Shown piece after piece: positions 1 to 64,000 of a stretch of DNA of 64,000 nt (position 1 is the first letter of the stretch; the number at the start of each line of letters is the position of its first letter). The notes beneath the pieces were generated by a model. It saw only the letters and a program-made list of their open reading frames with translations. It made no database searches and had not been told where the DNA came from. The position numbers and the translations under genes were made by a program. The stretch lies in assembly GCF_032854445.1 (NCBI RefSeq), contig NC_088300.1:9734001-9798000 (forward strand), read 5' to 3'. The stretch comes from Liolophura sinensis (lineage: Eukaryota; Mollusca; Polyplacophora; Chitonida; Chitonidae).

Positions 1-1300
1 GTACACTGTGACTAGGTGGGGCATCATGTCTGTTATCTGGTCAGCCCGGTGTCAGTAAACCGTGACTGGGTGGGGCATTATGTTTGGTATCTGGTCAGCC
101 CGGTGTCAGTATACTGTGACTAGGTGGGCATCATGTTTGGTATCTGGTCAGCCCGGTGTCAGTACACTGTGACTAGGTGGGGCATCATGCCTGGTCAGCC
201 CGGTGTCAGTACACTGTGACTAGGTGGGGCATCATGTCTGGTATCTGGTCAGCCCGGTGTCAGTATACCGTGATTGGGTGGGGCATTATGTTTGGTATCT
301 GGTCAGCCCGGTGTCAGTATACTGTGACTAGGTGGGCATCATGTTTGGTATCTGGTCAGCCCGGTGTCAGTATACTGTGACTAGGTGGGCACCATGTCTG
401 GTATCTGGTCAGCCCGGTGTCAGTATACCGTGACTGGGTGGGGCATTATGTTTGGTATCTGGTCAGCCCGGTGTCAGTATACTGTGACTAGGTGGGCATC
501 ATGTCTGGTATCTGGTCAGCCCGGTGTCGGTATACTGTGACTAGGTGGGGCATTATGTCTGGTATCTGGTCAGCCCGGTGTCAGTATACTGTGACTAGGT
601 GGGCATCATGCCTGGTCAGCCCGGTGTCAGTACACTGTGACTAGGTGGGCATCATGTTTGGTATCTGGTCAGCCCGGTGTCAGTATAATGTGACTGGGAA
701 GGACATTATGTCTGGTATCTGGTCAGCCCGGTGTCAGTATACTGTGACTAGGTGGGCATTATGTCTGGTATCTGGTCAGCCCGGTGTCAGTATACTGTGA
801 CTAGGTGGGCATCATGCCTGGTCAGCCCGGTGTCAGTATACTGTGACTAGGTGGGCATCATGCCTGGTCAGCCCGGCGTCAGTACACTGTGACTAGATGG
901 GCATCATGTCTGGTATCTGGTCAGCCCGGTGTCAGTATAATGTGACTGGGAAGGGCATCATGTCTGGTATCTGGTCAGCTCGGCGTCAGTATACCGTGAC
1001 TAGGTGGGCACCATGTCTGGTATCTGGTCAGCCGGCGTCAGTATATACTGTGACTAGGTGGGCTTCATGTCTGCTATCTGGTCAGCCCGGTGTCAGTATA
1101 CTGTGACTAGGTGGGGCATCATGTCTGGTATCTGATCAGCCGCGTTTCAGTATACTGTGATTAGGTGAGCACCATGTCTGGTATCTGGTCAGCCCGGTGT
1201 CAGTGTATTGTGACTAGGTGGGCATCATGCCTGGTCAGCCCGGAGTCAATATACTGTCACTAGATAGCCATCATGTCTGGTATCTGATCAGCCGCGTGTC
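1..1300. repeat. Minisatellite, ~54-bp unit with ~44-bp short variants
   Basis: About 25 head-to-tail copies start at the first base of the window, so the array continues to the left. Each unit carries GTGACTAGGTGGGGCATCAT, then a TCTGGTATC segment that short variants lack, then CAGCCCGGTGTCAGTAT. The same motif occurs once in a non-amplified setting near 35,690-35,760 inside a SINE-like repeat, which suggests the array grew from that family. Open frames of 60-70 codons inside it only reflect the repeat. Confidence 0.95.
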
Positions 1301-1332
1301 AGTATGCTGGCTGCGGTCGAAATATTCTTCTA

Positions 1333-1425
1333 CCGGCCCCGAAAGCTCAGTTGGTAGAGCGTCCTCTTCAGGAGCGGTAGATCCACGGTCAGTCCTGGGT
1401 CAGGTCACATATAAGACTAAGCATA
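1333..1425 (+). mobile_element. tRNA-derived SINE head (family C), fragment
   Basis: A tRNA-like start with box A resemblance (AGCTCAGTTGGTAGAGCG) is followed by a degraded box B and the family C body word GGGTCAGGTCA. The same body word follows the tRNA-like head near 41,285. It abuts the minisatellite on its left. I regard it as a SINE head and not a tRNA gene, because the acceptor stem and box B are not intact. Confidence 0.6.
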
Positions 1426-1437
1426 CGTCACACTGAT

Positions 1438-1748
1438 GTCATACACAGATCATTCGACAATCACACATAAATCGCTCGGATATCATGCACAAATCATTCG
1501 ACAATCACACATAAATCGCTCGGATGTCATGCACAAATCATTCGACAATCACACATAAATCGCTCGGATATCATGCACAAATCATTCGACAATCACACAT
1601 AAATCACTCGGATATCATGCACAAATCATTCGACAATCACACATAAATCACTTGGATATCATGCACAAATCATTCGACAATCACACATAAATCACTCGGA
1701 TATCATGCACAAATCATTCGACAATCACACATAAATCACTTGGGCATC
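1438..1748. repeat. Tandem repeat, 44-bp unit, ~7 copies
   Basis: The unit contains CATTCGACAATCACACATAA followed by ATCRCTYGGATATCATGCAC. Copies are spaced 44 bp and differ by only a few bases (for example GCTCGG versus ACTCGG or ACTTGG), so the array is fairly young. No coding potential. Confidence 0.93.
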
Positions 1749-2090
1749 ATACGCGGGAAATCCGTATTTCATGCATGAGTCACACTGATGTCATGCACAA
1801 GGCTTTCTACAGTGGTGCGCACGTTAAGCTATATATTAACTGAGCCAATGTGTTTAACTCATTGTAGACAATGCAGCTTCATTACCAAAATTCAAAATTA
1901 TAAAGCCAAGTCTATATTTACATGATTGTACAGGGATACTTCCTGTATATATTATAGGGACAAGGGTTTATTGACGGATGGGAGATTACCTTATATACGT
2001 TTGTCACAATACATTTGTGTCAGTTCCATAGGATCGACCTAATTTTAGGGTGTCGCAGCGTACAACTAGAGATCAGCCACCATCCCTGAG

Positions 2091-2273
2091 AAAGTCCAGC
2101 TCATGCTGGTTTCCTCTCCGGCCATATATGGTAAGGTCTTCCAGCAGCCTGCGGATGATCGTGGGTTTCCCCCGCGTGCCCGGTTTCCACCCACCATAAT
2201 GCTGGCCGCCGTCGTATAAGTGAAATATTCTTGAGTACGGCGTAAAACATCAATCAAATAAATAAATAAATAA
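2091..2273 (+). mobile_element. SINE family A, 5'-truncated, with target-site duplication
   Basis: The body and tail of SINE family A (GCTGGTTTCCTCTCCGGCC ... TATTCTTGAGTACGGCGTAA ... AATAAATAAATAAA) are present without the tRNA head. The flanks ACCATCCCTGAG (2079-2090) and ACCATCACTGAG (2274-2285) form a 12-bp target-site duplication with one mismatch, typical of LINE-mediated insertion. Confidence 0.85.
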
Positions 2274-2285
2274 ACCATCACTGAG

Positions 2286-2750
2286 CCCTGAGTTGTCGTT
2301 CTTGGTTAAATATGTATTTTTCCCCATTAAAATATTATACAGAGCATCGTAAATTAACATCGAAGTTTTCTGAAAAGGCTGTACCCTGCGTTAGCCACAC
2401 GGAAAAGTGTACAAATCACAACTCAGCCCATCGATCGTGGAGAAAGAAGTATTTAGTGCCAAATTCGATTACCTCCGCATCTCATCGGGTGTTGAACAGA
2501 CCCCTAACGACGAACCCACAGGGACACTGATTGAACAAGCGACACGCTTAGTCCAGATCGAATAATTGATAGGCCTAAGTGGCGTGGCACTCTGCAAATC
2601 GTTTAGCCAACGAGAACCACTTGTCTGCCTCTTAAACCTAAAGGAAATACGTGTGTAATAATCTTAAATTATACCAGTGTATTAACTGACACTATTAACT
2701 TACACCAAAATACACGCAATAACTTAGCAGCACTTTAGTAGCCATAATAA
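2286..2750. other. Unannotated spacer
   Basis: No conserved frame, RNA gene or repeat is apparent here. Confidence 0.4.
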
Positions 2751-2751
2751 A

Positions 2752-2852
2752 ACACTGAGCCACAGCCTGAGTACTGAGCCACAGTCTGAGTACTGAGCCA
2801 CAGCCTGAGTACTGAGCCACAGCCTGAGTACTGAGCCACAGCCTGAGTACAG
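2752..2852. repeat. Tandem repeat, 19-bp unit, ~5 copies
   Basis: CAGCCTGAGTACTGAGCCA is repeated about five times with one T/C variant. The open minus-strand frame across it is periodic and not a gene. Confidence 0.9.
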
Positions 2853-2974
2853 TACTTCATACCAGAAAAGACGGCGAATAGAGGATAAAACATTATTAGT
2901 GAAAACACGCAAAATATGAAACAATTAGATTGGCTCCATTCAGCGTCATGTGTAATGTCTTAATGTTGTGTTCA

Positions 2975-3184
2975 TATAGGGACACTGGTAAGTCTATGAG
3001 GTCGCGTGTTCGAACCCAGCTATTGCTATTTTGTCTGCGGTTACAAGTCAGCGGTTTTGTGAGTTATCTGTGTGAGGGTCCTTAGTTTACTCCGGGTGCT
3101 CCGGTTTCTTGAACCCATAAGCCTGACCCTGTTTCAAGCTGTACATGCCCAACCTTCTTGAGCATGTGCAGCTTGAAACACCAC
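2975..3184 (+). mobile_element. tRNA-derived SINE (family B-like)
   Basis: A box B-like GGTCGCGTGTTCGAACCC is followed by a body with CTCCGGTTTCTTGAACCCAT. Its 3' part contains a hairpin (GTTTCAAGCTGTACATGC pairing with GCATGTGCAGCTTGAAAC, about 3130-3178) and runs straight into the next minisatellite. The tRNA-like 5' end is eroded. Confidence 0.55.
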
Positions 3185-3189
3185 CCTTG

Positions 3190-3975
3190 TAGGGTTGAAA
3201 ATGTCACTGAGTATAAAAGATACGAAACTGAATAAAACTATAGGGTGTAGAGTATACAAAAGACGACAGGTCATGCATCCTGAAAATTATAGGGTACTGA
3301 GAATACAAAAGACGACAGGTCATACAGTCGGAAAAGTATATATATACTGAGTATACAAAAGACGACAGGTCATGCAGTCTGAAAAGTATAGGGCACTGAG
3401 TATACAAAAGACGACAGGTCATGGAGACTGAAAAGTACAGGGCACTGAGTATACAGAAGACGACAGGTCACGGAGTCTGAAAAGTATAGGGCACTCAGTA
3501 CACAAAAGGCGACAGGTCATGCACTCTGAAAAGTAAAGGGTACTGAATATACAAAAGACGACCGGTCATGCAGTCTAAAAAGTACAGGGCACTGAGTACA
3601 CAAAAGACGACAGGTCATGCAGTCTGAAAAGTATAGGACACTCAGTACACAAAAACGACAGGTCAAGCAGTCTGAAAAGTATAGAGCATTGAGTATACCA
3701 AAGACAACAGATCATGCAATCTGAAAAGTATAGAGCACTGAGTATACAAAAAACGACAGGTCATGCAGTCTGAAAAGTATAGGACACTCAGTACACAAAA
3801 ACGACAGGTCAAGCAGTCTGAAAAAGTATAGAGCACTGAGTATACAAAAGACGACAGGTCAAGCAGTCTGAAAAGTATAGAGCACTGAGTATACAAAAGA
3901 CGACAGGTCATGCAGTCTGAAAAGTATAGGGTACTGAGTATATAAAATACCACAAGTCATGCAATCTGAAAAAAC
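3190..3975. repeat. Minisatellite, ~49-bp unit, ~15 copies
   Basis: The unit carries TCATGCAGTCTGAAAAGTAT, then AGGGCACTGAGTATACAAAA and GACGACAGG. Copies vary at scattered sites. It starts directly behind the SINE hairpin at 3130-3178. The 70-96-codon minus-strand frames across it are periodic (for example SFVYSVLY) and are not genes. Confidence 0.93.
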
Positions 3976-4205
3976 TTTGAAAAAAACTAAGCATCAAAAG
4001 ACGGGATTGACTACACAAAAGATAGAAATGAGTGTAAAAAAGACCGCATGCAGTCTAAAAAGCATGACATTGTGTATAAAATAGGCCGCATGCAGTGCAA
4101 ACAGCATGGCATTGAGTATAAAATAGGCCGCATGTAGTGCAAAAAGCACGGCATTGAGTATAAAAAAGACCACATGCAGTATAAAACAGCGTGCTGAATA
4201 AAAAG
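3976..4205. repeat. Degenerate extension of the 3.2-4.0 kb array
   Basis: Diverged copies carrying GCATTGAGTATAAAATAGG and CCGCATG(C/T)AGT at roughly 45-bp spacing. They appear to be an older or separately evolving edge of the preceding minisatellite. Confidence 0.7.
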
Positions 4206-5164
4206 ATATTAAGTATATATGTTAGCACACTGTTACATGGAAAGCTGCAGAGGATTGCTCGAAATATGAAGCACGAGTCGAGGCTGTGCGGCTGTGAGAA
4301 TTCTGTAGATTCTCTTTTGTAAGACAGATTAATAATCTGATTACAAATCTCCTTGTAACTTTTTTGTGAAATGACAGTTAATATATCTGTTATTTCCGTT
4401 TGGGAACTGACGTGCGCCTATATTACGGTTTAATTTGAATCTAAACATGGCTTTTCAGTCAAGTAATTCCCCTTCCATCGGAGCAATATTTAAGACAATC
4501 TATATCTGACTGCAAAGGAGCTTGTATCTTGTCCTCATGCTGTATCGCTGTCTCTTTCTCAACACGGCTTCATAGTTGGGACTGCGCCGGAAATAAGCCG
4601 ATTAGCCAATGGCCTTATCACATTTCCTATGCACTGAGGCCTTGGAGGTGGGGCATAGATACTGGAAGGCCTTCAATGCCGGAGTGGGTGTAATGTGCCA
4701 TCTTATCACTTCCGAAACAAACGAGAAATCGGGATTGACAACAACTATATATATGTAACTTTAAATGAGGAAAGCCTTAGTCTTTGATTATCCAGTGGAT
4801 TTAAATTTGAAAATTTTTAAATTCTATACATTATCTTGCATACAATCATTATCCTATCATGACACTCCATTCTAAAAAGATGGAAACTGGCTCACTGTTA
4901 CAATCTCAACATGGCAAAGTTTTGAAGGTAACGGATTAGAAAAAAACTGATTATTATTATTATAAAAACAGTACGTGTTTCAGATGTGAATATGACCTGG
5001 TCTGTTCTAGAACTATATAAGTTGTCTGTATATTCCAGAGTAACTTCAGAGTATACTTCAGAATTGTCTTTAAGATAATGATGTGATTTGCATTTTGGAG
5101 AAATCTGTTACTTGATATTCTATGTAACAAAACCTATAAAACAGCTAACCAGTAATTCTACACT
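4206..5164. other. AT-rich spacer, nothing recognised
   Basis: No exon-like open frame with splice signals, RNA gene or repeat array was recognised. Confidence 0.4.
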
Positions 5165-5260
5165 GATTACGATGAATGATTAGAGCGTCCGACCTCAAAG
5201 TGGGAGACCACGGGATCCAACTTAGTACAGTTTTAAGTGGAATTTCTGATGATGCTTCTT
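5165..5260 (+). mobile_element. SINE family C fragment
   Basis: GCGTCCGACCTCAAAGTGG followed by GAGACCACGGGATCCAAC resembles the 3' half of the tRNA-like head seen near 41,635-41,665. The diagnostic family C body is not clear here, so this is a decayed copy. Confidence 0.45.
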
Positions 5261-5323
5261 TCTTCTCTTTTTTGTTTTGTCCTTAAAACTGAAACTCCAA
5301 TAGCCGACTTTTATGGAAGCCGA

Positions 5324-5797
5324 TAGAGGATATCTCCCTACCTCGCTACCTCGACCTTTTTAATACAGGGCGAGGCAGCGAAGTAACAAAGTAGTGAGGT
5401 AGCGATGCGAGGCAGCGAGGTAGCGAGGTAGCTGGATTATGTTAATCTCGCTACCTCGCTATCTTGCTATCTCGCATCGCTACCTCGCTGCCTCGCATCG
5501 CTAATGCTAATCTAGCTACCTCGCTACATCGCTGCCTCGCATCACTTCCTCGCTACCTCGCAACGTCGCCCTTAGCAAAGGTCGAAGTAGCGAGGCAACG
5601 AGGTATCGATGAGGTTGGCGAGGTAGCGATGCGAGGCAGCAAGGTAGCGAGATTATCTTAATCTCGCTGTCTCCCATTGCTACCACGCTGCCTCGCATTG
5701 TTACCTCGTTACCTCGCTTCGCTATCTCGTTAACTCGCTTCGTTACCTCCTAACCTCGACCTGTATTAAAAAGGTCAAGGTAGCGAGATGTCCTCTA
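5324..5797. mobile_element. Foldback element built of GAGGTAGC repeats
   Basis: About 474 bp flanked by inverted ends: TAGAGGATATCTC plus CGACCTTTTTAATACAG on the left, and the reverse complement of both (CTGTATTAAAAAGGTC ... GAGATGTCCTCTA) on the right. Between them, tracts of GAGGTAGCGA and GAGGCAGCGA alternate with their reverse complements, so the whole can fold into long hairpins. No transposase and no convincing target-site duplication are seen. Short frames rich in Arg, Gly, Ser, Val and Ala are repeat artefacts. Confidence 0.75.
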
Positions 5798-5799
5798 CT

Positions 5800-7270
5800 T
5801 TGGAATTTGGGCGTAAATAACACTAAGCCTTAAAACTGGTTTGTTTATATTATTTTTAACAAAAAGCCTTAATTATAATATGATTGTTAAATGAAAATCA
5901 AATTCGCCTACACATAAATAGTCTGTTTCGAAAACCATGTGGTTTGGATACTTGTACAATCATGCATTAAGGTTTCAAACAGTTAAAATCATATATAGCT
6001 AAAATTTATGTTCATTTCATTACGCCTTGCAATAATATTAATTTAGTTTAATAAGCCTGTGTTGTTGTTTAGAAAAGATTTATCATCTTCTATCCAGTGG
6101 CTTAAGGCCAAAGAATAATAAACTACTGTCTCCTGTTGATAAGACTTCCTTCAGGTGACGCGAATTTCATCTTAAACCTTTTGAATTTTTAAAATTTAAT
6201 ACCTCAGAATGATTTTTATTAACTTCTTATGCGGAAGGGAAATCACTTGGGCGTATGAAGACGTCGTGGCTAATCCTCTGATGGTAAATTTATTGGATTC
6301 AGATGAAACTATTGCTATGCCGAACATCGAGAGTGGAGGAGCTGTGAACGGATGACTTGTCCCTCAATCTGGTCTCGTAAGACCTAGCTGCTCTCAAACC
6401 ATCTCTATCAGTAGTAGTGGCCATGGGCGTGAAATATTGTGACTATCGGTAGTCTAATTCCAGAACCAGAGTTATGTCCCTTGCTTAACATGGTGGTGTT
6501 TTTGTCACTTGTAGAATCCACATCGCAAGGAGGTAACAGCCAAGGGGTAACTCCATAGAGAATGATTTTGTTGCTTTGTCGTTTCCCAGTACCCTTTGTA
6601 TTAATCAACTCTGGAAGTCTATCCAGCCGTGTAAAATCGTGTCAGGCCAATATCCAGCATAAAGGACGTCTGGCTTACCAATAAACGCTGGGTCGATGGC
6701 GCGAAGGGAATATTTCGCAATAAATCATTAACATGGTGTCATAACAACTCACTTTCCTCTTTCATCAGGGAAATGCGCACCAGACGCATTACATCGGAGA
6801 TCCACAGAACAGAGTTGTAAATCTATGTTCAGCGCTGGCAAAGCGAAGGACGGTGATAAACTTATACATAATTCACAAGTACTGTATACCTGTATGCCTT
6901 CGTGGAAACCGTGTTAGAGGACATGAATGGTTGTGATCAGATTTTTCATGATTTGAATTTTTACTGCTGTGGCTTCACAGCGATTCCATCTGCATGGTCT
7001 GTTAGCGCTTAGTTATTTCTGTAAATCTAACAGTGTGAGCTTTTGTGACATGTAAATAGGCCATTTGTAATCATGGTAAACATATTAATAATTTAAAAAA
7101 GTTTTTCTCCAAAAAGTATGATATGTTTTTCATTACAGACGAATCGATTGTCTCAAAATGCAGTCAACCACTGGTTCCAAATTTCAAACATTTGCAATCA
7201 AAAATTTGCTCTTGGAGTAAAATATTTGTAGCGATGGACGATATTCTCAAAATATAATTTGTTAATTTTA
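5800..7270. other. Spacer, nothing recognised
   Basis: AT-rich sequence with no supportable gene or repeat. Confidence 0.4.
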
Positions 7271-7271
7271 A

Positions 7272-7794
7272 CAGAAAGTCTTGCTAGAATGTATTCTAGT
7301 ATTTTAACATAATGCTGTGTCATATTCAACATAATATCTATGTAATAATTTTTATGTTGAATTTTAATGAAATATGTATGTTATATTTAACGGAGTAATC
7401 TGCAGCACTGACAGAATAACCTGCCGCAGTATACCAAAATTCACAGCATAACCTGCCACAGTATACAAAAATTCACAGAATAACCTGCCGCAGTATACCA
7501 AAATTGACAGAATAACCTGCCGCAGTATACCAAAATTCACAGCATAACCTGCCGCAGTATACCAAAATTCACAGCATAACCTGCCGTAGTATACAAAAAT
7601 TCACAGTATAGCCTCTGCAGTATACCAAAATTCACAAAATAACCTGCCGCAGTATACCAAAATTGACAGAATAACCTGCCGCAGTAAACCAAAATTCACA
7701 GAATAACCTGCCGCAGTATACCAAAGTTGACAAAATAACCGGCCGCAGTATACCAAAATATATTCTAGCATTCCTCAGACAGCTGACTTTCTTT
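7272..7794. mobile_element. MITE with an internal minisatellite (7400-7758)
   Basis: The ends are inverted relative to each other (AGAAAGTC ... GCTAGAATGTATTCTAG on the left; TATTCTAGCATT ... GACTTTCTTTT on the right). The left half matches the compact copy at 43,534-43,730, including TATGTTGAATT and GTTATATTTA. In the right half about 11 copies of a ~32-bp unit (ATAACCTGCCGCAGTATACC plus AAAATTCACAG) have expanded. The element has no coding capacity, so mobility would have depended on a transposase elsewhere. Confidence 0.75.
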
Positions 7795-7799
7795 TAAGT

Positions 7800-10790
7800 T
7801 TCATAGATTACATTTTGAGTGTTTGGTCCATCGTTACAAATATTTTACTAGAAATGTACCACGTTAATTTATGATTTGTGTACTGGTAAGTCTAATTTGA
7901 CCAGAATCCAATAGTTGATTTTCACGGAATTTCACCTGTGTTTTGACTTCATTGCGAAATCCCGCACCATAACGCGAATTTTCTTTAAACTGATAAGACA
8001 CGTAAGCACGAGTCTATGTAATAACATGCAAATCTCGCTCTGATGCGTGGTTTCACCTTACAAGAATTTCAAATCTTCATCTGTGAGTTGGTAAAGAGAC
8101 CACTGAGCAGAGCACCACCATGCCACTGTGATAAAATTATACATCGTAAAGGTGTGAGAAATTCACATGACTTGACACAAATTTAATCTTTTTTGCCAAA
8201 TCTGATTCATGGCTCTATTCGTAGATTTACTCGTTTCAGAGACATGGCCTTAGTGTTAGAACCATACTTGTATCTAGAGCCGTCCTAGATTATATATGTT
8301 AAAAAGATGACATATAGCACTTTCAACTGTTGGTGGCCATTAACTAGTAGGCTAGGCAAAGCCCTGTGACGTCATGGATGTGAAATACACGTCATTTCAG
8401 TATATCGCCGTGTATGGAGAAATGCAAATGTTCGAAAGTTTCTCATATGTGAAACCAAAGTGTATACGAAAGCTGCAATTTTTGGAAAGCCGGTTGCCCT
8501 GGCGATTTAGATAACATTCACCCTATATTAGAGATAATGACTACCTCAGAGAACGGCCAAGTGTATAATTACGTCTTGACAAATGTCCTTATGAGAATAC
8601 TATAGCCTAAAGCTTTCCCTTGTCCCTTTGTAATGACATTCTTTGTGGTGTTTATGTTCCCTTAGATGTCGTCTTCAGCGATCTAAGTAGGAGGTATGTA
8701 AGCCTGTTAATCGATACCTGTAAAACATGGTTATCTTCTCTCCCCGGGGAGTTTGTGTGTCGTAACCCTGGATCCCTGCGGGGGGATTTATTACCTAAAC
8801 ACGTCGCCTTAGCCTAGCCTAACTTCTCATTACTCAGTCCAAGCTGAGCTGAGGGATAACATAAACCTTGCTGTAATACTTGTGTCCCCCATCCACGCTC
8901 CAGATTGTAACAGTATCATGTCTATAGCCTTGTCTTTATTGGGAACTTTATTCTGGGTATCAAGACTATTCCCCCCTTGCCTGTTTTCAAATCGACTGTA
9001 ATTTGGTGACAAGAGGATCTAAGAAGCGACGTGTTTATAGTGCTGAGACTCTCGCCATGAAGTCAGTCTCAAAGCTGACCAATGTGTCTGGCAACTCTTG
9101 ATGGTCTTATGTTTGTAAATTAAACATAAATGTGGTGTGTAAGCGCCCTGAGTTTGCAAAGAATAAGTGCTAGAATATAACAACAATCAACGACAGTTGT
9201 TTATGCAAGCATTGCTTTTATTTGAAGAAATGGAGCCCAAAATATGCTTGTTCCGCGACCACCGTACACAAGCGTTTTCACATTGTGAAGCTCTCGTGGC
9301 TGCGCCACTTGAATCATAGTTACATATTTGCAGCTGTTTCCGTCAATGCCATGTAGGCCTAAGCATCCTCCATGCATAACGCGGAACAATGGGGGCAGAC
9401 CAGTACTGAATAACTTTCAGTGAAATACACCTCAAACGTGATTAATAGACGCATTATGGACTGTCCGTGTCCATTCAGTTTTCGTCCCGAGACATGTCGT
9501 ATCACCAAAGGTCATTACTTCTCATCAAGTGACCCGAAGCCTATAACTTCTCGCCGTCATGCCTGCCGTTGCGAGTCACACAACAAAACAAGAGCTTGGT
9601 GATGAATTGCTTCACAGTTTTCAAAAAAATTTTCGTTTAATGCTTGAGCGGATTCCTGACTCGACACTAAAGTGTCCGCCACCTGTATTACATAACCTTG
9701 GCATCGATAACCCCTCATTAGAGTACAGGCTAACCACTCATTAGAGCACACGGGTTAATTGTTGACTGCAGGTTTCCCTGTAAACGGGAAGACTAAGCCG
9801 AAATTTTAAATCAGACAAATGTCCCGTATTATTACAGCGCTGTCGTTGTGGGAGAGCTGATCGATGCCTGGTGCAGTCTGGAAGCGTGTAAGACAGATCC
9901 TGGATGGTGAGCATCGAGTTAATGAGTCTGGAACACGACCACAGTGCTTTTCTATAAAGCATGCAGACAATAAATTTGATCAGCTAGTAGGTGGAGTTGA
10001 AATCTCATTTAAACACCTCTTGTTTCAATGAAGGGAATAAGCTACAACGTCTCTCAAAGTTGCGGATAACCTTCAACACGCTTGTGTAACTGGCCTTTAG
10101 GCTCGTATTTATCAAACAACTTAAGACATAAATCATAAATTACAAGTCCTTCAAAAGCCAAACTCAGAATTCGAAGAACTCAATTTGTGGTTAATTCATT
10201 GTTCTAAAGTAAAGAATCAATGTACAAATTTTAGGCTTTCTAGAGCAAAGCGTAAAATTATACAATTCTATATTTGTAGTTGTGTTAGAATCTTTTTAAT
10301 TAAATCCTATGACGTTTGATAAATACAAGCCCTGGTCATAGGAAATGCCTGCGAAGCCATATCCACGCCGATGTCCACGGTTTTTCATGCACCTGTGTGC
10401 TCGATCCCTGTAGAATTTAGGATGGTGTTCTCGTAAACCTAGCACATTCTAATTACGTCGAATATTTTATCACATGTTTGTAGTAGTCTTGTAAAGTGGA
10501 AATGATTTTTGATTGTGTGACAAGACACCATGCCATCAATCCTCGATGAATGGGATCGTGAACAAAAGGTTCTGTCCGATATTATTTCCTATATGAAGTG
10601 GAAATTACACGATGACACCTGATCACAAAGTAAGCCGATAGCGTATATTATTCTGTCAACGTACCAAATAAAAAGCTGTCGTGAAAAAGTCAGGAGAATT
10701 GTGTACTGTTTTGAAGGCTCCGACAGCATTGGTGTGGATTTCTTTGTCAATCCCGATCAGTATTCATCACAGGGTGGTGTTTCTTAAGGA
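7800..10790. other. Spacer, nothing recognised
   Basis: Frames of 60-70 codons occur on both strands, but none shows a recognisable domain, consistent splice signals or a repeat origin. I see no gene. Confidence 0.4.
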
Positions 10791-11170
10791 GTCATATTCA
10801 TGAGGCCATCATCATTAGTTCACTAAACAGGAGTTGCAATATTTCGTCGGACCTGGGTTGGAATCGGGTTTGTATAGATAAGGTCCTGATGGATGACCGG
10901 ATCGGAAGGGATATGACAAGGCCTTCAGATAAACGACTTGTGTTTTCCCAGAAACCGTCTGTCCAAAGAGCAGATTCGATGGGTAATATACTATGTAGGC
11001 GATTTTCCATCACGATACCAGTAGATGAACAGCAAGGTGCCAACGCTCCTCTTTGGAAAACTAATATGTGGTTTTCACATATCGAATTACGGATGAGGAA
11101 ATTTCCATATTGTCTGGCCGGGTGGGAATTAAAGTCTCGCGATGTGTTAGCTTGTCTAAGTTTACTGAAT

Positions 11171-11690
11171 TGTCCTGGCCATATACCAGCGGTAACATCA
11201 CATTTATGACTGATCTGTCAACTTGTCTGATGTGTATGTTACTGAATTGTCCCAGCAGTATCTCAGTGGTAACATCACATTCATGACTGATCTGTCATCT
11301 TGTCTGATGTGTATGTTACTGAATTGTCCCAGCAGTATATCAGCGGTAACATCACATTTATGACTGATCTGTCATCTTGTCTGATGTGTATGTTACTGAA
11401 TTGTCCCAGCAGTATCTCAGCGGTAACATCACATTTATGACTGATCTGTCAACTTGTCTGATGTGTATGTTACTGAATTGTCCTAGCAGTATACCAGCGG
11501 TAGCATCACATTTCTGACTGATCTGTCAACTTGTCTGATGTGTATGTTACTGAATTGTCCCAGCAGTATATCAGCGGTAACATCACCTTTCTGACTGATC
11601 TGTCATCTTGTCTGATGTGTATGTTACTGAATTGTCCCAGCAGTATACCAGCGGTAACATCACATTTCTGACTGATCTGTCAACTTGTAA
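11171..11690. repeat. Left-arm 77-bp tandem array of the foldback element
   Basis: About seven copies at 77-bp spacing (for example units starting at 11,210 and 11,287). They are inverted relative to the right-arm array. Variation between units is limited to scattered substitutions such as TCAACT/TCATCT. Confidence 0.92.
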
Positions 11691-13058
11691 CTCTGACAGA
11701 ACCACCAGCCTGTGTGATGAATACTGATCAGCCTTGTCAAAGAAGTGTAATTCTGCGCAAATCGGACAATTCAGTCCGAACTGAAGTGTGAAGTAGCACT
11801 GATTGGCTAATACTGACACACAGACAGTTTATTTTCTTAACACTCGATAAGCTCCTCCACTGCTATTTGGCAACCAGTTAAATATATCCGAATTTTTTGT
11901 CGTTTGGATTGGAATGAAAACTTCCAGCAACCAGTTCAAAAATGGTGGTCATGCTAGGAGGATTTTTTCATAAGTTGTAGAGAAAAGTGCAAGCTGTATG
12001 TGGTCGTATGGCATTGTACCACGTGAAACTTAGGGGATACATATTTTTGAGGTTGTATTTGCCCAGTTGAATACAAAAATAGTAGGCAGAATCAACGCGC
12101 TTGTGTATCCCGTATAGAAAAGTCCCTAGCATCTTCCTCATGTATGACACATGATTTCCCCCGCCATGTTTACGGCAACTTGTTACATCAGCTGACGATG
12201 ACACATTCATGCTCGGATGACGAGGAAAAAGCATTCATGGTACACGAGAGTGTGCATGATAGAGGCATAACAGGTTTAAATGGCCTATTTGGAGACTGTC
12301 GCCAGCCAGTTGTTGAGTGAACAGGTAATAGACACGGCAAAAACACGGGTGAAGTATTGCGGATCTCACCTTAAAACTGCAATAAAGGGCAGTCCTTCCG
12401 ACATGTTACCCTTTAAACAATGTCCCCGGAAACGGGTATAATTATCTGATCAAAGCTTATTCTGCTCCTCTGTGCCCCCGCATTGAAATATTATCGTGAT
12501 GTACGTGGACATGATTTGGTATTAAACCAGCCCTAGGGAGACGTGATTACGACACAAGTACGCCCTCGGGGGGAATATGCGGAGCTCCTACACGGATCGA
12601 TTGAACACGCTCAGAGTGCTAATTTAAGACAATATCTAAGTAAATGAATCCGGCATACAGTTACAAGAACATAAAATGGATGAAAACGATCTCTCCAGTA
12701 ACGAATGGCAAACCTGTCAGTTTAAGTATAAAAATATCCTCAGCCATTGTCGAGCCAGAGTCATCATGAAAGACAGCAGCAAAATGTTTCAAAAACTTTC
12801 GATTAATTTCAACTATTTTTAAGATGTTATATCGATTGTGAAACAATGTTTTATATATTGCAATCCGTTCAGGCCAAATGAAAGTCAGGAGTGCATGCGA
12901 TATCAAAAAGGTTAGATGTAATCATAGCTGTCTCGGTTGTTCGTCCACGAAAAGTTTCTAGCTGTTGTGGTAAGTACGCCTGTGACCAAATACATATTGG
13001 AATGCGAAGCGTACTCTGGTAGATGCTGAAAACATGTTTTAAACATGGTCCCAACTTA

Positions 13059-14270
13059 TACTGCTAGAACAATTCAGTAACATACACGACTAACAACTTA
13101 ATATATCAGTCATAAATGTAATTTTATTTATCTGAATGGTATTTTTCGCCGTACTCAAGAATATTTCACTTATACGACAGCGGCCAGCATTATGGTTGGT
13201 GGAAACCGGGCAGAGCCCGGGGGAAGCCCACGACCATCCGCAGGTTGCTGCGAGCTTCCCACGTACGACCGGAGAGGAAGCCAGCATGAGCTGGACTCGA
13301 ACTCACAGCGACCACATTGGTGAGAGACTTCTGGGTCATTACGCTGCGCTAGCGGGTTAACCAACTGAGTCACGGAGGCCCCCCATAAATGTGATGTTAC
13401 CGCTGAGATACTGCTGGGACAATTCAGTAACATACACATCAGACAAGTTGACAGATCAGTCAGAAATGTGATGTTACCGCTGGTATACTGCTAGGACAAT
13501 TCAGTAACATACACATCAGACAAGTTGACAGATCAGTCAGAAATGTGATGTTACCGCTGATATACTGCTGGGACAATGCAATAACATACACACCAGACAA
13601 GTTGACAGATCAGTAAGAAATGTGATGTTACCGCTGATATACTGCTGGGACAATTCAGTAACATACACATCAGACAAGATGACAGATCAGTCAGAAAGGT
13701 GATGTTACCGCTGGTATACTGCTGGGACAATTCAGTAACATACACGCCAGACATGTTGACAGATCAGTCAGAAATGTGATGTTACCGCTGAGATACTGCT
13801 GGGACAATTCAGTAACATACACATCAGACAAGATGACAGATCAGTCAGAAATGTGATGTTACCGCTGGTAAACTGCTGGGACAATTCAGTAACATACACA
13901 TCAGACAAGATGACAGATCAGTCAGAAATGTGATGTTACCGCTGAGATACTGCTAGGACAATTCAGTAACATACACATCAGACAAGTTGACAGATCAGTC
14001 AGAAATGTGATGTTACCGCTGGTATACTTCTTGGACCAATTCAGTAACATACACATCAGACAAGATGACAGATCAGTCAGAAATGTGATGTTACCGCTGG
14101 TATACTGCTGGGACAATTCAGTAACATACACATCAGACAAGTTGACAGATCAGTCAGAAATGTGATGTTACCGCTGGTATACTTCTTGGACAATTCAGTA
14201 ACATACACATCAGACAAGATGACAGATCAGTCAGAAATGTGATGTTACCGCTGAGATACTGCTGGGACAA
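13059..14270. repeat. Right-arm 77-bp tandem array, with nested SINE
   Basis: About twelve copies of the reverse-complement unit (AAATGTGATGTTACCGCTG ...). A family A SINE (13,121-13,383) separates the first copy from the rest, so that insertion is younger than the array. Confidence 0.92.
13121..13383 (-). mobile_element. SINE family A, near full length, nested in the foldback element
   Basis: On the minus strand, a tRNA-like head (box A-like GACTCAGTTGGTTAACCCGC, box B-like GTGAGTTCGAGTCC) is followed by the family A body and tail. It is flanked by a perfect CATAAATGT duplication (13,111-13,119 and 13,384-13,392). Confidence 0.88.
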
Positions 14271-14649
14271 TTCAGTATCTTAGACAAGCTTACACATCGC
14301 GAGACTCTATTTCCCACCCAGCCAGACAATACGGAACTTTCCCCATCCGTAATTCGATGTGTCAAAACCACGTATTAGTTTTATAAAGAGGAGTGTTGGC
14401 ACCTTGCTGTTCATCTACTGGTATTGTGATGGAAAATCGCCTGTGTAATATATTTCCCATCGAATCTGCTCTTTGGACAAACGGTTTCTGGGAAAACACA
14501 AGTCGGTTACCTGAAGGCCTTGTCATAGTCCTTCCAATCCGGCCATGCATCAGGACCTTATCTACACAAATCCGATTCCAACCCAGGTCCGACGAAATAT
14601 TGCAACTCCTGTTTGGTGAACTAATGATGATGGCCTTATGAATATGACC

Positions 14650-15069
14650 ATTTTCTTGTGAAAAATTTAGAATAGTTTGCCATATACTGAGATTTAAAGA
14701 TTAACACCTTTATCACAGTCTATGTCTTCTGTGACGTCACCTGGGTAAGCACCACTACCACCACCCCATCCAACCAACCTCTTCCAACCCCCATTCGTTT
14801 TCTATTCAATACCTTACAAAATGCGACATTTGCACTCCGGAGAAATATTGCTGTATTTTTTCTACTTCAGGATAGCGAGTAAAACCACGGCAAGTTGGCA
14901 AATGGTCGCACGTAACCGGTGAAATATTTATTTGACAGGGAAGGATAGGAATAATTGATAAATCAGCGTAAGCATATTTGAAGCGTCTTCGTTTTTAGGA
15001 AAAGACTGCAGATTTTTTCACCCCTTTCATTGTCCGGAAAATCTATGTTTCACGCATGTGTGTTTCAAT
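14650..15069. other. Spacer, nothing recognised
   Basis: No gene or repeat recognised. Confidence 0.4.
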
Positions 15070-15235
15070 TTGCATTTTATTTAATGGTTGATATTTTTAA
15101 CGCCATCTTCACGAACGTTTTACTAATATACGATGTCGGTTAATGCTACACCAAACCAAGATATAAACCATCGACCTTTTACAAGTTACTGATAAACTTT
15201 TCCACGTGTGACCTGCAAACTTGCACTCCATACAG
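15070..15235 (-). mobile_element. SINE family B body fragment
   Basis: Words such as ACAAGTTACTGATAAACTTT followed by CCACGTGTGACCTGCAAA parallel the SINE at 25,672-25,990 (GCAAGTTACTGACGAACTTT) and the fragment near 63,415. The tRNA-like head is missing. Confidence 0.5.
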
Positions 15236-16280
15236 GTGAAAGACAAGATCTCCATGATCCGGGGTTGTACACTTCTGAATTACAGCAGATTTCAATTCGC
15301 TCTCCCTCAACAAGAAATATATCACGTTCTGCATTTCATCTCTATGCTCGCGCTTTACTAAATATTTATGATGAGGTCGAGGTTTCCTTTATCCCATAAA
15401 TGTTCATTTTCCCGAGCGATAAAGGCATGATATATCGTTTTGATATGCACCACGTGTAATATGAATTCCGATATTTTGAATGGTCGGTGTATCTTTTCAT
15501 TCCTCAAATCGACCAATCAAAGTTACAACTCGGCTGTAAAGGCACTACGTCTTTTTCTTGTCGTCTGCAAATGTCGACGAGGGTATGTCGTAAAAATTGA
15601 CAATAAGGATGCGTCAGAGTTATAAATGTGACAAAAGATAATCGAATCAATGTGGAAATCCTTGATATTGACTACGACATAGAGGTATCGCCACGAAGGC
15701 TAAGTAATGGCGCCGATATTTGGCGGTCCCATTTCGGATGGTGTCTTTCACGTGCAATGTTCATTACAATCACGAAGCACCCAAACGACGACGTATTTGT
15801 GTTATTGAATCGCCATCCTAATCTTCACAAGAACACTACCTGATGCCTGAATTCCAATTAACCGTTACTACTGTGTAGACTGTTTTGCTTGTTCAACCTT
15901 CTTTATGTTAAACTGTCAGTTGTTTTTTTGAAAGTTGCACGGCGTGTACTCAGCGCAAGTGAAATTTGTCTATCTTTAGACAGTAATTCTTTCTGTCATA
16001 ACATGTGATATTCTTGTTATAAATATTAACGTACTGAACGATATATTGTATAAAGCAAACTTTTGACATGTCAATGGTATGAAAAAGTCGTAATGTAAAT
16101 AAATTTTATTTGTACTATATTATACTCCGCCATATACTTGTCACTTACTGATGACGCTTGACTTTACCTATATATGTGATATCACTACGCGATCACACGT
16201 CTTTCGCAGTTTCCGAAAAGTTTAAATCGTAATGATTTTTTTCCGCTATAAGTTTACAATAAGGCATTTATTGGATAAAT
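15236..16280. other. Spacer, nothing recognised
   Basis: Three consecutive frames of 60-70 codons lie between 15,208 and 15,843, but I find no domain, splice logic or signal that would make them a gene. Confidence 0.4.
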
Positions 16281-16400
16281 AGGATATGAAATTTGTTACC
16301 CTCGATATCAAATTTGTTAAATTCGAGTAGTAGTTTTCATGTGAAAACTACTTCTCTCGTTTAATAAATTTGATATCGAGGGTCACTCATTACATATCCT
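16281..16400. repeat. Palindromic hairpin, ~55-bp arms
   Basis: AGGATATGAAATTTGTTACC ... TAGTAGTTTTCAT is followed immediately by its imperfect reverse complement, ending TCACTCATTACATATCCT, with almost no spacer at the centre near 16,342. The internal pair CCTCGATATCAAATTTGTTA / TAATAAATTTGATATCGAGG is nearly exact. It may be a short palindromic MITE. No target duplication was identified. Confidence 0.8.
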
Positions 16401-19400
16401 CTACGTAATTTGATTTCTGAATCAAGAACCTCGTGAAGCATGGGATGAGTATATTCCCGAGGTGTAACACACGGGACTTTCTAACATCGAATCTGACATC
16501 ACGGGTCCCTGATGACATGTCTTTGAGGGACGCTATTTCCGGTCATTGTCAGCGTCTTAATGTATTTTCTGCCCATTGTAATTCCCTATCATGTTCGGTA
16601 TTCCCGACATGATTCCTGTACAGTCAAGTCACGTTATATGCGAGAACTTCCGTGAACTTTTTGTCTCTTCTTAATCCATTTCCAGATTCATTACGGACGG
16701 AAGTGAATCGTGTGCTATATGATGGTTTCTATCATATCCCTGGCATGTCCACGTTTTCTCCTAGTCGGTCTCTTGCCCAAAGGCAGTATTGAGTTTAGTG
16801 CTACTAATTCTATGAAATTCTGTGCTCTGATATTTGATTTCCGCACGACATTAAAACATCCTTGTGTGATAACAAGAATTAGTAATTTTCTCATCATATA
16901 ATACGTGTTTCTTTATAATATCAGTAGGCCTATTTCCTCACTGTCATATTACAGAATTTGCAAGGAATTCTCATATGCAGGAGCAAATAGGGCCTACATA
17001 AGATACCCCTAAAATTCATTTTGACACAAAAACAGCGATGCAATTCTTTCATTCTAGGCTAACCATTTATCAATATCAAATATCATCTGATTGCGTCACA
17101 TCAACTGATTCTTCACTTCTGGCCTGAAAAGATTTGTCTTCTGCTAAGTGTACTTCATAAAAACGGCGCATGTATTCGTACACGTGACCTCAATGACTAA
17201 GGTCAAGTTGTCCTCAAGGATCACCAAGTAATTGCCTCAAGAAACAGAGGTTATCAACTGCATGGTAATAAAAAGCCGTTTCAAGATTATTTCAAGATTG
17301 TCAGCAGTCTATGGTAATACCCCGATCTTACCTCAGCTGATCCCTACATAATGTCTAATATCTACTTAAAACAAAAGCAGACCTGTTCATAAAAAAAGGT
17401 TTTATTCGTGAGCATTACAAAACGTCACGAACAAAATCATATTTATTACACAAATATTCATATCACACAAATTAAGCATGTCTGACGAGTATAGTGCGTT
17501 GTCTTACAGCGTACAGTTATGGCTAAAACAGAGTATGCGATATCCCAACATTTTTTCTTTATAATGAATTCATATGAGTAAGGTGGCAAAGGTTTTGAGT
17601 GATCTCTTAAAATGACACGGAGAATTTGGCTTGATTTGAGAATACTGCTGAATATTGCAATATGTCTATTTGAAAAAGAGAGTTTAACAACACATTTTCG
17701 GCCCAAAGTTTAATCAGTTGTGTCGCCTCGTACACCTCCTACTGAGGAAATGTGACAAACGCTATAATACTAATTCGCACAACCATGTATGTTCCGTGAG
17801 TGTAATTAATTGATCTCAGCGCTCAGTGTGGTCACAGACGTGCGATACAATATACGGTCGAGAAAGTGCGACATCAATCAAGAATGCAGGGCAAAAGTTA
17901 AGCCTATATAGTTACAATCACAACCCGAGTGCTTTAGCGTGAAGCACGCGAATGAATGGTTTAAACAATGTTTCCCTCACACATGATTACGGTGCGGATA
18001 ACACCTTTTTCCATTACAATATTTGGCACAATTTCTGGCTCTCCGAGACTCCAGTTCCAAAGTGACACGCCCTCTACAGGAGTTAACGAATGACTCCAGT
18101 AATGGTCATACTCTGGATGATTGTCTTTTCATAAACCTGACATCTGTGCTGCATGCGGGGTGAATTGGTCCAGATTTTCAGGAATGGCAAAGGGGAGGTT
18201 TAAAGGTCAAGGCAATACCAGGCTTAAACATTACCAAGTACACTCACACAGAATGGAAATCGCTAAAACGTTGAGGCAGTTTTGCCTAACATTTTCTGTG
18301 CTGTGAGGGGTATGTCTCCTCAGTTTCAGGTATTGTTCAGTGAAAGTCCAAAATCTTGGCACAAACGTACAAACCCAGCAAACGGATACTTAGCTGAGCT
18401 ATGAGCTTTATCAGTCCTTTGTCCATGGTGTGGTCTGGGGGAAACGCCTGAGACGTCCATGCACAAAGACAGATAATGTTTTGGACGCGGTGCCAATCAG
18501 CCGCCATAGACCCGCCCGCGGTGATATCCTTTGCAGATGTCCCACCATCACTGCGTGTCCATTCATTAGGCCTTGAGACGCCGTGACTGCTTAACAAGCT
18601 ATTAGCTGTTAACCCTCTCATTAGCTGGACCATTCAAGTCTGGACCAGCAGCCGTGAGTCTGAGCCGTCTCATCCAGTCGATACTTCCCCACTTCCGCTG
18701 GCCAAATTTACCGGTGCTAGGGCCAGTAAAACAGGTGATTGCCTAGGACCAGACAGTATACCCTTGAGCTTTACAAGAATTAACCAGCGCGTCGACAGGC
18801 GTCAAATTGACAGAGTCTCACCTCATCTCTTCTTCACTGTATCTGAACTAGCCGGAGATAAATACCATATCTTCTGCTTCCGACTTGTAATTTTATTTGG
18901 TTTGATCTTCCAGAACCCCCTGGCGGACTGAACGTAATCAAACACATCCCCTCGCATCTCTTAGACGTCAAACCAAAAAAAAAACCCCTTCTTCCTCACC
19001 AGCATGCCACAAATCTTCTCCATACGACAGAGATTTAATGTTCGTCAAGCAATCAGTTGGAGTAAAAACTGATGTCTTCAGATTTGGAATCCTTTGACCA
19101 ACGGCGATTTGACCACGGCGAGGCTGGAATCGCGGCCATTCCTGATAATATCCGCCTCAGAAATACGTGAAGCCGTGTAAATTACGTGCCGATGAGAATT
19201 CGGAGCGCACTAATGTTCGAAAGAAAAATTTCATGACCTGACTGCACGATCTCTTTTTCACATATTAAATCCTGATGTCCTTGCTTTATTTCAACAGTAG
19301 CCTCCTCATGGTAGAAAAATTCTAAATGCTAAATGATCACCTGTCACAACCCTGTCCACCCAATGTTAAACCGAGCAGAGTTAACTCCTGCTAACTTCCA

Positions 19401-19767
19401 ATGGCCTAGCATCGTCTATCAGAGTCCGGGTATTTTGTCTTCAGTTCTTCTTTAAACTGACGAAACAATACTCTGTTTTGCGCCTGCTCTTTATCTTTGG
19501 TTGGATGGAAAGTCTCTGGAGATTTGAATCCTCGGTGAATCAGAAAGGCATTGTTCAAGACGGCGAAAACATAACCTGCAGTGTGGAGTTCGCAAACCTG
19601 AAATAAAGCGAAAACAAAACATGAGCAATACTGAAAGATGAGCTTTCAACCTGTTAGCTTCCTCACAGGTTTGCCAAGTGATCGCGGGGCGAATGCAACC
19701 TATAATTCCACATTTTAATCTCTGACACATGTTAGAAGTTTTTTGTCATATTTCATAATATCATGCT
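16401..19767. other. Spacer, nothing recognised
   Basis: No supportable exon, RNA gene or array. If the last exon of the B4GAT1-like gene lies farther left, this stretch would be intronic to it. Confidence 0.35.
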
Positions 19768-19970
19768 TGTATTTATTGATTGTTGTTAAACGCCGTGCAC
19801 AAGAATTTATCACTGTCAGGTTTATGGGTGGAGGAAACCCGAGTAGCCTAAGTAAACCACCCACTTTCGACACGTGCCCGACACTTCTCCTTAAAGCTAC
19901 TAATGGATTCGAACTCGCGACCTTACTGATCAAGGATAGCCAGCGCTTTAACCGTCTCAGTCATCCGTAA
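19768..19970 (-). mobile_element. SINE family B, near full length
   Basis: Reading the minus strand from 19,970: a tRNA-like head (GATGACTGAGACGGTTAAAG, box B GGTCGCGAGTTCGAATCC), a body with GGGTTTCCTCCACCCATAAA, and the 3' end GGCGTTTAACAACAATCAAT. A 7-bp TGTATTT on each side may be the target duplication. Confidence 0.8.
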
Positions 19971-22900
19971 CTGTATTTTGTGTATAGTATATGTAAAATT
20001 AACTTTTCAATTCACATCTTATGAAGCTCCATTTGCGTTTTGTAAGTTTCCCTCAAATACAATTAAATGTTAGAGAATTTGTCTGTGTCACCCTTTTACC
20101 CTTTTTCCCTTTTTCTAACCAAACAGGGACCTAAAGTCAGTAGTCTTCATCACTGCTTCTGTAAGACGAGCGTAGTGTTTCACTACATTCAAACCTAAAC
20201 TCTAGCCTATGAATAAGACGATCTTTAGCAAAGCGTAATTCAGAAACCACAAAAATAGTAAATCACATTACATAACAGTTACTCTCTGAAGCGACAAGAT
20301 TCCTGCCTTCTTCCTCGGCAACCCCTATACATGGCAAACTACCTCGTGCAAGAGGAGAACTATAGTGCACAAAAACAAGAGAAGATGCAGTCTTGATGAC
20401 TCCACTGCATTCTTGTCTTGTATTCTTGAATAGTATAGGGCGCAGTGACTCCGTCTGCACCCGACTGTCGGAGTCTATTTGTAAAAATGGTGTACAATGC
20501 GGATAAAAAAGTCTTTGTCCGGTTCAAAACATGCTTAAAATCGTTGCAACTGTCGAAAAACAAATTCGTCACATCTTAAGTAATGATAGCTCTATGGTCA
20601 GAATGCCTGGGCGGCACATGTACAGTGCAGAGGCAGCGTTTTTTCATCCCAGCTACTTAGGCCTGTTTGTGAGCACTTCTAACATATGGCACAAAACTAT
20701 AACGAGGGTATATATCAAGTGTTACTTCTGACAACCATGTCCAGACAAAAAAACCTTCGAAGTCTGAAAAATATAGACGTACGAAGGGTACGTCGCTGAT
20801 CCCACGAGGGGTAATTTCTCTTGGCTATTTTCTAATGACTTCGTGCTGGAATTAAGCTACATAAAATTTTGGATCAAAGGAAGTTATCAACACGGTTACT
20901 CCAGACAAGAGTAAGGTCAAAGCGCACAAAATCTACTGCGTTATTAACCAACTGGTGATAATAAAGAGGTTTTAGCATTAACTTGTGGTTTTTAAGTGAA
21001 AACACAAACCGATTTGCGACTGAAATTTCGCGACTGGTGTAGTAAAACGCCATATGAAGATGTTATAACTTGATCTTAGGAAAGACATTGTTGTCACAGT
21101 TGTATCTAATTCCACATAATCTAGGGATAGAAGTAGTATAAGACATTCCTTTTCAAGAAACATGATGCATTTCTGAACAGTTGCGACCAAAGTGCGACTG
21201 AGATATCTATACTTCCTCCCTTCTCCCAGTTTGATATTTGAATTGTATGCCATGCCCAGAATATCAACTGTCTTCCATGCATTAGTGAAAAACTGCTGTT
21301 AACTTATCTCTTGCATGTCACCAGCCTTATTTACTAATTATGTATTATTTCAGTATTGGTGTTTTTGGTTAATTTAGAAACAAGAGTTGCGATTATTGAC
21401 TTGGAACACCCGTTTTATGTTTACTAGTGGTATAAGAATATCGGATTTGATACGTGCATCAGAATTTACCACAGGAAAAGTATTGAAAAAAAACAGCCTT
21501 AATGGCTTCCCATCTGGTTTTGTACACTTGTGCGAGGACACAAGAAACACCAAACATTGCCGTGCAGTCATGCTAATGTCTGACAAAACATTCGTCACAT
21601 GACATGCAAAAACAGTGTCTAAAGACATTTTGGCGACGAGAGTAATGGCTTCAGCTGTATGCACATTAGTCAAACGTTGTAAAGGGCTTCATGATTATTC
21701 ATAACAGACTGGCGTTCCTGTGGGAATAGCATATACTCAAACCTCAGCAGGACATGCACACGTGTTCGTTTCTGATCATGGCTTGTACAATCTGCAGTCG
21801 ATCAGGCAACTTGACGTTCGCGTCGATATTGAGGCAACCTTCTTGGAGCGAAAACCATAAAGGGTTTTCAGATAAGGCGATATGCCACATCAGAATAAAA
21901 CGACCGAGGCGTGCTGATCGCTCCGGGGAAGAACTTAGGGTAAATACCAATCCTGCCCATAACGCAATCAATGTAACCCGGGCACTTTTTCCCCCCCAGT
22001 CCGCATATGATGAGCTTCACATGTTTGCCAGGGGTTGGGGAGCTGAGCGGATTTAGGGAATGAACCTTAGCATTTCGATTTCCACGCTACCTCCGGGGCT
22101 ATACTGGGAATAACTGGTTCTCCCCTACCCTTCAAACCCTCTTAGCTGCCCTTTTAAAATGTGCATATATCATTTAATCTGCTGGTGCCGGCTTTGATGC
22201 TGTCGTATGTCGTATGTCGTGTACATGGCCGTTGTCACACCAGAAGCAAGTGAAAAGCATAAACCACTGGGAAAGGTGGCGACTGGAAGGGCTGACGGTG
22301 TTACACCACAAACACACAAAAGCCCTTGGAGAAGACAATACTGCATAACTATGTTATGTTCACTGTGCCTGAGTGCTCTGAGGAGAATAATATACCTTCT
22401 GCTCACCAGTCGCAGATCAAGAAAAATTACCCGAGGTAATATGGAATTTCTCCATTTTTTCCTGAAATATTCGTTCATAAAAGATACATCAAACATCAGG
22501 TATGTGACCTCAAATCCCACATGTTTTGAATATAGACGGGAGCTATCTTAATTAGCCAGAGGCTGTTACTGACGTAGAGCAGCTATAACATGTGCTGGTT
22601 ATGATGTATGCGCTAACATACGTCATATGACTCAAATACTGCGTTGTGATTTATAGCTACTATGCCTACATACTGCTTATCCATTACACAAGCCGCCGTA
22701 AATGAGGCGTATGAACAGGGATAAGTCTGTATCCGGGTTCTTCTGATGAAAATAAGTCCTGTGGAAGGCACCCAGCGGATCGCCTCTTGTGCAATTTAAC
22801 ATGAATGGACTCGTTAGGACGCTATTAGACAATATTAGCAGTTTACAGCGTCGAATCAAAATGAAGCAATCAGAGTAATGGATGGTCCAGTGAAGATAAT

Positions 22901-25671
22901 CGACCAACGGTAAATGGAAAGTGTCAAATATTGTAACAAAACATTAATAACCAATTGAGTGTGATGGCGTATCCTTGTTTCTGTGAGGGTGGTGCGATGC
23001 CCCAGGGTACATAAAGCCGAGCGTCTCGTATGCACAGACAACCATTGAAGCTTACCCCTGTCCGAGAGCCTTCACCAGGCAAACAGAGAAGAAACAAAGC
23101 CATGAGAGACGGGGTAGTACTAAGATGCCTAACAACGCAAATGTAAAACAATTCAAGCGGCTTATGTGTTAGCCCGGAAAAAAACCCGGACGTGACATGA
23201 TACATGTGAAAAGTAGCTTCTAGCATAATTACGGACATCTGGATATATCCAGCTCTCTACAGCGACATGTATACACTCGCTGATCAGTTCTACAGAAAAC
23301 ATGTGGCGGCGATGATCAAATTCCACCCGGGCCTCTGGACCCATCCGGTTAGAGTCCCAAGACGAATACAGAAAAGGTTTAAAACAGAGCTGCTGCAAAC
23401 ACGGATATTTTGTTCTTTAAAACACTGACATGATAGGCCAAAACTGGGGGGTACATTAGGAGAGGAAAATGAGACACGGTCTGGGGGCGCTGACCTGCCA
23501 AACACGGCTGGACTTGGGGCACGAATCACTTATCATGAGGTTTCTATATCCCACACATCAGCCTGGGAGCTTGGCCCGAGCAGCCGGCAACGTAAACAGT
23601 CGGCCATATCAATTATGGCGGCATATACAACATTTCCCAGCTGAACAAACCAGGGTTAAACCTTTTAAGTGGGTATACAGCACCGACTACTCTCCTCGTG
23701 TCATATCTACTGGTATAAACAAAATCTTGTTAAAACGATAAAAAGCTCAATCAATTCGCCTCAGCACATTTGTTTTGACACCATTCTGAGTCAGAGATTT
23801 GGCCAGCCTGCAGATACGAGACAGACATCACTGTTAAACACAAGGACTGACACCAATTTAATGAAGCAACATACACTTGGTCTCTTGGTTGGACAATAAT
23901 GATCTTACTGAGATTGGTTGTTACTTTCATGACACTTGTTTTGATTCTTTTATTGCATTGTTCAGCCAAACCAAAAATACAGACATGCACCCTTTTAAAA
24001 ACGGAAGTGCCAGTAAAAATTCGGGATTATTAACCTCCGATATTTCATCTCATATGTACGCACGGCAGTATAATTCTCATTGTGAAATATTTAGACACAA
24101 AGACTGGTGCTCTGAGGATTTCAGCCATCATGTTTATGTTTGGTCACGCTAAGCTGAAAGTGGACATAGGTTCTCTGATTCTCCGACACCGTTACGTACA
24201 CGACCATCACTTAGACTGCCAATCATAACACAGACACTCATACAACATTTACACCACCTACAGATGTCACGCGGGCATTGGGAGCTCGTCACGACAGACC
24301 AGGAAGATCCACCCACCGTGGAACTATTTACTGATTCAGCATTCGTCCGCAAGTAAATTACCCACACAACATCCAACTAAATATTTAAACATGTCCAATG
24401 TGGAACTGTCTGGGAGATAGAAGCTTATTCTGGTTATATCTTTTAAACATGTCTGTATAAAGATATTAGGCCTATATGACCCGTTTACAGTTGCACACAG
24501 ATGTACAGGGCCTATAATCGGGTTGTGTTACAGCTTCTGTCAATATACACAAAGAAATCACATCCCTACAAGTTCCATACTCACAATATCTAATCCATTA
24601 GCCTAAAAGCATTTTATAGCACAAGTATGGTTTGTCTATAAACTGAGTGGTGCCATGTTCCGCATTGATACTCAATAATAATTTCCAGATCAACATGCAA
24701 GTCTCACATTGTACCTCTCGATCATATTTCTACCACAATGATTTACTCCAGGCTTTCCCTGAACAGCCTTAAACCGCCATAATATAAATAGCAAATATTA
24801 AGCATGGATTTGAAGGGTAAAATAAGTAAACGAACTCATCCATGGGTTTTCCATTTCTTCGTCACCATGCACCGATTTCCAAGGAATAATACTACAAATA
24901 AATAACTACGGATAAAACAAGCTATACCGTAAACAATGACACTATAGTGATTAAACTAATAAAACGTGAAAGTCTGGGGGAAAGATTGGGGGACGCTTGC
25001 CGCACAGGCCGGTAGTTTACCCAAGACACCCAAATCTTGTAAACCATCAATGATTCGAAAAATTTAAGTTTTTTTTTGGAGATAAGTGCCAAAGACCTAC
25101 CAAATAGAGGAATAAATAACTTTATTTACCTTATACGAAATTCCCCTAAACCCGACCGTAATAGACATGCCTATGCACGATCCCTGATTGTCTGTAAGTG
25201 ACAGGACGGGCTCAGCTCGATTCCAACTGACGCCAATCGAACCGATCTGTAGCAACAATAACTTCTCGGTACAAGGATGTCACACTGACTTTATCCTCTC
25301 ACAGCCCCTTAATACATGTAGTGTTGTCATCGTTATTTCTGAGTGGATGTTTACCAGATGTTTCATCTGAACTTGAAAGCTTCAGCACTTCGAATTTGAC
25401 CATTATATTATTAAAGCTCTGTAGGCCTAAAGCGAGGTGAGTAGTGCCAAATGTGCACATGCACAGCTTGTAATCTGCGTCTTGAGGTCGATAGGCCTAT
25501 ACCGTTGTTCAACATGCAAACTGAGGAAGCCGTGGCGTAACCTTCACACGTTGACACCCAAATCCCCGTGGCACTTAAAAGTGCTGTTTCAGGTTCAATA
25601 TAGCCATTAGCCTGCACTCATACGAGTATACGCAGTTGATCACCAACTGTATATGTAATTTTATTTTCTTT
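19971..25671. other. Long spacer or intron, nothing recognised
   Basis: 5.7 kb with many 60-115-codon frames on both strands, several overlapping antisense, and none with a recognisable domain. I searched the minus strand by eye for the C-terminal B4GAT1 motif (HKGF region) and did not find it. Confidence 0.35.
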
Positions 25672-25990
25672 TGAATATTGTTAAAAAGGTAAGTTTTCAC
25701 ACATACACTATATGCCATTCAATTTTATGGGCGGATGAAACGGGAGGGTATGGGGGTAAAGCACCCACCTTTAGCAAGTTACTGACGAACTTTCTCACGA
25801 ATGATTTACAGATATATACTCCATATTGATACTGACGGTGATACAATCGTCACCGATGCTTATTAAGTCACCACGAAAAGCGGCGAATCTACTAATACCC
25901 TACACACGGCTGGGACTGAACCCAGACTTCGTGTGTCCTCACGACTTAACAACAAGCGTCCTATAACCACACGACCCGCTCTACTGGCAT
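25672..25990 (-). mobile_element. SINE family B, diverged
   Basis: Reading from 25,990 on the minus strand: a tRNA-like head (TAGAGCGGGTCGTGTGGTTA and box B-like GGGTTCAGTCCCAG), then a body shared with 15,070-15,235, then GTTTCATCCGCCCATAAAAT near the 3' end. Confidence 0.65.
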
Positions 25991-26918
25991 GGTTACAATA
26001 CAAGAACTACAAACCATATGGGTTGAATAAAGGCATGAATTATATAAAAATTCTAAAACCTGGAGCTCAGGTACCTTATTTCATGGCCGATTTATAGATG
26101 AAACCTGCCAATGTGGCTTCAGTATTATAGTGCAAAACACCAATCCTTCAGCCTTTCATACATTTACACGCTTTATATGCAGTGCTATACAGAATAAAGC
26201 CGAAAAAGTGTAACGTTTGAGAGGCTCAGAACATAGCCTTCACAGTAAAAGCAAAGCTGTATTTTTGTTGTTGTTTTTTTTGGCTCAATTTACCTGGGCC
26301 CATAAAACTGCCCACAAAGCCTTTTCATGCTCGAAGAAGTTCGAGTTAACTGTATTTAGAGCAATATTGATTGACCACTACCGCCTCTACCATGCATGGC
26401 TTAATACAAGCTCCGAGTGCCATATATTATTGTGCTCCGAATTAGAATCATGTATCAGCCAATCAGAACCCCACATCAGTGAATTAGAACCAAGCAGATA
26501 AATAGCGTCCTTCTGTTCGTCCGTCTGTCCGCGGCGTCAGTGGAACTAAACCTGATGTCAAGAGATATGGTCAAGGTGACCATCATGCATACATACTGGA
26601 TGAATCAGGCTCTTGGCTAGATGGCTGGAGATGTCGTGTGGACATGCATCTGCCATGCCTGATTAGCGCACATTTGGTATTCATTACCCCAAATATGCGT
26701 GAATGGGCTTAATGTATCATTACCAGCATGCTGGTTTATTGTTGTTCAAAACTAACCGTGTCGGCATGGTAGTTACGAACTCCTGTACCGTAATACGAGT
26801 CTTTGACATTTCTCACAAGAAATCTATCCAGACCTGTCTATGCTAAATGCGCATCCGTTGATTCTGTCTTTCTATCATGAACAACGAGATGGGATCCAGG
26901 CCAGGTGTCATATAAGTT

Positions 26919-27156
26919 TATAAGAATAAGAATATTTCACTTATACGACAGCGACCAGCATAATGGTGGGAGGAAACCGGGCAGAACCCGGTGAAAACCC
27001 ACGACCATCCGCATGTTGCTGGAAAACCTTCCCACGTGCGACCGGAGAGGAAACCAGCCTGAGCTGGACTTGAACTCGCAGCGACCGCATTGGTGAGAGG
27101 CTCCTGGGTCACTACGTTGCCCTAGAGCGCTAACCAACTGAGCCACGCTGGCCCCC
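26919..27156 (-). mobile_element. SINE family A, near full length, with target-site duplication
   Basis: The tRNA-like head lies at the right (GGCTCAGTTGGTTAGCGCTC) with a box B-like GCGAGTTCAAGTCC, and the tail at the left. Flanks GTCATATAAGT (about 26,908) and GTCATAAAAGT (about 27,157) form an 11-bp duplication with one mismatch. It lies in the presumed last intron of the B4GAT1-like gene. The 157-codon minus-strand frame across it is SINE-derived. Confidence 0.82.
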
Positions 27157-27884
27157 GTCATAAAAGTGATATGATTTTCTGTAAGAATTCTGTTGGAATA
27201 TGTTTTGTGAAATAGGGTAGTGATGGCGGTACTATTGGAGTGAATCCTCAGTTCATTGACCAGCCAAGTCAGCCCTGCCTTACGCTTCGATACATGCCAC
27301 ACAAAGTAAACTTTTGTTTTCATTCGCGATCCACGTAATACTGATCGAGCTGTATTTCTGAAGCATGAACGATAAAATACCCAAAGAAGCGGATTCAATA
27401 CCACATGCATGCGGTGAAGGATGCCCTGGTGAAGCTATGTTCACTAAGCTGAAATCCAATCTAAATACTCTATTCAGCTTGGGGCTATGGTGAGCTTTGT
27501 GTAACTTACAACACCTGCATGATAATGTCTGTCAGATATATTATTGTATATATTTTGTTCACAATTAAACGCCACTATAAAATATTGTTATCAATACGCG
27601 CTGTATCTGTTCGTCAAATCATAACAAAGCAACAAATAAATGACTTACATCAAACAAATATGCACAATCCCTTTTTACGTCATAACAGGGACAGGACTAC
27701 TCACATACATTTATGTCTCGTTTGTTGTGTTTTTGTCTATGTGCCATGACGACGTGTAGAAATTTGCGTCCATGATCAAGCAGACCAATGGGACAATACC
27801 GTCGTTCAGGCAGGCAATGATCACACATGCTGAGATTAGGGGAATTAGAGGTACTTCAATACTTACAATACCATCAATACTAAC

Positions 27885-29018
27885 CTGACTGATTCTGTTA
27901 AAACCGTACTGTTTAAATCTCTCGTCGTAAGGTGGTAAATTTCGCTTCGTGATGTAAAACGGCTCCCAAGGATCCTTCCAATACACGTAATATGACACCT
28001 GCAAAGGGGAATCCCCCGCGGAAGCGTCGCTTTTCCAGCGTTCGTAGTTCGTGTGACGCTGACATTTCCAGCACACCTCAGAATAGAACGGTCGCGCTGT
28101 CTTACCTCGCCACGCGCTCAGAAGCTCCGACTTCGTGTGGGGAACTGACGCTTTTGCTTCCACTTCGAACACGGGCAAAACGAACGCCGTGGGCTCACTC
28201 TCAGAGTCATTGGAGGCTGTAAACTTTTGTATAAAATTATAAAAATCCTTCCGTAATGAACCGCTGGGCAGTATGTCAATGTCCAGCATTAGCACGTAAG
28301 ATGTTAGTGTGTATTTATTGGCTAAGTTTCGCAATAAATTATGAGGGTATTTTAGACCACTTATGGCATAGTTTTTCTCCGTCACTGATGGAATGCTCGC
28401 CACATCATGCTCGCACAAACCTTGCGATGATAAGTGAGAGAAGTTAAAGTTTTTAGGCGGATAACTCAATGGATATACCAGATGAAATGTGACATATTTT
28501 TTAACATGTTCATCACACAGATGAAGGTAAGCCATTGTTAGTAAACAGTTGGATATGTCTTGTCCAAAAGTAAACACAGACACGGAGACGGGGCCTTGCC
28601 ATACCCGTGCCAATTCGCTAAGGTGATGAAGGTTTTGACTAGACGACTGCGTCACCACGGACACGTCAAACCCGTTAGTATCTACATTAAAATATTGCAG
28701 TTTATCTCGTACGTCACTCACTATATTGGTATCGTCTGTATCTCCTGCCTTTAAAAAGTTGTCCAAGACTTGGTATTCGCCGCTATGGTCTAAAACATGG
28801 GTATCCTCTAGTTTTTTCCTCATGCGAATCCAGGCGTTTCTGGTTCGTGTTTCTTGATGAAACCTCTGTCCCACTAGTCTTTCATGTTTATAAACAGTTC
28901 CTTTGGCCTCTAACCTGGACAACAGGGACATATGCAGCAGCTGTAGTAATATCAACAGCACCACAAGAATGACGATGATGCGCACCAGGCTCACGCCGTG
29001 AAAGCGACAACGCAGCAT
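27885..29018 (-). CDS. B4GAT1: Beta-1,4-glucuronyltransferase 1-like protein, main exon (3'-incomplete)
   Basis: Encodes 378 residues of a GT49 enzyme. In vertebrates B4GAT1 adds glucuronic acid to the xylose primer of alpha-dystroglycan glycan in the Golgi, before LARGE extends it. The protein starts with a short cytosolic tail and a type II membrane anchor (about residues 9-28). LLQLLHMSLLS resembles the human LQLLYLSLLS. It then shows YPHNLLRNLA, the metal-binding DxD-type motif LDIDILPS (D246/D248), RPFYSEVC, DPWEPFY (349-355) and QYGFNRISQ at its end. The ATG at 29,018 is preferred because upstream in-frame codons lack an ATG and this start aligns with the human N-terminus. At 27,884 a consensus-like donor (GTTAGT) ends the exon. 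The open frame beyond it to 27,711 is intronic. The ~60-residue C-terminal exon was not found. Confidence 0.9.
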
Positions 29019-30616
29019 GCTGACTGCAGCTATGTGTGTACCTCCGGAGTAGCGGGTAGAGAGTGAACAAGTGTGGCAGCGACCTGCCAGCACCAATCAT
29101 AGACTACACTGGGAATTTCCAATACAACTGATCATCACAGCTCTTGTCTTCTCATTCGCTCAGTGTTTGAACACTGTAGAGGCATACAGCTGGCGTCAGT
29201 CCCATTGGCACGCCCGATGCGCTCACTCCTTCACCGCTCCACCGAGAGCTAATACCCTTTTATTGACTGTCTAAACCAATGTATGTTCAATCTTTGCTGG
29301 TAAGCCTCTTCCTTTGGATTGCAAGAGGTTCCATCGACGGGAGGTATAAACTGGCTTTGTCTTCACTCATCACCCGGTTTCAATTATTAAATGCCTACAC
29401 CTGTTCTCCATTGCGGCCAGATCGAAACACAACCGTCGAGAGCGCCAAGGGAATGCGATAGCTCTGCGGAAAAGTTCAATCAATACGCAACTTTCTTTGC
29501 ACAATTCTGAATGTCAATCACCAAAGTGAGTATTCAGTATTTACAGGTGCACAATGCCTCCATAATATTAGTGGAGCTCGATGCTTTATACCACGGCCTA
29601 CCACGAGAATCGTCAAAATGCGGATATCAACAAACAGACGAGTTTGCACTTGGTGGCTTTAGGCCTACACATCGCCACGACGTGAAGCTGCGTGCATGTA
29701 GGCCTATTTTGTCTAATACAGCATGCCGACAAAAAGGTTGACAAATTAATTCTGTACAGCATACAAGCGGTTCTCTTATTACAAGACCAGATCCTAGAAT
29801 ATGGTGTTTAGCTACACACTCGATCCGCCCCGTCAGACGAGCCCGTCAGTAAGGAAGCATCAGTGCACGGCCATTTGGGACATCGCCTAACGTCTCTCCG
29901 CCCGGCCAGACGGGCTCAGCCCAGGCCAAATCGAAAGCACCTGTTCGATAGGCCACGGTACTATGCCAACTTCAAAATACTCAGCAGGTCAAAATTGAAG
30001 TAAGTCCAGTTCTATGCATCGACAGCAAATGAATGTGAAACTCACTTCTTCAACTTACTATGTTACCGCAAGCTAGGATTCCGTTCCCCAAGTCTCAATG
30101 ATGGCTGCGCCGAGCGGGTCATACTGCGTGTACTAACAAAAACAAACCACGATGTGATCTGCTTCCTGTACATGCGCACTTGCTCGCGGCTTTGTCAGTC
30201 AACTTCCGCCTGCCGAAAACTCGGAATTAAATATGGCGTAGAGCGAAGTTGCTGTGTTCTGCAATTTCACTTATTTATGAATATGCTGTGATAAAACAAG
30301 AAAAAAATTAACCCATCACTGAGATTTTGAACACATATAAATCCCACGGAAGACTTGGCGTATTTGGCATTCCGGCAGATGGGAGCACTGGGGAGAAATC
30401 CGGAAGTATTTGTTTAACGATTGGTCGACTACCATTTGCACTTTCGGTAAAGCTAAGTACGATGACGACACTTAAAAATATTTCCTGAGGACGAGTGTCA
30501 TATTTATCTCTGAAGCAGCAGGAACGTATATATATATAATTGAATTTCATGGAAATATCTGCCGAAATCCAGAGTGAAAGGACTTAAGACTGGAATTGCC
30601 CCAGACTGACCGAGTG
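29019..30616. promoter_or_regulatory. Divergent intergenic region between the B4GAT1-like and SUSD4-like genes
   Basis: 1.6 kb separates the two divergent start codons, so both promoters should lie here. A CATGCGCA core resembling an NRF-1 half-site is at 30,171, and AATATGGCG, resembling a YY1 site, is at 30,230. These short matches are suggestive only. No TATA box is clearly positioned. The 5' UTRs cannot be placed from sequence alone. Confidence 0.4.
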
Positions 30617-30683
30617 ATGGATTTATCAAATGTTATGTCAGTTTTGCTGAGCTTTGAGCTAGGATTGCTTCTCTTCACTCAAG
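30617..30683 (+). CDS. SUSD4-like exon 1: signal peptide
   Basis: Starts with ATG and encodes a short polar start followed by a hydrophobic core (SVLLSFELGLLLFTQ). It ends in phase 1 at CAAG|GTTTGT. This is the only upstream exon found that supplies a start, a secretion signal and the required phase. Confidence 0.75.
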
Positions 30684-33600
30684 GTTTGTAACTAATAGGT
30701 TGGGTTGAAGTGTATTGTACACACAATAAAACTACTTCGGGTAGAATGTCTTAGCTCACGACAATAATAATAAGACTTTGTTTGATGGGTGTACTTACTT
30801 TATTCTTGTGAACATCGTTGATAAAATATAAGTGCTGCTTAATAAAGATGATACAGAGATAGTACAGCTCTGTTGTTACACTTTTAGCAGCTAATAATAA
30901 TAATGATATTTGTAATATTATGTAAATACATAGCGGCACCAAAAGTCTGTCTTCTATTATAACAATGATTGAATTAACTTTGACAATTAATATAAGGGTG
31001 TACACAGACCTGCAGACACAAGTATCAACTACTGAGGCAGTTGTAGAACTATTTCGAAACATTCTGAAAGGCGAAATGAATTTACTATTGAAACACATGT
31101 GTTTGTGGAAGATTGCCTTGGATGATTTATCATTCTAAAGCCCCACAAAAGAGAATTAGTAACGTGGAATTTATATGTTTTATATACTTAACATGTGGAT
31201 ATGCCCCAATCATCTTGCTGAGTGTGGCTGTCTTGTTGTCATCGTTAATAATTTGCTTTTTAAGCTATGTGTACTGTACCAATGAACATTCGTGCAATTC
31301 ATTTCATGTAAATGCATTGTACAAGAGTGTTTTGTATTACACCAAAATGAAAGAAAAAAAAAAAGTGTTGTGTGACAAAGGCACTTTCTCTTAGTGATAT
31401 TCATTCATAATTTGCCGAAGTCTTACACAATAAAGTTACAGAGATTTTATGCCCTTCCAATTCTTCCCCATCATGTTCCAGTGATTGGACGGCTGGATGC
31501 CGTTTGCACACTGCCAAACATTCTCCATGGAAAGGTGCTTGGTCAGACTCCAGTACATGTTGAAGACGAGAGAGAGATAGTCTGTGACAGTGGCTACAAG
31601 CTGTCAGGCAGTCCATACATTACCTGTAAATCTGATGGTTCATGGGCAGCAACGTATGGCAGTCCCAGCATTCCAGAGTGTATAGGTAAGTCAGAACTGT
31701 AGACTGGTTTCTGATTCTGTTTCTGATCTTTGAGTTTCAGGCCATTTTGTCCACGCTGGGCAAAGCATGACCATTATTGTACTGATTCAAACTTACAACC
31801 AAGGGGTATTTATTGTACGTTTTGCATGTTTATTTTTTTTCTTTGGCCAGTGTTGAGCCAAGGTAAGGGAGTACAGCTTCTGTCTTCTTGAAACAGCTCA
31901 AGCAGTCCACAGAATCTGTGACGAAAAAATGATTGATGTATGTGGTCTTGTGAAAGAAAGTTTGATAGTTCGTAAAGTGCAGTGGTCTCCGTCCTGTGCT
32001 TGCCTTGTAGTAAAACCGACCAACTGTTGTTTGTGCAGCAAAAGTATTACATAATTAAATGATACTACGCTTTGGCAAATGATTTGTTGTTCAGCATCTC
32101 CCATGATGACGAGTGGACTAATAACTGCAGATGTACCCCAAAATTGTTTGAAAAGACTGTGAAAGTTGTATCAAGGACTATGCCTGTTTCAGAGTTGGAG
32201 AGCAGTTTCAAATGTTCCCTGCCAGATATTCCTCATGGCAAAGCATTCAACCCTGACCGTGAATCATTACCTGTGGGTGTGAGATGGACAGAAGCAGAGG
32301 TAGTCTGTGACACTGGATTTAAACTCAAGGGGACTCAGTTTATTGTATGTAAGGATGGAACCTGGTCTGCAGCTTATGGCTCCAATGATGACTTCCCCAT
32401 GTGTGTCCGTAAGTGCCTACTGTACAGTCTGTCTACATGAAGGATGGGCGAAGTGGTTTCTACCTATAATATGAATGAGTTTAGCTATCATTTCAAAATG
32501 CTTGAGCACAGATTATGCCGTAATTGAAAAGCTCACTTTCTGGGTGAAAATCACATGTAGAAAGTTTTGTCCTTTTGTTGTGGAAGGTTTGTATTATGCA
32601 TTCAGGCTTTCTCCATCCATGAAATTTGTGTATAAAATGAAATAATCTTGACTAAACTCCAGTGTATCAGTCATACTGTCAATCAATCCAGCTGTGTCTA
32701 CACATAAAATCCTATTAACTTAAGTGCCAAAATTTTCTGTACACATAATTATAAATCGTTCAGATAAGTAGAAAGACATTTCTGAATTCACACACTCAGG
32801 AGGTCCCCTGAAGTCCCCAGGTGGCTGCTCTGTGTACATTTCCATTCATTAGGGTATTCATTGATTGTCTGTAATTCATTTTTGAGTACATCTCATCACT
32901 GATTTGAATTGTTCTTATTGACAGGTAAGACATGTCTGCGAGTGTCTCACATAGAGAATGCTGAAGTGGAGTACAGGGACCTGAAGGCAGAGATCCGCTG
33001 TAACCCAGGCTATCGTATGACCATGAATTCCCCAGCCATTCTCACCTGCTCCAATGGCCAGTGGTTAGGGCCAGTCCCTAGCTGTGGTATGTCATCATAC
33101 AAAATGTCCAGTGATATAACAACTTAATTGGAATTATTGCTTTTTAAAAAAAATGCTCAGGAATTACTGCTTTATATGAGACACTAGATAGGTTTTAATT
33201 ACCTATGTAAGCATGGTTCACCATAGTGTAGATACAAGTTGTGCTGATGAAGAACTAGATGCTCCGCTATGTGTTAGAATCAAGTCAATATTCTGTGCTA
33301 TGAAGCAAGTGAATCATATGATAAATTGACCCATTACTTAATTATGTCAGTGATGGTCAGTGAAAAATTAGTTCATAACTGCTTGTGAGACTAATATAAT
33401 AATTGTTCGCTGCTGTGAGGGAAATAAAGATATCAAACTAACATAGAGACTGATTCTCCTTTTCCTGTAATATACATAGCAAGCCTATGTAAAATAAAAT
33501 GTAAAGTCAATGCAGTATTTCTCACCCATTGATTTACCATAGGTATGAACGTAATGATGTTGTGAAATTGGCATGTATATGTGGTGAAATCAGGCAGACC

Positions 33601-36600
33601 TCTGATTCATATGTTTTCTCTTCTTGTCCCTGCCAGTCTTGTTAAAACCCTGCCCTCAGCCTCCGCAGATTCCATTTGCCAATGTTCAGTATTACAAGGC
33701 TAACCCTGTGGACGGATCAAAGGTCACATATCACTGTCATAGCGGGTACACCATGGATAACCAGGGCCTAGCAGAACTCACCTGTGTCAATGGAGAGTGG
33801 CCTGGCAAACTGCCCACCTGTAGTAAGTGTTGTTGTATGAAATGCTGATTGTTTTACTCATAACCGTCAGGGGTGTTGGTGAGGAAGATACTGAAGTGAC
33901 CTTGTCTGGTTATGAATGGATTTTGGGACACTTTGACAGCAATGTGTATGACTCCCAGCTGCTGGTATAGGAAGTGCAAGTTTAATCCTGAACTTGGACA
34001 GGGAATTTCTAGATTCTCCTGTGGTCATACTGACAATAAATAGGTCCATTTGGGCAGTCTTACATTTGTGGAGACCACTTGTTTTCCAAAAACAGGATGT
34101 GAAGGCTGACTGGACACATGGGAAAGTTTGTCTGTAACTTACCAAAAGTTGATGGTTCACCCATGGGTACATTACCTTCGCCGATTTGACAACCACCAGT
34201 GGCAGCTGTATTGGTCACTGGTTTACAGTGTGATGTCCTTATGTTCAGACTGTTGAGTGAGTTGAGATTCTACAACAAGTGCACCAATGTAAGACTTGTG
34301 TGACGGCAGTGGCGCCACTGTTCTCCTCCAGTCGCCAAGGAAACAACACGTTAGTGACCATTACCTTCTCCAGTAGACTCTGGAGAGCGAATGGAACACA
34401 CCATTGTGATACCAGTTTTCCAAACAGTTAAAATTGATCACCATCACATAAATGAAACCTTTTTGAATGTTCTGTTTCTAAACAGCAGACAAAAAAAATA
34501 AACGAATTTTATATATGGAGATTTTATTGGCTGACCTAAGGAATATTGGAGCCTGTAAATGTAAGAATTAAGATAATGCTGTAGTTAGCTGTACATGTAG
34601 CTTATGTAAAAATGAATATAATGACAGTTTATTAGGCCCTTGACCTTCTATTCTTGATTCATCTGTTTGAATCCAGCTATTGAGACTTTGAAGGCCAGTG
34701 CTCTCGACTCAGATCTCCACTGACCACTGTGATATAGCTGAATAATTTGCAAAGTACGACACTAAGCAAGTCAAGTAAATAGAAATAAAATGTAAAGATA
34801 ACATATCTGTTTCAGCCATCACAATACAGTGTGAGCAGCCCGAATCCATCCCCAATGGTCACTGGTCCCGGGTGGGTGGGGATGAGCTGTACGTGTATGA
34901 AGTCAACTCTAAGGTGCAGTACGAGTGTAATGAAGGGTTTCGTGTGCTAGGACAGAGTCTGATGTGGTGTAAAGAAGACAAGACCTGGTCTCACATACCT
35001 CCCCAGTGTATAGCCCAGACAGGTGAGTTTAGTACACCTGGCCTTCCATACTTCCCCAGTGTATAGCCCAGACAGGTGAGTTTAGTACATCTGGCCTCCC
35101 ATACTTTCCAAGTGTATAGCCCAGACAGATGAGTTTAATACACCTGGCCTCACATACCTCCCCAGTGTATAGCCCAGACAGGTGAGTTTAGTACACCTGG
35201 CCTCCCATACTTCCCCAGTGTATAGCCAAAGACAGGTGAGTTTAGTACACCTGGTCTCCCATACTTCCCCTGTGTATAGCCTAGACAGGTGAGTTTAGTA
35301 CACCTGGCCTCCCATACTTCCCCAGTGTATAGCCAAAGACAGGTGAGTTTAGTACACCTGGTCTCCCATACTTCCCAAATGTATAGCCCAGACAGATGAG
35401 TTTAATACACCTTTTCTCACATACCTCCCCAGTGTATAACCCAGACAGGTGAGATTGATACATCTGGTCTCACATACCTCCCCATTGTATAACCCAGACA
35501 GGTGAGTTTAGTACACACTGGTCTCTCATACTTCCAAAGTGTACAGCCCAAATAAGTGAGTCTAACATACCTCTGTAGTGTATAGCCCAGCGGCCACATC
35601 AAAGCTGGAATACCCGTTATCAAGCCCGGGGTGGGTGAAAATATGGTACTTGTTGCTGCCGTTCAGCACTGAGAGGTTAGAGCAAGGAAACAGAACTGGT
35701 TGGTCTGGTGTCAGCATAATGTGACTGGGTGGGGTGTCATATCTGGTGCCTTCAGCATGATACTTCAGTGGTGGCAGCACTTTGGTTGAATCGATTCACC
35801 CTGCAACAAGAAGACATAGTGTATGTACACACACCTAAAAACTCCTTGTCGTTTGACTGAAAAGTTTGTTAAGTATGACGTTAAACCTCAGGCATTACTG
35901 CTATACATATATAGCCCTGACAAGTGAATTTAATACACCTTGTCTCATACCTCCCCAGTGTGTATGTTGCTAATGTTTTATACACCTGGTCTCACATGCC
36001 TCACCAGTGTGTCTCCCAGTCAGTTCAATTTCTTGTATTTCTGTCATAGATTCAGTTTTTCAATTTGTGAGATGTTTATTAATTTTGGCTATAGGTCCAG
36101 TTTTTGAATGGTCAAAATTTTGCAATCTAATATTCATTTCTGTGTACTCTTGTGTTTGAGACAGTGCTGTTTTGGGATGAGAACTGCACACTGTATCTGT
36201 TACAGAAAAATCCTTGTACTGCTCCATTTGTTGAGAACTGCACACTGTTGTAACCACAGCTGTATCTGTTACAGATGAGTCTATGTACTGCTCCTCACCC
36301 CCTGACTTGCCTGACGGGCAGTGTACATGTGAGGGTCATGACCAGAACTACTGCGAGCCCTTCACTCCCGGGATGCGTTGGCTGTGTCACTGTGGTGAGG
36401 GCTACGCTCTGGAGGGTGCTGAAGCCCTCACCTGTACCTCCAGTGGTCATTGGAACCATGACATGCCAAACTGCATACCAGGTAATCATGACATGCCAAA
36501 CTGCATGCCAGGTAATCATTGCCTGCCAAACTGCATACAAGATAAACAATGACATGCCAAATTGCATACCACGTAACCATGACATGCTCAACCGCATACC

Positions 36601-38361
36601 ACGTAACCATGACATGCCAAACTGCACAGCAGTTAACTAGGACATGACAAACTGCATACTTGGCAAACCATGACATGCAAGGCTGCTTAGCATTGAAACC
36701 ATGACATACCAAACTTAATATCAGGTAATCATGAAATGCCAAACTGTGTAATAGGTGACCATGACATGCCAGACTGCATGTGTGGTAATCATGACATGCG
36801 AAACTTCATACGAGATAACCATGATAAGCGAAACTGCCAGCCAGGTAACCATGATGTGAAATATTGCATGCCAGGTAACCATGACACCAAACTGCATTCC
36901 ACGTAACCATACCAGGTAACCGTGGCATGCTTAACAGCATATCTGGTAACATCAGCAATATTAACATTGGAAGCAAGGCATCATTCAAGCTTGTAAAGTT
37001 ATATCTTTGTAAAGTTGATGTATTTTACATGTACCTCAATAAAGCACAAGTACATGTAGCATGCTCATAAGCTGTGCTCTGATCATTGGATTTGTTGATT
37101 GCTACAGTTGTATGAATTAACAGGTCATTTTCATTTGACAGTGTATTATATCAAACTTGTCAGAGGCACACAGGCTTACATTTTCTTTGTTGTCATAATG
37201 ACGTCGTACAGTGGTAAATTTATCATTTTGTGATTTCAGTGTCTAACCAGATCAGTGCTGGATCAGACCTCACCACCCCTGACAGCTCTCATATCAGTAC
37301 CCTGGCCATTGTGGTTGCTACGGCCTGCAGTGTTCTGGGCGTCCTACTGCTTGTTATGGTGGCCGTAATATTCCGTCGTCACAAGCCACGCCCTCGTCTG
37401 TACCACACCACTCCTGCCCCACCCCCTTATACCCGTGTACACAGCAACTCTGTGGATGAGCATGACCGTGTGGCGCTAATAGCCTATGCGGAAGGGCGCC
37501 AAGTCGCCCTGCCTTCTTACGATGAAGCAACACGAGGTAACCAGCGTGGGCAGGCCTCTCCCGGTTATGGCACCACAGTTGGTGTGGTCAGTGAGGTAGG
37601 ATCACATGGCCAGCAGTACAGGCCACTGCCCCCTGTACCCTCCGCCCTGCGGGGCAACCACCAACCTAACCCTCCTGCTAACACAGACCACAGTAACAGG
37701 CACTCAACGGCCACAACCAGCACAGTGCACAACAGGGATGGCTTCCCTGAGGTGTTTGGTTCTCTCGACACTGTCAACGTTAGTATTAGTGATGCCTCCA
37801 CAGCAGGTACTATGGAAACAGTGGACAGTGGGGCTTCTAACCCATCTCTGGCTTCACGGCGAGCGAATGCTGGCAGCCTGGGATCTTCCAACGGTAGCCT
37901 GGCCAATGATGGTAAGTCGTTTTCATTCAATGTGACAACTGTCATACATGATTCTTGACTCTCACCAGTCAAAGTGTCTAATACACAACTCTCACTTTGT
38001 CTCTGTTAGGGAGTTGGTGAGGTGCCGGACAGCTTCAATAGCATTTAACCTCCTTAATTTCCTTGCTTATTTGTTCCTAAATAAGTACCATTCAATAATG
38101 TACTTTTTACCTGAATGTTCTTAAAAGATCCTTTAGTTGTTTTCACCTGTTCTTATCAAACTTTTTAGATTTTACTAAGAGGCTTTCTAAGACATTTACC
38201 ACAACTTTGCTACATGACATGACATTGGAGGTGTGTTCAGGATGGGCTTTTGAGTTTGCACCCCATTATTTGCAGATGCCCCCTTGCTAGAGACCAGTCA
38301 TGATGGTCGTATCATGAGTACTAGCTCAGAGCCACTCCCAGAGGAAGATAAAGAAGAGTGA
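30617..38361 (+). CDS. SUSD4-like transmembrane protein with six sushi (CCP) domains, nine exons
   Basis: Coding exons: 30617-30683, 31482-31685, 32193-32408, 32925-33086, 33637-33822, 34816-35022, 36275-36481, 37240-37911, 38276-38361. They total 2007 nt (668 residues), all introns in phase 1. Order: signal peptide (1-22), six CCP domains (one per exon, about 23-416), a short stalk, one membrane helix (about 437-461) and a ~207-residue cytosolic tail. The tail has PPPY (477-480) and LPSYDEA (507-513). Human SUSD4 also has LPSYDEA after its helix, and the last CCP shares its extra-cysteine pattern; vertebrate SUSD4 has only four CCPs. SUSD4 is known to restrain complement and to bind NEDD4-type ubiquitin ligases, for which PPxY/LPxY are ligands. 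The role here is inferred. Introns 6 and 7 carry splice-donor minisatellites. Confidence 0.9.
31482..31685 (+). CDS. SUSD4-like exon 2: CCP1
   Basis: Acceptor TTCCAG|TG, donor ATAG|GTAAGT. It encodes a sushi domain with four cysteines (VCTLPNI ... VCDSGYKL ... TCKSDGSWAA ... PEC). The YGSP insertion before the last cysteine is shared with CCP2, suggesting the two arose by exon duplication. Confidence 0.9.
32193..32408 (+). CDS. SUSD4-like exon 3: CCP2
   Basis: Acceptor TTTCAG|AG, donor GTCC|GTAAGT. The domain (KCSLPDIPHGKAF ... VCDTGFKLKG ... VCKDGTWSAAYG ... PMC) closely resembles CCP1. GFKLKG also occurs in CCP1 of human SUSD4. Confidence 0.9.
32925..33086 (+). CDS. SUSD4-like exon 4: CCP3
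   Basis: Acceptor TGACAG|GT, donor TGTG|GTATGT. A compact sushi domain (TCLRVSHIENAEVEY ... RCNPGYRM ... TCSNGQWLG ... PSC). Confidence 0.9.
33637..33822 (+). CDS. SUSD4-like exon 5: CCP4
   Basis: Acceptor TGCCAG|TC, donor TGTA|GTAAGT. Sushi domain with CPQPPQIPFANVQY ... HCHSGYTM ... TCVNGEWPG ... PTC. Confidence 0.9.
34816..35022 (+). CDS. SUSD4-like exon 6: CCP5
   Basis: Acceptor TTTCAG|CC, donor ACAG|GTGAGT. Sushi domain with QCEQPESIPNGHW ... ECNEGFRVLG ... WCKEDKTWS ... PQC. Its last ~33 bases plus the donor are repeated about ten more times in the following intron. Reading past the donor meets a stop at 35,064-35,066. Confidence 0.9.
34985..35595 (+). repeat. Minisatellite of duplicated exon end plus splice donor (intron 6), 53-bp unit
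   Basis: The unit begins in exon 6 and crosses the exon-intron junction: TCACATACCTCCCCAGTGTA, TAGCCCAGACAG, then GTGAGTTTAGTACACCTGG. Donor-equivalent positions are 35023, 35076, 35129, 35182, 35236, 35289, 35343, 35396, 35449, 35502 and 35556. Nine keep GT; those at 35129 and 35396 read AT. Spacing is 53 or 54 bp. Confidence 0.93.
35615..35850 (+). mobile_element. SINE family C copy in intron 6
   Basis: GGTACTTGTTGCTGC and AGAGCAAGGAA match the family C copy near 41,310-41,360. It continues into TGTCAGCATAATGTGACTGG and GTGGGGTGTCATATCTGG, the same sequence as the unit of the 1-1300 minisatellite. It is the only non-amplified copy of that motif seen in the window. Confidence 0.65.
36275..36481 (+). 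CDS. SUSD4-like exon 7: CCP6
   Basis: Acceptor TTACAG|AT, donor CCAG|GTAATC. Sushi domain with two additional cysteines (CSSPPDLPDGQCTCEGHDQ ... YCEPFTPG ... CHCGEGYAL), like the last CCP of vertebrate SUSD4. The final cysteine (HDMPNC) lies inside the unit that is repeated in the following intron. Confidence 0.9.
36453..36960 (+). repeat. Minisatellite of duplicated exon end plus splice donor (intron 7), 30-bp unit
   Basis: About 16 copies of AACCATGACATGCCAAACTG plus CATACCAGGT; the first is the last coding segment of exon 7 with its donor. The GT at 36,482 recurs at 36,512 and, after one lost copy, at several later positions in the form ACGTAACC or AGGTAACC. The unit is mostly 30 bp, so the frame is kept: read-through adds NHDMPNCMPG and then a diverged copy before a stop at 36,550-36,552. 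Confidence 0.92.
37240..37911 (+). CDS. SUSD4-like exon 8: stalk, membrane helix, cytosolic tail
   Basis: Acceptor TTTCAG|TG, donor GATG|GTAAGT. Encodes a Ser/Thr-rich stalk, the helix (STLAIVVATACSVLGVLLLV and onward), a basic stop-transfer RRHKPRPR, PPPY and LPSYDEA motifs, then a Ser/Gly/Asn-rich tail (SLGSSNGSLAND). Confidence 0.92.
38276..38361 (+). CDS. SUSD4-like exon 9: C-terminus
   Basis: Acceptor TTGCAG|AT. Encodes APLLETSHDGR ... EPLPEEDKEE and a TGA stop. An acidic end after a PLLE/PLME-like motif also occurs in human SUSD4. Confidence 0.85.
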
Positions 38362-40765
38362 AAATAGGCCTGTCAAAAAGTTGGAGCTGAACTAGCCAAA
38401 CCTGTCATCTTGTTGATGACAAAACATGTCATCATGGTGACAAAGCCTGTCATCATGGTGATGAACCTAAGAACAACAGCCTGTCTTAATCTTGATGGTG
38501 GTGATGAAGTCCTGGTGGTAATGACTCCTGTGTGGTGACAGTCTGTGTATATATGTAAACGTGTGGAATGTTAATATCTTACAAGAATAGTACTGTATAG
38601 TGTACAAGCATTTTCAGAACTGAAAGTGAAAGTTGGGAGGGTCATGGCATAGTGTTATGTGAGACATGTGGACTGTAAATGTGCTGTATAATCTCTCACT
38701 GTAAAGTATAATGTTGAAACATGTGAAAATATCTTCCACAGTTGACAAAAAAATCTACATATGTGTAAAGCGCGGGATGTTTTGTTATACACAACACCTC
38801 GCCAAGTCAACACTTTTTTTTCTCTGCAGCATGGTATTTCTGCTTTTAGATATTTGTGGATAAACAATTGGTTATCATTTTGTCTAAGTATTCTATACAT
38901 GACAATTGGTGACTGACAAATTGGGAGTATATTTTAAATACGCTGGATTAGGTTAATCCCAGATGCAGAAATGGCAAGTTTGACCTTATCATCAACATAG
39001 AATTGTTTACAAGAAAACTTGTCATTGTTAAACGTAACCAGGGCATGTGTTTCCATTGTCAGTTTACATTACATAATTGTTACTTTTTTTTCTATCTTAT
39101 TTTATGTGTTTGTTGTTCTATTTCCTACTTTTTGCACCTGTCTAGTTTCATATGCACCATTTACTCAGTTACCTATACATTTGTTAAACTCTTTCTCAAT
39201 CTCCATACATGTTTTTTGCCGCCATAAGACAAAGGGAGTTAACTCTACCTGTGCCAGAAAGAACAGTCATATATTTAGTGCTGATTTTATGAATGTTGGA
39301 ATGATTATTCATTGTTATTGCTTTAAATATATCATAGTGCATATACTGTTCTTTACTACTTTAGAGCTGCGTTGGACAGTGGTGAACCAGATTTTCCCTG
39401 TCTATACCCTTGTTTTGTAACAAGTTGCTAAATTAGGATGCCATGTATATATGTACAGTATCAAAACTTGACCAAGAATCAAAATGAATTACAAATAGTT
39501 GCATGACACATTTACAGAATTTAATTTGGCAGTAGAACGAAATATTGTTTTGAAGTCTTATGAAAGTAAAAACTGGTGTCATGAAAGGAGGTTATCCCTG
39601 CACATTTTTGTATCATTTTTTTGGTTAATTTCTGTGTTCAAACTGAAATCTGGATTCTTTCCTAGATAAAAAAACAAAACAAAAGAAATTTTGTAGTATT
39701 GGAGGTGATTTTTAATCATGCTTTATTATACATGAAGCGTTTTCAGATGCATCAATGTTTATATGATGGTTGTGAGGTGTTGATTATTTGGTTATTTGTG
39801 AAGTGTGTGATACTGTGTAATAATCAGTGAAATTGTCTGCACCATTTTTATACTTTGGTCAAAATAATTTGAAGAGGAACTGTTGTTGGAGAGCTGCTTG
39901 TACTTCAGTGCCCTGAATTTGTTAAATACCCGAAATTCTTTTTACATAGACCTTAACTTTAATAACTTCTGGCTGAAATGTCTTCACTTCACATATAATT
40001 TTTAATTAAATTTAATAATAATCACTGGTACAGTTTTATTCTAGCCCCAGTTTATACAAGAATCCCAAATTTCACACTCATGATGAAGGCAGGATATAAT
40101 TACAATTGGAATTTCATATTGAAGTCAATTTTATCTTGCTGAAGTTAACCCCACTCCTGAAGGGTTTTATTTTGATATGTTTGCTTCAGTTGTCATCTTT
40201 ATAATTTGGGTTAATATTTACAATGAAATTTAGAATTTATCATGTTTATGAAACCAGATCTGTATTATCTGAATATTAACGTAACAGTTTTAGCAAGTTA
40301 TTAACATTTATTAGAATGTGGATATAGGCTTGCCTAACTCATTATATTGTCCAGTGTGAATGCTTATGGACAAAGTCATGTATGTTAACCATTCCAAGAT
40401 GTGACTCGATAGCCGTTTTATAGAGATATTTATAAGAAAAATCAGAGTAACTGTCATTCTTTGCCACATGTCCACCTTCTCGTCTATTCTGTGTTAGTTA
40501 CAAGAGCTGGTTCCTTCTGCTGCCGATCAACCAGGGTTTTAGCTACGTACTAAAACCAAGCATGTAGTGTTACAATATGTATTTTATGTTGATGCCAACG
40601 TCTATTTTCTTAATCGTTTCCATTGCTTTCTCATTTGGTCATAAAAGATTGGCATTTTAGATTCAAATTGTTTTTACTGTGGCACTCCGAATATTTAACA
40701 CATCCCACGCATTGTCTTAAAAAAGCTAGCCCAGTTTGAATAAAGTTTAAATTATGGCCATGTTA
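38362..40765 (+). other. Probable 3' UTR of the SUSD4-like gene
   Basis: AT-rich, without splice-supported frames. A run of TGTCATCATGGTGA-type short repeats lies at 38,400-38,470. An AATAAA signal lies at 40,739-40,744. The 133-codon frame at 39,019-39,420 has no recognisable domain and sits in this region. Confidence 0.6.
40739..40744 (+). terminator. Polyadenylation signal AATAAA
   Basis: A canonical hexamer about 2.4 kb after the SUSD4-like stop. No cDNA evidence is available, and a nearer site may be used as well. Confidence 0.5.
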
Positions 40766-41231
40766 TACAAGGTCTTGCGTGATGATTTCCTATCAACGTC
40801 TTTCTGCTGAACTCCACCAGCCTTACTGCGAGTCAGCACTAAGCTACACTTTACTATTGTTTTTATTCTTCACCCGTGGTAGTTAGTAGAGGGAGTACCG
40901 CAGCTTCCCGTCCGTCCGGCTCTCTGTCTGCTAAGATAACCTTGTTTACCCCCGTCATACAAAAAATGACATTGTTTCCGAAACGGTTTAACCTTATGTT
41001 GGAGGAGGAGAAAACATAGTCATCATCAGAACTTGTCGAATACCTCTTCGAGTGACGTGCACTTTTAACTACTTTGACAAGCAGGGCTATAGTCGTTGCA
41101 TCCTGATGGCATTTGCATGATCGAGCCGTTAAGAGTGTTTCGTGCTTTTGGTTATATCTGGTTGTTTTTTTCAATTGTTTAAGCAGAGTGGGCCCTGGAG
41201 CTGCGGTTAAGATGGTTCTGTTTCGATTGTT

Positions 41232-41370
41232 CGGACACGCTATGTGTCCTAATGGTTAGTACATCCGTCTCGAAGGATCAAACCCGGGTCAGGTCATACC
41301 AAAGACTTAAAAAATGGTACTTGTTGCTGCTTCGATTGGCGCTCGCCAGAGCAAGGGAATGAGACTGGCC
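41232..41370 (+). mobile_element. SINE family C, head and body
   Basis: Box A-like CCTAATGGTTAGTACATCCG and box B-like GGATCAAACCCGGG are followed by the family C body GGTCAGGTCATACCAAAGAC, GGTACTTGTTGCTGC and AGAGCAAGGGAATGAGAC. The 3' boundary is unclear. Confidence 0.65.
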
Positions 41371-41599
41371 TGAAGTCGTGTCTAACCGGTTGAAGCCTTT
41401 GTAACATGTCTCCCACCACCATGGTGTGCATGTGTGTACATCAGACGTGAGCAAGCTCAGTACTAACTTGTCAAAAGTCGGTGATTTTCTCAGATCACCG
41501 TCTTTCTTCCCCCACAAAACGGACCGCCATCGTACGACTGTAAAATTCATGAGCATACATGGATATCGATAAATAAATATCGATGTTTGCAAAAATCTA

Positions 41600-41712
41600 T
41601 AACCGCTTCGCCTGCCTAGTGGTTAAAGGGTCCGCCTCGAAATTGGGAGACCTCGGGATCAAACAAGGGTCGGGTGATACCACAGACTTTAAAATAGCAT
41701 GGAATTTGGAGA
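41600..41712 (+). mobile_element. SINE family C head, fragment
   Basis: GCCTGCCTAGTGGTTAAAGG and GGGATCAAACAAGGGTCGGG precede TGATACCACAGACTTTAAAA, a second diverged copy of the family seen at 41,232. Confidence 0.55.
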
Positions 41713-42144
41713 TTCGCTATAGCCACCAATTTTCTCGGGGCCTGGGAGGCAATCAGCAGTGGATTGCTGTTGAAGGCGATATTGAGTCGCCACACATGAA
41801 GTTTTTCGTGAAATTCATTCGAGATCACTTTAATTGTTCTCCACCAATATCGCATAGACTCAATACATCTCAACGCAGCGGGTAAGAATCTGTGTGTCAG
41901 ATAGTGACTCTCGTCAAATAAATGAAATTTTCATGAGTAGAGTGTGACATCAATCGATCAATGAAATCAATGCAAACCAGTTCCAAATTATTCAAACCCG
42001 TATTAGATATCGTGAGTGACACTGTCCAAGGCATTCACACCCCAGTGATGATCCGATTCTAAAGCAACAGACCTGCATGCAATACAACAGTTAACGCCGA
42101 CTATGTATCTTTCGAATGCCATTGAAAGGGAAAGATTTGTCATT

Positions 42145-42380
42145 GCATTTGTTTATTTATTTATTTGACACTGAAGAGAATTTAACTGATATGACGACGG
42201 CCAGAATTACGGTGGGAGGAAACCGGGCGAAACCTGGGGAAAACCCACGACAATCTGCAGGTTACTGGTATACCTTCCCACGTGCGACAAGCGAGGAAGC
42301 CATCATGAGCGGGATTTGAACTCACGACGACCACATTTCCCGGAGTCTCCTGGGTCAGCTTACCGAATTCCTTTTGGAGG
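42145..42380 (-). mobile_element. SINE family A, diverged
   Basis: The tail (rc of TTTATTTATTTATTT) is at the left; body words GGTGGGAGGAAACCGGGCGA and the box B-like region GTGAGTTCAAATCCC follow on the minus strand. Flanks GAAAGATTTGTCATTG (from ~42,129) and GAAAAATTTGTCATTG (from ~42,381) are probably the target-site duplication. Confidence 0.75.
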
Positions 42381-42424
42381 GAAAAATTTGTCATTGTACG
42401 GGAAACATACGGAGCCGTAAAAGG

Positions 42425-42895
42425 GACATGACGGTTTTCTTTTTTTTAACTGTGCATTTTTTTTTTGTTTTTTTCCCCACTTTTGCAATCGGAGTTTTTC
42501 TGTTTTTTAAAGCAGGTCCAAACAAAAAGGAAAAACTCTCAGGAGAGACTGAGCGGGATTTTTTCAAGCTTTTTAAGCAGACCCCGAGGTGATCAGCCAG
42601 TCAGATTACAATTTGGTTCGTGGTTTCGCCTAAAATCACGATACCTGCGTCCAAATGATTAGATGGTTATCTCGGTGGCCGACTTAGTTATGTCGAGCTC
42701 CGAGATAATTATCCAATGATAGTGTGGCATACATGGGTGTTTCAACAAAAGCGTAAAAGAAAACGTAATCCGATTGGCTTATTGTCTTTGGGCCCTGAGA
42801 TCTTTTTTCTTGGAGTTTATTTTTTATTGCCTTTAAAAAAAAAAAAAAACCCACATATGAAAAAAAAAAAACAGAAAGCCGCCATGCCCCTTTTA
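42425..42895. repeat. T-rich foldback repeat
   Basis: Arms rich in poly-T (left) and poly-A (right) surround an inner inverted pair, AGCCAGTCAGATTAC near 42,594 and GTAATCCGATTGGCTTA near 42,766. The overall symmetry suggests a decayed palindromic MITE, but the homopolymers make alignment uncertain. Confidence 0.5.
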
Positions 42896-42919
42896 TGCCT
42901 CCGTAGAAACAACAACTGA

Positions 42920-42925
42920 TTTATT
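42920..42925 (-). terminator. Polyadenylation signal of the CNBD2-like gene
   Basis: AATAAA on the minus strand, about 110 bp after the stop codon at 43,034-43,036. Confidence 0.55.
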
Positions 42926-43033
42926 TTTCACAATACACAATACATGTGTAAAAGTACAAAATGTTGATGACCACATAAATTAGTATTGCTCAGTTATTCG
43001 AGTATAGCTGGATTACATCTGATTACTCGATCG

Positions 43034-43135
43034 TCATTGTATGGAATCTTTGAGCACCTGCTGTTTGTAAGATCCCCATTTCACTTGGTGGCTGAGAGCG
43101 TCTTGCAGCTTACCCAGGTTAGGATATGGCGGAAC
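43034..43135 (-). CDS. CNBD2: CNBD2-like exon 18, stop
   Basis: Acceptor TCGGCAG. Encodes VPPYPNLGKLQDALSHQVKW ... LKDSIQ and TGA. Confidence 0.85.
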   Translation of the reverse strand, partial: VPPYPNLGKLQDALSHQVKWGSYKQQVLKDSIQ

Positions 43136-46100
43136 CTGCCGAGGAAGAAAGATGTAATATGTTTGTGTTCAGAGACTGTTATACTTGTTGCATTTGCTAA
43201 CTTCTCACACCTTAGGATTGTTAGACATGTCAACAAACAGGCTGAAAAAGCTATTCAGTGCGAGTTTTAGGTTGTTGTTTATAACACGAAAGTAATTTAA
43301 AATCTGGCGTAAAATTAGAGAAGATCATGATTATCCAGCAATTAAAATACTTTAAAAAAAATCTTGAACAAATTTAAAGTGTTTACATTACTGTGTCACT
43401 GTTAACACTGTAGGTCTGCTATCATTCTTATTTTAGGCTTTTAACGATATCTGTCTTAATATCGAGATGGCAACGGCTTTGGTGCAATCAGAAGAACACT
43501 AACGATACGCTCAAAAAATTTACCTGTTAATTTCAGGTAAATATGTTTTCTGAGTGATGCTAGAATGTATTCTGTTATTATAACACAATATTCTGTGATA
43601 TTCAAAGCAATATGCTGATAGTCTAATAGAATCGTTATGTTGAATTAATAGAATATGTGTGTTATATTTAGCAGAGCAATCTGTTGCAATAACAGAATAC
43701 ATTAGCATTACTCAGACAAAAGACTTTCTGTGCATCTCTCACATCAAAACAATTCCAAGTGTGTGATCAAATAATTCTGTCTTTATCAGCAGATTTCGCC
43801 TGAGAACAAACTCACCAGAGATTTCAGATGGTTGACGATGTTGCTGGTGAGATTGTCTCTGAAGAATTGTTTAGAGATGAGGATACATTCGGCTCCATTA
43901 CTGACCTGTGGAAGAGGAAGAAATGGATGGCTCCTAGACAGATGGTACCAGTTGCTACAACAAACTGTTCAATTTGTTCTAAAACATAAGGTACACAAAG
44001 AACCCTAATTTGTTCAAACTCCACTGGATCATTAATTGTTCCAGCCTGGGATTCCAGTTCCAATATAATTTCACGTCAAGTCAACCCGACCCAAGTTTCA
44101 AATGTAAGTCTACACTTCATCTAAATACATACATACCATATCTCAGATACATACCAAAGATTTAGTAAACATTAATTCACAATTTTTTGTCACATAAATC
44201 AATGATTTTGCGGAAATATTTAGGGTGGATTTTTAAAAGTGTAAGCGACTTACCAGACTTAGACCAGGCATGTCGTCGTACAACAATGACTGTAGACCCT
44301 GCAATGATAACACAATATCTCCACGTCACCATCATTTATATTAGTGTCCGTATCAACCTCAGTCTGTACATTCCCGAGGCTGTGTTGATTCAGCTATGGT
44401 CATTATAATCCGTTCGAATCCAGATCACGCTGGCATTGTGGTTCCTTGTCCACTCTATCGGACATCTCACACAAACAAGCCACGTCTCCATGGTTGGACA
44501 GAGGCTGTTATCTGGAGAAATTGACCGCTATATTTGTATTTACACGTCATTCCTTATCTTATAAACTTGAGCTTGGCCGCTTGTATGTCTTATCTTGGGA
44601 ATAAGACCAATCAAGCGTTAGTATGTATACTTACAAAACATTCCTTCTCAGTAACTATGTCCAGCTTCGCATAATACACGGACTTCCTTCCGTCTGGGGC
44701 GGAGTGTAGTTTGGCACTGCGCCGCTTCTTCCCTCGTGCACTGTTTGACCTTCTGACCTGAAGTCATTAAATAAAGTCAAGTCAAACGAAAATTTTTAGT
44801 ACTTTTGAAACCGCATCATACTCTCCGAATACTCCTGTATGTTTACGGTCCATATTTACCGTTCACTGAGCTGGTGGCTCTTTCTCAGAAAATGACCAAT
44901 TTTTTTGTGAAAAGATCGTGGCTTTGGCCAAAAACATTTCTGCTCGACGTTTTTTGGCATTATATGACACGGTATTATTAACAGAACATACTGTATATAA
45001 TTTGTGTGCTGTTGTGAGATTTGTCACATAAATTTCTTCATTTGTTCGCAATATGGGCCAAAAAGGGATTGTGAAATATTTGACTTACATTTGAAATATT
45101 TATCACAGGATGAAAATGTCCGTTTAGAATCGGCTTTTTTCATATTCTCAGGTTCCATAACAGATACAATTCACTAATCAATGGTAGTTCCATAATTTAA
45201 GACGCATAATATGATTTGGAACACAGGCTGTTGTTAATAAATGTACAGTTCCGTGATGTTATATAGGCAACAGTCTGAACAGATGATATCATTGTCTCCC
45301 TTCATCAAGACAACTTGCAGCATGCAGAGACCGAGAGTCTTTGAAAAGTAATACCGCTGGATGTTTCTTGTCTCCAGCACGACGTAAAGCGTGCACTGAC
45401 TGGCAATCTCTGTGAGCACTGAATACAGCTGGGTGTTGCTTGTCTCCCTCATGCGGCAAAGCGTGCACTGATTGACAATCACTGCGAGCACTGAATATTG
45501 CTGGGTGTTTATTGTCGCCAGCATGATGTAAAGCGTGCACTGAGGGACAATATCTATGAAAACCGAATACCGCTGGATATTTCTTGTCGCCAGCATGCCG
45601 TAAAGCGTGCACTGACTGATAATCACTGCGAGCACTGAATATTGCTGGGTGTTTCTTGTCGCCAGCATGCCGTAAAAGATTGTGCAGGAAACTGGGGTTC
45701 CTATGGTGGCTAATAGTGTCCATTTTTGACGGCAACCTTTGCACCGAGGATTGACATTTTTAACAAACATGCGACTTTCGTGCCCTCGCGGGGTGGCGAA
45801 GGTGGTTGTTTAATTAAAACCGCGTCCATCACAACATCCATGCCCCGCAGAGAATTTAACGACTGTATCAACTATAGCTGCCCATGTGATCTATACAACC
45901 TTGATTAGATCATATCCTGATGGTTAACTCACCTCTGTCTTCTCGCTGACCCATTCGTTCTCAGAACTGACCATGGACACTTGACCTGTTGAAAAGAATA
46001 GCTTGATTCTGTGGTTTCCTCTTCCCATAAAACTTCCCATTATAAGTGGCAATTAAATAAATAAATACTGACAAATGCTAATGAGAAAACATTGATAAAA

Positions 46101-49100
46101 GCCTATGCATCATGCATAGTTTATTTCCACGCACACTGCACATGGAATAAGACAAGATTTGCCAACTTCTACGTTATAGTTGCTGCTTTGGTTTTACTCT
46201 CCATTTATTGGTCTTTTATACTCCAAGCGCCTTGGAGGGAATAGGTAATGCTAAGCTATAATTATTTGTCTTTACCAGCTGTCGTCTAACTACTCTGTAG
46301 CATAAGAGATAAGGTACTCGCGGTAAGCCTTGGTCCGTGTCAAAGTATAATGCTTGGTCACTTTATATCATGCGGATAAAATGTCGACTCAGCGAGTTGT
46401 GCAGAATTTTCATTTAAATAAGCCAGATGGAAAGCATGCTTAACAGAAAGTAACTGATAGATGTGGGTGGTTTAGAAACGCACGAAACTCACTGATTCCG
46501 GGTTGCCCCTGTTTTAAACATTGACAATAGCATGACAAAGCGGATGTTCAACTCTTAATTAACAGCTCTTGGTGATCGACAGTAGTGTTGAAAAGGAAAT
46601 AAGGAATCTGACAGGACACATTCGTACCTGGCTTGATTGACGGTAGCTCTAAACTGTTGGAAGACACCGTGGTTTTATTTAGCTGAAACAAAGAGTGCTT
46701 ATATTAATGAATAAATTAAAATATGATATGTGATTTATCTAGACTGCTCACGAACGATGGTGGTGATTGACTTTTCTAACGTCCTACACAAAATATCTCA
46801 CTAGATTGGTGGTTTGTGTTGATGAGAAAAGGTAAGTCTATACGCCAGAGACATAAACCGCACGCCTCCAGGTCCCAACAAACCTCCTGACGTAAGGCCA
46901 CAGATGAAGCAGTGTGAGCTGGATTCAAACCCGTGACCTCAATGATTTGAAGCTGACTTAGTCATCTAAGAACGTTCGGGTGACCTTACCGGTTGAATTT
47001 TCTTCTTGGTTGAGATGTTGTCGTATGTCAAGCTACGCTCGGAATCAGCGACTGTGGAAGTGAGAATAGAAGGAGTTATATAGTGGCAATGTCTGACATT
47101 ATTCGGCTTTCATTTCTGACAATGTTTGGTTTTTCATTTCCAAAAATTTTCGGTTTTCATTTCTGACAAATCTTCGGTTTTTGGTTTCTGACAATATTTA
47201 CTTTTCATTTCTGACAATGTTTCTTTTTTATTTCTGACAATGCTTGGTTTTCATTTGTGGCAATGTTTGCGTTTCTTTTCTGGCAGTTTATGCTTTTCAT
47301 CTCACGCACATCGAACATTCATTTTACATCGGAATCACGAAAAAGGTCTATAAACTGGGCAGAATCATATTGGTTCTTTGACAAGGCCTAAATTTAATAC
47401 AAATACATGAAAAATTAGGACGGAGTAATGAGTTCACATCGAACACATATCAAAAGTAATAATGTGTTGCAAGGTGCAACTGAAAGGCAACTTCATAATT
47501 CAGTCATAGAAAGTGTTATGAGCCACAATCGGGAAACCAAATATAGATTTTAATATGCACCTGCAAAATCCATGACTTATTACTATGCATTGTTGAAATA
47601 TGTTTTCAGCCTGTCGTTGGCATGATGTAGTCCAACTCTACAATATCTACTCACATATTCAACTGCGTCAGACGTTGTTCTGGATATTGCTCGTGTAACG
47701 ATGTAAAGAGTACATATAATGGCTACCTGATTATTTAACAAACTTTCGTGACTATTGATAAAATACCTCTCTGGAGCGCAGGGTGTATACTCGGTAGGAC
47801 CAGCCCTTCTTCCATCTGAGGGATCATCACGTGATCGCTCTTCCTGCTGTCGTCGAGAAGGTCATCGGTCACCTTTATGGCCTTGTACACTTGGCAGGAG
47901 CCCTGAGGAGGAAAACAGACACGGAGTAGATAACGTTTAAAGATGCCATACAAGAAATTCCCCATATTCTAATCTAACTGGTGGCTGATATTCTGATCTG
48001 ACTTATTGAATACGAGCACTGATGGCTGATATTTTGATCTGACTTACTACATAAGAACACTGGTGACTAATAGTCTGATCTGATCGATTGAATACGAGCA
48101 CTGGTGGCTGATGTTCAGATCGGACTTATTGGATACGAGCACTGGCGGTTGACATTTAGATCTGACTTATTTGATACGAACATTGGCGGCTGACGTTCTG
48201 ATCTGACTTCTTGGATGCGAGCACTGGTGATCGATGTTCTGGTTTGACTTACTGGATACAAGCCAGACACTGTGAAGTTTGTCATAACAGAACGAAAAGG
48301 CCCCATAACAGCAGTCAAAATCGGAACATATATATAGAGTAAGAAAGAGAAGAAAACAAATTTACCGTCTTGACGATGTAAATCCACTCAGCATCATTGC
48401 TGTTTTTTACAATAACAGCTCCACGCCTGCAACAAACATCAACACGTTGCTTGTTGTAAATAATCTCGAATGGGTGGAATTCAGAAATATGAAAATAACT
48501 GTAAACGTGACACGAGACCTATGCCAGCAACAGTGATATACATGTAATGGTGGATGTATACCTGTAACAGTGGCTGTATGTCTGTAATAGTGGTTATATG
48601 CCTGTACTAGTGGTTGTATGCCTGTAATATTGGTTGCATGCCTGTGACAGTGATTGTATGTCTGTAATAGAGGCTGTACACCGGTAATAGTGGTTGTATA
48701 CCTGTAACAGTGGCTGTATGCCTATAATGGTGACTGTATAAAAGTAATGGTGACTGTATAAAAGTAATAGTGGATGTATACCTGTAACAGTGGTTGTATG
48801 TCTGTAATAGGGATAGTATGCCTGTAATTGTGGTTGTATGCCTGTAATGGTGGTTGTATACCTGTGATAGTGGTTGTACACCATTAATAGTGGCTGTTTA
48901 CCTGTAATAGTGGTACTATACTTGTAATAATGAATGTATATCTGTAATAGTGGTTGTATACCCGTCATCGTGGTTATATACCCGTCATCGTGGTTGTATA
49001 CCTGCAATAGTGGTTGTATACCCGCGATAGTGGTTGTATACCCATAATAGTGGTTGTATACCCATAATAGTGGTTGTATACCCGTAATAGAGGTTGTATA

Positions 49101-52100
49101 CCCGCGATAGTGGTTGTATACCCATAATAGTGGTTGTATACCCGTAATAGAGGTTGTATACCCGCGATAGTGGTTGTATACCTGCAATAGTGGTTGTATA
49201 CCCGTAATAGTGGTTGTATACCCGTAATAGAGGTTGTATACCCGTAATAGAGGTTGTATACCCGTAATAGATGTTGTATACCTGTAATAGTGGGCTGAGC
49301 AGGAGAAATCATAAGCCTGAAGAAGTTCCAGCGGGAACAGCTGTATATCCGGGATACCTCTGCAAACAGTAAACGTCAGTGTCAAGGTCATTACGCACGG
49401 ACACGGAAGGCTTTCACTTAGTTTAGATCCGAATGTATACACTTATCCTGAATATGATGCTTTCGGTATGAAGTTAGATAAATATACACGAAAAAGGCTG
49501 ACAACAATGTGAAAACTGCATGTACACACTTCACTGGCGATTTGCTCTGTTATCATCATGTAACGATGAGGTCAGCATAACCTGGAAAGTGGACAGCTCA
49601 GCGGAGAAAGAGCGTTAGCTAACTGTGTGCTGTAAATACTTCCCTACCCAAGGCGCATATGAGCGAGCGGGGCATAGATTCGAACACGCCATCACATTTG
49701 TGTAAAGATGTACCCAATCCCCTGCGCCTATATTCACTGGACGAAATATTTTCTTTAAACTATCAGATTACAGGTGTACTTTCCCACCTGAGGAAGTCCA
49801 GGTGATCCAAAGTTCCCGCTGATCTGAAGATGTTCAACAGCTCCTGAAAACAAAAGGAATGCCACGTGTGTGTTAATGGTAGGGAATATATGTTAACCAT
49901 CTCCGCTAAGGTGGGAAAGTGGTAAGTTAGCATTAATCGCGGATTACAGGTGTGATGAGATCAAAATATTTGACATTACGCTGCAATATTTGCCCCATTT
50001 ATATACAGAAATGGCCGCAGACCTACTTACATCGCTGTCAATACCTAGCACTTCAATAGGCTCCCGGGAGATTATTGTCGCCTCTCGCTCCGTGTTGGTC
50101 AGGATTTCCTTCTCCTGAAATGTCAGTCGGCACTCTCGTTATTATCGTTAACAATGAGTCGTGCCATTTATAGTTAACAGATATGTGATTTATCAGGGAC
50201 AACAAACATATGCTAATTCATCTGAAAGAAGCAACTTGCTTCAGCAACACAGCAATAAGCAAATCGTTTTGTAACAAACGCACAATGTTTATGTAGTCGA
50301 CAGACTGAAGATCTGGCTGGGACATGCAACGTCAGTTATAATGATGTTTGTTCCACATAAATCTGGTCATGTCATACACGGACTGAGCATGTTATATACG
50401 GACTGGGCGTGTTATATATGGATGGGCGTGTTATATGCGGACTGGGCGTGTTATATATGAAGTGAACATGTCATACACGGACTGGGCGTGTTATATACGG
50501 ACTGGGGGTGTTATATATGGATGGGCATGTTATATACGGACTGGGCGTGTTATATATGGATGGGCATGTTATATACGGACTGGGCGTGTTGTATATGAAG
50601 TGAACATGTTATATACGGGCTGGGCATGTTATATACGGGCTGGGCATGTTATATATGGGCTGGGCATGTTATATACGAACTGAGCATGTTATATACGAAG
50701 TGAACATATCATACACGGACTTAGCATGTCATACACAGACGGAGTAATTTTGAAGGTACAGTCAAACCTGTTTTATGCGGCCAGTGAAGGGAGACGTAAA
50801 AAGTGGTCGCATATGACAATTAGTCTTATATTTTGTCTTATATGACATAAGACAGGTTGTGAAGACCAAGCCAAATCACAACTGAATTAAGTTTCAGGAA
50901 ATCTACACATGTACATAGTAAACTTATAAATAATTGTTTAAACACTAATCTGTTCTGCTAGATACATTTCATAGAAATATAACAATTGTAGTGAAATAAG
51001 TCAAACTCTAGAAAGCCATGTGCCAGCAAAAACAACAAAATGTACGAGTGAAGGAAGATCAATTTCTCCATGTGTTCGGTACAGGCAATATTTTGGCAAC
51101 GCGAAATGAAAACACAACACCATTTCCCTGCAAAGATAATGGTCAAGCAAGCCAGATAATTTGTCAAAGAAACCATTCATGGCAGGAACCACAGGAGGCC
51201 AGATTATATCCGAGTTTGCCCGCTATTTATGGCTTTCATAGATCGGACCTCAGCATGGAGCTAATCCACTGCTTCCAGAGTGACCGGACTATAGCCAGCT
51301 GGGCCTCATTAAAGAACCGTTTCACTGCCATTCACCAATAATGATCACATTTCACTTGTCATCACAAAGTGGCAGGTTGTAACTTTTAATCACTACGGAA
51401 GCTTCCGAAGCCTGTGGTCGCCATTTTGAAATTTTTGAATGTCCAAAGCGGCAATCATCATTACTGTTGAAAGTCTCTGCCGCTCAGGACAGGCTGATAT
51501 AGAAGTTGGTCGCAAAATATATTGGCCGCTGGACGCGTTGGACAGGTGTCCGGATGTTACAGGTCGTTTAATATGGAAAATTGTTTGGCCGTGACAGAGG
51601 GTGGCCGTTTACGGCAGATGGACGCTGTTTACAGGTGGCTGTAGGTACAGGTTTGGCCGTATATAAACAATACTGATATATGTCAGATTTTGATATAAAT
51701 ACACGACAGGTTAACAATACCTAATATCTAATATAATAAAGACAGGCCTGTACAATTAATGAAGCATTTTAAGCCGTTGTTCATCGTGGATGAAGAAGTT
51801 CTATACGATATAATTAATATCTCGTGCAAAGGTCTATAATACGCTCTGTCAATGAGCGCTGAAATAGACGTATCACGTGACACACTTACACCAATGGTAT
51901 CTCCTCGTCTGAGAAGTCGGGCCGTCTTTCCACGAGTCTTATCCTCGGAGGTACGATGGGATACGGCTGGAAAGTGATTAGATTGACAAACGATTATCTT
52001 AATCAAAGCAAGAGGCCCAGGGAACTCAAGAATAACGATAAAGTTGTTAGGCGCTGTCAAATTGTTGATAATTACGACCATGGGCAGATTTTTCAAAAAG

Positions 52101-55100
52101 TTATGTCTGACCTAAATTTCATAGGCGTATTAACATCACTCTAATCTTGACAGAAAACCTATGTCACTCTGAGACATACGGATGTACCAAATCCTTCAGT
52201 AAGGTTCCATAAACACATCAGTATACAAGTAGTGTAGTGCAGAAAAGGGCGACATGTTGCATGGATGCAAAAAGAGTGAGGTATTACTAGCACATCACCT
52301 TTAAGGATACAAAGATTTGCTAAATATGTGCAGGAATTATATTAGATCTCGTCTGTACTCACCCACTCCGGATAAAATAAGGTAATAGTATTCAGCTCGG
52401 TTGCCTTCTTTGCAAATTATCTTCGCGCTTTCAAACCTGGAGGAGAGTAATAAATACAGTAACACAGAGTCAAAGTAAACTCTAATTCCTTAATTAATTA
52501 CATATATAATTCATTTCATTTCATTTATTTACATTCACCAGTACACATATGAACTTATACCGCAATTAATGGTCAGAAAGGTACCTACACTCATACTGGC
52601 AGGATGAAAACCCCAAGGGGCTTGTGTTATTCCATGTGTATTATATCCGGTGAAGAAAAATTTGCTAACGTATATCAGTAATGTAATACAACCTGTGTCT
52701 GCACAGAATACAGATATAGTAATGCATTTCCAAAAGAAATTGTGATTAAAAGAACAAAGTACAAGACAATACATTTATGGTCAACGGTCGGTCATCATCT
52801 AGAGTTAAAGAATTAGACTACTAAACTCAACTTTGAAGAAGATCGATAGCCTATCATGTTTTCAAGATATACGTTTCATCAGTGCGTGGTGAGGTGATTT
52901 GTTCCGGTGTCTCTTACCTAGCGTACCACCCTTGACGACATATACCTCTCTGTATATGATGTGGATAGCTGGAGAATTTGGCGAATGTTCTGAGCATATG
53001 GACCATCTACAACAACAACAAGAGGTTATCACAGTCATAGCCCGAGCTTAGCATTGCGCGCCCATTACAACTTATTGTGGAAAATAAGCAGCTGAGAAGT
53101 GAGCAGATGAGAAGCAAATGATTCTTGTCTTATCAGTTAATGGGAGCAGGAATGTAGTCTGTTATTTTGAAACACGCGGGCATGTTTTGTCTCAGTCATC
53201 AACATTGTCGTAATTTTTATCTCCGCCTTTGGAAAGTTCGGTAATAAAAATCTGGTGCATTATTCCACATGCATTCATATTATGATTCTCTAAAGGGTTT
53301 ATACACTCAGATGTTACTTCCTGTTCTAAAAACACAAAACACAGTGAAATAAAAGCACATGCTTACCGTGTTAACTTGCTGTTCTGTTCTCTCAGTATAC
53401 TGAACCTCCAAAACGCTCTTCACTGACATCGAGAAGTTTTTCTGAGGAATGAAATGCTATAGGGTAAAGTCACACAAGTCGATACGTGTCAATGACTGAA
53501 TGCAATATCGATAGCGAGAATGATTTACTTTACAGAGAAATGAATGTAGGCGACAAATCAAAAGACAGACTACATAGCATAGCAGACTACATAACTACTA
53601 CATTCTGCAAAAGGACAAAATATGGCAACTTACAAATTAAACGTTATACGTTACGTATCGTATTATTACTGAATCAACTAGTGTTCGAGTGTTCCTGTCA
53701 GATGCCGCTTAAGAGGGTTCCTAAAATGCGACTTAAGAAGGTCCCAATAATAGGCCGTAAAAGAGGGTTCCACACACGGGAAGAAGGTTCATAAAACAGG
53801 CCGCTAGAGAGGGTTTATAACAGAAAGAAACTAAAAAAGATTCCATCTGGGCGCCTAAATAAAGTTCCCATGTAATAAACCTCTAAACATGGTTCCTAAC
53901 ACGCCGCTATAAAAACCTTTCTTAATAGGTCGTACGTCAGTAAGACTCCACATCAAATCTTACCTCCCCTATAGATTTGAAGGGAGTGAGATCGAACAAC
54001 GGCCTGTCGGAGTTTTCGTCGGACTGGGGGAGTGTATCGGGAAGACCGAGGTAGAGAAACATGGCGTCCTCACGACTAGACTTGCGGGTGTCATTAGGGG
54101 TCCTGTGTAGGAAAGAGTAAAGAGAAACAAAGTAACACATCAACTTAATGGAATCTAGGGGATCTCCATGGCTCAATTGGTTAGCGCGCTAGTACAGCGT
54201 AATGACCCAGGAGTCTCTCACCAATGCGGTCGCTGTGAGTTCAAGTCCAGCTCAAGTTGGCTTCCTCTCCGGCCGTAAGTGAGAAGGTCTGCCAGCAACC
54301 TGCTGATGGTCATGGGTTTGCCACCATAATGCTGGCCTCCGCCGTATAAGTGAAATATTCTTGAGTACGGCGTAAAACATTAATGAAATAAATAAATAAT
54401 GGAATCTACACAGCGTTTGAAAACTATAAAAGGGTATTTCACATAAAAAAGTTTGAGAATTACCAGACCTTGCGATTATTGAACTAGAATGTCCATCTCC
54501 AAATTGGTTGACGGCTGGTATACGAATGTCTGTTTCGACACCTAGATTCAAAATATTTTTTTTTTCTTCAGATTTATAGGTTTTGGAATTAGGATGATAC
54601 AAAATCATGAAACCATTAACAAGAAGTTCCGAAAGCATCAAGCTAGTGAAATTCTAGTTCTTTAATTGTTCTTGTACATCTGTTGTTTCAGTATTTAACG
54701 GTCAACGACCGACTGGGCTTTATTCTTCGGGAATATCATTAATGTAAGGCAGCTACCTTCTAGTCATTCGCTGTGCAGCCATCACGTATTTCACCACCTT
54801 TCTGAATTTCTTCAAAGCCTGCAAAATGGACAACAGTAAAATAAATTTGCAAGAAATGCTGTCCTGTTCTTATTAACGAAGATCTAGTGTTATCTTTACC
54901 TCGTCTTCCAGGAATCCACTTTTAGAGCAAACAATTTCTTCTTCTCATTTATAAAATCGAAACAAAGATATATAATATTACTTGTAACCATCATGTCAGT
55001 GTTTAGAGGTGTGATAAAAATAAGAAGGTCTACCCAAAGATTTTATTGCACTGTAACCTATTTTTATTATAGAAGAGCCCTGAAGTCTGTTCATCACTGG

Positions 55101-55744
55101 GTCATATCTTTGTGTGATTTCGTTGACGACTTGAATCCTTGAGCTGAACATTTCAATTCAAACCCTTTCAGCAAGCATTTACGTGTACATTTCGATTTTG
55201 CCAACTATTTAATAATTCAGTTGATTTTTTCTACATTTCCACTTATACTACCTAAATCCATTCATTATGAATAATGATACTGGCATGTACTTACAGCGGT
55301 TCGTGTTTGTTTTCTCCCGAACGAGTCGCGGAGGACTTCGGAACATTCCGATTCTTCCTCGAACTGAAACTCTCCCAGAAACACCCTGTTATTCCGGTTT
55401 TCAAGAAAACTCTCCGATGATTCCACGAATGTCTCGTCGTATTCACACAGGGTCTCACGCACCAACTGTTTTACAAATGTTGTTTTTGTACGAATCGTAC
55501 TCTGGTCCGTTTTCACATTACCAGCTTTACGTCCAAGTGTAGGGCTTAAATTACCCGATGTTCTCCGTTTATCAGGTCCGTTTTTACTTTTTCCGTACGT
55601 TCCTGGTCTAGGTTCAGATTTTGCACCAGACTCCTTGCAATCGTCCTCCTTACTGCGTCGCCGCCCGTCACCCTGACGCTTATGCCGGGTGGTTTTAGAA
55701 GAACGGGCCTGGGTCTGACGAGACGAGGAGTATCTGGCCGACAT
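43034..55744 (-). CDS. CNBD2: CNBD2-like cyclic nucleotide-binding protein, 18 coding exons
   Basis: Coding exons, first to last: 55295-55744, 54757-54818, 53964-54102, 53367-53441, 52918-53006, 52363-52436, 51890-51966, 50031-50114, 49788-49843, 48366-48426, 47767-47902, 46990-47051, 46628-46682, 45933-45985, 44635-44757, 44254-44298, 43816-43905, 43034-43135. They total 1833 nt (610 residues) with compatible phases throughout. A basic N-terminus (1-150) is followed by a helical KKFRKVVKYVM segment and a cyclic nucleotide-binding (CNB) domain (about 243-360). Its phosphate-binding cassette keeps the key Glu (E323) and Arg (R332) in GEKEILTNTEREAT. A second CNB-like region has an ~120-residue insertion and a cassette without these residues (FGLQSLLYDDMPG). 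LVSNGAECILISKQFF is very close to vertebrate CNBD2, which binds cAMP and is needed for sperm flagellar bending in mouse. Function here is inferred from the family. Confidence 0.9.
43534..43730. mobile_element. Compact MITE in the last CNBD2-like intron
   Basis: Ends TCTGAGTGATGCTAGAATGT / ATTCTGTTAT and the reverse complement of ATAACAGAATACATTAGCAT / TACTCAGA form ~30-bp inverted repeats. The interior matches 7.27-7.40 kb (TATGTTGAATT, TGTTATATTTAGC) but lacks the minisatellite. Confidence 0.75.
43816..43905 (-). CDS. CNBD2: CNBD2-like exon 17
   Basis: Acceptor TTCCACAG, donor CTG|GTGAGT. Encodes VSNGAECILISKQFFRDNLT and onward, the most conserved CNBD2 signature. Confidence 0.92.
44254..44298 (-). 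CDS. CNBD2: CNBD2-like exon 16
   Basis: Acceptor TTGCAG, donor GTAAGT. Encodes GLQSLLYDDMPGLSL, the degenerate second phosphate-binding cassette. Confidence 0.88.
44635..44757 (-). CDS. CNBD2: CNBD2-like exon 15
   Basis: Acceptor CTTCAG, donor GTAAGT. A basic stretch (VRRSNSARGKKRRSAKLHSA) then a return to the fold (YYAKLDIVTEKECF). Using an AG seven bases downstream would hit a stop, which fixes the acceptor. Confidence 0.85.
45350..45672. repeat. 72-bp tandem repeat, ~4.5 copies (CNBD2-like intron 14)
   Basis: The unit contains GCTGGGTGTTTCTTGTCGCC, AGCATGCCGTAAAGCGTGCA and ACTGA(C/T)TGACAATCACTGCG. Because 72 is a multiple of three, two minus-strand frames stay open for 151-178 codons and show 24-residue repeats (for example HAGDKKHPAVFSA). 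No splice link to a gene is seen. Confidence 0.9.
45933..45985 (-). CDS. CNBD2: CNBD2-like exon 14
   Basis: Acceptor CAACAG, donor GAG|GTGAGT. Encodes QVSMVSSENEWVSEKTE. Confidence 0.8.
46628..46682 (-). CDS. CNBD2: CNBD2-like exon 13
   Basis: Acceptor TTTCAG, donor GTACGA. Encodes LNKTTVSSNSLELPSIKP, part of the Ser-rich insertion. Confidence 0.8.
46755..46985 (-). mobile_element. Possible SINE fragment (CNBD2-like intron 12)
   Basis: A box B-like GTCACGGGTTTGAATCCAGC on the minus strand and a body with CCAGGTCCCAACAAACCTCC suggest a decayed tRNA-type SINE. Its right end meets the donor of exon 12. Weak evidence. Confidence 0.4.
46990..47051 (-). CDS. CNBD2: CNBD2-like exon 12
   Basis: Acceptor CCACAG, donor CCG|GTAAGG. 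Only the phase that follows exon 11 is open (ADSERSLTYDNISTKKKIQP). This rules out an extra exon near 47,650. Confidence 0.8.
47095..47310. repeat. ~28-bp tandem repeat, ~7 copies
   Basis: Diverged copies of TTTTCATTTCTGACAATGTT in CNBD2-like intron 11. Confidence 0.85.
47767..47902 (-). CDS. CNBD2: CNBD2-like exon 11
   Basis: Acceptor CTCAG, donor GTATTT. Encodes GSCQVYKAIKVTDDLLDDSR, the conserved GxCxVY strand, then the start of a charged insertion. Confidence 0.85.
47985..48270. repeat. ~42-bp tandem repeat, ~6-7 copies
   Basis: Copies of GATCTGACTTATTGAATACG plus AGCACTGGTGGCTGATGTTC, in intron 10 of the CNBD2-like gene, about 95 bp after exon 10. Confidence 0.88.
48366..48426 (-). CDS. 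CNBD2: CNBD2-like exon 10
   Basis: Acceptor TTGCAG, donor ACG|GTAAAT. Encodes RGAVIVKNSNDAEWIYIVKT, beta strands at the start of the second CNB-like region. Confidence 0.85.
48541..49288. repeat. 20-bp minisatellite, ~37 copies (CNBD2-like intron 9)
   Basis: Units of GGTTGTATACCCGTAATAGT with common C/T and A/G variants. Three units make 60 bp (20 codons) without stops, so a 282-codon minus-strand frame (repeats of ITGIQPLL and YNHYYGYTT) spans it. This is a repeat artefact. Confidence 0.95.
49788..49843 (-). CDS. CNBD2: CNBD2-like exon 9
   Basis: Acceptor TTTCAG, donor AG|GTGGGA. Encodes ELLNIFRSAGTLDHLDFL, the C-helix region of CNB domain 1. Confidence 0.85.
50031..50114 (-). CDS. CNBD2: CNBD2-like exon 8: phosphate-binding cassette
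   Basis: Acceptor TTTCAG, donor GAT|GTAAGT. Encodes EKEILTNTEREATIISREPI and EVLGIDSD. The Glu and Arg that contact cyclic nucleotide are both present. Confidence 0.9.
50375..50740. repeat. 20-23-bp tandem repeat, ~16 copies (CNBD2-like intron 7)
   Basis: Units of GGACTGGGCGTGTTATATAC with variants GGATGGGC and GAAGTGAAC. Any 82-codon frame is periodic. Confidence 0.9.
50758..51660. mobile_element. Possible DNA-transposon remnant (CNBD2-like intron 7)
   Basis: Begins with ACAGTCAAACCTGTTTTATG plus CGGCC and ends with inverted-looking ACAGGTTTGGCCGTATAT. The right part repeats TGGCCG and ACAGGTGG words. Frames of 63-107 codons overlap antisense inside it, with no transposase motif recognised. 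The class is uncertain. Confidence 0.45.
51890..51966 (-). CDS. CNBD2: CNBD2-like exon 7: CNB domain 1
   Basis: Acceptor TTCCAG, donor GTAAGT. Encodes VSHRTSEDKTRGKTARLLRR and GDTIG, ending at the Gly just before the cassette Glu. Confidence 0.85.
52363..52436 (-). CDS. CNBD2: CNBD2-like exon 6: CNB domain 1
   Basis: Acceptor CTCCAG, donor GTGAGT. Encodes FESAKIICKEGNRAEYYYLI and LSGV, the standard strand pattern with EGN...YYLILSG. Confidence 0.9.
52918..53006 (-). CDS. CNBD2: CNBD2-like exon 5: start of CNB domain 1
   Basis: Acceptor TTGTAG, donor AG|GTAAGA. Encodes MVHMLRTFAKFSSYPHHIQR and onward, the helix that precedes the CNB beta-barrel. Confidence 0.85.
53367..53441 (-). CDS. CNBD2: CNBD2-like exon 4
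   Basis: Acceptor TTCCTCAG, donor ACG|GTAAGC. 25 codons (KNFSMSVKSVLEVQYTERTE ...), phase 0 on both sides. Confidence 0.85.
53964..54102 (-). CDS. CNBD2: CNBD2-like exon 3
   Basis: Acceptor CTACACAG, donor GTAAGA. Encodes TPNDTRKSSREDAMFLYLGL and ends in LFDLTPFKSIGE. Confidence 0.85.
54158..54397 (+). mobile_element. SINE family A, full length, 11-bp target-site duplication
   Basis: The tRNA-like head has box A TGGCTCAATTGGTTAGCGCG and box B GTGAGTTCAAGTCC. The body has GGCTTCCTCTCCGGCC and the tail TTGAGTACGGCGTAAAACAT plus AATAAATAAATA. A perfect AATGGAATCTA lies on both sides (54,147-54,157; 54,398-54,408). It lies in intron 2 of the CNBD2-like gene, in the opposite orientation. Confidence 0.92.
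54757..54818 (-). CDS. CNBD2: CNBD2-like exon 2
   Basis: Acceptor TTGCAG, donor GTAGCT. Encodes ALKKFRKVVKYVMAAQRMTR, a basic amphipathic helix typical just upstream of CNBD2 domains. Confidence 0.85.
55295..55744 (-). CDS. CNBD2: CNBD2-like exon 1
   Basis: ATG start and 150 residues, mostly Arg, Lys and Ser (MSARYSSSRQTQARSSKTTR at the start), ending acidic then basic (GEFQFEEESECSEVLRD). Donor GCT|GTAAGT. Likely disordered. Confidence 0.85.
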
Positions 55745-56839
55745 TATGTATCAAGATCAAAATTCTTCTTGATTTTCCTTTTTTTGGTACACACGAATCA
55801 AGAATCCTGAGGTCACATTAAATTCATTTGCTAGGAAGTAACATTTGTGGCCGCCAACAGTATTCCTCGCTTTCGTTGTTGGGTAGCCTACAATTTCTGC
55901 ACACTGGGCAACTCACGAGCACTGTCCACTATGAAATGTGCAGTTGTCCTGACGCGTAGCAACGAATCGGGGAAGGATAAGTTTGCCACCGTGGAGTATG
56001 TGTTGACATCCAGAAGGTAATTTATTCGGAAGTGTGACAAACCCGCTCGAATCATGACGACTGCCAGTCCTTTTCGGTCATGTTCCAGACAATGCTTGTT
56101 CGCAAGGCTGTATTGGTGATATAAACATAACCTGTATATATACAAACCCGTTTCTCCTGACGTCATGTGTGGAACGGATTCGTGAGCACAACATATTTAA
56201 AGACGACCGAGGTTTACGATCATTTATATTTCAGGGTTATCGTACGTCAGTAAGATTCCATAGGCGGGACAAAAATCAACACTTTATGCTCACAAGAGAC
56301 AAAGGATGGGAATCAAAAGTGCATAGGTTTTCCGAGTAACGCAATATTCTTAGGCGGGTAAAAAATCGTGATAATGTTTTCAACGCTGTTGCAAAGTTTT
56401 TAAATGCATGTCGCCGGTTTTTATCCCGCAGGATTGATCGATTGTATGTACCTGCACAGTTTGTTCAGAATATTTTGCTGCGTGTATCTACCTGTTTGAT
56501 CTATGAACTGCTTGTTTTTGCTGCACGTATATGTAATCTTCATGTTACGTCTTGAACCGGGTTACTTCGCATGATTAGCAGTGTTACATTGCAGCGATTA
56601 CAGTGATTGACTGACTCCATGTGCCTTAATCAGGTTTTCTTTTTGCTGCATGTGTATTTCTCACGTGACCTCTTCTTGATCCCGGTTATTTCGCTAGCAC
56701 TGTTTCATTTGCTTGTCTTGATTGTGGCGCACATCATTCCGTTGAAACTAGACGCCAGTAACTTAAATCAACATACCAAATAGCGCAGTGTGTCGGCCTC
56801 GTTCACTTTACTCAGTTTTTCCTATTAGTATGAATTTAT
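55745..56839. promoter_or_regulatory. Upstream region of the CNBD2-like gene
   Basis: The 5' UTR and promoter should lie here. The sequence before the ATG is A/T-rich. GTAGCAAC at 55,956-55,963 resembles an RFX half-site, which would fit a ciliary or flagellar gene, but this is one short match. Confidence 0.3.
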
Positions 56840-57077
56840 AGGAGCTCTGGTGGATTCTTAATGATCTCTCACCGCAGCATATCGGCGGAGGTCCTGTGTT
56901 CGAAGCCATTTCCTGCCGTGACGACTGTGGCCTTATGTTAGGACGTTCTTTAGATGCCTGATGAAAGGTGGCGATGTTCACCTGTTACCAGAGAGGGTGG
57001 CCTTATGTTAGGACGTTCGTTAGATGCCTGATGAAAGGTGGCGATGTTCACCTGTTACCAGAGAAGGTGACCTTATG
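56840..57077 (+). repeat. SINE-like head followed by a 70-bp direct duplication
   Basis: GGAGGTCCTGTGTTCGAAGC is box B-like and belongs to an eroded tRNA-type head. The following 70 bp, GTGGCCTTATGTTAGGACGT to TTACCAGAGAG, occurs twice almost exactly (from 56,927 and 56,997), then a third partial copy begins. Confidence 0.75.
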
Positions 57078-57978
57078 CGTTGATCCATATGTGCCTTGAT
57101 CCAATATATAGTGGTGGCTGGAATTCCTAAGTCTAACAACCTACTTTACTGCTCTTCGGATGCCAAAGGGTACCTATTCCGGCGCAGTACTATAGCTAAT
57201 CGAGTCAGATATAAATTTACCATTGTCTTACGTTACCAGTTTCTCCACAAAGCTACGAAGATGTCAGGAGATCCGATTTGAAGAGTTGACTACCCATAGA
57301 TATAACCAGAAGACTAGATGTTTTTCATAGAAAGAATTTTAAATCTTTGTTTCTGTTTTCCCTTTTAAAAACTTTCATTCACTGTTTATGTAAATGGTAA
57401 TACAATTGATGTAAATACTGTACAATAAGCACTGATCATATTTTCATGGGATACATTTCTTGTGCCTGTTAAAAATATGGACACTGCGCCCGAGATAACT
57501 GTATTTTCGTGTTTTTAAATAAATTTAAGGTGAACAAATAAGCTTAACTCTCAAAAAAAGACATGTACAAAATCAAACTTTGAAATAAATAAAGGCAAAA
57601 CAAAATTAACTAAACATTGCACAATAAACAAAACACATTCTACGTCAAAATCAAAATTACATACACAGACGATAGTTTATCTAAACTAATGTCCGCGGGT
57701 AATAGTCGTAATAAACAAGTTATTGAACAATCAAGCGAATACCGGAGTTGAAGTAAAACAGTTTGATAGTATAAAACCGACACTCCAGAAAATTCAGATC
57801 ATTAATCACTGCAATTTTTTTTTTAACATTGTCTTGGATCACAAATAAATACACCAAACAATGGGACTAAAATACTTCTTGTACGATACACCTTTGTTAT
57901 CACAAAGATTAATAGTGACACATGAAAAACCATGATGTGTGGAATATAAATTTGCCGTAAATTTCTTAAAGTATTTCG
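57078..57978. other. Spacer, nothing recognised
   Basis: AT-rich sequence between the CNBD2-like and fucosyltransferase genes, with no gene signal. Confidence 0.4.
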
Positions 57979-57979
57979 A

Positions 57980-57985
57980 TTTAAT
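57980..57985 (-). terminator. Variant polyadenylation signal ATTAAA of the fucosyltransferase gene
   Basis: About 105 bp after the TAA stop on the minus strand. A canonical AATAAA was not noticed nearer. Confidence 0.35.
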
Positions 57986-58088
57986 GATATGTAAAGTGTT
58001 ACCCATTCAATGCAATATCCCAGGGTTAATCCGGATAATTACTTTGTAGTCATAACTGACTCGTAAACAGATGTTCAGGAATAAAATA

Positions 58089-59207
58089 TTACAGTATATC
58101 ACTTGGTGTCCAGCAGGCCTTACCCTGAAACCAAAACTCGTAAGGGTTGTGACGTTTCTTTACACTAGTGACGTCATGAGCCTTTTCACAAAGGTAACAC
58201 CAGCTCTTGTCTTTGGTAATCGTGACTTCAACACTGTAATAGTTTTTCCATTCCAGGTACTTAGCGTACTCTTCAGGGTTGGAGGCCAAAAACGTCAGAT
58301 ATCTGCCAAGCTCGTTAGCCGTCTGAAAATCTTCCGTATTTATGAACGAATTTTTGGGCATAAAATTGCTGTAGTTTGCGCCTCCTCGGACAATCGGCAC
58401 AACATCGAGTTTGGCGTGTTGGAAAAAGTCCTCTGTCACATATCCCTCGCAGAGAGAACTTTCAAAAGATAGATAAAATTTGTAGGACTTGCCAACCATT
58501 TCCAAACATCCTTCCGCGTCATCGCATTCGTGATCACCACATTCTCCAAACGTATCAACCGGAACAACTCTCTTCAGCCGCTCAACATACGCTTCTCGTT
58601 TGGAGTGAGACTTGCAACTGCCTACAAACCAAGCCACCATCTTTCTTTCCTCTTTTGCAACGGCAAGGTAATTTTTTGGTTGTCGGGCGCTGCGATGGCG
58701 CAGCCTTCCGAATGGAAAGTGGACTTCCGCTTCAGGGTGATAGGTCATGGACCAGTTGAAAAGGTGTTGCCACAAGTACGGAGGTTGATGGGAATAGGCA
58801 GGAGAGGTGTGTGTGTAGAATACCCACGCCTGAGGGCGGTTACGGGATCTGGGTGGTGGATTTAGGTCAGTCTTTAATTCCGGAACATGAAACATCACCA
58901 CGGGTGCATCGTCCAGCAGACCTCTGTCAGTCGTGAAGGCACAAGTCTTCACTGGACATTTCAGTGACTTGAACAAGTCATCTCCAGGGCCTAGGCCCCA
59001 GTCTCTCTTGGACTTATGGGGCGTATATAGCAAAATCAACACTTTTTCTTCACTTTCTTCTCTCATATATCTATTGGGCACCGAGGCGTCTAGCATGCTC
59101 GCGGTGAACAGGAAGGCTGAGAAAGCGAAGAAGAAAATGAGATACAGGCAAGTTTGACTTCTCCATATCTGTTTTGCCCTCAACACAAACAGCGCAGAGG
59201 GGAACGT
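58089..59207 (-). CDS. Alpha-1,3-fucosyltransferase (GT10), main exon
   Basis: GT10 enzymes transfer fucose from GDP-fucose to GlcNAc of N- or O-glycans in the Golgi. This exon encodes 372 residues plus stop. It has a membrane anchor (CLYLIFFFAFSAFLFTAS), a stem, and an N-terminal catalytic half with WVFYTHTSPAYS and MVAWFVGSCKSHSKREAYVE. The GDP-fucose-binding GT10 signature FYLSFESSLCEGYVTEDFF then leads into VPIVRGGANYSNFMPKNSFI. The C-terminus carries a cysteine pair (CYLCEK) and a further Cys (GKACW), as is common in the family. No in-frame ATG precedes the anchor; the exon begins at a TTTCAG acceptor (phase 0), so the start is in an upstream exon. Closest type is probably the invertebrate FucTC/FUT group; exact linkage cannot be told. 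Confidence 0.92.
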   Translation of the reverse strand, partial: TFPSALFVLRAKQIWRSQTCLYLIFFFAFSAFLFTASMLDASVPNRYMREESEEKVLILLYTPHKSKRDWGLGPGDDLFKSLKCPVKTCAFTTDRGLLDDAPVVMFHVPELKTDLNPPPRSRNRPQAWVFYTHTSPAYSHQPPYLWQHLFNWSMTYHPEAEVHFPFGRLRHRSARQPKNYLAVAKEERKMVAWFVGSCKSHSKREAYVERLKRVVPVDTFGECGDHECDDAEGCLEMVGKSYKFYLSFESSLCEGYVTEDFFQHAKLDVVPIVRGGANYSNFMPKNSFINTEDFQTANELGRYLTFLASNPEEYAKYLEWKNYYSVEVTITKDKSWCYLCEKAHDVTSVKKRHNPYEFWFQGKACWTPSDIL

Positions 59208-59472
59208 CTGAAATAGAAAAAAGGGCTGTTACTCATGGTGGTGGACATCGCTACCTCACAAACAGTACAGAAAGCGTCGTCTGAAATATTTATTTATTTG
59301 ATTAGTGTCTTATGCCGTGTTCAAGAATATTCTACTTATACGACAGCGGCCAGCATTATGGTACGAGGAAACCTGGCAGAGCCCGAGGGACGTCTGAAAT
59401 ACAAAACAGCACTGTAACCCTCGGTGGTACACATTGAGGGCGTCTGAATAAAAAAAAAAACAGCATTGTTAT
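59205..59472 (-). repeat. Triplicated 3' splice-site segment upstream of the fucosyltransferase exon
   Basis: On the minus strand each copy runs from a CGATGTTTACCACCGAG-like start through GTTACAGTGCTGTTTT to a pyrimidine tract and CAG|ACG. Copies end at 59,205 (the exon boundary), at 59,278/59,391 (one copy split by a SINE) and at 59,441. All have a usable-looking pyrimidine tract and CAG. Confidence 0.82.
59278..59401 (-). mobile_element. SINE family A, 5'-truncated, inside the duplicated acceptor
   Basis: The tail (rc of TTTATTTATTTG) lies at the left and the body to GGCAGAGCCCGAGGG at the right. CGTCTGAAATA occurs at both edges (59,278-59,288 and 59,391-59,401) as an 11-bp target-site duplication. 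The duplicated sequence is itself the acceptor motif. Confidence 0.85.
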
Positions 59473-59609
59473 CTCGGTGGTAAACATCGCGACCTAAACA
59501 TCAGTTGTCGTCGTCGGAGACCAGGGATCTACCATTGGCTTTTGTCCACACAACAGACCAGGTAAACAAGGAACTTCAGACTATATATTGACATGAAATA
59601 GGTGATGGT

Positions 59610-59676
59610 GATATGTGCAAACGGGGATCTGTGCAAACGGGGATCTGTGCAAACGGGGATCTGTGCAAACGGATGT
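59610..59676. repeat. 16-bp tandem repeat, ~4 copies
   Basis: GTGCAAACGGGGATCT is repeated almost perfectly, in the intron between the two proposed fucosyltransferase exons. Confidence 0.9.
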
Positions 59677-59934
59677 CTGCAACCTCACTCCTATAGCTAC
59701 CCCTCAACCTTCTCTCTGTTCGATAACTGTATTTGCATTTCATGGAAAGTTGTTAATGTAATAAACATTGTTTACAATAATCTTTCCCTAAAGAATTTAA
59801 AAATAATAAAGCTTGATATTCAAACTGGCCCCAGTCACAGAGTGGGTTTTTTAAAGCTTTATCTCCACGCTGACTTTTCTGCCATTTTATCATCGACTTA
59901 CTTGTTTAGCGGTGGGTAGTTTCCTCTGACTTAC

Positions 59935-60099
59935 AGCGGTGGCAATTTTTACTTCTTGTGCGTTTTTTAGAGGTGTCGTCATCGGAAATCGCCTGCGTGG
60001 TCGGTGGGTGGTTCTAAGTAAGACAGAGTTCGTGACAGACTGGAGAATGCTGGCGATCAACTTGCGGGCTAACTTACTGCAACGGTACTGTCTCGTCAT
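59935..60099 (-). CDS. Probable first exon of the fucosyltransferase gene
   Basis: An ATG at 60,099 (ATCAGCATGACG) opens 55 codons ending at ACCGCT|GTAAGT, a strong donor in phase 0, which fits the main exon acceptor. Joined, the protein would be 427 residues with a ~73-residue basic cytosolic tail, long for this family. A second in-frame ATG at 59,982 would give a more usual ~34-residue tail. There is no homology in this segment, so the call rests on phase and splice signal. Confidence 0.5.
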
Positions 60100-60124
60100 G
60101 CTGATCCAGCCTACATCCAAATAA

Positions 60125-61016
60125 CGCAGGACTCACGTGATACGAGACTTTCGGTCAGCAGGTGTTGGGTTAAGCGAATGTAGAATTCATGTCAGACCAC
60201 ATGAAAATTAGGTAGGGACAACATAAATCAGTATTTGTGTGCAAATGAGCAAACAATATATACCCTTGAAGTCTTATGAATATTTTATCACCTAAAATTT
60301 CTACCCTGGGATTGCAGTGACAATACCTAAACCGTGCACCTGACCCTCATCAATGCTAATACGCGTTTACATCCACCAATTTTGTGACGTTTTTCACCTG
60401 TTTTTCAAAGAAAAGTCAAGATAGTGCAACACTCAGTGAAAATCCCATTCCATTCCCAATAAAATACATAAATAACAGTATTTGGATAAGACTACATGTA
60501 ACTGCTCAGATATGCTGGATTCTTTATGTTGTATAAGTGGTTTTCGATGTAAACAGTCTGAGGTTAAAGTGACACTGATGTGCGACTGGGCTCGTGATCA
60601 GACTGTGACTGATACAACAATCAGCCTATGTGATTTACCTGAGCAGGGACGCCTCTGTGACAGGTGTTTTACATTCCATCAAAGATCACTCCATTTGAAC
60701 AGCCAAGGTCACATATATATGTGATGCATGAGCTAGCCATGGAACTTCAGGATATACAAGCTACATAATTCTCAGTCACCCATGTTATGTCATATATATA
60801 GGCAGCTGCTTTGTTTGTCTATCCCTGCAGAATCTGTATCGCAGGTGTAAGAAGATAATTTGACACGGGTGCTATTGGGAGAGATCAGTTTTCCTTGATT
60901 TTTTCCGAAGATAGCCTGGATAAAATTCTGATTTCCACGCATGTCCGCTTTGATTCGACCTAACTAGGGACCATATACCTGGATAAATTTAGTACTTATT
61001 CTCAAATTTCTGACGG
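60125..61016. other. Spacer, nothing certain
   Basis: A Cys-rich 80-codon frame at 60,482-60,724 lacks an ATG at its start and shows no known domain. No array recognised. Confidence 0.4.
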
Positions 61017-61290
61017 GGCCTCTGTGGCCTCCTGGGTAATCACGCTAGCACGGCGCAACGACCCAGGAGGCCACTCACCAATCAGCGGTCGCTTTGAGTT
61101 CAAGCCCAAATTATGCTGGCTTCCTATCCAGATGTACGTGGGAAGGTCTGCCAGCAGCCTGCAGATGGTTGTGGGTTTCCCCTAGTCTCTGTCCGGTACC
61201 CTACCATCACAATGATGGCCACCCTTGTATGAGTCAAATATTCTTGGGTAGGCGTACGGTGTAAAACACCACTCGAATAAATATATAATT
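61017..61290 (+). mobile_element. SINE family A, near full length
   Basis: tRNA-like head (GCCTCTGTGGCCTCCTGGGT, box B-like TTTGAGTTCAAGCCC), body CTGGCTTCCTATCCAGATG, tail TGTAAAACACCACTCGAATA plus AATATATAA. More diverged than the copy at 54,158, with no clear duplication. Confidence 0.85.
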
Positions 61291-61854
61291 AAAATGTCTC
61301 ACCTTTTCCTAGTCTGAGTGATAGTCTCATCTGCTGCATTAAGCAATAGCCAATTCAGCTGACGACTAGCCGGGCTTATACCTGACAACCTTTCGGACAA
61401 TAGCGTCACCGACGCTGTCGGAGTTGAACACGCCAGTAGCATAGTGGATAGGCATCGAAGGCCTTGAGCACACAGAGTCAATGAAATCTTCATCAAGAAC
61501 TGAAAAGTCCAACTGAATGAAAAGATGAAATCAAAAATATGTTAACCAAAAACAGTCAGCAATTGTATAAGTGCAAGTTAGGTATTTGACATATCCTCGG
61601 CCATTTTGTTAGTATCAGGCAAATAGTTCCGCTCAGTATATGCTAACGTCTTAGAGAGGATGGCATGGCGGCCAGGAAATACACTGATATGGCCCAGAGC
61701 ATCAAGACTGGATTCACATATGGAGTGAAGACAGTCAATTTCAACGTCCTTACACTGACCTTAAGCCGCTTTGTAAATGTGAGGGTCATTGGTTGAAAAC
61801 TAAGTTAAACTTGTTAACTTATTGCTATTATCTTGAAGGACGGTCGCAAAGACC

Positions 61855-61965
61855 CACGGGAATGCGCACGGACACATACACAAGCACACATGCACACAGA
61901 CTCACGGGAATGCACACGGAGACATACACACGCACATGATCACACAGACTCACGGTAGCGTTTCC
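61855..61965. repeat. ~50-bp CA-rich direct repeat, ~2 copies
   Basis: GGGAATGC(G/A)CACGGA(C/G)ACATACAC followed by CACACAGACTCACGG occurs twice. Confidence 0.8.
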
Positions 61966-62039
61966 ATGTATCCATATTTTAATTCGTGATTTGGAATAAT
62001 TAAAGAACTAGTGTGTCCATCAGGTTTGGTAGCACTCCA

Positions 62040-62205
62040 TGTATCACTTTTCCACATATATGATTGGCATATATCGGCATATCCTGTATATGATCCCCAT
62101 ATACACGTATATGATCGGGATATAACATCCTATATATGAATTCCTTGTACATGGATATGATTGGGATAGAACATCCTATATATGAATTCCTTGTACATGT
62201 ATTTC
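62040..62205. repeat. ~55-bp direct duplication
   Basis: ACATCCTATATATGAATTCC plus TTGTACATG occurs twice (from ~62,126 and ~62,170), within a longer ATATGAT-rich degenerate repeat. Confidence 0.8.
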
Positions 62206-63094
62206 TACTGGATGTACAGTGAGATCTTTATCAAACAAAGGCTGTGCAATCGTATTGTGTTGTGTAACAATACCCCGAACAACACTGACCACGAGTTGAC
62301 AAAAATAGCTGACCGGCACAACAATAACAGCACTATTTGCCTCAGGCCTCGCCTTTACAGGTTAATTGGGTTTCTGTTAAGTTCACGTGTACTTAACACT
62401 GAACGACAACCTAAAAAGAGATCATATGAAGGTCTCTTAACATTTAATCGGCCATTTTGTTAGTCCAAAATTTAAGTATGACGTCCCAACATTATCACTA
62501 TCCAGTTCAAACATGAGGAATTATATATACAGGTAAAAGACATGATGAAAGAAAATCAAAGGCTCTGTCTACGCAGTAACGAGCCACACATATGTAATGT
62601 GAATCTGACTTACGTATAGAAATACATTTTCGCGCGTCATATATTCAACAAAGGATGAATCGTGCTTATATTATGATGAAAAGGGTACCAGGTTTTGAGT
62701 TCTGTGGACATATACACTGAACCTTTTAATGCAGAATTTATAACTTATCCCTAGCCTGCAGTGTTAGGAGCCGGAAGTTGTCACAGAAGACAGGTGCAGA
62801 GGTCAAAGTACCTTAAATATGGGCGTCCATCAACCCATGAGTCTACTCTTCGGGCCTGTTCTGAAAGAGCCAAAGATCGGTGTTATTACTGTAGGGTACA
62901 ACTTTGCTGAGGCACGAGCACCTGATATACATGGACATGTAAACAACACCGGAAAATGTAGATGAAGAGTTGATAAGCATCGGGCCATAAAGTGTTTATG
63001 GACATTCAAGTCAAGCACTGCTCAGAGTAAGACTGGGGAAAGAAAAAAATTACGGAAGGTAAGATATTTGTTGCTTTAGAGAAATTGTATATCG

Positions 63095-63096
<2 letters not shown>
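62206..63096. other. Spacer, nothing recognised
   Basis: No supportable feature. Confidence 0.4.

Positions 63097-63181
<85 letters not shown>
63097..63181. repeat. (AT)n microsatellite, ~85 bp
   Basis: An uninterrupted TATATA run. The length is likely variable between individuals and error-prone in assembly. Confidence 0.97.
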
Positions 63182-63184
<3 letters not shown>

Positions 63185-63369
63185 GCCCCCGTCATTCCTG
63201 ACGTTTGTAAGTTACCTCAATGAGTGGTGATTTTTTTCAAGCACTATCCGGATTCCTGCGCAATAACCCTAACCACTCTCGCTTGATTCATTTTCTCGTT
63301 TTCTCGTATGATTGTAGTTTAATACTGTTACGTACTCAAACATTTCACACTAGACGAGGGCTTCAGTTA

Positions 63370-63482
63370 TTCATAGGCAACGTTTTTTGTGCAGAAGTAC
63401 CCGGAATAAACCACCAACCTTAGCCAAGTGACTGATGAATGCCATGTTGGTGGAATGTAAGTGATCTGCAAAGCTCTCCGTG
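63370..63482 (-). mobile_element. SINE family B body fragment
   Basis: AAACCACCAACCTTAGCCAA followed by GTGACTGATGAATG parallels the body of the copies at 15.1 and 25.8 kb. Confidence 0.5.
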
Positions 63483-63669
63483 CGACATCACCTGAACAGT
63501 TTTACGGAAGCTGTATACTGTTTATTTCCAGCATGCAAGGCCCAGAAAACCACGGAGAAAAGGAAATCTGAAGGACTCCCTGTCCAAGACTTGCACTGAA
63601 ATAATTCTTCGAGTATTCCAGCCATTCAAAGACAGACATCTTAACTCACTGTCCGATCAGAACCCGAAC

Positions 63670-63740
63670 CGTCCCTCGTATGCGTGAAATATTCCTGAGT
63701 ATATATATTGTCAAACTCCAATCAAACAAACGAACAGTGT
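63670..63740 (+). mobile_element. SINE family A tail fragment
   Basis: GTGAAATATTCCTGAGTATA ... CCAATCAAACAAAC matches the family A 3' end (GTGAAATATTCTTGAGTACG ... CAATCAAATAAAT). The rest of the element is not evident. Confidence 0.5.
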
Positions 63741-64000
63741 TTTAGGAGAAACATACTAGTCAAACAAGAAATGTTTGGTGTATCGACAGATTTGTTTGCT
63801 TGTTCCGATGCTGTTGTATGTATGATTAGCCACTTGGTTATTTTCAGATAAATCAACTTGGAGGAGATGGCAATCCCTGACCATTCTGAATGTCAAGAGA
63901 GGTCACCCCTCTTGAGCTCAAGCCAGTCATCTGCAGACCAGAAATTTCCACAAAGACCCAGATCAGTTCCTGTGGAAATTCTCCTCTTGTCCTATTTCGT

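Follow-up and report, generated by a model that had tools for sequence, protein, structure and literature searches.

Candidate mirages in a mollusc: minisatellites across predicted exon-intron junctions in a chiton gene with sushi exons

Tandem repeats that run across exon-intron boundaries were described in the globin genes of amphioxus, where they are called mirages after work on Adh3 (PMC3087553). Amphioxus mirages are reported for Adh3, the globins BflGb6 and BflGb9, troponin C, and PGBD5 (PMC3087553, PMC3902484); the PGBD5 mirage is described, and the troponin C mirage cited, in PMC3902484. RT-PCR on the globin mirages found splicing seemingly undisturbed, length instability was reported, and one amphioxus mirage was apparently misassembled in the draft genome (PMC3087553). 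Human internal tandem repeats are minisatellites with a unit of about 30 bp on average, and some of them lie at exon-intron boundaries (PMC2812944). In a model by Rogers, as cited in PMC3087553, an AG/GT proto-splice site that is duplicated in tandem gives rise to a new intron. A literature search at the level of titles and abstract openings returned no mirage from a mollusc.

We analyzed 64,000 nt of the genome of the chiton Liolophura sinensis (NC_088300.1, positions 9,734,001 to 9,798,000; hereafter the window). The Liolophura japonica genome was later corrected to L. sinensis (PMC12441733). Amphioxus was rejected as the source of the DNA: the mitochondrial genes are in an order resembling that of molluscs, and a search for the GFP family gave no match, which is weak evidence because the controls of that search gave none either. 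The features discussed below are listed in Table 1.

Table 1. Features of the window, and arrays and exons found at other loci of the genome
Feature	Position	Strand	Details
Upstream sushi exon	31505..31651 (match coordinates)	+	PF00084 match; taken as same gene
Upstream sushi exon	33651..33821 (match coordinates)	+	PF00084 match; taken as same gene
Sushi (CCP) exon, seeding array 1 at its 3' end	34816..35022	+	PF00084 match C6:9768830-9769009, E 1.1e-9; intron phase 1 predicted
Array 1 (mirage)	34983..35561	+	53-bp unit; 11 donor-equivalents
First donor of array 1, CAG/GTGAGT	35023..35028	+	predicted authentic 5' splice site; U1 duplex -12.7 kcal/mol
Dispersed interspersed element, ~305 bp	35596..35900	+	in older end of array 1; SINE-like by size only
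Diverged relic copies of array 1	35905..36030 (about)	+	past the inserted element; motif matches and sequence reading
Next sushi exon, 3' end seeding array 2	36275..36481	+	PF00084 match C6:9770289-9770474, E 9.7e-4; ends predicted
Array 2 (second mirage, same gene)	36454..36910	+	30-bp unit, ~28 exonic bases + GT; 15.2 copies, 72% matches (TRF)
First donor of array 2, CAG/GTAATC	36482..36487	+	predicted
Following exon, to stop codon	37240..37958	+	membrane span, then a PPPY-bearing cytoplasmic tail; ORF 37218-37958; frame continuous
Donor-spanning array at sushi exon outside window	L027		87 bp, 9.3 copies
Donor-spanning array at sushi exon outside window	L018		39 bp, 9.5 copies
Mot1/BTAF1-like helicase exon	array start		PDB 2.6e-18
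Fe-only-hydrogenase-like exon	array start		Pfam 1.8e-12, PDB 6.5e-7
2-oxoglutarate dehydrogenase (OGDH) exon	array start		PDB 8.9e-20
RNA polymerase III RPC1 exon	array start		PDB 2.7e-7
Alpha-L-fucosidase exon	array start		PDB 2.6e-11; Pfam 5.4e-4, below its cut-off

Two arrays in successive introns of one gene

TRF reported array 1 with a period of 53, 10.9 copies, 87% matches, and a score of 830; the top score over 500 dinucleotide shuffles of positions 34901-35650 was 59 (period of at least 10). An earlier note on this DNA, made from the letters alone, had described a 53-bp repeat with eleven regular donor-equivalents, nine of them GTGAG, and this description was confirmed. The donor-equivalents lie at 35023, 35076, 35129, 35182, 35236, 35289, 35343, 35396, 35449, 35502, and 35556, in steps of 53 or 54 bp, and the two that depart from GTGAG (35129 and 35396) read ATGAG. 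The left edge of the array falls 40 nt within the sushi exon, whose acceptor and donor are both predicted; the unit thus consists of the exon end and the first 13 bases of the intron. The array therefore does multiply a junction predicted to be functional, as the note had proposed, and its division of the unit into about 33 coding and 20 intronic bases is replaced by the roughly 40 and 13 that the TRF edge and the alignment give. Units 3 and 8 have ATGAG/AATAC in common, and units 5 and 7 share a AAAGACAG variant that is one base longer; these shared variants are the mark of multi-unit duplication within the array.

A second array, which the earlier note lacked, starts 28 nt inside the next sushi exon. 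Since the arrays lie at the ends of two adjacent exons, two successive introns of one gene begin with such arrays. Among the 11 donors of array 1, only that at 35023 gives an uninterrupted frame with the exons that follow, and the frame runs on from the first donors of both arrays into the exon that ends with the stop codon. The two upstream sushi exons have no array at their predicted donors. The membrane span and the PPPY motif were read by eye; together with the preceding sushi exons they make the label SUSD4-like plausible for this gene.

In both arrays the unit crosses a predicted exon-intron boundary, and AG/GT signals are present in several but not all copies (GTGAG in 9 of 11 for array 1, mixed in array 2). 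The outermost copy coincides with the authentic exon end, as judged by reading frame in the window and by homology at five other loci. On this sequence evidence, the chiton arrays are mirages, a known kind of structure, here in a mollusc.

Misassembly is a classic problem in tandem arrays, and the misassembled amphioxus case is a precedent for regarding array 1 as an artefact or as a collapsed or expanded read error. Against this, the PacBio HiFi reads average 8,347 bp (PMC11068029), so the 579-bp array is well within one read; its copies differ from one another, a dispersed element interrupts its older end, and similar arrays are present at other loci. We consider an artefact extremely unlikely.

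The dispersed element was found at 39 other places with 78-85% identity (40 scored of 4417 first-look candidates). Past it, copies of the array 1 motif match at 19 of 23 positions at 35924 and weakly, at 14 of 23 (the threshold), at 36024, and array 1 seems to have formerly extended to about this region. As these weaker copies are cut off by the element, array 1 is probably not new. A 224-bp probe of the exon end, searched against the 609-Mb genome, gave eight matches, all of them the array 1 locus and its own repeats; no paralog lacking the array was close enough for dating, the next best having 35% identity.

Two further observations concern minisatellites of the window. A 41-bp part of the dispersed element is about 85% like part of a large minisatellite at 1-1309, and a copy of the element may have been the origin of that minisatellite. 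Arrays with 77-bp units at 11162-11688 and 13387-14277 are about 1.7 kb apart, and their consensuses, compared by eye, resemble reverse complements of each other.

Conservation, U1 pairing, and reading frame of the later donors

If the later donors were under selection, their bases should vary less than the remainder of the unit. The GT columns of the two window arrays do not: their identities are 0.82/1.00 in array 1 and 0.71/0.86 in array 2, and the mean column identities are 0.913 and 0.838, respectively. The nine-base donor of array 1 reaches 0.949, slightly above the unit, with 22% of the nine-base stretches of the unit equally high. For array 2 the unit had been truncated too soon past the GT, which makes the nine-base statistic invalid; only the GT columns were used. 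The array at L027 has GT columns of 1.00/1.00 in 10 of 10 units against an average of 0.934, a value that 38% of two-base stretches equal. Across these three arrays, column conservation revealed no clear excess at the donors over the rest of the unit. The nine GTGAG among 11 copies are about what overall unit identity predicts and give no clear sign of function.

Eight of the 11 copies of array 1 have a strong U1 match (-11.6 to -12.7 kcal/mol). To this extent the series of nearly identical donors described in the earlier note is real; for the protein, the ten later ones are not equivalent choices, because each would add the same in-frame stop codon (35064-35066) to the mRNA. In array 2, use of the second donor (36512) would keep the frame and lengthen the protein by ten residues, the third donor-equivalent (36542) is in frame but is not GT, and a stop codon lies ahead of the fourth; the later donors tested would add a stop.

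The comparison was made at nine loci, counting as later donor-like sites, beyond the unit donors, all GT sites of the array piece that pair with U1 at -6.5 kcal/mol or better. At five loci (L018, L027, L050, L057, and window array 1), read-through of the exon reaches a stop codon ahead of the first such site. At the other four (window array 2, L056, L060, and L055), one or two sites precede the stop, and at two of these four a later site is in frame, namely 36512 in the window and one 75 nt on at L055. U1 pairing is stronger at later sites than at the first donor in 20 of 35 cases at RPC1, 5 of 5 at the sushi exon of L018, 11 of 15 at L055, and 1 of 19 at L057. At RPC1, protein conservation and the stop met on read-through put the end of the exon at the first donor or at a GT lying 8 nt beyond it. 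This would point to a choice of donor by position over strength.

Strong pairing in most copies of array 1, later sites stronger than the first at RPC1 and L018, and the slightly raised conservation of the array 1 nine-base donor and of the L027 GT would suit extra donors with a function: U1 sites that strengthen exon definition, guard the transcript against premature polyadenylation, or adjust its output by way of unproductive splicing. The modest excess of donor words in arrays over a control, given below, would suit it too. The GT columns of both window arrays, conserved no better than the rest of the unit, speak against such a function, as do the density of array edges, no higher at exon ends than outside sushi exons, and the duplication of acceptors as well as donors (both below). 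We regard functional donors as very improbable.

The reading frames bear equally on the proposal made for amphioxus globins, in which an intron would be in the process of being gained or an exon extended, with later copies recruitable as exons or alternative ends. This model has been published for mirages (PMC3087553). The rotated units of both window arrays have GT at the start and AG at the end, and the in-frame sites at 36512 and L055 (the latter before the stop) would permit an extension. The stop given by all ten later donors of array 1, and in array 2 the third donor-equivalent without GT and the stop before the fourth, make ongoing intron gain or exon extension a highly improbable account.

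Arrays at sushi exons and at donor words across the genome

To the window we added 28 regions with clustered sushi matches, picked by eye among the 150 matches listed. This sample comprises 238,225 bases and 98 matches, for each of which one donor and one acceptor were predicted by means of donor weights, with phase 1 favored; some of the predictions are doubtful. The 98 exons are not independent, since some are recent paralogs of one another.

An array spans the predicted donor in 4 of the 98 exons (2 of 94 outside the window; L027 and L018) and the predicted acceptor in two (L030 and L020). The acceptor-side mirages, at L020:252-827 and L030:3113-3512, have about 5-7 units that contain the 3' splice site and the start of the sushi exon. 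All six exons touched by arrays are touched across a junction; no array among the 98 overlapped a sushi exon without crossing one.

The density of TRF-array edges per 10 kb is 5.1 (5 edges) in exon ends, taken as the outer 50 nt of an exon, 1.3 (1 edge) in the interiors, and 4.9 (108 edges) outside sushi exons, where "outside" may take in other exons; without the window the values are 3.2, 1.4, and 4.5 (3, 1, and 71 edges). About 10% of the bases outside sushi exons are within arrays. There is no enrichment of edges at the ends of these sushi exons, with 5 observed and 4.8 expected (3 and 4.2 without the window). Since the densities are alike, arrays reach exon ends about as often as they do the surrounding sequence. 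Edges tend to be sparser in the interiors, in small numbers (P 0.11; 0.16 without the window).

Three CAGGTRAGT words spaced 30-60 bp apart occur 1104 times in the genome, and the reversed word gives 254 such occurrences; the single words number 19,904 and 7,585. The ratio of word to control is thus 4.3 in arrays and 2.6 for singles, an excess that rests on one control word and to which long arrays contribute many hits. As the excess depends on the control and array edges are not enriched, we do not claim that arrays form preferentially at donors. Among the matches listed, a count by eye gave 17 donor-word arrays and 4 control arrays in the first 18.84 Mb of C1.

We read the upstream edges of 20 donor-word arrays, 13 from the triple-word list and 7 clusters from the first 3 Mb of the single-word list; one of these clusters is also in the triple-word list, and 3 of the 17 C1 arrays were left out. 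ORFs of at least 25 codons that end at the estimated first donor (14 ORFs at nine loci) were compared with Pfam, and six of the 14 also with PDB. An exon was recognized by homology at the start of 5 of the 20 arrays (5 of 13 from the triple-word list, none of the 7 clusters). At four of the five, the best match extends through the final codon ahead of the first donor, and in the Fe-only-hydrogenase-like exon it ends one residue short; homology that extends this far identifies the exon as the source of the repeat. Mot1/BTAF1 is our own reading of the PDB match, and the Fe-only-hydrogenase-like protein is probably CIAO3. From the end of its exon onward, at least 30 triple-word matches extend from 5471572 to 5475216. 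This family has a single locus in the genome (3 of 3 matches), and RNA_pol_Rpb1_5 matches flank the RPC1 array on both sides in profile order; a correct mRNA is therefore presumably still made from both genes.

The remaining 15 arrays had no recognized exon at the first donor in the Pfam and PDB searches, which covered part of the ORFs; in two of them (L042 and L045) the array runs to the upstream end of the piece, and the other 13 simply gave no recognized exon. The ORF at L046 is coding-like, has no Pfam match, and matches pentatricopeptide-repeat proteins in PDB over 20 residues; we did not count it. A Cyclotide match in Pfam at L054 (E 0.021, below the cut-off) was judged to be due to chance.

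These further cases in the chiton genome, and the earlier description of mirages in amphioxus, remove the array's standing as the unusual case that the earlier note took it for. The window mirages are probably among many in this genome. As a separate observation from the genome searches, contig C99 has seven cox1 matches at intervals of about 15.5 kb and may be a concatemer of the mitochondrial genome that was left uncut.

Tolerated minisatellite turnover as the probable explanation, and relation to known mirages

The array starts in the exon, its unit joins the exon end to a GT-initiated intron start, and the arrangement recurs at other exon ends. We favor, with a probability of about 0.87, the explanation that the birth of a minisatellite happened to include a donor and was tolerated because splicing uses the first donor and removes the copies. 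A tandem duplication of a segment straddling the exon-intron junction would have produced the minisatellite, and further multi-unit duplications would have lengthened it. Through exon definition or proximity, the spliceosome would join the exon's acceptor to the first donor, and the whole array would then be removed with the intron. Transcripts spliced at a later array 1 donor would have a premature stop codon and probably be lost. With the array spliced out and such transcripts lost, the copies would be close to neutral, and arrays could accumulate about as fast as minisatellites in the surrounding DNA, no function being needed.

Several results count against this neutral explanation. Use of the first donor is itself deduced, the array 1 nine-base donor and the L027 GT are conserved slightly above their units, and the word enrichment would allow for arrays being formed or kept preferentially at donors. 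Three quarters of the inspected arrays (15 of 20) had no recognized exon, and four of nine loci have a later site ahead of the stop.

Mirages are natural experiments on the choice among many nearly equal 5' splice sites, and neutral turnover predicts that the first donor is used and that the later ones are mostly unproductive. A further-reaching possibility, which we consider unlikely, is that many chiton introns (possibly hundreds or more) start with arrays of near-identical donors, that position sets the choice, and that the arrays may be retained as U1 platforms. If there are many such introns, also in widely conserved genes such as RPC1, with its 20 of 35 later sites that outdo the first donor in U1 pairing, donor choice at these introns would have to be set by position and not by strength.

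In the literature examined, mirages were previously known only from amphioxus, with the human boundary repeats as a near relative. The presence of mirages at several chiton loci suggests that such arrays are not peculiar to cephalochordates and are likely a by-product of a minisatellite-rich genome.

The chiton arrays resemble amphioxus mirages in that the unit crosses the boundary and the outermost copy is the (predicted) exon end. They differ in that they come from a mollusc, that two begin successive introns of one gene (amphioxus PGBD5 may likewise hold more than one), that their frequency was estimated from a sample of exons, and that they are found in widely conserved genes (RPC1, OGDH). 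With the human internal tandem repeats they share being minisatellites at exon-intron boundaries (PMC2812944). In the human case the repeats differ from one recent paralog to another and change transcripts or create new introns (PMC2812944), whereas no close paralog of the chiton gene was found and its array is predicted to be spliced out. The chiton arrays and the Rogers model have in common the type of mutation, a tandem duplication that carries a splice signal; in the chiton, however, the duplication lengthens an existing intron from its 5' end, and no new intron is seen.
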